DNA of 34,124 nucleotides from contig DYLG01000010.1 of NCBI GenBank assembly GCA_020722215.1, forward strand, positions 1 to 34,124. Reading direction: 5' to 3'. The translations under genes were made by a program, and so were the position numbers. Position 1 is the first letter of the stretch. Each line of letters begins with the position of its first letter. Positions 1 through 34,124 of the stretch are shown here, piece by piece. Source of the stretch: Desulfomonile tiedjei (GTDB lineage: Bacteria; Desulfobacterota; Desulfomonilia; Desulfomonilales; Desulfomonilaceae). The notes beneath the pieces were generated by a model. It was given only the letters and a program-made list of their open reading frames with translations. It did not search any database and was not told the DNA's origin.

Positions 1-455
1 CTGAGCCCTCGCCTCCGCCGGCATTGACGCCGCCTCCGTCCTGCTCCCCGGCATGCAGAGCATGCTTCCGACCGTCCGAACCTCCGCCGTCCCCTCGCCC
101 GCCAGTCTCCGTCCGCCCGGCACGCTGCCGCTCCACCTAATGCTCGGAGTTTCTTGCGGAATCAGAGGTCGATCGCCGCATCCGGTTGAGGGCGGTATGC
201 GAAAAGCGTGGCTTGCCCCCGCCATAGGTGCGATGCCCCCGGCCGAATTGCCCTTGGGCAGAGCGGGCTTGGGTTTCGGTCGACCGCTTCTTCTTATCAC
301 AGGTTGCACTCCTTTGTCAAATCCATTTTGGCGATTCGCCCGTCTGAGCTTGCGGGCCGCTTCGAGTTGTCGGTCTCGATCCCGCAGGGTGCTGCTATCC
401 CTTGTCAGGTGGCAGCAACCTCTTGGACAAATTCTGCCCGCTCACGTGATTAGCC
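1..455 (-). pseudogene. Possible decayed transposase N-terminal region
   Basis: Minus-strand frame reads ...STLRDRDRQLEAARKLRRANRQNGFDKGVQPVIRRSGRPKPK..., resembling the coiled-coil plus basic 'LEAARR..KRQAAPF.KG..K.PGRKPG' start of IS66-like transposases; no intact ORF, apparent frame breaks. Confidence 0.3.
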
Positions 456-649
456 CGTATTGGTACAGAGTTGACAACCGCAGTCCCTGCAAAACAAGAC
501 ACGAGGTGCGGAAACGCCGTGATGCAGCAGGATATAGCACAGCCCTTTACGATGGACAAGGCTCTTTTCAGCGGCTGCTTGAGCGCTGCAACCAACCGCG
601 CTATGCGCGCGAACCTGACCGTACAAGAATCAGTAACCTACTGATATTG

Positions 650-1648
650 TTAACTGAACAAACCTGCCAAGCACCATTTCACCGTTAACCTGAGTCCAGA
701 GTCGAGATCCACTTGCGCTCGCCAGCCGAGCATCCTCTCGGCCTTGGACGTGTCCGAGAAGTTTCGCCTGACATCCCCGAGACGAGGCTCAGTGTGTATC
801 AACTGAACGTTTTCGATTCCCGCCTCGGCCAGAAGCTCCCTCAGTTTCCCGGCGATCTCCGAGACAGTCGTTTCCCTGCTGGTGGCTATCTGAAAAACCT
901 CGCCCCCGACATCCTCGGCCCTGGCCGCGAGGACTATGGCTCTTGTAAGATCCTCGATGAAGATGAAGTCCCTGGTCTGGTTGCCGTCCCCATATATTTC
1001 GAGAGGCTCGCGTCTCATTGCCCGACGGACAAACTTAACCACAACGCTGGTCTTCCTTCCCGAGCCCGGCCCGTAAACATTGCCGAAACGCAGGGCCACA
1101 GTCTCAAGGCCAAACGTGCGAAAATAGGCTGAACAATAGCCTTCTCCGGCGAGCTTGCTTGCGCCGTAGGGCGAGACCGGGTGACAGGCCAGTTCCTCAT
1201 GGATCGGTGGTTCGCAATCTCCTATAGGCGCCCCGCTGGATGCGAATATGAAGCGCCTTACGCTGCAATGCCGGGCGGCTTCAAGGTAGTTGACCAGGCC
1301 GATTACATTGTTGAGACAGTCGATCTTGGGGTGCTCCACGGAGAAAGGCACTCCCGTCTTGGCCGCCAGATGGACAATGATGTCCGCTCCATTGGCGGCT
1401 TTTAGAGCAAGGGCCTCGTCGCAGATGTCCCCGACGACCAGTTGCACGGGACCAGCCGCAGAACTGCCCGGCCAATTTGGCCCGTCGGTCAGGGATTTTT
1501 CTTCAAAGAGGGCAACCTGGCGCAAGTCTTCGCGGGTACCCACGCTGAGGTTGTCAACGACGCGTATGCTGTGACCACCCCCTCCAGCGAGGTACCCGAT
1601 AAGATTTGTCCCGATGAAACCGCAGCCTCCGGTAATCAACCATTTCAT
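650..1648 (-). CDS. NAD-dependent epimerase/dehydratase (extended SDR, UDP-glucose 4-epimerase-like)
   Basis: N-terminal Rossmann motif MKWLITGGCGFIGTNL, SPYGASKLAGE (YxxxK), DFIFIEDLTRAI; start moved to the second Met of ORF 650..1654. Confidence 0.85.
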   Translation of the reverse strand: MKWLITGGCGFIGTNLIGYLAGGGGHSIRVVDNLSVGTREDLRQVALFEEKSLTDGPNWPGSSAAGPVQLVVGDICDEALALKAANGADIIVHLAAKTGVPFSVEHPKIDCLNNVIGLVNYLEAARHCSVRRFIFASSGAPIGDCEPPIHEELACHPVSPYGASKLAGEGYCSAYFRTFGLETVALRFGNVYGPGSGRKTSVVVKFVRRAMRREPLEIYGDGNQTRDFIFIEDLTRAIVLAARAEDVGGEVFQIATSRETTVSEIAGKLRELLAEAGIENVQLIHTEPRLGDVRRNFSDTSKAERMLGWRAQVDLDSGLRLTVKWCLAGLFS

Positions 1649-1657
1649 GTGCATGCC

Positions 1658-2872
1658 TCAGGCGTTGTAACCTGCTCCCCGGTCTACTCCTACCAGATAC
1701 TCAACAGGCTTGCGCGAACCGTCCCACCTTATGTCCGGGGTTAGCGCCTCGAGTCGTGCCTGAATGCGGCTGCGGTATCGGATGAGGTCGGAAAGCGTGA
1801 GGCGCAATTCTTTTTCCATCTCATGAGTGGGCTGGTAGCCGAGGTCCGGAAGATGCTGGTGGTCAGGACGGTAATAGTGTTCTTCCATTTCCATCCTTGG
1901 ATTTTCCACGTTTCTCACTTCAACGTTCAGTCCGACTTCCTTGCCTATCTTCTGTACTTTGAGGGCGACTTCGGTCAGATCGTAGACTTCTTCGAACTGA
2001 TTGAAAACTCTGTACTCGCCTGCCTGGGGCGGATTCTCCACAGCAAGGGTCAGACACTGCATCGAATCCCGAAGAGGGAGAAATCCCCTGCGCTGATGGC
2101 CTTTTCCATACGGGGTCAGTGGCAGCCCCACAACGGCCTGGGCACAGTAGCGGTTAATGGCCGTGCCAAAGCACTGATCAAAATCAAAACGGGTCAACAG
2201 ACGCTCATCGTCTCCCATCTCGTCGATGCGGGTTCCGAAGACCACACCCTGCATGATATCCGTGGAACGGAGTTTCCAGAGCCTGCAAGCCATCATGACG
2301 TTGTTGGAGTCATGCACCTTGGTCTGATGATACCATGATCCTGCCTGCCGAGGAAAAGGCAAGGTATCGGTTCTACCGCGGTATTCGATGGTGAAAAATC
2401 CCTCGGGAATGTCCACATTGGGAGTGCCGTATTCACCCATGGTTCCCAGTTTTACTAGATGAGCCTGCGGACAAATGTCCCTCATGCAAAAGAGGATGTT
2501 CAGTGTGCCGAACAGATTGTTCCGATGGACGAAGATCGCGTGGTGAACGTCAATCATGCTGTACGGAGCCGACGGATTCTCGCCCAGATGCACAATAGCG
2601 TCAGGTCTGAAGGTGCGGAAGACCTCATCCACAAATGCGGCGTTTGTCAGATCTCCTCGAAAGAATCGGAGGTTTCTGCCGAAGGTCTCGCGAAAAGCTT
2701 CAATGCGTTCTGTCATTCGGCGAATGGGGGTGGCGGACTGAGAACCCATCTCTGCCACCCAATCACGCCTCATGTAGTTATCCGCGCCTGCCACTTCGTG
2801 ACCGCGCTTCGCAAGATACTGGGCAAGCGTCCAACCCAAATATCCGTCAACTCCTGCTATGAAAATTTTCAT
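1658..2872 (-). CDS. sqdB-like: UDP-sulfoquinovose synthase family protein (SqdB/SQD1-like)
   Basis: Family-diagnostic strings GVDGYLGW, SAPYSMID, HLVKLGTMGEYGTPNVDIPEG, GRTDTLPFPRQAGSWYHQTKVHDSNN, QGVVFG, YRVFNQFEE, NPRMEMEEHYY closely match remembered plant/bacterial SQD1/SqdB. Confidence 0.85.
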   Translation of the reverse strand: MKIFIAGVDGYLGWTLAQYLAKRGHEVAGADNYMRRDWVAEMGSQSATPIRRMTERIEAFRETFGRNLRFFRGDLTNAAFVDEVFRTFRPDAIVHLGENPSAPYSMIDVHHAIFVHRNNLFGTLNILFCMRDICPQAHLVKLGTMGEYGTPNVDIPEGFFTIEYRGRTDTLPFPRQAGSWYHQTKVHDSNNVMMACRLWKLRSTDIMQGVVFGTRIDEMGDDERLLTRFDFDQCFGTAINRYCAQAVVGLPLTPYGKGHQRRGFLPLRDSMQCLTLAVENPPQAGEYRVFNQFEEVYDLTEVALKVQKIGKEVGLNVEVRNVENPRMEMEEHYYRPDHQHLPDLGYQPTHEMEKELRLTLSDLIRYRSRIQARLEALTPDIRWDGSRKPVEYLVGVDRGAGYNA

Positions 2873-2944
2873 ATGGTTCTCCCTGGAAAAGAATCAAGAA
2901 TGGTAACCATTCGGTCTTGGGGGTGCGGGACATGGGCGCCAAGG

Positions 2945-5038
2945 CTACCGCTTGCCTGGAATCAACAATGATCTTAGGAAGCCTTTGGTAATGCCGGCCA
3001 AGTATCCGGCTCTCTTTGTGAGTTCCACTGTTCGTTTGCCGAGTCGCCTGCGGGCCCTTTTACCGGCGATATACGGCCGCATCAGGCGCAAAAGAGGGAC
3101 TAAACGGCCTCGGAATTCGCGGCCGAACCTCCTCCAGGTACGCTTACGTCGAGGAATGAGTATCTCGGCCTTTGCGGCGCCCAAGAGATATTGTCTCTTG
3201 AAAATGTACCACAGGCGCATTTTGTGGGCAGGAGAATGGTGCAAGACCCAGCAATCCAAGCTGTAGTACACTCGCTGTTGATCCGCCGGGGTGACCTCGC
3301 GATAGGTGTCCAACACCTTGGCTTCCCCTCCGAATCCCAGTTTGGTTCCTCTCATTCCTATGGCCGGGTCAAATGCTCCCAGGCTTTCCAAAATGCTCCG
3401 CTTAATTATGAGATTCCCTCCGGATGTGCGGCACGTTGTGGAGAAGCCCGATACGTCGGCCGACTGGCGAATCTCGATTTCATCCTCGAACCAGCCTGGT
3501 TTGGCATCGGTGTAGTACGGGTATATGGGACCGCTGAGCAGATCCGGTTGATGTTTCCGGATCACGTCGTAAACGTTGGAGAGATAGGTCGGGGGAAGGA
3601 TCACATCGTCGTCCAGATATGCCAAGTACTCGCCCCGGGAGGCTTTGTATCCTCTATTTCTTGCATTGTTGAGCCCCTGGTTTTCTTCTTTAGCATAAAC
3701 GAAATGTCCGTGGGTCTTGCAATACGTTTCCACCAGATTTTCTGTTCCGTCGGTGGAATTGTTGTCCACTACCACGATTTCGAATGGTACGCCGTCGGCT
3801 TGTTGAGCGACCAGGCTTCTAAGACATTTGTCCAGTATTTTCTCCCGATTGAACGTGGGCACAATAACGGAGAGTCTGGGGCTTTCCGTTTCGGACTTCT
3901 CCCGCAACAGCGAATCGGGTCGCGGTGGAGCGTCCGCGGTCTTGTATCCATCGGTCGAGTAATTGTCCGATTCGTCGCCATAGGTGCGGGTTTGAAACCC
4001 GCCCCTACTACCCGATGTCATCTGGTGAGGAATTTTGCCAACGGCCGTGATCTCGATTTCCCCGTGCGGGCAACCTGCGCAATCAAATAGGCCCCGGAGC
4101 GGATCATTGTGATTGTCCCATTCAGCAGGCTTCTCCCGGAGCAAACCCGCCACAGCGCGGTGCCCGGAAATCTCTGCCATGGTCAGAGCGGTTCTTCCCA
4201 CACTGTCCCTTGCATCCACGCTTGCGCCCCGGTCCAGGAGCAATTTCACGATCTCTCCGTGTCCTCGGTCTGCGGCAATCATCAAAGCGGTTCGACCTAT
4301 CCTGTCCGTAGCGTTCACGTCAGCCCCGCGATCGATGAGCCGGCCGGCCAGTCTCAGGGCGCCTTTGTCCGCAGCCATCATGAGAGGGGTTCTGCCGAAG
4401 CTGTCCCTGACGCGGGCATTCAATCCCAACCACACCAAGCGCTCCGCAACCTGCAGATCATCGTCTTCCAGAGCCGCAATCAACGCTGAATGGTCATCGT
4501 ATCTGGAAGGTCTGATCCCAACGTTCTTCAACGAATCCGGCCCGATCGGATCATAGCCTTTGTCGGCCAGAATCTGCGCGACGTGGAAATGTCTCCCTTT
4601 CAATGCCGCCACGAGCGCGGTCCAGCCGTTTTGGGCCTTGACGGTGACGTCGGCCCCTTGCTTGAGAAGTTCTTCCGCCACCTTGGCGCGGCCTGTGCCT
4701 GCCGCAATGAACAGAGCTGTTCTGCCTCTCAAGTCTTCCGAATTGACATTGGCTCCCCTGTGCAGAAGAACTTCTACAGTTCGGAGATCACCTCCATAAA
4801 CCGCGGCCATGAGGGGAGTGTTGCCGTGAATTGAGGCTTGGTTGGCATCCGCACCCTGATCCAAGAGGAATTCAGCGACGCGCGGGCTGCCCCTCAGCGA
4901 CGCTTTGGTCAAGGCGCTCCATCCCATTGCATCCCTGAAATGGATGTCCGCCCCGAGCTTAACCAGCAGTTGAACCACCGACTTGAGCCCCAGTCTCGCT
5001 GCGATAAGGAGCATTCTATTAGCGTAGTTTTTGCTCAT
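2945..5038 (-). CDS. Ankyrin-repeat domain fused to family 2 glycosyltransferase
   Basis: About nine ~33-aa ankyrin units (GRTPLMMAADKGALRLAGRLIDRGADVNATD etc.), linker with CAGC motif, then GT2 core SVIVPTFNREKILDKCL...VVDNNSTDGT...EYLAYLDDDV. Confidence 0.85.
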   Translation of the reverse strand: MSKNYANRMLLIAARLGLKSVVQLLVKLGADIHFRDAMGWSALTKASLRGSPRVAEFLLDQGADANQASIHGNTPLMAAVYGGDLRTVEVLLHRGANVNSEDLRGRTALFIAAGTGRAKVAEELLKQGADVTVKAQNGWTALVAALKGRHFHVAQILADKGYDPIGPDSLKNVGIRPSRYDDHSALIAALEDDDLQVAERLVWLGLNARVRDSFGRTPLMMAADKGALRLAGRLIDRGADVNATDRIGRTALMIAADRGHGEIVKLLLDRGASVDARDSVGRTALTMAEISGHRAVAGLLREKPAEWDNHNDPLRGLFDCAGCPHGEIEITAVGKIPHQMTSGSRGGFQTRTYGDESDNYSTDGYKTADAPPRPDSLLREKSETESPRLSVIVPTFNREKILDKCLRSLVAQQADGVPFEIVVVDNNSTDGTENLVETYCKTHGHFVYAKEENQGLNNARNRGYKASRGEYLAYLDDDVILPPTYLSNVYDVIRKHQPDLLSGPIYPYYTDAKPGWFEDEIEIRQSADVSGFSTTCRTSGGNLIIKRSILESLGAFDPAIGMRGTKLGFGGEAKVLDTYREVTPADQQRVYYSLDCWVLHHSPAHKMRLWYIFKRQYLLGAAKAEILIPRRKRTWRRFGREFRGRLVPLLRLMRPYIAGKRARRRLGKRTVELTKRAGYLAGITKGFLRSLLIPGKR
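3981..4008. repeat. Dispersed palindromic element taggtgcgggtttgaaacccgcccctac inside a CDS
   Basis: Imperfect palindrome gcGGGTTTgaAACCCgc with 'tagg..cctac' ends; read in frame as ...SRGGFQTRTYGDE... in the linker of the 697-aa ankyrin-GT2 protein. Confidence 0.7.
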
Positions 5039-5222
5039 CTCATCAACCGGAAAACCCTGCCATGAAAATCAGGAGACCCGATATGAAAACAGCCTCCCCG
5101 AATGGGGTTCATGTCCCTATCCAATATTCTCAAAAGGCAATCTCGCTCTCCAATCCTCCCCGGTCAACATCCCCCCGACTACCTGCAAGTTTGGACCACA
5201 CATGGACAAGTCTTGGGGATCG

Positions 5223-6686
5223 TCACTTTTTCGAGGCAACGAGAATCTTGACAAATTCTTTTGTGAATCCTGCGAGCAAAGCCGCGCGACGGGCCAACTC
5301 AGCCTTGCGCTTCCCCACGCGCATTCCTGCAACGACACCACGCGCGCATTCCACCGCTAGACGAGTTACGGGCCGCAACCGACGCCTGGCTTCCCCAAGA
5401 TACCGTGGCCACGTGCGAGTCTCCTTTGGGAACTTCACATGCGCAATCGCGGCACCCTGGATGTAAGACCTTCTTAGAATGTACGCAATACGCATCTTGT
5501 ACGCCGGAACATGGTGAAGAACCCAGCAATCCGGACTGTAGAAGACCCTCTGCTCCATAGATGGGGTCACAGCGCGATACTTTCGCACCACCTGTGTCTC
5601 TCCCCCGAAACCGAGACCAGTCCCCTTCATGCCAATTCGAGGATCGAACATCCCAAGTTCTGCCAACTTCTGTTTCCTGAAGGCCATGTTGCCGCCGACT
5701 ATGTCGCAATCCATAGAGAACCCTGGGCTGCCCGTATGAAACAATGTTGCCAACTGATCATCGTACCAACCGGGTTTGGGGTCGGTGTAGTACGGGAATA
5801 CCGGGGCCCCGATCAGGTCGGGTTTGTGCTTGTCGATAATGGCGCACATGTTGGAGACATATGAGGACGGCACGATAACGTCGTCGTCCAGATATGCGAG
5901 ATATTCTCCCCGGGCCGCTTGAAAGCCCCTGTTCCTGGCGTGGCTGAGCCCCTGGTTCTCTTCCCGGACATAAACAAAGCGATTGTCACTGCGAATATAA
6001 CTCTCTACAAGATCCCTGGTCCCATCAGTGGAGTTGTTGTCCACCACTACTATTTCGAATAGCCTGCCGTCAGTCTTCTGGGCGGCCAGGCTTCTCAGAC
6101 ATATGTCCAGGATTTTCTCCCGATTGAATGTCGGCACAATCAGAGAAAGTTGAGGGTCTTCCATTCCGGCCTGTTCAGGCGACAGATTCCGGGCGGGTCC
6201 TGCCCTTTCAACGCCCATGAAATCTATCTCACCGTACCGGCAATCTGCACAACTTAATAGGCCACAGACCAGATCATCAGGGTTGTCCCATGTCGGAAGC
6301 TTCTCCCTGAGCAGGTCCACCACCGCCCGGCGTCCGGAAATAAGGGCCATGGTGAGGGCAGTTCTTCCCACACTGTCCGTTGCATCGACCGCTGCACCCT
6401 TGTCTAGGAGCATCTTCACGATTTCCAGGTGTCCCCTATCGGCGGCCGTCATCAACGCCGTTCGGCCAACCAGGTCTCTTGCGTCCACCTGTGAGCCGGC
6501 GTCCAGCAACAGCCTGACCACACGACCGAACCCTTTGTCCGCTGCCATAATCAGCGGTGTGCGTCCAAGGTGGTCTGCGCTTTCCTGGTCGGCCCCGGAT
6601 ACGGCGGCGCGCGCGGCGGACACGGGGTCTTCCCGCTCCAACGCTCTGATCAGCGGTGATATCGCGGAGGTCGTCGGACCCACCAT
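5223..6686 (-). CDS. Ankyrin-repeat domain fused to family 2 glycosyltransferase (paralogue of upstream gene)
   Basis: About four ankyrin units then CADC linker and GT2 core SLIVPTFNREKILDICL...NNSTDGT...YLAYLDDDV; start chosen at MVGPTTSAIS (gaggtaattATG). Confidence 0.83.
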   Translation of the reverse strand: MVGPTTSAISPLIRALEREDPVSAARAAVSGADQESADHLGRTPLIMAADKGFGRVVRLLLDAGSQVDARDLVGRTALMTAADRGHLEIVKMLLDKGAAVDATDSVGRTALTMALISGRRAVVDLLREKLPTWDNPDDLVCGLLSCADCRYGEIDFMGVERAGPARNLSPEQAGMEDPQLSLIVPTFNREKILDICLRSLAAQKTDGRLFEIVVVDNNSTDGTRDLVESYIRSDNRFVYVREENQGLSHARNRGFQAARGEYLAYLDDDVIVPSSYVSNMCAIIDKHKPDLIGAPVFPYYTDPKPGWYDDQLATLFHTGSPGFSMDCDIVGGNMAFRKQKLAELGMFDPRIGMKGTGLGFGGETQVVRKYRAVTPSMEQRVFYSPDCWVLHHVPAYKMRIAYILRRSYIQGAAIAHVKFPKETRTWPRYLGEARRRLRPVTRLAVECARGVVAGMRVGKRKAELARRAALLAGFTKEFVKILVASKK

Positions 6687-6723
6687 AATTACCTCGTTCC
6701 ATAAGCGCTTGAAGGTCCGCCTG

Positions 6724-7770
6724 TCAGGATTTCCGAAGACGGGCCAGGCAAAGACAGTATTCCGCAATATAACCCGTGGCTAGGCCAGCCTGTAACAGAA
6801 AACCGGCCGCATGCTTTCTCAAGTTTCTCTCTCTTAGGGCTCCAGTGAAGTGCCTGAACGAGCACTCGATGACCTGCCGGATTCGCGAACGGCTCTGCCG
6901 ATAAAAATCCAGCCGGCATGACTGCCGATCCGACTGCTCGATTCGTCTGGTGGCCACTCCTGCGGCATATCCCCTTGTCCAGAAATGGGAGACCCTCATT
7001 TTCTCCTTTGGCACGTGATGGAAAACCTTGCATTCGAGAGAGTAGTAGACTTTCTGCTCATCAACCGGCGTCACGCGGCGGTATATGTCCAGGGGTTTTC
7101 TGTCCGCGCCCAAGCGGATGGTTTTGCCCTCCATTCCCAGGTTCACGTCGAACATTCCCAGGCGTTCAAGCACGTTCTTTCGTATGACGAGATTGCTGCC
7201 CGGCGCCCCGCAAGTCGTCGAGAATCCCGATTTCTGCTCAAACTTGCGGGTTTCCAGTTCGTCGTCGAACCAAGACGGCTTGGGGTCGGTGTAGTACGGA
7301 TAAATGGGACCGCACACGAAGTCCGGATCAAATTGGGTGATCACACGAAGCACACAGGCCACGTAATCAGGCTCGGCAATTGCGTCGTCATCCAGGAACG
7401 CAACATAGGTCCCGCGCGCATTCCGGCATCCAATGTTGCGAGCGTGCGAAACGCCTTGTCGCTCCTCTTTGAGATATCGAAAATGCCCGTATCGACAGCA
7501 GTGTGCGGCGACAAGGTCACGCGTCCGATCCGTTGAGTTGTTGTCTACAACGATTACCTCGAAAGCCTTGCCGGCACAAGACTGCTCCGCAAGGCTCTTG
7601 AGGCAATAGTCCAGGAACCTTTCCCGGTTGAACGTAGCGACGATTATCGAGAGGAAGGGCTCATGCGACTGCCAGCTTGCAGCCTTAGCCTCGATCAGGT
7701 CAAGCGCCCCCAAAGAGAACCCTCTTCCATTCAGCCACGTTTGCTCGAACAAGTTCTTCGTCAAATACAT
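6724..7770 (-). CDS. Family 2 glycosyltransferase (no ankyrin domain)
   Basis: FLSIIVATFNRERFLDYCLKSL, VVDNNSTDRT, YVAFLDDDA; paralogous to the two fused GT2 domains. Start uncertain (overlaps next gene by ~70 nt). Confidence 0.82.
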   Translation of the reverse strand: MYLTKNLFEQTWLNGRGFSLGALDLIEAKAASWQSHEPFLSIIVATFNRERFLDYCLKSLAEQSCAGKAFEVIVVDNNSTDRTRDLVAAHCCRYGHFRYLKEERQGVSHARNIGCRNARGTYVAFLDDDAIAEPDYVACVLRVITQFDPDFVCGPIYPYYTDPKPSWFDDELETRKFEQKSGFSTTCGAPGSNLVIRKNVLERLGMFDVNLGMEGKTIRLGADRKPLDIYRRVTPVDEQKVYYSLECKVFHHVPKEKMRVSHFWTRGYAAGVATRRIEQSDRQSCRLDFYRQSRSRIRQVIECSFRHFTGALRERNLRKHAAGFLLQAGLATGYIAEYCLCLARLRKS

Positions 7771-8971
7771 CCTTTTCGTGGGTGGCCTCGTTGAAGTATT
7801 TCTTCTTCAGCGGAACATGCTTTGCCTTGCGGGACATCTTATCGCGGAGCCTGTCAAAAACAGTTCTGATGCGCGGCCCCCCACCGTTTTGCCGAAGCCC
7901 TGCCACATACCGTGCAAGGCCTTCTATTGGATCTCCGTTTGCAAGCATCAGAGTAGCGGCCCAGTCCCTCAACGGCCTCCAATCGCCTGCTGATTCGGGG
8001 TTGCGGCAGATTCCCATGAACTCATCTTCGGTCCGCGCCCGTGGCACGAACTGGAGAAAATCGCAATAGAGCGAGTCCGGAATCGGAATGGGTTCCGCTG
8101 AGCATATTGGCTTGCCTGCAATCGCCGCTTCTATGAGCGTCGTGCTGTACGACGAAACCACAAGGTCGCTTGCAAGAATCCATTCCCTGACCGTTTCATC
8201 TTTGGTTAAGCGCAGGCGAGGCGGAATCCCGCCAACATGTTCGCTGAACAATTCGTGGATCATCTTTGCCGGAGTTGCAGGCCTTGGCCGGAAGATCACC
8301 TCCGCGTCAAGTTCAAGGGCAGCGCGGTTACACCATTTGAGAAGGGTCTTGATGGAATCGGAGCAGAATGTTCGCAGATCCGCCAGCACGTCATGTTCGC
8401 AACCCATGTTACAGAAATGCCTGATGTTGCTGTCCGTGACGAATGCCCACCTGTAGTTTTCCGGCACAAAGATCCACGGTCTGGCTTCATCCAGGCCGTA
8501 CTCTTCCGCAAGCCGGCTTCGCGATTTGTAGTAGGCCGAATAGGGAGCCCTGTACAACTGGTACGCGGGCTGACCATTGACGAATATGTGTTCTTTGGGA
8601 ACGCCGCTTTCAAGGAGAAAGTCTTTGTAGAAGCCGCCCCACGCGTGATGAAACACCCTGTTCCGAGTGAATTCGTCACCCGGTCTCTTGGCCGCCTCGT
8701 GCGCGGAGTAGTGGATTTCCTCCCAGGCGAGATTGAAATGCGTCGCCCCAGGCCATGCAAGGACATAATCGTGGGTTGCCAGGCCGGTCATCACGTAGAA
8801 GAACGGATAAACCACCACACGCGGTTGCGGGCCTTTGAGAAGTTCTTTGGTGTGAAGATATATGTGACGGATTGAAACGTCCACTCCGTACTTCTCTTCC
8901 GCAATGCATTTCGCGGCACATGCCACGTCCATCTCACGGGCCACATGTTCAATGAGCCACAGAATTTCCAT
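7700..8971 (-). CDS. Surface carbohydrate biosynthesis / CDP-glycerol-transferase-like glycosyltransferase
   Basis: Long coding ORF; LVVSSYSTTLIEAAIAGKPI resembles the C-terminal motif of GT-B/CDP-glycerol transferases; context in glycan cluster. Confidence 0.6.
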   Translation of the reverse strand: MEILWLIEHVAREMDVACAAKCIAEEKYGVDVSIRHIYLHTKELLKGPQPRVVVYPFFYVMTGLATHDYVLAWPGATHFNLAWEEIHYSAHEAAKRPGDEFTRNRVFHHAWGGFYKDFLLESGVPKEHIFVNGQPAYQLYRAPYSAYYKSRSRLAEEYGLDEARPWIFVPENYRWAFVTDSNIRHFCNMGCEHDVLADLRTFCSDSIKTLLKWCNRAALELDAEVIFRPRPATPAKMIHELFSEHVGGIPPRLRLTKDETVREWILASDLVVSSYSTTLIEAAIAGKPICSAEPIPIPDSLYCDFLQFVPRARTEDEFMGICRNPESAGDWRPLRDWAATLMLANGDPIEGLARYVAGLRQNGGGPRIRTVFDRLRDKMSRKAKHVPLKKKYFNEATHEKDVFDEELVRANVAEWKRVLFGGA

Positions 8972-9077
8972 AAGTATGACCTACCGGATTACATGTTTGA
9001 AAAGGCACAACTCAGGAGCCGCTACAATATTGCGCCAGGATTCTCGCGCAAGGCCGGGCCTCTCTTGACAATCACAA

Positions 9078-9929
9078 TCACCCTCCCGACCACTTTGCCC
9101 TGAACCGGGCGATCTCTTGCTCAGTGTAGAAGTGCCTGGCCCATTTCAGACCGTACATCGCATCCATGAACTCGGGCCCTATGACCACGCCCTCCCTGAA
9201 TTTCCTGGTAATCTGCCCAAAGTCTTGGTCAGTGCTCACATTGTGCGTCACCAGCTCCATGTTGTCGATTTCCAAGAACTCCCTGAACGCATCTTTGTAA
9301 ACTCGATTGAGATCCTCAAGCCTGATGATGAGCAGTTCGACTCGCCTGTCAGGATATATGGTGATGGTATACCCTCTCTGATGAATGAATTCGATATCGA
9401 AAACATCAATATTGAACAACGCCTTCATTTCTTCGTCGAACCAATTGGAAAGTACCCTTTCCATGCGTTCGGCTGTTCTGTCAAAGGTACCCTGAAAAAA
9501 GTCCGCGTGCTGGTCGAAATGGTCACGGGCATCGGATAGAACGTCCTTGGGCACATAATGATCCAGTCTGTGGGCAAAAGACGAGAGGCTCCACGCTATA
9601 GGCTCGCGTACCAAAGTTATTACCTTCCAGTGCGCGTTCTCGTTATCGAGTATCTCGGAGCGTAGTTTCAGCGCCTTCTCGTACTTGTGTCTACGTTGCG
9701 GATCCGAGCCGTAGAGGTCCTTCATATCTGCTATGGATTCTTCCGACATGTGTTGAACGTGCCACACCGGCTCCGGGAGTTTAAGAGCCCTTAGTGACTT
9801 GTAAACGCTCATTGAGCCCACCTTCCCTACCACGTAAACCAGGATGTTCCAGCGAGGGGGCCCGGGGACAAGGGCTGCCGAGGGGGAGGCCTGTCGGTGC
9901 TTGAACCTTTCGATTATTCTCTTGAACAT
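9078..9929 (-). CDS. Putative capsular polysaccharide synthesis / sulfotransferase-like protein
   Basis: NILVYVVGKVGSMSVYKSL (PAPS-loop-like GKVGS.S motif) and VITLVREPIAWSLSSF (3'-P-loop-like R.P..S.SF). Confidence 0.6.
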   Translation of the reverse strand: MFKRIIERFKHRQASPSAALVPGPPRWNILVYVVGKVGSMSVYKSLRALKLPEPVWHVQHMSEESIADMKDLYGSDPQRRHKYEKALKLRSEILDNENAHWKVITLVREPIAWSLSSFAHRLDHYVPKDVLSDARDHFDQHADFFQGTFDRTAERMERVLSNWFDEEMKALFNIDVFDIEFIHQRGYTITIYPDRRVELLIIRLEDLNRVYKDAFREFLEIDNMELVTHNVSTDQDFGQITRKFREGVVIGPEFMDAMYGLKWARHFYTEQEIARFRAKWSGG

Positions 9930-9983
9930 CCGGTCCTCCTGCAAGGCCGCATAGTGCATTAAGGGGGTCTCATCGGTGAACTC

Positions 9984-10868
9984 TCACCCTGTCTTTTGCA
10001 GAAAGCAAGCGCCGAAGGTGTATTCGTTTTCGCTCTTTCTACTAAACAGATCCCACCACGAGAATTGTCCTCTTCTGATTCGTTGAATTCTCTGGGCCCA
10101 GGACGCGTCTTTGTGGTGAAAAGGGTGTACCAGATAGCTCTTGCCATTGTCATGGAAGACTTGGTTTCCCCTCATCGCAAGGCGTGACGGCTCAACGAAC
10201 TGTTCGTACACGTCCTGAGGTGAATTGATGCTCACTGTTTTTGAGGGGTTGCGGTAATCAAAGGTTATGCTGAAATTTCCGCCCTCAACGAGGAGAGACC
10301 TTATTGTCTCGTTGATCCTGATCCTGTCGTGGAGAGGTATATGTTCGAAAACACAGATGGAGGTGATGTGATTGAACTGGGTGTCAAATGACATCTCGCG
10401 CATGTCCATCGCGTAGTTCTTGAGATGCCATCCAGTCTCCGCTGCCACGTGATCAGCGTTCTTCACCAGTTCCTTCTTCTTATCCACGCAACACACTCTA
10501 AGACCTTTTGATGCCAAGTAGTACCCGAAAAGCGACGAACACCCGCCGAGATCCAGCACCGAGTCCCCCGGGCGAAACGGAGTGTTCATGACGACCCAGG
10601 CGATTTCCCAGTAGAGAAACCAGGGGAAATTAATATCATCCACTGCATCGTCCAGCGGCTGATATCCGTATCCGCGATTGATCCGCTCTGAACTGAGCGG
10701 GTCACCGCTGAGGTCAAACTGCCCGAACCACGAACTTATCCTGAGGCTCCTGCTCCTGAGTTCCTTTATGAGCGCGTTCAATTCCGCCACGATAGCGGAA
10801 GCGTCCGGCGACGCCAGATCATCCCGATCCATGGTCTTGTTGATTATTTCGGATGATTTCACGCTCAA
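9984..10868 (-). CDS. SAM-dependent methyltransferase
   Basis: SVLDLGGCSSLFGYYLASKGLRVCCVDKKKE, ITSICVFEHI motifs of class I methyltransferases. Confidence 0.7.
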   Translation of the reverse strand: MSVKSSEIINKTMDRDDLASPDASAIVAELNALIKELRSRSLRISSWFGQFDLSGDPLSSERINRGYGYQPLDDAVDDINFPWFLYWEIAWVVMNTPFRPGDSVLDLGGCSSLFGYYLASKGLRVCCVDKKKELVKNADHVAAETGWHLKNYAMDMREMSFDTQFNHITSICVFEHIPLHDRIRINETIRSLLVEGGNFSITFDYRNPSKTVSINSPQDVYEQFVEPSRLAMRGNQVFHDNGKSYLVHPFHHKDASWAQRIQRIRRGQFSWWDLFSRKSENEYTFGACFLQKTG

Positions 10869-11541
10869 GCCTCCTCAACGTTGCCGGGCCTGAGCCGGCA
10901 GTGAATGTCAGCGGTGAGATGACCCACAATATACGAGGCGCCCCTGCAAGAAGCAATAAACCGGAAACGCGCTGTTCATCGGCGCGTTGGAATGCTCTGT
11001 TTGATGGCGACCGCGCAAGGATTTTTCAGGCCAACCTGGCGCCACTTGCTGAATCTTGCGAGGCTTCGCCCCCGCAAGACGTTCGCATCTACCCAAGATC
11101 ACAGCGCTTTTAAAAATAATCCCCCCAGGGAACTTCGCGGCGACGCCCATCCTGTCACAGGCAAGGGCAACCAACTTCCCCTGCGCTAAGGCCATTGACG
11201 GATTCAAAGGGAAACGCCTTCATCAAACCCTTGCAATCGCATCCAGCCTTCAATTGGTCGACTCAATAGCAATAAATCCTGTTGCTCTGACCGTGTCGTT
11301 CCATCGAATCGACACAAAAGCAAGTAACCCGACTGCGCACAGGAATCAAGCAAAGAATATCCCCGCCGGCGGCCGTTGTGCCGCGCGAGGCCTTGATTCG
11401 AGCCAAATCCTCCTGCCTCGGACAATCTTCCGGCACCGCGCAGCCGGCACTTGACTGACCGGTCTTTGCCGAAATACCATGTAATCCCCCGACTTGTCAA
11501 TCCTTTGGCGGAGCATCAATCCGGAGAGGAGATCGGAAGAA

Positions 11542-13140
11542 ATGAAGGACCAGTATTCGGACGGCGAGTCCGGTCCACCCCGTTCCAATGAGTCTAAGGA
11601 GTCCGACGCCTCGGGTCCTACAAGCGCTTTCGGCAGGGGCATTGCGCTTGTGGACCGGGCTCGGGATCACGCCGGCAGAGTTGCCGTCATTTCCGGCCAG
11701 GACGCTTTCACCTATGAGCAACTTCTGGAGGCTTCCGCATGCGTCGCGTCTTGCATACTCGACGGGAGGGACGATCTCCGTGAGACTCGGGTGGCTTTCC
11801 AGGAGCCCCCCGGCTTTGAGTACGCGGCTGTCCAGTGGGGGATCTGGCGAGCCGGGGGCATAGCGGTTCCCCTGTCGATGGATCACCCCGCTCCCGAGCT
11901 TGAATACGTTATCGACGATGCCGGCGCCGGAATAGTGATAGCCCATGCCGATTACGAGGAAAGAGTCCGTTGCCTGGCCCAACGTCGCGGCATACCGTTT
12001 CTTTTGGGCAATGAGGCGCTTCGGGTCAATCCCGCGCGCTTGCCCGAGGTCAATCCCGCCAGACGGGCAATGATCCTGTATACGAGCGGAACTACGGGAA
12101 GACCCAAAGGGGTCGTTACCACCCACAACAACATAAGAGCCCAAATCGAGTGCTTGATAGAGGCATGGGAATGGAATGCCCGAGACCGCATACTCAGTGT
12201 CCTGCCATTGAATCATGTGCACGGAATTATCAATGTGCTCTTATGCGCTTTTTGGGCTGGAGCTGCCTGTGACATTCTACCGCGATTCGATGCGGATCGG
12301 GTTTGGGCTCGTATCGCCGAAGGTGATCTGACGCTCTTCATGGCAGTGCCAACCATATACGTCAAGTTGATCCGTGCATGGGAGAAGGCTTCTTCGGCGG
12401 CTTGCATGGCCATGGGAGAAGGCTGCTCCCGAATGCGGCTCATGGTATCCGGTTCGGCTGCGCTGCCGGTACCCGTTCTTGAGCGATGGCGGGAAATCAC
12501 CGGTCACACTCTGCTGGAGCGCTATGGGATGACCGAGATAGGCATGGCGCTCTCAAATCCCCTCCACGGTCCGCGCAAACCGGGGCACGTGGGACAGCCG
12601 CTTCCGGGAGTGCAGGTAAGACTCCTTGATGAGTCGGGCAAACCGGTGTCTCCAGGTGAACCGGGCGAAATCCAGGTGAAGGGCCCCGGGGTTTTTCGCG
12701 AATACTGGCAACGGCCTGAAGCCACAAGAGAATCCTTCCGCGAAGGCTGGTTCGTAACCGGCGACATCGCAGTCGTCGAGGACGGTTCTTACCGCATGCT
12801 GGGACGCAGCAACACGGACATTATCAAGACCGGTGGATACAAGGTCTCTGCTCCGGAAATCGAGAATGTCCTGCTCGAACACCCGGAGATCGAAGAATGC
12901 GCGGTGGTGGGAATCGATGATCCCGAATGGGGACAGCGGGTTGGTGCAGCTCTGGTGTTGGCGAAAGGGGCCTCCCTTGATCCGGATTCCTTGCGGGCAT
13001 GGACCAAGGAACGACTGGCTCAGTACAAGACTCCCACGAGGATACTCTTCGTGGACGACCTGCCCAGAAACGCTATGGGCAAGGTTCAGAAAACGGTTGT
13101 CGTCGCGCTTTTTCCAAAAGGGGAGATGACAAACGCGTGA
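11542..13140 (+). CDS. Acyl-CoA synthetase (AMP-dependent ligase, malonyl-CoA synthetase/ACSF3-like)
   Basis: AMP-binding motif ILYTSGTTGRPKGVVTTHNNI, LPLNHVHGIINVLL, ERYGMTEIGMALSNPL, GWFVTGDIAVVEDGSYRMLGRSNTDIIKTGGYKVSAPEIE; start at ATG 11542 preceded by gaggagatcgga. Confidence 0.85.
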   Translation: MKDQYSDGESGPPRSNESKESDASGPTSAFGRGIALVDRARDHAGRVAVISGQDAFTYEQLLEASACVASCILDGRDDLRETRVAFQEPPGFEYAAVQWGIWRAGGIAVPLSMDHPAPELEYVIDDAGAGIVIAHADYEERVRCLAQRRGIPFLLGNEALRVNPARLPEVNPARRAMILYTSGTTGRPKGVVTTHNNIRAQIECLIEAWEWNARDRILSVLPLNHVHGIINVLLCAFWAGAACDILPRFDADRVWARIAEGDLTLFMAVPTIYVKLIRAWEKASSAACMAMGEGCSRMRLMVSGSAALPVPVLERWREITGHTLLERYGMTEIGMALSNPLHGPRKPGHVGQPLPGVQVRLLDESGKPVSPGEPGEIQVKGPGVFREYWQRPEATRESFREGWFVTGDIAVVEDGSYRMLGRSNTDIIKTGGYKVSAPEIENVLLEHPEIEECAVVGIDDPEWGQRVGAALVLAKGASLDPDSLRAWTKERLAQYKTPTRILFVDDLPRNAMGKVQKTVVVALFPKGEMTNA

Positions 13141-13246
13141 CACGAAGGATCCGACGTCCTTTCGATTTTCCATTGCTCCATTTGCGCTAACCCTGCATGA
13201 TGGAATATGGAAGTTGCTGGAACGCTGAAGCTACCGGAGAACGGAA

Positions 13247-13689
13247 ATGGCCGAAACAAGGGTCCTATTGATCGATACCGACCAGGCCTTTGCCTCCTGG
13301 CTCAAAGATCTGCTCTCAACGAGGCAAATCATCGTGTCCATGGTCTCAGGAAGCGCACAGGGCATCAAGCGGCTGGAAGTGAACCCCGACGTGGATGCAG
13401 TACTCCTTGAAGTCAAGCCCCCGCCGCTGGAGGACTTCACCGCGTTGAAGCGCATTCAGGAGCTGATTCCGACCGTCAAGGTGATCCTCATGGTCTCGAA
13501 AGCAGCCATGCACTCTGCGGTCGAAGGCTTGCGGCGGGCGCCCTCCCCTTTGTGGAAAAGCCATGCGAGGTGGAGGAACTTATTGCCCGGATTGAGGAAG
13601 CAAAAAGCGAGAAGTCTGAGCACGTCGACAAGATCCTGGTGACGGGTGCGAGCGTCCTGAGGCGACAACAGGCCGCCGAGGAGACTTAG
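13247..13689 (+). pseudogene. Response-regulator receiver domain protein, apparent -1 frameshift near 13536-13545
   Basis: Frame 1 gives TRVLLIDTDQAFASWL...DAVLLEVKPPPLEDFTALKRI...VILMVSKAAMHSAVEGLRR; the other frame continues GALPFVEKPCEVEELIARIEEAKSEKSEHVDKILVTGASVLRRQQAAEET*. One added G in gcgggcg restores the fold. Confidence 0.7.
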
Positions 13690-13757
13690 ACTCCGCGGCG
13701 TATACGGTCCTGTATTCCGATCGGTCAAGGGACCCGGCCAATGGCCTCTGACAGTAG

Positions 13758-13776
13758 GACCGGCATCTTGCCGGTC
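13758..13776. repeat. Palindromic element GACCGGCA-TCT-TGCCGGTC
   Basis: Perfect 8-bp inverted repeat with 3-nt loop, preceded by 'gtag'; intergenic. Confidence 0.6.
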
Positions 13777-13861
13777 ATTCGGCCGGGGACGGGGAGAGAC
13801 GCCGATCCTGCGGCAATACGTCATTGTATTCATACCATGAAACGTTAAGGAGAACGAAAAC

Positions 13862-14317
13862 ATGGAGTTACCGCTGACTCTTGCTCTTGCGGCAGCCTTC
13901 GGGCTTGCAGGTTCAATGGCTCTTGCTTGTTCTTCGGTTTCAAAGCAGGTCGTAAAGACGGACCAGGCGCCACTGCCTGTTGGTCCGTATTCTCAAGCCG
14001 TCAGGCACGGGGATTTGGTGTTCGTGTCAGGACAACTCGGTATGAACAAAGAGACCAAGAAGCTTGAGGCAACCGTGCGCGAACAGACCGCTGCGGCACT
14101 CACCCACATAAAAACGATTCTCGAGGCAGCGGGGAGCGGGATGGATTGCGTCCTCAAGACAACCATATTCCTGCTTGATATTAATGACTTCCCGGCGGTA
14201 AACGAGGTGTACGCGACCTTCTTTGTTAACGAGCCACCGGCACGATCTACGGTACAGGTAGCCGGGCTGCCGCTGGGCGGATTGGTTGAGGTCGAAGCGG
14301 TGGCGTACCTGAAGTGA
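13862..14317 (+). CDS. RidA/YjgF/UK114 family protein with N-terminal signal-like segment
   Basis: APLPVGPYSQAVRHGDLVFVSGQLGMN, VLKTTIFLLDINDFPAVNEVYATFF, PPARSTVQVAGLPLGGLVEVEAVA; N-terminus MELPLTLALAAAFGLAGSMALACSS is hydrophobic with a lipobox-like end; RBS aaggagaacg. Confidence 0.9.
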   Translation: MELPLTLALAAAFGLAGSMALACSSVSKQVVKTDQAPLPVGPYSQAVRHGDLVFVSGQLGMNKETKKLEATVREQTAAALTHIKTILEAAGSGMDCVLKTTIFLLDINDFPAVNEVYATFFVNEPPARSTVQVAGLPLGGLVEVEAVAYLK

Positions 14318-14487
14318 TACACGGGTGTGGTCGGCCAGCACAACCGGGCACACCCATCGTGAACCTGCATCGTGTCCGGATGATTCCGGTTGACCGCGGA
14401 GTGCAGGCGAGGCAGCCTTGTCAGAGTCTGCCTCTACCGGTCCGCGACCATTAATCCGGCTCGCCTGAGATACAGGCTTAGCACTCA

Positions 14488-15306
14488 ATGGCGGGAGGCG
14501 GAGCGTTTAGCGTGGCAAATCTTATCAAGCGAATTGTCCCTGGTATTATCCAACGACGACTAAAGACGTTACTCTCCTACTTCCGGCGATTTCCACGTCC
14601 AGGTCGGCTCAAGGTCATTAAACAAAAAGCAAGAGCGTTGCTGCCCTACTACCGGCGATTCCATTGCCCGATCTGCGGCGCCTGGGATCGCCGTTTCGAA
14701 TCCTTCAGGGGCAGGCCTGATGCGCGCTGCCCCATGTGTGGGTCCCTTGAGCGCCATCGTTTCGTGTGGCTGTTCTGGCTGCGTCAGACCGATCTGTTCT
14801 CCGGCGCCCGAGCGAAAATGTTACACTTTGCTCCCGAACCGTGTTTGGCATCTCGCCTCTCACAGATGTCAGGCCTGGATTACACCACCGCTGATCTGCG
14901 CCGTCGACACGCAATGGTAAAGGCTGATATAACCGACCTGCAGTTCCCGGATGAAACCTTCGACGTGCTCTATTGCAGCCACGTGCTTGAACACGTGCCG
15001 GACGATCGGCAAGGGATACGTGAGTGCTGTCGAGTCCTGAAGCGAACCGGATGGGCGCTCATCTTGGTGCCGATCACGGCGAGGTCGACGTTCGAGGATC
15101 CATCCATTACCGACCCGAAGGAGCGAGAAAGGGTATTCGGTCTAGCAGGACACTTACGGCGATACGGCCCGGACTTCGCCGACAGATTAAGGGAGGCCGG
15201 GTTTGTTGTGTCCGTGTACACGCCGGACGATGTTGCAAGAGAGGATGCCGCCCGCTTTTCCATCGGACCGAAGGTGGGGCCTCTGTACCTGTGCCGTCGG
15301 CATTGA
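14488..15306 (+). CDS. Class I SAM-dependent methyltransferase with N-terminal Cys-rich segment
   Basis: CPICGAWDRRFESF..RPDARCPMCGSLERHR followed by DYTTADLRRRHAMVKADITDLQFPDETFDVLYCSHVLEHVPDDRQGIRECCRVLK. Confidence 0.8.
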   Translation: MAGGGAFSVANLIKRIVPGIIQRRLKTLLSYFRRFPRPGRLKVIKQKARALLPYYRRFHCPICGAWDRRFESFRGRPDARCPMCGSLERHRFVWLFWLRQTDLFSGARAKMLHFAPEPCLASRLSQMSGLDYTTADLRRRHAMVKADITDLQFPDETFDVLYCSHVLEHVPDDRQGIRECCRVLKRTGWALILVPITARSTFEDPSITDPKERERVFGLAGHLRRYGPDFADRLREAGFVVSVYTPDDVAREDAARFSIGPKVGPLYLCRRH

Positions 15307-15376
15307 GCTGTGATCGTCGGCGCATCTTCGCAGAACGTAGCAGTTCAGCATCAACATGCCTTCGAAGCGCAAATCA

Positions 15377-15520
15377 AACCACAAAGGCGCCAAGACACAA
15401 AGAAGGCTTGGTCGAGACAGGATAGGGGCGGTTCGCGAACCACCCCTATCCGGCCCCCGTCCCGCGGGACGCGGGATTCGTCGGGATGAAAGGCCTTGGT
15501 GTCTTCGTGTCTTGGTGGTT
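15377..15520. repeat. Nested inverted-repeat element (outer arms ~30 bp, inner 30-bp palindrome)
   Basis: Left arm aaccacaaaggcgccaagacacaaagaaggc (15377-15407) pairs imperfectly with right arm ggccttggtgtcttcgtgtcttggtggtt (15492-15520); the centre holds GATAGGGGCGGTTCGCGAACCACCCCTATC (15421-15450) and GTCCCGCGGGAC. Confidence 0.7.
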
Positions 15521-15560
15521 CATTCTTTCTTCTTCCCGGCGAACTCTTGCCGCAGAGTTT

Positions 15561-16996
15561 CTACCGCTTCACGCCTTTGCCAAGCGAAGCCGCCGACCTT
15601 ATGTCCTTCATGAGAATTCCCGCCGCAACTCTGACGCTTTTGTTATGTATTATCATGCCGATCAGCTCTACGATTCGTCTGGGATCGAGGCCCCACCGTC
15701 CCCAGACCGTATCACTGAAAACTTTCCGAAACTGGGCAATCCTTTTCTCTGTTAACCCCTTGTCCACTCCGTCCGAGAATCGCCAAACCGTCTTGTTGCT
15801 TGAACTGTCCAAAGTTATGGGAGGTTCCCTATTGAAGTCTTCCCAAAGACGACTCCCAGGATGAACCATCAGAGGATTGATGTCGCAAAAATGAGGTCTT
15901 ACATTGCGTACAAAGTCCAACGTTGCTTGAAAATCACTCTCGGTCTCATTGGGGGCCCCGGCGATGAAGCTCGCGACAACGACTATGTGCGCCTTCTTGG
16001 CACGCTGGATTCCTGCGGCCAAGGCATCCGGACGAGCAGGCTTGTTAAGACTGGTGAGCACCCGAGCGCTTCCGCTCTCGACTCCTACAAAGACGAAGTC
16101 GAAACCCGCGCGATGCATCAGATCCAGAGTGGATTGGGACAACAGATGCAAGGTTGCGGCAAAACCGAAATGCAGGCCGAGCGGGCGGCGGATTAGCATC
16201 TCGCATAATTCACGTACTCGGACCTGATTGGCCGTGAAATTGTCGTCAAAAAAATCACGAATTCGTGGCCCTGTTCGGCTATTATGACAAGTTCCTCGAA
16301 AACCTTGCCGGCGCTCCGATGTCGGAAGCGCCCGCCGCAGAGTTTGACCATAGAACAAAATGTGCAGTGGAACGGACAACCGCGCGATGTGGATGCAGTA
16401 GTGACGCGGCCTCCTGCTTCCGGCAACTTCCACCCATACCATTGAGTGCCGTACAAGGATTTTTTCAAAAGGTTTCTGTCAATGGCACGGATCGAATCAA
16501 GATCGTCAATGATTTGTGGCTCCCCTCTTACTATTTGGCCGTTGGAACGATAGGACATTCCGGGCAGCCTTGAGACGTCCTTGCCATCCAGGAGCCGCTC
16601 ACACAGAGCAGGGAAACTGAAATCAGCTTCCCCTCTGAGAACGTAGTCGAGTTGAGGGACTTCCCTCAGCATCAAGTCATCGAACAAGGTAGCATGAATG
16701 CCGCCGGCAACGGTCACGATGCCGGGGTTTGCAGTCTTGACTCCTGTCAATAGCTCACGCGCTTCCGATACGTTTCCGCTGGTAACCGTGAGGCCCAGGA
16801 TATCGGGCGAGCACGAGAGAACCCTTGAAACCGCTTGGTCCACTGAGAGCCCCTCGGCATAAGTGTCGGCAATCTCAACGCGAAATTCCGGTGCATCTGC
16901 AAGTCCTGCACACGCGTATAGCAGCCCCAACGGCGGAAAAGAATTTTGATTCCAAGGACTGTCGTTGTCAGGAGCAGTCGCTAGGACGACTTTCAT
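15561..16996 (-). pseudogene. B12-binding domain radical SAM protein, interrupted by a frameshift at a 7-nt A/T run (about 16249-16255)
   Basis: 5' ORF: MKVVLATAPDNDSPWNQNSFPPLGLLYACAGL...SRGCPFHCTFCS (CxxxCxxC)...GHEFVIF; 3' ORF picks up as ..IRDFFDDNFTANQVRVRELCEMLI...FDFVFVGVESGSARVLTSLNKPARPDALAAGI. One extra T in the run joins them. Confidence 0.8.
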
Positions 16997-17940
16997 ATCT
17001 ACCTCTCTGAAATACAACCGAAATTACGCGGCGGTCTTGCCATTCGGAAGTCTTATAAGTCAGTGAGCGGGCGCGCTCTAATTCCTCCGACTTGAAAAAG
17101 CCCAGTGTGGTTCCCCCCAAAACTTCAAAAGACATAAGCCTTGTCGTGTTGATGATAATACTTCTCCTTTTTTATCCTATTCCTGGGTATACCGTTCCAT
17201 ACTCCCACCGGTCAAGCGAAATCTTCGGGGCCTTGTGAGCATTCGCTTTTGTGGGGCACGCGTGCCGCACCGGTTGTCGCCGGGTCGCAACTTCGTCGTA
17301 TGAGAAAACCATGGCGACTCGTCAAAATCAGGAATCAACCATGGCACCCCGGGAATTGCTCACAGGGTGCAGTCCGGAGAAACCCGGATGCTGCGGAGGT
17401 TCAGGTTTCAACAAATCGCATGATGCCTTGGATACGATACTTTGAAAAGATTGAACTAAGTGTGCTTAAAGTACTTTATAGATTGACAAAACCGCACCCT
17501 GCGGTGTATTCTCCAACCGTTCTATCCATAACATTCTGTGCGCCGGGGCATTATCCCCCGGATGTTGGTGAGTCCGACGGAGGTATGGGGTTAGGGTCGG
17601 ACTCTATTTTTTTGCAGGACCGCAACGCTTCATCCAAGTCCCTTCCTGAACGCGCTATCGTCCAGCTCACGGATCGTCGTCATGCCGTGCCGCCGGCCAT
17701 TACCGCGGCATTCAATTCTACATGACCTGTCCGCCGCGGCCGAGACGCTTGCGCCTCCGATTTCGGTTTGCACCTTCGAAGGATTTTTTTGTCCGTCCGC
17801 GGGATTTCCCTAGGCAAAGTGTATATTGTCTTAACAAGATGTCCGGCAGGGGAGTTTCCTGCCCAGGAGGTCGAACGCTCCAAATGGGAGACCGACACGG
17901 AACGTGAGGCTCTCTTAACCAACCGGCACGAGGCGCGCTT

Positions 17941-19017
17941 ATGGCCAAGAAGAGAGGACGTACGGGTCTTTACATCATAATACTGCTGGTCACCGGTTCG
18001 GTGGCCTCAGCCGGTTACCTCTTGAACGGAAGGCTTTCCGCCAAGCCACAGGAGCGCTATCGGACCGCGAAGGTGCTCAAACGGGATCTCGGTGCAACCG
18101 TTCAGGCTACAGGCATCGTCAAGCCCATGGTAGGGTCTGAGGTGAAGGTCGGTGCGCGCACGCCCGGCAAAGTCGTGGCATTGCCGATCAACGTGGGGGA
18201 CAAGGTGGTCCAGGGGCAAGTCATAGCCCAAATTGAGCAGGACGATCTTCGCGCCCGAGTGAAGCTTCAGGAGGCAATCCTTGCAGAAGCCCAGGCAGAG
18301 GAAGCGCGAATAGCCAAGGACCGTGAACGGGACAGGCAGTTGCATTCTTCCCGGTCGATCTCCGCGCAAAAAATGGACCTGACCGAAGCTCTCCATGAGA
18401 TAGCCAAAGCGCGGGTTCTCAAAGCCCGGGCCGAACTGGAAATCGCCAGAGCGCAGCTCTCGTATGCAACTATCGTTGCGCCCATCAAAGGGACGGTGGC
18501 ATCGGTCAACACAATGCAAGGAGAAACCGTGACGACCGGATTGAACGCTCCCACCTTTATCAGGATCATCGACCTGGGTCGCCTGGAGGTGCTGGCATAC
18601 GTCGATGAAAACGACATCGGCAAAGTCAGGGTGGGCCAGGAATCCATTTTCACGGTTGCGGCGCATCCGGCGCAGGAGTTCAAGGGCAAGGTGACGTCAA
18701 TTTATCCGTCGGCAACGATCCAGGACAATGTGGTTTATTACCTGACGTCCGTGAGCGTGGATAATCGGGAAGGCAAACTCATGCCGGACATGACTGCCAA
18801 CGTGCTGATCTTTCTTGACCAGCGCAAGGGGGTATTGACTGTGCCCAACAATGCCGTGCAGCGCGATAGCCACAGAAAATTCGTGCTCGTGCCGGCAAAC
18901 GGCTTGCCTGAAAGGCGATACGTGGAAGTGGGGTGGAAAGACCAGTCCAATACTGAAATAATCGAGGGCCTGCGGGAGGGAGAACTCGTTGTTCTGGGCG
19001 ACCGACCGCACAAGTAA
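17941..19017 (+). CDS. HlyD/MacA-like periplasmic adaptor (membrane fusion protein)
   Basis: N-terminal TM, VQATGIVKPMVGSEVKVGARTPGKVVALPINVGDKVVQGQVIAQIEQDDL lipoyl-type motif, coiled-coil, YATIVAPIKGTVASVN. Confidence 0.88.
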   Translation: MAKKRGRTGLYIIILLVTGSVASAGYLLNGRLSAKPQERYRTAKVLKRDLGATVQATGIVKPMVGSEVKVGARTPGKVVALPINVGDKVVQGQVIAQIEQDDLRARVKLQEAILAEAQAEEARIAKDRERDRQLHSSRSISAQKMDLTEALHEIAKARVLKARAELEIARAQLSYATIVAPIKGTVASVNTMQGETVTTGLNAPTFIRIIDLGRLEVLAYVDENDIGKVRVGQESIFTVAAHPAQEFKGKVTSIYPSATIQDNVVYYLTSVSVDNREGKLMPDMTANVLIFLDQRKGVLTVPNNAVQRDSHRKFVLVPANGLPERRYVEVGWKDQSNTEIIEGLREGELVVLGDRPHK

Positions 19018-19038
19018 TCCGAACGGAGGAATCCTGCA

Positions 19039-19737
19039 ATGATCAATTTGCAGAAGGTCTCGAAGACCTTCCAAAAGGAGAATATGGAGGTCAAGGTGCT
19101 CCAGGACGTGTCCCTGGACGTGGGTGATGGTGAGTTCGTTTCCATCATGGCGCCGTCGGGAATGGGCAAGAGCACTTTGTTGAATATTCTGGGATGCTTG
19201 GACAAGCCCACGTCCGGAGAATACCTTTTTGACGGCGTGCCGGTTCACGCGATGGACGACGATGATCTATCGAGGATCAGGAACGAGAAGATCGGATTCG
19301 TGTTCCAGTCCTTTCATCTCTTGCCGAGGATGACGGCCTGGGAGAATGTGATCCTGCCGCTCATCTACAGTGACGTGGACGTGGATATGAAGGAACGGGC
19401 CTTCAGCGTATTGACCTCGGTGGGGCTGGCGGACAGGGTGGATCACTTGCCCCGTGAGTTGTCCGGAGGCCAGCAGCAAAGAGTGGCCATTGCCAGGGCC
19501 CTGGTCAATTCCCCCCGTATAATTCTCGCCGACGAGCCCACAGGAAACCTCGATTCGGCTTCGGGACGCGAAGTTATGAGGGTATTCCGTGAACTTCACG
19601 CTGCCGGCACGACTCTTATCGTCGTCACCCACGATCGCGACGTGGCAGAGCAAGCGGATCGCATCATCGAGATGAAAGACGGGAGGATTTCAAGCGACGG
19701 GCCCACCAAGGTCAGAGCTGTGGAGGTATCGAAATGA
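19039..19737 (+). CDS. ABC transporter ATP-binding protein (MacB/LolD type)
   Basis: Walker A APSGMGKSTLLN, signature LSGGQQQRVAIARAL, Walker B IILADEPTGNLDS. Confidence 0.93.
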   Translation: MINLQKVSKTFQKENMEVKVLQDVSLDVGDGEFVSIMAPSGMGKSTLLNILGCLDKPTSGEYLFDGVPVHAMDDDDLSRIRNEKIGFVFQSFHLLPRMTAWENVILPLIYSDVDVDMKERAFSVLTSVGLADRVDHLPRELSGGQQQRVAIARALVNSPRIILADEPTGNLDSASGREVMRVFRELHAAGTTLIVVTHDRDVAEQADRIIEMKDGRISSDGPTKVRAVEVSK

Positions 19738-20942
19738 GAGTTCTGCGCGCGAGCAAACAGGCCCTGAGTGCAATGGTGGAAAATAAGGCCCGAACCTTCC
19801 TGATGATGTTAGGAGTGATCATCGGTGTAGCGACGCTGACTGTGATCGCTTCTTCCGTAATAGGCGCTCGATCCGATGTCATGAGCAAGGTTCAGAAGTT
19901 CGGCCTGGATCAGATCATGATCATGGCCGGATCAGGCAGGAAACCGGGAGTCCCTCAGCCTGTGCCGACCACGCTGAGAATCGAAGACGCGCAGGCCATG
20001 GTTTCCGAGATCTCGAACGTCAAAGATGCGGTTCCGCAAATCAATCGACGGGATTTCCCGGTGAAATTCGGTAACAAGAGCACGTACGGCGTGCTTGTGG
20101 CTGCCGATGCCAATTGGTCCGACGTCTGGAATACCCCCCCGGAGAGGGGCAGATTCTTCTCCCGGGAGGACAACGCTCGTCTGGCCAGAGTGGCGGTTAT
20201 TGGCAGGACCATCGTGAAGGATCTCTTTGAGAGCGATGATCCCGTGGGAAAACAGATCCTCTTGGGAAACAATCCGTTTGAAGTCATGGGCGTCCTGGAG
20301 CCCAGAGGAACCGCAGCTTCGGGCGTGGACATGGACAGCCGCATCCTGATCCCCTTGCTCACGGGCCAGAAGAGGGTCTTCAATCAGGATTATCTGTTCA
20401 TGATCAAGATAGTTCTACACGATGCATCGAAGATGTCGCAAACCGTCGAGGACGTGAGAGCGCTTCTCCGCGAGCGCCACAACCTGCAGCCGGCTGTGGA
20501 GGACGACTTCACGATTGTGACCCCCACCCAGGTAATGAATCTTGCGTCCAAAGTGTCTTCGACATTCAGTCTGTTTCTGATTCTTGTGTCGGCCATATCC
20601 CTGGTAGTCGGCGCGGTTGTCATCGCGAACATCATGTTCATAGCAGTCAATGAGCGGAGATCGGAAGTAGGCATTCGCCGGGCCGTGGGCGCTCGCAAAC
20701 GCGATATTCTCATCCAGTTCCTGTTTGAGGCTGTCAGCGTCGCGGTTATCGGCGGCATAGCAGGAGTACTTCTCGGACTGGTGGGGCTCAAGGCCGTCGC
20801 AGGCTTCATGAAAGTCCCGGCGGTCATCATGTGGCAACCGTTAGTCCTGGCCCTGACATGTGCGGTCATGGTCGGGCTCCTGGCCGGTATTCAGCCCGCC
20901 AGGAGGGCTGCGAACCTTAATCCCATCGACGCGCTCAAGTGA
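19734..20942 (+). CDS. MacB-like ABC transporter permease (FtsX domain), copy 1
   Basis: ENKARTFLMMLGVIIGVATLTVIAS, NIMFIAVNERRSEVGIRRAVGARKRDILIQFLFEA, C-terminal ARRAANLNPIDALK; ATGA overlap with the upstream gene. Confidence 0.9.
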   Translation: MRVLRASKQALSAMVENKARTFLMMLGVIIGVATLTVIASSVIGARSDVMSKVQKFGLDQIMIMAGSGRKPGVPQPVPTTLRIEDAQAMVSEISNVKDAVPQINRRDFPVKFGNKSTYGVLVAADANWSDVWNTPPERGRFFSREDNARLARVAVIGRTIVKDLFESDDPVGKQILLGNNPFEVMGVLEPRGTAASGVDMDSRILIPLLTGQKRVFNQDYLFMIKIVLHDASKMSQTVEDVRALLRERHNLQPAVEDDFTIVTPTQVMNLASKVSSTFSLFLILVSAISLVVGAVVIANIMFIAVNERRSEVGIRRAVGARKRDILIQFLFEAVSVAVIGGIAGVLLGLVGLKAVAGFMKVPAVIMWQPLVLALTCAVMVGLLAGIQPARRAANLNPIDALK

Positions 20943-22174
20943 CGCGGATGAGAACGCAACACTTCCGAGGCCTCAGCATTGCCATAAAGTCGCTTACAGG
21001 GCATCCGTTGCAGGTTGCACTTGCGGTGTTGGCGATCATGATCGGCGTGGCCTCCGTAATCGTAATGGTTGGCGTCGGGCGAGGGGCTGAAGAAGAAGTC
21101 ACTCAGAAAATCGCTCACATGGGCACTAACATGGTGGTAGTGACCGCCGGGCTGTCCCGAACGGTAAAGGGCCGGACAGGTAGTCTCGGAATTATGACCA
21201 CCCTCACCGTGAAGGATGCTGCGGCCATCGCCGAGGAATGTCCGTCCGTCCGGAACGTTGCTCCGTCGCATATCAAGAAACTGCCGGTGAAATTCGAAGC
21301 CGCGGTTTACAGCACGAGGATCGTGGGAACGGCTTCCGAGATCCAACGCATTCGGAACGTATCTGTGGTCTCAGGAAGGTTTTTCGATGAGGACGAGAAC
21401 CGGATCATGGCTCCTGTCGCCGTCTTGGGGCCCACTGTCGTGCAGATGCTTTTCGGCGGCCGAGATCCTGTGGGCGAGTCCGTCAGGATCGGAAAGGTGC
21501 TCTTCAAGGTGATAGGAGTCACCGCCCCCAAAGGGAGCGTTTCCGGCGAAGATGAAGACGATCAGATCTTCGTTCCGTTACGGACCGCCATGGTCAAACT
21601 GATGAATGTTACCTATTTGAGCCACATTTACATTGAAGCTGCCGATTTCAACCGTATCCATCCTGCCGCGGCCGAAATCAGATCTTTGCTGAGGGAGCGT
21701 CACCGCTTGCGAGAGAGCAGGGATGATGATTTCGTCATTCAGAATCAAGCCGACGTGATCGAAGCCCAGAGTTCCACTGCCCGCACATTCAGTCTCCTCA
21801 TCGCAAGTATTGCGTTGATTTCGTTGATAATAGGCGGTGTCGGCATCCTGGGAGTGATGCTTCTGAGCATCAGAGAACGGGTCAGCGAAATCGGAATCCG
21901 TCGTGCGGTCGGCGCCACGCGTAGAGACATTCTGGTGCAGTTCCTGGTTGAGTCGGCCTTTCTTGGGGTGGTCGGAGGAGTGGCCGGATTGGTTCTCGGG
22001 GTGAGCGGCTCCTTTGGGGTCAAGTATCTATCCGGAATGCCTGTCAGTCTCGTTCCGGCATCCATCGCGCTGTCGTTGATCTTTTCCGTGGGAACCGGTC
22101 TGATCTTCGGAGTGTATCCCTCATGTAAGGCCGCCCGTCTGGACCCGATCGAGGCTCTGCACATGAAGAATTGA
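20939..22174 (+). CDS. MacB-like ABC transporter permease (FtsX domain), copy 2
   Basis: HPLQVALAVLAIMIGVASVIVMVGVG, LGVMLLSIRERVSEIGIRRAVGATRRDILVQFLVES, CKAARLDPIEALH; overlaps the upstream stop. Confidence 0.9.
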   Translation: MTRMRTQHFRGLSIAIKSLTGHPLQVALAVLAIMIGVASVIVMVGVGRGAEEEVTQKIAHMGTNMVVVTAGLSRTVKGRTGSLGIMTTLTVKDAAAIAEECPSVRNVAPSHIKKLPVKFEAAVYSTRIVGTASEIQRIRNVSVVSGRFFDEDENRIMAPVAVLGPTVVQMLFGGRDPVGESVRIGKVLFKVIGVTAPKGSVSGEDEDDQIFVPLRTAMVKLMNVTYLSHIYIEAADFNRIHPAAAEIRSLLRERHRLRESRDDDFVIQNQADVIEAQSSTARTFSLLIASIALISLIIGGVGILGVMLLSIRERVSEIGIRRAVGATRRDILVQFLVESAFLGVVGGVAGLVLGVSGSFGVKYLSGMPVSLVPASIALSLIFSVGTGLIFGVYPSCKAARLDPIEALHMKN

Positions 22175-22210
22175 CCATATATGGCCTTTGCCGAAGGTTC
22201 CGTCATATAT

Positions 22211-22276
22211 GCGGCCCAGTGTCCCTTCCGCTCCGAACGGCACGGCCTGACTTCGCTTCAGGGACACATGGGCCGC
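22211..22276. terminator. Long hairpin downstream of the permease operon (terminator or repeat element)
   Basis: gcggcccagtgtccct (22211-22226) pairs with agggacacatgggccgc (22260-22276): 16/17-nt arms, one bulge, ~33-nt loop; located 36 nt after the stop codon. Confidence 0.5.
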
Positions 22277-22350
22277 CTCGCGCTGTGCCGTATCGGACAT
22301 TTTTTTTGGCAATCCCTATAGTATGAAGGAGTGTCCGGTCTGTTGGCAGC

Positions 22351-22375
22351 GGCGGGTTTGAAGCCCAGCCCTACC
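22351..22375. repeat. Degenerate copy of dispersed palindrome (ggcgggtttgaagcccagccctacc)
   Basis: Matches the core of the copy at 3981-4008 (gtgcgggtttgaaacccgcccctac) with few differences. Confidence 0.55.
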
Positions 22376-22426
22376 GGGAAATGGCACATTTTCCCCGGCA
22401 TCGATCAAGGACAATCTCGAATCGCT

Positions 22427-23257
22427 CTACCGGGGTCTCGCGGTGAGGAATCCGTCAAACTTCAACCTCTGGTGGGGGCATGCATCAATGCATCGAGCAC
22501 AGTTCGTGCACAATAGATTGCCGCCTTCCCGATAGGGCTGCAATCCCATGGGGCACGCGGACAGGCAGGGGCTTTCCTTGCAGCATGGAACGGCAGGATT
22601 CTTCGTTTCCGAGACTATTCTTAAGGTGAACGAAGACCGGAAAAGAGACAGGAATGCTCCGGTTGGGCAGAAGAACCTGCACCAGAAACGCGGAATCAGG
22701 GTGAACTCGAGGCAAAGCAGCACCGCGATGAATCCGATTTCCAGCGAAAAGGTTCGCTCCTTGACGAAAATCATTGCCTCCGTGCTTGTGATTCCCGGAG
22801 CACTCAGATAGTTGAGCACCGGTATTCCAATGGCGCCAGCAGCGGCCGTGCCCACCAGCAGGAAACCGAAACGCCACATATTCGCGGAAAAGGATCTCTT
22901 CACGGCGGGCGATGCGGGTTCGGCTTTCTTGAGTATGCGGGTTGCCGCTGCTAACCGAGCCGCACAGGCAACATCGGACAGGAGATGATACGGGCACATC
23001 CAACCGCACCATACCCGCCCCAGGAGCAAGGCCAGAAGCACCGGAAATATTGCGGCGCTCAGGAGTGGAACCGTCAGCTCTCCCGCGGCAAACATGGCCT
23101 GGAGAATCACCACCGGGTCTGCGATTCCGAGTCCTCCTATGTTAATTGCATAGAATGTTCCCGTGATCGCATAGATCTCATAGAGGTTCAGTACCGGCAC
23201 GGCGAACATGAGCGCAAACACTGCAATTTGTGAAGCGCGTCTGTAACGTCTGTACAT
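22427..23257 (-). CDS. napH: NapH-like membrane ferredoxin (4Fe-4S quinol dehydrogenase component)
   Basis: Multiple TM helices, RVWCGWMCPYHLL and FWCRFFCPTGAFLSL (NapH/CcoG-type C..CP motifs), C-terminal CTNCARCIDACP. Confidence 0.82.
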   Translation of the reverse strand: MYRRYRRASQIAVFALMFAVPVLNLYEIYAITGTFYAINIGGLGIADPVVILQAMFAAGELTVPLLSAAIFPVLLALLLGRVWCGWMCPYHLLSDVACAARLAAATRILKKAEPASPAVKRSFSANMWRFGFLLVGTAAAGAIGIPVLNYLSAPGITSTEAMIFVKERTFSLEIGFIAVLLCLEFTLIPRFWCRFFCPTGAFLSLFRSSFTLRIVSETKNPAVPCCKESPCLSACPMGLQPYREGGNLLCTNCARCIDACPHQRLKFDGFLTARPR

Positions 23258-24039
23258 CAGTCCCAGCCCTCAATTTGGTCGGATGTTTCGTAAGGGAATT
23301 GGAAATCGGATGCGTCTCTCGATCCATCTATCTTGTATTTGCGGTCGAGAAGCTCTTCGCCCTTCAAGGCTCCTGACGAAGGCTTTTCAGCCCGGGAAAC
23401 CGCGGAATCGTGGTGGCGCCGGGCCTTGCCGAAATAGAACCCTGCCTCATCCACACGCCCCATGCCCGAGGGAATCACGTTGATCGCTCGCCTCGGCCTT
23501 GTGGGACAGCGTTCCGTGCATATTCCGCATCCGACGCATCCGTCCAGGACAACCGGAAAAAGGTTGCCCTTGAGCGTGATCGCTTTGTCCTGCAAAGGGC
23601 AGACGTTGTAACAAGTGTTGCACAGCGCTCCGATCTTTTGCTTAGCCCCTTGAGGCACTTTGTCCCGGTCTAGGAAAAGATGGCTGTAGCAAATGGATGG
23701 GTCGATCTTTGCTTTGCCCATTACCGCTTTTTCGGGGTTGCGCAGATGAGCGTCGAGCGCTCCGGTGGGGCACAGGCGACAACAGGCCATGCAAAGGTAG
23801 CAGGCTTTTTGCTCGGGGAATACATAAGGGGTGCCCATGGGCGGACCAACACCGGCCCTCTTGATGGACCCGTACGGGCAGACTTCCAGGCAGCGATTGC
23901 ACCGGATGCAAAGCCCCATGAACCGGCGCTCATCCACCGCGCCCGGAGGCCTTAGCCGGTTGATAGCGTAGTTGTTCACAAACGGATTCTGGCCGCGAAC
24001 AAAAACCCTTTCCAGAAATTCTCTCAAGCCGTCAGCCAA
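23257..24039 (-). CDS. napG: NapG-like 4Fe-4S ferredoxin protein
   Basis: Four ferredoxin-like clusters: CIRCNRCLEVCP, CYLCMACCRLCP, CNTCYNVCP, CVGCGICTERCP; immediately upstream of napH; no evident Tat signal in the called start. Confidence 0.8.
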   Translation of the reverse strand: MADGLREFLERVFVRGQNPFVNNYAINRLRPPGAVDERRFMGLCIRCNRCLEVCPYGSIKRAGVGPPMGTPYVFPEQKACYLCMACCRLCPTGALDAHLRNPEKAVMGKAKIDPSICYSHLFLDRDKVPQGAKQKIGALCNTCYNVCPLQDKAITLKGNLFPVVLDGCVGCGICTERCPTRPRRAINVIPSGMGRVDEAGFYFGKARRHHDSAVSRAEKPSSGALKGEELLDRKYKIDGSRDASDFQFPYETSDQIEGWD

Positions 24040-24048
24040 AACTTCTTA

Positions 24049-24318
24049 TCACCTCGCCGGCCCTGCTTGCATCCTTTCGATTTCGTCCTCGAAATTCACA
24101 TAGATGTGGGTTATGTCCACTATCTGATGAATCTCTTCCTTCAGGCGGCTGCAAAGGCTTTCCAGATCGGTAGTATCGTCGGCTTCCAGGTTGACCACGA
24201 GTTCGGTTCCCGATTCCGAGTGCACGTGAAACGTCACTTCATGGAACCGGCGGAGCTTTTCCAGCACGGCATCCATCGTTCCAGGCTCTATGAAAAGTGC
24301 ACTGCCCGTTATGACCAT
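24049..24318 (-). CDS. napD: NapD-like chaperone
   Basis: Small 89-aa protein MVITGSALFIEPGTMDAVLEKLRRF...VVNLEADDTTDLESLCSRLKEEI..I; position directly after napA. Confidence 0.75.
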   Translation of the reverse strand: MVITGSALFIEPGTMDAVLEKLRRFHEVTFHVHSESGTELVVNLEADDTTDLESLCSRLKEEIHQIVDITHIYVNFEDEIERMQAGPAR

Positions 24319-24347
24319 TGGCTGCCTCTCGGACCTTTCGCCGGATC

Positions 24348-26741
24348 TCAGACTTTCACGGGAAAGGGCTCATCTACGCTGGAAATTATCTTCATGTCCG
24401 CGACGTCCTTCGGATCGCCGAATCGTGAGATCTTTACCGCGCAAATCTTGAACTCAGGCTGTTTGGAACCCGCGTCAAACGCGTCGATGGTCACGCGGTT
24501 GATCATCCTATCCCAGTCCTGGTCAAACCATGGCACGAAAAGTATTCCCGGCAAGGACACCTTGACGACGCGCGCGGGAAGAATGCAGAATCCCCGACGA
24601 CTTGTGATCTTGACAAGGTCGCCGTTGCGGATTCTGTGTTTTTCCGCGTCGGTGGGATTGATCTCTACGTACGCGTTGGGTTGGGAGCGGGCTATCTCAG
24701 GCACGCGCATGGTCATGGTACCGGAATGCCACTGCTCGATGACACGCCCGGTAGTGAGAAAGAAGTTGTACTCGTCGTCAGGCGGCTCTTCCGCTCCTTT
24801 GTACGGCCTGAGAAACACGTTGGCTTTGCCCTCGTGGTTTTTGTCTCCGTAGAAGTAGATCCTCGCTGAACTGGGGACCTTCACTATTTGAGGCATGTCC
24901 ATGATGGGATCGCGGCCTCTGACGTACCGCCGCTCGGTGCCGGGGCTCTTTTCGTCCGGGCAGGGCCACTGCAAGCCGGCCTCGCTCTTTTCAAGTCGCT
25001 CGTACGTCATGCCGAAAATGGTGTGTTCGGTCAACTTCACGCAATTGCGGTAATCGTCCCACGCCATTTTGTATGCGGTCCGCGGGTCGTCTCCATTCCA
25101 CGGAATGAGCTTTTCAAAGCCCATGCGCTTGGCAATCTGCGCTCCTATCCACAGGTCGGGTTTGGCTTCGCCGGGAGGATCAACGCACTTGCTCGTCAAC
25201 TGGCTTCGACGCTCCGAGCATCCGTACACGCCTCCTTTTTCATAGATGAACGCAGCGGGCAGGATCACGTCGGCGAACTGGGTTGTCCGGGTCGGAAATA
25301 TGTCCAGCACCACGAGAAAGGCTTCCTTCATTCCTTTCCAATACTTATGGCCGTTCGGGAGAGACTGGGCAGGGTTGGTCGTGGTGATCAACATTCCCTT
25401 TATGGGTTTTTTGGCATCACTTTCTGCGCCCAGACTTGCGAACATCTGCATGGTGTGAGCGCCCGGATTGGGATCTATCTTTCCCGGGGGCAATCCCCAT
25501 GCTTTCTCCACCTGGTCACGCACCTCAGGAATGGTGACGGGCCTGGTGCCCGGCAGAAGGTGGCTCAGTGCGCCGGTTTCACGCACCCCGCCGCACGCGT
25601 TAGGCTGTCCTGTCAGCGAGAATGAATCGGCTCCGTCAACGCAGATATTGCCAGTGATCAGGTGGAGGTTGTGGACAAGGTTGTTTGCCCACACGCCGCG
25701 GGTCCGCTGGTTGAGTCCCATGGTCCACAGGCTCATCGTGGGGCCTTGGGAACCGAACAGGCGTGCGGCTTCCTTGATGTTTGCAGCCGGGCATCTTGTC
25801 TTCTTCTCGACCGCTTCGGGAGTAAACTGCTCCAGGAACTCGACGTAAGCCTTGAAATCAACGACCTGTTTGCCCGTGTTAAAACGGCACAGGTTTTCAA
25901 TGAACCACTTGTCCGTCCAGCCGTTCTTGATTAGCTCCCGGGCCATGCAGTGAAACACGGCAAGATCCGTTCCCGGGTCGGCTGGGAGCCATACGTCGGC
26001 AATGCGGGCTGTAGAGGTGAGCCTCGGTTCGCAGACGATCACGTTGATCAGGTCGGGATCTTTCAGCTTTCTCCTGGCGATTCGTCGAAAGATTATCGGA
26101 TGGCACTCGGACATGTTTGAGCCCACGATGAAGAACGTGCGGGCCTTCTCGATGTCCGAGTACGCGCCGGCCGGTTCGTCCGTGCCGAAGGTTGTCACGT
26201 ATCCGCCGACCGCCGACGCCATACAGAGTCGAGGATTGCCCTCAACCATATTCGAGCCGAACCCGCCCTTCCACAGCTTGTTGAAGGTGTAGCTCTCTTC
26301 GGTCATGCACTGGCCGGACCCATAGAATGCAACGGCGTCTTTTCCGAACTTCTGCTGTAATTCCTTGAACTTCTTGCAGACCAGGTCAAGGGCCTCATTC
26401 CACGAAACACGTTTGTATTTTCCGTCCGCGCCACGAACGAGTGGGTACTTCAAGCGGTCCGGATGGTACATGCTCATGTATCCCTTGAATCCCTTAACGC
26501 AAAGAAAGCCGAAATTAGTCTGGGCCTCGGGATTGCCTCTCACTCCGACGACCTTGCCCTGCCTAACGCCTATGTATACGCCGCAGCCGGTACCGCAAAA
26601 CCGGCACGAGCCTTTGACCCATTTGTCCACCTCGATCCGATCCCCGGCCGCTCCGGCATCCCGGTCAACCGGTATGTTCAAAGCACCGGCGGCGAATGCG
26701 GCAGCCGATAGTTTGATCATCTCTCTGCGAGTCATATTCAT
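24348..26741 (-). CDS. napA: Periplasmic nitrate reductase catalytic subunit (molybdopterin, 4Fe-4S)
   Basis: Tat signal MTRREMIKLSAAAFAAGA; CRFCGTGCGVYIGVRQGKVVGVRGNPEAQTNFGFLCVKG; Mo-Cys region RLCMASAVGGYVTTFGTDEPAGAYSDIEKA; DSFSLTGQPNACGGVRETGALSHLLPG; start MNMTRRE preceded by ggagg. Confidence 0.88.
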   Translation of the reverse strand: MNMTRREMIKLSAAAFAAGALNIPVDRDAGAAGDRIEVDKWVKGSCRFCGTGCGVYIGVRQGKVVGVRGNPEAQTNFGFLCVKGFKGYMSMYHPDRLKYPLVRGADGKYKRVSWNEALDLVCKKFKELQQKFGKDAVAFYGSGQCMTEESYTFNKLWKGGFGSNMVEGNPRLCMASAVGGYVTTFGTDEPAGAYSDIEKARTFFIVGSNMSECHPIIFRRIARRKLKDPDLINVIVCEPRLTSTARIADVWLPADPGTDLAVFHCMARELIKNGWTDKWFIENLCRFNTGKQVVDFKAYVEFLEQFTPEAVEKKTRCPAANIKEAARLFGSQGPTMSLWTMGLNQRTRGVWANNLVHNLHLITGNICVDGADSFSLTGQPNACGGVRETGALSHLLPGTRPVTIPEVRDQVEKAWGLPPGKIDPNPGAHTMQMFASLGAESDAKKPIKGMLITTTNPAQSLPNGHKYWKGMKEAFLVVLDIFPTRTTQFADVILPAAFIYEKGGVYGCSERRSQLTSKCVDPPGEAKPDLWIGAQIAKRMGFEKLIPWNGDDPRTAYKMAWDDYRNCVKLTEHTIFGMTYERLEKSEAGLQWPCPDEKSPGTERRYVRGRDPIMDMPQIVKVPSSARIYFYGDKNHEGKANVFLRPYKGAEEPPDDEYNFFLTTGRVIEQWHSGTMTMRVPEIARSQPNAYVEINPTDAEKHRIRNGDLVKITSRRGFCILPARVVKVSLPGILFVPWFDQDWDRMINRVTIDAFDAGSKQPEFKICAVKISRFGDPKDVADMKIISSVDEPFPVKV

Positions 26742-26777
26742 GGCTTCCTCCAACGATCGGATTGCGTTTTGCGAGGA

Positions 26778-27287
26778 TTAGAATCCGGGCACATTGAATC
26801 GCTTCTCTCTTCCCGGAGCGAATCGTTCATAGTCCTTTATCTTGTGAACCGTGAACCAGTGCGCATGGTGACAAAAGGAGCAATTGGTCACTAACGCATT
26901 GGGGGGCATGTTATTTACTTGGAGCGAGTGACAACCGATGCAGACCACCTTGTCCGGTCGGGCCCTGTAATTGTTCACGTCACCGTGGCACACGCCGCAC
27001 GCGACGTTGTTGATGCCGTGCTTTGATCCCAGCCACTGCTGATACCGGACGGGATCCTCCTTCTTGTGGCAATCTATGCAACTCTGCTTCTGGAACTGGA
27101 CCCTGTGGCAATCCGGCAGTTCCCCCGGAGCCGGAGGAGGGGCCACGAACTGTTTCCAGCCCGGGTCCAGCGTGGAGGGAGTCGGGTTCTTGGGACAATC
27201 GGGGCAATCTTCCTTGGGAGTCGCAGCGGACACGGGCCCTACCATAATGATGCCGAGGATCGCTATGAAGCAGACCACCTTTCTCAT
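26778..27287 (-). CDS. napM-like: Tetraheme c-type cytochrome (NapM-like)
   Basis: Signal peptide MRKVVCFIAILGIIMVGPVSA; four CxxCH motifs (CIDCH, CGVCH, CIGCH, CSFCH); lies directly upstream of napA. Start corrected from the 317-aa ORF, which otherwise overlaps the HEAT gene. Confidence 0.83.
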   Translation of the reverse strand: MRKVVCFIAILGIIMVGPVSAATPKEDCPDCPKNPTPSTLDPGWKQFVAPPPAPGELPDCHRVQFQKQSCIDCHKKEDPVRYQQWLGSKHGINNVACGVCHGDVNNYRARPDKVVCIGCHSLQVNNMPPNALVTNCSFCHHAHWFTVHKIKDYERFAPGREKRFNVPGF

Positions 27288-27349
27288 ATTCCTCTCCTTC
27301 CGGTTGCCTCTGTCAGAGGCTCCTTGAAGCATAACCGCATCCGGGCCGA

Positions 27350-28177
27350 TCATTTGCATGCCTTCAGAGCTTCGACAAGACCGGGCACTGCCGGGGCTCC
27401 GATCTTCCTCAACGTGTCCTCGGCCGGCCCGGAGATGTTCGGATCGCGTCGCAGAACAAGCCGTATCAGTGGGTCCACCGCCGGGGCTCCGATCTGCGCC
27501 AGGGCCTCCGAAGCAGCGTCTGCGGAAGGGCGGTCCCCTTTTTCCATGACCTCGGTGAGCTGAGGAACCGCGCTTGCGCCGATTCGCCCAAGCGCTTCCG
27601 CTGCTGCCGACGCCCTGTTCCGGTTGTCGCTTGCCAGCGAGTCGATCAAGGCCCGCACTGAGTCCGGCGCCATCGCGCCAAGGGCCAGTATGGCCGCGTC
27701 GCGAACCTTTTTGTTCGCGTCTCCCAGACATTCGATCAGAGCCGGGATTGAGGCTTTCGACTGAGCCCTGATGCTGAAGAGTGCCAGCGCGGCAGCTTCT
27801 CTCACCAGAGGCTCCTGATCCTTCAGCGCCTCCACAAGGACATCCACCGCCGGCTTTGCGTTGGGGCCAAGCTCCGACAGAGCCTCCACGACAGTCAATC
27901 GAACAACCTCGTTCGGGTGCTTAACGGCGGATGCAAGGGCGCGAACAGTATCGGCTTCCAATCGACGTTGTTTCTTGAGCGCATTGGCTGCACGCATGGC
28001 AGTCAGCGGATCGGGACTGCCGAGATCTCTGGTCAGAGATGCCGGCTCCAGGGGACTCGCTGCCTGTTCCGCCGCCGAGGCCGCCATCGAAGACAGGAAC
28101 GCCAAGATCAATCCGGCGATCATCAAAACGGTTCCCGGAACTGTTGATCCGGAGGATTGCGCAGATCTGGGTTTCAT
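27350..28177 (-). CDS. Exported HEAT-repeat protein
   Basis: N-terminal hydrophobic segment TVLMIAGLILAFLSSMAASAAE; repeated VREAAALALFSI, VRDAAILALGAM, RASAAAEALGRIGASAVPQL units; start at MKPRSAQ preceded by gggag. Confidence 0.85.
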   Translation of the reverse strand: MKPRSAQSSGSTVPGTVLMIAGLILAFLSSMAASAAEQAASPLEPASLTRDLGSPDPLTAMRAANALKKQRRLEADTVRALASAVKHPNEVVRLTVVEALSELGPNAKPAVDVLVEALKDQEPLVREAAALALFSIRAQSKASIPALIECLGDANKKVRDAAILALGAMAPDSVRALIDSLASDNRNRASAAAEALGRIGASAVPQLTEVMEKGDRPSADAASEALAQIGAPAVDPLIRLVLRRDPNISGPAEDTLRKIGAPAVPGLVEALKACK

Positions 28178-28196
28178 GGCTCTCCCTTCGTCCGAG

Positions 28197-29414
28197 TCAG
28201 GCCGCGGTCCGAGCGTCCTTGGTGAGTTCGCCCGTTTCAATGGGTATGATCAGCTTCAGGATCAAGGTCAATATGAGCAGTCCAAGAGACCATACCCCAA
28301 GCGTGACGAGAAGCTCCACCGCCGTAGGAGCATATTCCCAGACTTCTCCCAAAGGCGAGGGAATGAACCCCGGAATAATTAACCCGATTCCTTTCTCGAT
28401 CCAGATACCCAGTATGATGAGCACGCACCCCACATTGAGCGTGGCAAAGTTCCTGCGGGTGGCAGGGACGAGAAAAATGAGGAATGCCGCCACATTGAAT
28501 GCGAACGCACACCATATCCACGGAACAAGTCTGCCTTTTCCGTGAAGTCCTGCATACAGATATTGCAGCGGCGAAAGATGATGCGTGTCCGAATAGAGTT
28601 CCTTGAAGAATTCTGCTCCCAGCAAGAACAGGTTGATGGCCATCGCGTAAGCGATCATTTCGGCGATCTTGAACAGCGCCTCGTCCTTCACGTGGAATTT
28701 CGTGTACTTCCTTACCACCTGATAGAGAAGCATCACCAAGGCCGGTCCGGAGCAGAATGCGGAGGCCAGGAACCTCGGCGCGAGGATAGACGCGTTCCAG
28801 AAGGGTCGAGCAGCGAGGCCGTTGTAGATGAACGCCGTGACCGTGTGGATGCTCACCGCCCAGGGGATCGAAAGGATGATGAAGGGCGTTATGAAACGCA
28901 TGTTCGTGGGTTCGTTGTGATATGCCTTCCAGAGGATGTATCCCGGAATGAACAGGTTGAGAAACAGGTACCCGTTCAGCACCACTATGTCCCAACCCAA
29001 CAGGGACGTGGGCAGATTGAGAATCCCCCAGCCTGGAATCAGATGCCACAGCCTGTCAGGTCGGCCCAGGTCGGCAGTCACGAACATGAGACACATCAAG
29101 AGAGCGCTTACGGCAAGGGCTTCACCCACGATGACTATGTCTCGGATGGGGCCGAATTGGTACACGTAAGCAGGAATGATCAGCAGTACCGCGGCAGCGG
29201 CAACCCCGACCAGAAAGGTGAAATTACCGATGTAGAATCCCCACGACACGTAACCGGTCATGCCGGTGACAATCAGGCCCGTCTGAAGCTGCTTGGAATA
29301 AGCCGCGATCCCCACACAGGCAAATGTCAACAGGACAAGTACCCACACGTAGTAGACCGGGGGTCCTGTTACCAGCGTCTTGACGGCCCGCACAAAGAAT
29401 CCGGATCTCTGCAT
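28197..29414 (-). CDS. nrfD-like: NrfD/PsrC-family membrane subunit (quinol-interacting)
   Basis: About 10 TM helices, ADLGRPDRLWHLIPGWGILNLPTSLLGWD, typical NrfD/DsrP/HmeB signature. Confidence 0.85.
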   Translation of the reverse strand: MQRSGFFVRAVKTLVTGPPVYYVWVLVLLTFACVGIAAYSKQLQTGLIVTGMTGYVSWGFYIGNFTFLVGVAAAAVLLIIPAYVYQFGPIRDIVIVGEALAVSALLMCLMFVTADLGRPDRLWHLIPGWGILNLPTSLLGWDIVVLNGYLFLNLFIPGYILWKAYHNEPTNMRFITPFIILSIPWAVSIHTVTAFIYNGLAARPFWNASILAPRFLASAFCSGPALVMLLYQVVRKYTKFHVKDEALFKIAEMIAYAMAINLFLLGAEFFKELYSDTHHLSPLQYLYAGLHGKGRLVPWIWCAFAFNVAAFLIFLVPATRRNFATLNVGCVLIILGIWIEKGIGLIIPGFIPSPLGEVWEYAPTAVELLVTLGVWSLGLLILTLILKLIIPIETGELTKDARTAA

Positions 29415-29429
29415 GATTGCCCTCGACTG

Positions 29430-30401
29430 TCAGATCGCGAAGAAGTAATAGAACTTCGGTTGGGTATTCAGCTCTTCTTTCAGGCGGAACACCCTCTTGG
29501 TCTTTATTATCCGGTTGATCTCGCTGTCGGGATCAAGAAGGTTGCCGAATTTCCTGGCCCCGACCGGGCAGACCTCGACGCATGCCGGGTACTTTCCCTT
29601 TCTCACTCTCTGGATACAGAAGGTGCATTTTTCCACAACGTTGCGCATACGGGGCCTGTTACCCAGGTAATGGGTTTGGGTGTTGATCCTGTCTTTGGGA
29701 ATAACCGGCTCGGCGAAGTTGAACCACCGCCCCATGTACGGACAGGCTGCCATGCAGTAACGGCACCCTATGCACCAGTTGTAGTCCACCACGACTATGC
29801 CGTCGGGTTCGGTCCAGGTTGCCTGGACAGGGCACACCTTTGTGCATGGAGGATTCGCGCAGTGCTGGCACTGGACCGGCATGTAGTAATAGCCCTGTTC
29901 GGGCACTTCCTCGGGATTGTAGTAGATCGTGGATTCCTCCAGATCCATGTTCCCGCGCTTGAATCTGAGCACTCGTATGTATTGAATCTGCGGGTCTCTG
30001 GACTGGTTGTTCTCCTCGACGCAGGCATAAACGCAGCGCCTGCAACCGATGCACCGCTGAATGTCCAGCCCGTAGGCATACAGAGTCCCGTCAATGGGGC
30101 CCTCAGCGCCCACAACGAACTCTTTTCCATATTTTTCCTTGTATTGGGTCCGGAGTCTCTCTATGGTCCCCTCGATCTCCTCCTTGGTCATCTGCTTGAA
30201 ATTCTTCTGAAAGAACTCCTGCCAGGTGCATGAACTCACGGCGAACAAGCCGAGCACTCCTGCCGCACTTTTCAGGAAGGTGCGGCGGTCGGGCAGCGGC
30301 TCTCGGGTATTGCCGGATTCCCGATCCGGTCCCTTTGGGTCTACGTCGTCATGCCCTTGCTCAGGGACGGATTCTTCGTCGGTGAATTGTCGATCACTCA
30401 T
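29430..30401 (-). CDS. Tat-exported 4Fe-4S ferredoxin (NrfC/DsrO/HybA-like)
   Basis: Tat-like RRTFLKSAAGVLGLFAVSSC; CIGCRRCVYACVEENN, CQHCANPPCTKVCP, CIGCRYCMAACPY, CTFCIQRVRKGKYPACVEVCP. Confidence 0.87.
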   Translation of the reverse strand: MSDRQFTDEESVPEQGHDDVDPKGPDRESGNTREPLPDRRTFLKSAAGVLGLFAVSSCTWQEFFQKNFKQMTKEEIEGTIERLRTQYKEKYGKEFVVGAEGPIDGTLYAYGLDIQRCIGCRRCVYACVEENNQSRDPQIQYIRVLRFKRGNMDLEESTIYYNPEEVPEQGYYYMPVQCQHCANPPCTKVCPVQATWTEPDGIVVVDYNWCIGCRYCMAACPYMGRWFNFAEPVIPKDRINTQTHYLGNRPRMRNVVEKCTFCIQRVRKGKYPACVEVCPVGARKFGNLLDPDSEINRIIKTKRVFRLKEELNTQPKFYYFFAI

Positions 30402-30413
30402 GGCTTTGCACCT

Positions 30414-31037
30414 TCAGTGCTTGGCGGACTCGTCCTTGGGAGTCCAGGGTTTGCTGGGCGGCGGCATGGGCTCAAGAGTCTTGAACCTCGGAGAATGGGG
30501 AGAATGGCAGTTAACGCACAGGTAGTACTCTTTCTTGCCGTTCCATTCTCCTGTTCGTTTGCCGTGTATTCCTTCCCGCCAGTCCCTGTATTTGGTTCCA
30601 TGGCACTTGCCGCAGAGAAGATAGGAATGCTCGAAGGTGATCAAGGTGCCGTCGCTCAAGGGAAGAAGGTGGTTACGTTCTTCCGGGTGATGACAGTCCA
30701 GGCACCAGACCCTTACTCCGCCATGGTTCAGTTCGATGTTCCTGTGCACCAGCAGCGCCTCTTTTCTCCTGAAGTTGATAGGGAAGTCCTTTTTGGGCCC
30801 GTGGCACGCACTGCACGGGGAAATGTCTTTCGGAAGAGGCTTGACCGGTACTGGGAACTCCTCACCGGGTTTGACCTTGGGTTCCAACTGTTTCCGAAGA
30901 TCGCGGCGCAACTCGGGGAACGTCTCGACATAGGGTTGCGCGGAAGCGATGCTTGCCAAAAGTCCCCAATATGTTGCGAGCGTGCTCGAAATGAGGGCCG
31001 CGACAGCGACAACAAGGATTCGGTTTTTCCCTTTCAT
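30414..31037 (-). CDS. Membrane-anchored or secreted tetraheme c-type cytochrome
   Basis: N-terminal hydrophobic segment ILVVAVAALISSTLATYWGLLASI; four CxxCH: CSACH, CLDCH, CGKCH, CVNCH. Confidence 0.83.
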   Translation of the reverse strand: MKGKNRILVVAVAALISSTLATYWGLLASIASAQPYVETFPELRRDLRKQLEPKVKPGEEFPVPVKPLPKDISPCSACHGPKKDFPINFRRKEALLVHRNIELNHGGVRVWCLDCHHPEERNHLLPLSDGTLITFEHSYLLCGKCHGTKYRDWREGIHGKRTGEWNGKKEYYLCVNCHSPHSPRFKTLEPMPPPSKPWTPKDESAKH

Positions 31038-31070
31038 GGGCTCGCCCTTATCTCCGCTCATGCTGCGGGC

Positions 31071-32432
31071 TTACTGGGCTTCTCTGCCGCCGTAGCGTTT
31101 CTTGTAGAATTCCTCGACCCTCTTGAGTTGCTCTTTGCTCATCCCCTCCTTGTACCAGCGGTGCATGGGGTCCTTGAAAACAAGCTCGTCGAGCAAGGGC
31201 GCTGCGGCTGCCTTGCCGCCCATAATGTGTTCCACTTCCGGTAGGAATTCCACGTAGAAATGCTTGGCAACTTCGTACATGCCGTGCCACCACGCATAGT
31301 CCGGTCCCATCATCGAAGCGCCGTGGCGGCCTCGACGGCCCTCGTGATGCCACAATTCCCAATAGATCCAATCGAGCTTGTCGTCGAAGTCGGCCTTGCT
31401 GATCTTGCCCATGTCAATGAGTTTCTTGCGGATATTCGTGGCAGGAATGCCGAACTTGTTGTTGTAAAGCTCCACAAGATCGTCAAACTGTTTGTAGAAA
31501 TCCTGTACCATGAAGTCGCTGTGGCACTGGCGGCACACGTCGTGCATGTTTAACCTGCGCTGTGTCCAGTTAGTCAGCTTCTTGGAAACGGCAGGTCTCA
31601 GCGTCCAGGAGATACGGGCGCCCACTTCGTGCGTGGCCGGCTGGTTCGGTGTGGCAGAGATATGGCATGTGGCACAGGTGGCTGCATCCTGATAGTCCAC
31701 ACCTACGATCCACTGGTCTCTATCCATGTTCAGCTTGTCCCTGAAAGCCTGGTACAGTATCCCGTGTTTGGACTCGTTGTAAATCTCTATCTGCGGATGA
31801 TCCGGCCCAAGGTGACACTTACCGCACGCGTCCGGCCGTCTGGCTTGTTCCTTGGAAAACCTGTGCCTCGTGTGGCACGCCGAGCAACTCCCCTTGCTCC
31901 CGTCCGGATTGATGCGGCCTATGCCCGTATTGGGCCAGGTTGCCGGGTCCAGCCGGCCGTTCTGGACAACCTTGATGTTGGAGCCATGGCACTGACGGCA
32001 TCCCGTGGAAACGCAAGGCGCTCCGCCCACCACTTCGCCCAGGTAGTTGTCCGAAGAATTGAGAATGTCCGCTGCCTTGGCGTGGTGCGAGGACTGTTGC
32101 TGATCGAACTGTTCCTTGTGGCATCGGGAGCAGTCCTTAGGACTCACCAAGGTTACGATCCAGAATCCCCTGTGGTCGTAGCCGTCCGGATCGCCGGGCT
32201 CTTTGTCCGTCTTTTTCTTGGCCTGGTGACAGTCATAGCAGTTGACGCCCGCCTGGCCCATCTTGCCCGTTCGCCACATCTTGTGGAGGGCCGGCGTCTT
32301 CAACTCGTGACACTTGATGCAGACCTGCCCCTCCTGGGAACCGTAAAGCTTCGGATCGACCTTCACCGCAGCAACCGCGGCATAGGAACAGACGAAGATC
32401 AACAGCGCGACGGGGATGAGAATTCTTCTCAT
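31071..32432 (-). CDS. Octaheme c-type cytochrome, hydroxylamine oxidoreductase (HAO)-like
   Basis: Signal peptide MRRILIPVALLIFVCSYAAVAA after ggagtggagcc; eight CxxCH motifs (CIKCH, CYDCH, CSRCH, CRQCH, CSACH, CGKCH, CATCH, CRQCH); C-terminal WHHEGRRGRHGASMMGPDYAWWHGMYEV resembles HAO-family C-terminal helices. Start corrected from the 563-aa ORF. Confidence 0.8.
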   Translation of the reverse strand: MRRILIPVALLIFVCSYAAVAAVKVDPKLYGSQEGQVCIKCHELKTPALHKMWRTGKMGQAGVNCYDCHQAKKKTDKEPGDPDGYDHRGFWIVTLVSPKDCSRCHKEQFDQQQSSHHAKAADILNSSDNYLGEVVGGAPCVSTGCRQCHGSNIKVVQNGRLDPATWPNTGIGRINPDGSKGSCSACHTRHRFSKEQARRPDACGKCHLGPDHPQIEIYNESKHGILYQAFRDKLNMDRDQWIVGVDYQDAATCATCHISATPNQPATHEVGARISWTLRPAVSKKLTNWTQRRLNMHDVCRQCHSDFMVQDFYKQFDDLVELYNNKFGIPATNIRKKLIDMGKISKADFDDKLDWIYWELWHHEGRRGRHGASMMGPDYAWWHGMYEVAKHFYVEFLPEVEHIMGGKAAAAPLLDELVFKDPMHRWYKEGMSKEQLKRVEEFYKKRYGGREAQ

Positions 32433-32546
32433 GGCTCCACTCCCTGTATCGTTGATAGTGCTCTTGAAAACTTGGGTTTCGCCTGGACTCGGCCGGCTCC
32501 GCCGGAAAGACCTCTCCCGCGTGACGCCCTCCGGGAGCCACTTTTT

Positions 32547-32570
32547 TGTGTCAGCTTGCATGTTGACACA
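32547..32570. promoter_or_regulatory. Candidate operator: TGTGTCA-N10-TGACACA inverted repeat
   Basis: Perfect 7-bp inverted repeat with 10-nt spacer in the divergent intergenic region, 115 nt upstream of the HAO-like gene start. Confidence 0.5.
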
Positions 32571-32577
32571 GTTAATC

Positions 32578-32615
32578 GTAAAGGTGTGGTAAAAGGATGT
32601 AAAGAACCTGTAAAG
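32578..32615. promoter_or_regulatory. Four phased direct repeats GTAAAG / GTAAAAG / GTAAAG / GTAAAG
   Basis: Repeat starts at 32578, 32589, 32599, 32610 (11, 10, 11 nt spacing, one helical turn each), in the intergenic region between the divergent respiratory operon and the sensor kinase. Confidence 0.6.
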
Positions 32616-32784
32616 TTGCAGGAAAACGGGGGACCGCCCGTCAGGTTGCTGTGTTAACCCGAACAAGGCCCCTCTCGGTTTGAATTGGCCCAGGTTCGCG
32701 GGATGAGGTATACTAACACAGCTCTGCGAAATAAGTATTGCAGGGTTTTGGTGGACTTGCATGGGGATGCCGGGTCGATTGATG

Positions 32785-32810
32785 TAGGGGCGACCGGCCG
32801 GTCGCCCCCA
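32785..32810. repeat. Dispersed palindromic element tagGGGCGACCGGCCGGTCGCCCCca
   Basis: 22-bp perfect palindrome flanked by the 'TAG' seen in other copies. Confidence 0.7.
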
Positions 32811-32932
32811 CCGCGGCCGGATGACGAAATGGACGCGGCGGTAATTTTGCGGTGGGGCATGAGTCCTGTCGCAGATTCCCCTCCATGCCGTCGATTTGAG
32901 GAGACTTCAGCCACTGCGTCGGGTGTTCGGTG

Positions 32933-34124
32933 ATGCTGTCTCGATTCAGATCTCTGTTTGCCAAAAGGATTTCCTTCAAGTTCCTGGCGAGCACCGCGCT
33001 GGCCACTCTGGTGATATTCCTGTTCCTGATCGTGTGGTTCTCGGTCGAGCAGGAGAAGCACATCATGGAGCAGGTGAAGACGCAGGCGATCATCCTTCAC
33101 AAGCAGATAGTGCTGACACGACAGTGGGTTTCCGACCACCGGGCAGTGCTCGTTCCCAAAACGGCTGAGGAACAGATCTCTCCTTTTTTCGAGGAACCCG
33201 AGGTAAGAGGTTCCGACGGCAAGGCTTACATCAAGATATCGCCGTCCTCAATAACCAGGATTCTTTCGCAACGGGCGCGCAAGGACGAACTCTACTGGTT
33301 CAAGCTTACCAACACGGATCTTCTCAACCCTGCCAACGCGCCGGATGAATACGAGATTCAAGCCTTGGAGCAGTTCAGGGGAAATGGGGTCCAAGGTGTC
33401 TTCCGAACGGAACGCATTGACGGCAAACCCGTGCTCCGTTACGTCGCGCCCGTACGCTCTTCCGAAAGCTGTTTGCAATGCCACATGGTGCAGAAATACA
33501 AGCCGGGCGAAGTGGCAGGGTGTTTGAGCATTTATGTGCCCATGGATGCCGCCATGACGGCAATCAACCGCAACAGGGCCATCCTGTTGGGCGGCGGAGT
33601 CGGGCTGGCCGCCGCGCTGGTCGTTTTGCTTTTCCTGGCGACGCGTTCCATGGTGTTCAAGCGCATCGGCGAGATCAGGGCAGCAATGAGCCGAATGACC
33701 AGCACAACTCCCGGCGAGGGTCCGACAGACCGCGGAGACGAACTCAAGGAAATCGCCGACTCCTGTTATCTCCTGGACGAGAAACTCAAGAACCAACACC
33801 TGGAACTGGAACGAAAGATCGCCGAGGCAACCAGGGATCTCTCGGGGGCCAACCGGAACCTGGAAGCGGCAAATGAAGACCTGCGAATGCTGAACCAAGC
33901 CAAGTCGGACTTCTTCTCGGACATCTCACACGAACTCAGGACCCCGTTGACCAACATCAAGGGAGCGGCAGACCTCCTCCTGAGGAAACTCTCGTGCGAC
34001 GACCCGAGCTGCATCGAGATCATAAGGCGAAACGCAGATCATCTGATCAAAATCGTTGTTGATTTCCTCGATTACTCGAAGATCGAGGCAGGACAGTTGG
34101 AGCTGCATCCAGCTTACGGCTCGG
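32933..34124 (+). CDS. Sensor histidine kinase with Tll0287-like (DUF3365) c-type heme sensor domain; truncated by window end
   Basis: Open frame from ATG 32933 to the window end (absent from the ORF track because no stop): MLSRFRSLFAKRISFKFLASTALATLVIFLFLIVWFSVEQEKHIMEQ...SSESCLQCHMVQKYKPGEVAGCLSIYVPM..., second TM AILLGGGVGLAAALVVLLFLAT, HAMP-like region, HisKA SDFFSDISHELRTPLTNIKGAADLLL. Confidence 0.87.
   Translation, partial: MLSRFRSLFAKRISFKFLASTALATLVIFLFLIVWFSVEQEKHIMEQVKTQAIILHKQIVLTRQWVSDHRAVLVPKTAEEQISPFFEEPEVRGSDGKAYIKISPSSITRILSQRARKDELYWFKLTNTDLLNPANAPDEYEIQALEQFRGNGVQGVFRTERIDGKPVLRYVAPVRSSESCLQCHMVQKYKPGEVAGCLSIYVPMDAAMTAINRNRAILLGGGVGLAAALVVLLFLATRSMVFKRIGEIRAAMSRMTSTTPGEGPTDRGDELKEIADSCYLLDEKLKNQHLELERKIAEATRDLSGANRNLEAANEDLRMLNQAKSDFFSDISHELRTPLTNIKGAADLLLRKLSCDDPSCIEIIRRNADHLIKIVVDFLDYSKIEAGQLELHPAYGS

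Follow-up and report, generated by a model that had tools for sequence, protein, structure and literature searches.

Repeats and promoter layout

In Desulfomonile tiedjei (assembly GCA_020722215.1, contig DYLG01000010.1), four short, regularly spaced repeats lie in a 497-bp gap between a minus-strand octaheme-cytochrome operon and a divergent, plus-strand sensor kinase gene, raising the question of which regulator they might serve and which of the two transcription units it would control. The window, by which we mean the whole stretch of DNA analysed (34,124 nucleotides), is the entire contig, whose end interrupts the kinase gene; the assembly is 82% complete. Re-reading the sequence confirmed four GTAAAG-type repeats at 32578-32615, as given in a preliminary description of this DNA: on the plus strand, GTAAAG starts at 32578, GTAAAAG at 32589, and GTAAAG again at 32599 and 32610. 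The spacing is 11/10/11 nt, so that the direct repeats are about one helical turn apart. The repeat unit proposed there needs trimming, since among 14 aligned sequences the GTAAA core is conserved and the trailing G is variable; on the minus strand the conserved core reads TTTAC, mostly TTTACA. The window contains a single instance of four GTAAA copies spaced 10-12 nt apart, and the array pattern is found once in the 3.74-Mb assembly. We generated 20,000 shuffled versions of the 497-bp intergenic region, preserving dinucleotides; two GTAAA copies at array spacing appeared in 27 of the 20,000 shuffles, and three or four copies in none.

All four half-sites share the minus-strand orientation of the cytochrome operon. 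Half-site 1 (TTTAC, 32610-32614), the most upstream, is TTTAC in 13 of the 14 aligned sequences and ATTAC in one; half-site 2 (TTTAC, 32599-32603) is TTAAC in 5 of the 14; half-site 3 (32589-32593) is invariably TTTAC and usually TTTTAC; and half-site 4 (nTTAC, 32578-32582) overlaps the -35 region. The functional unit extends from the half-sites to a putative -10 element at 32560-32565 on the minus strand, 12 nt past half-site 4, which was located by alignment and matched to the consensus by inspection. This element is weak in the window (CAACAT) and reads CATAAT in most relatives. Across the 14 family sequences the conserved unit is A-N2-TTTACA-N2-TTC-TTTACA-N2-CT-TTTACA-N-CAC-N-TTTAC-N12-CATAAT on the minus strand, with mean information of 1.47 bits per column in the array versus 0.28 in both flanks. 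N12 followed by a -10-like hexamer is found in all 14, and also in the 11 other and 15 variant sequences described below. There is no -35 consensus at the normal distance from the -10 element; the last half-sites occupy that place. Transcription would start near 32553, which would place the starts of the half-sites at about -61, -50, -40 and -29. A 22-bp inverted repeat (GTGTCA-N10-TGACAC, 32549-32570) that overlaps the -10 element and the putative start is not conserved in relatives, and was set aside.

Genes flanking the array

The operon on the minus strand opens with an octaheme c-type cytochrome (31071-32432), in whose sequence we count eight CxxCH motifs, followed by a second gene recognisable from its sequence as a multiheme c-type cytochrome (30414-31061). 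Next come a DsrO-like ferredoxin subunit (29430-30401), which scores below the curated DsrO cut-off, an NrfD/DsrP-like membrane subunit (28197-29414), which scores above the DsrP cut-off, and a HEAT-repeat protein identified by domain match (27350-28240). A NapA-like molybdopterin oxidoreductase scoring below the NapA cut-off (24348-26753), and NapG-like and NapH-like ferredoxin proteins assigned from profile scores (22427-24039), lie further downstream. The nearest solved relatives of the octaheme protein are the multiheme protein 4qo5 and hydroxylamine oxidoreductases, a fold family linked to N-oxide chemistry (PMC8840924).

On the other side of the array, the plus strand encodes a sensor histidine kinase (32933-34124) that is cut by the contig end. 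It carries an sCache_heme (Tll0287) domain (PF11845, 5.7e-20) with the heme motif CLQCH, fused to a HisKA domain (5.2e-20); full-length relatives have HATPase_c in addition. The Tll0287 family (DUF3365) comprises Cache domains with a covalently bound c-type heme, as described in a 2026 preprint (PMC12889525).

The array and an OmpR-type regulator occur together

Because the contig ends inside the kinase gene, the partner regulator is not directly visible, and a search for a close ortholog in the window's own, 82% complete assembly found none. The preliminary description had placed a cognate OmpR-type regulator just beyond the window, and the relatives support this: in 11 of them an OmpR/PhoB-type regulator gene directly follows the orthologous kinase gene, which is itself divergent from the orthologous operon. 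Response_reg and Trans_reg_C domains are present in the regulators of the four relatives scanned; the window's own copy would lie past the contig end. Scored against the PhoB model, the regulator of one relative (G002) reaches 195.6 bits, short of the cut-off of 296.2, and is not classed as PhoB. The same description had named in advance two outcomes that would count against its reading, namely loss of the repeats in relatives with the same gene arrangement and a sigma54 NtrC-type partner. The repeats proved to be conserved in such relatives, and a partner of that type was found only in another lineage, with another promoter (see below).

Counting the window's own genome, 14 members of the family keep the array, with one copy per genome, always at this promoter. 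All 13 array-bearing relatives encode an ortholog of the regulator (57-65% identity to the query from G007), while regulator and array are both absent from five genomes (G009, G010, G014, G015 and G042). The upstream sequence is truncated in G009 and G042, and no close ortholog of the operon is present in G014 or G015; G010 retains the full region upstream of the cytochrome gene, which clearly contains no array. The G010 locus (L044), from a genome that is 83% complete, thus has an octaheme operon with neither array nor regulator, a likely case of natural loss of the entire control system.

A looser pattern (three half-sites plus the -10 element) matched the same promoter only, apart from one weak extra match in G017; hence, the array is a predicted single-target operator. 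Two genomes, G004 and G012, have the kinase-regulator pair relocated far from the operon and still keep the array before it, which argues that the link between array and regulator is functional rather than one of mere neighbourhood. The relocated pairs adjoin genes that by eye resemble NADH-dehydrogenase/hydrogenase-type genes (L158:4231-6569 and L159:3511-5888), and a transposase-like gene lies near the G004 array (L035:1182-2507).

Arrays outside the family

We searched 395 genomes of the phylum for the array, allowing one mismatch at most, and found it in 12, seven of them outside the family; the reversed-pattern control gave no match. Two order-level scans added four more arrays, with two matches to the reversed control in those scans. 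In all 11 of the resulting non-family arrays, 12 nt separate the last half-site from a -10-like hexamer. An sCache_heme sensor gene adjoins the array at each of the ten loci with enough flanking sequence; at the eleventh (G490) the contig ends. Target operons outside the family vary, including Rieske/cytochrome b, NapC-type tetraheme and different molybdoenzyme genes, and a homolog of the window's octaheme cytochrome is present wherever the sequence is long enough. Among 80 loci with octaheme homologs, the array occurs only where the OmpR-type pair is present, and within this search no array was found beside octaheme homologs in other phyla (Nitrospirota, Acidobacteriota and more).

At one locus (L155:5133-5987, minus strand), an in-frame fusion joins the sensor domain to the final two thirds of an OmpR-type winged helix, with an intact array adjoining. 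Conceivably the product is a one-component regulator, a reading that we set aside; since the first third of the winged helix is missing, the fusion is probably an internal deletion or an assembly error.

Half-site sequence varies with the recognition helix

A phylum-wide search identified the regulator in 44 of 395 genomes. Of 34 further regulator loci, 15 have an exact [GT]T[AT]AC quadruple array with 11/9-10/11 spacing and N12 to the -10 element, and the reversed control gave 0. The variant half-sites include TTAAC and GTAAC, in the same layout as the TTTAC arrays. The exact variant array is absent from the other 19 loci, some of which are contig ends or carry degenerate arrays (L217, L220).

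The identity of the half-sites sorts with helix residues X1X2 of the motif DVHxX1X2LR at 37 of 37 loci. QH helices go with TTTAC (22/22 loci), RH helices with TTAAC three times and then TTTAC (4/4), QR helices with TTAAC/GTTAC/TTAAC/TTTAC, with minor deviations (5/5), and RR helices with GTWAC/GTWAC/TTAAC/GTWAC (6/6). The array-linked regulators group together in the tree as a single clade (support 100/99), to the exclusion of 13 paralogs and of E. coli CpxR and PhoB. Since helix class mostly goes with lineage, the 37 loci are not 37 independent instances of co-variation, and few changes on the tree are needed. The TTAAC group and one TTTAC group are sisters, and the GTWAC group is placed elsewhere, indicating that the shift occurred more than once, although far fewer than 37 times. 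One clade with QH helices (L236, L238, L241-L243 and L245) has neither an array that we could find nor an octaheme operon nearby; hence, the site cannot be predicted from these two residues alone. Where it could be seen, the sensor in this clade is a related one.

A different output for the same sensor domain

At three loci, L082-L084, an sCache_heme kinase gene is again divergent from an orthologous octaheme cytochrome gene (at ~5001), but the output differs. The regulator there is NtrC-type (Sigma54_activat, HTH_8) rather than OmpR-type, and instead of the TTTAC array the promoter combines a TGGCAC...TGC -24/-12 element with GTTACC/GGTAAC palindromes. In these systems the sensor and the target have been retained and the entire output exchanged, an evident example of rewiring.

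Discussion

We consider it highly likely that the repeats function as the operator for a dedicated sCache_heme kinase/OmpR pair that activates the octaheme-cytochrome operon in the manner of PhoB. The observations behind this reading are the repeats themselves, their conservation, the fixed spacing to the -10 element, the linkage and co-occurrence of the regulator, and the co-variation of helix and half-site. In the proposed mechanism, the kinase, a membrane protein whose Cache domain (PF11845) is extracytoplasmic and carries a c-type heme, would phosphorylate an OmpR/PhoB-type regulator, the gene for which would lie just past the contig end. The phosphorylated regulator would bind the four head-to-tail TTTAC half-sites on one face of the DNA as two tandem dimers and, since half-site 4 lies at the place of the -35, 12 nt from the -10 element, would recruit sigma70 RNA polymerase in the way known for PhoB at the pho box. 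Recruitment would then switch on the minus-strand octaheme-cytochrome/molybdoenzyme operon. PhoB sites overlap the -35 region (PMC3348028), and activation by PhoB is held to require that its site lie at a strict distance from the core promoter (PMC10294691). An N12 that stays constant from lineage to lineage agrees with this and so argues for activation. The E. coli pho box is likewise a set of head-to-tail direct repeats at one helical turn, overlapping the -35 region at a strict distance from the -10 element and bound by an OmpR-family regulator. However, its half-site is TGTCA, whereas the sites described here have four half-sites of TTTAC and one target per genome, and the sensor is a c-type-heme Cache kinase.

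It is improbable, in our judgement, that the same regulator and site serve mainly to repress the operon or to autoregulate the divergent kinase gene. A divergent region permits control in either direction, and OmpR-family regulators can act dually (PMC10294691), but the half-sites share the orientation of the operon and keep a fixed 12 nt to its -10 element in every lineage, and the lack of a good -35 is the layout of activation. Moreover, the distance from the array to the kinase start varies widely, and G004 and G012 retain the array with no kinase nearby. Far less credible still is the notion that the repeats are an AT-rich spacer or a chance tandem repeat with no regulatory role. Short repeats can arise by chance in AT-rich promoters; against this, none of the 20,000 shuffles gave three or more copies, and the array is kept across genera and families where its flanks have diverged, a conservation that already refutes the idea.

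We also give very little credence to the idea that a CpxR-type envelope-stress regulator binds the array as a CpxR box, even though the resemblance is close. The CpxR motif is GTAAA-N5-6-GTAAA (PMC9600279), practically the same half-site and spacing as on the plus strand here, and the CpxR recognition helix, RAIDMHISNLRRKL, is similar to RAIDVHIQHLRAKL. However, the CpxR box has two half-sites where the array has four, the linked regulator scores 160.2 bits against a CpxR cut-off of 341, placing it outside CpxR, and in the tree it is separate from E. coli CpxR; the regulator family and the sensor differ as well. CpxR controls a large regulon, whereas here there is one site per genome.

If the repeats are the operator of an activating kinase/OmpR pair, what would the pair sense? 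A signalling-type sCache_heme domain from P. azotoformans binds nitric oxide tightly, releases it slowly and forms no stable oxygen complex (PMC12889525), and the divergent kinase here has a domain of this family with its CxxCH motif. Given this property of the domain family and the N-oxide chemistry of the relatives of the octaheme fold, nitric oxide is the likeliest signal, and it is plausible, with the balance about even, that nitric oxide is indeed sensed and that an N-oxide-handling operon is the response. A still broader reading, which we hold tentatively and on balance lean slightly against as a whole, is that of a phylum-wide family of periplasmic NO-sensing two-component systems. Each would control one octaheme-cytochrome operon through a four-half-site operator, with regulator and operator co-evolving (QH-TTTAC, RH-TTAAC, RR-GTWAC) and with the output of one lineage swapped to NtrC/sigma54.

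The type of site is a known one, an OmpR/PhoB-type direct-repeat operator, and the regulator-operator family appears to be undescribed: in the open-licence literature we found no described operator for sCache_heme two-component systems, and the preprint on sCache_heme domains (PMC12889525) mentions no response regulators, promoters or operons, to which the output side described here is an addition. The natural series of helices and half-sites in one fixed promoter frame constitutes a data set on how DNA specificity changes in the OmpR family. For the newly recognised class of c-type-heme sensor kinases, our analysis supplies a candidate output side (regulator, operator and single target operon), through which the signal of the sensor kinase would become accessible with a simple reporter.
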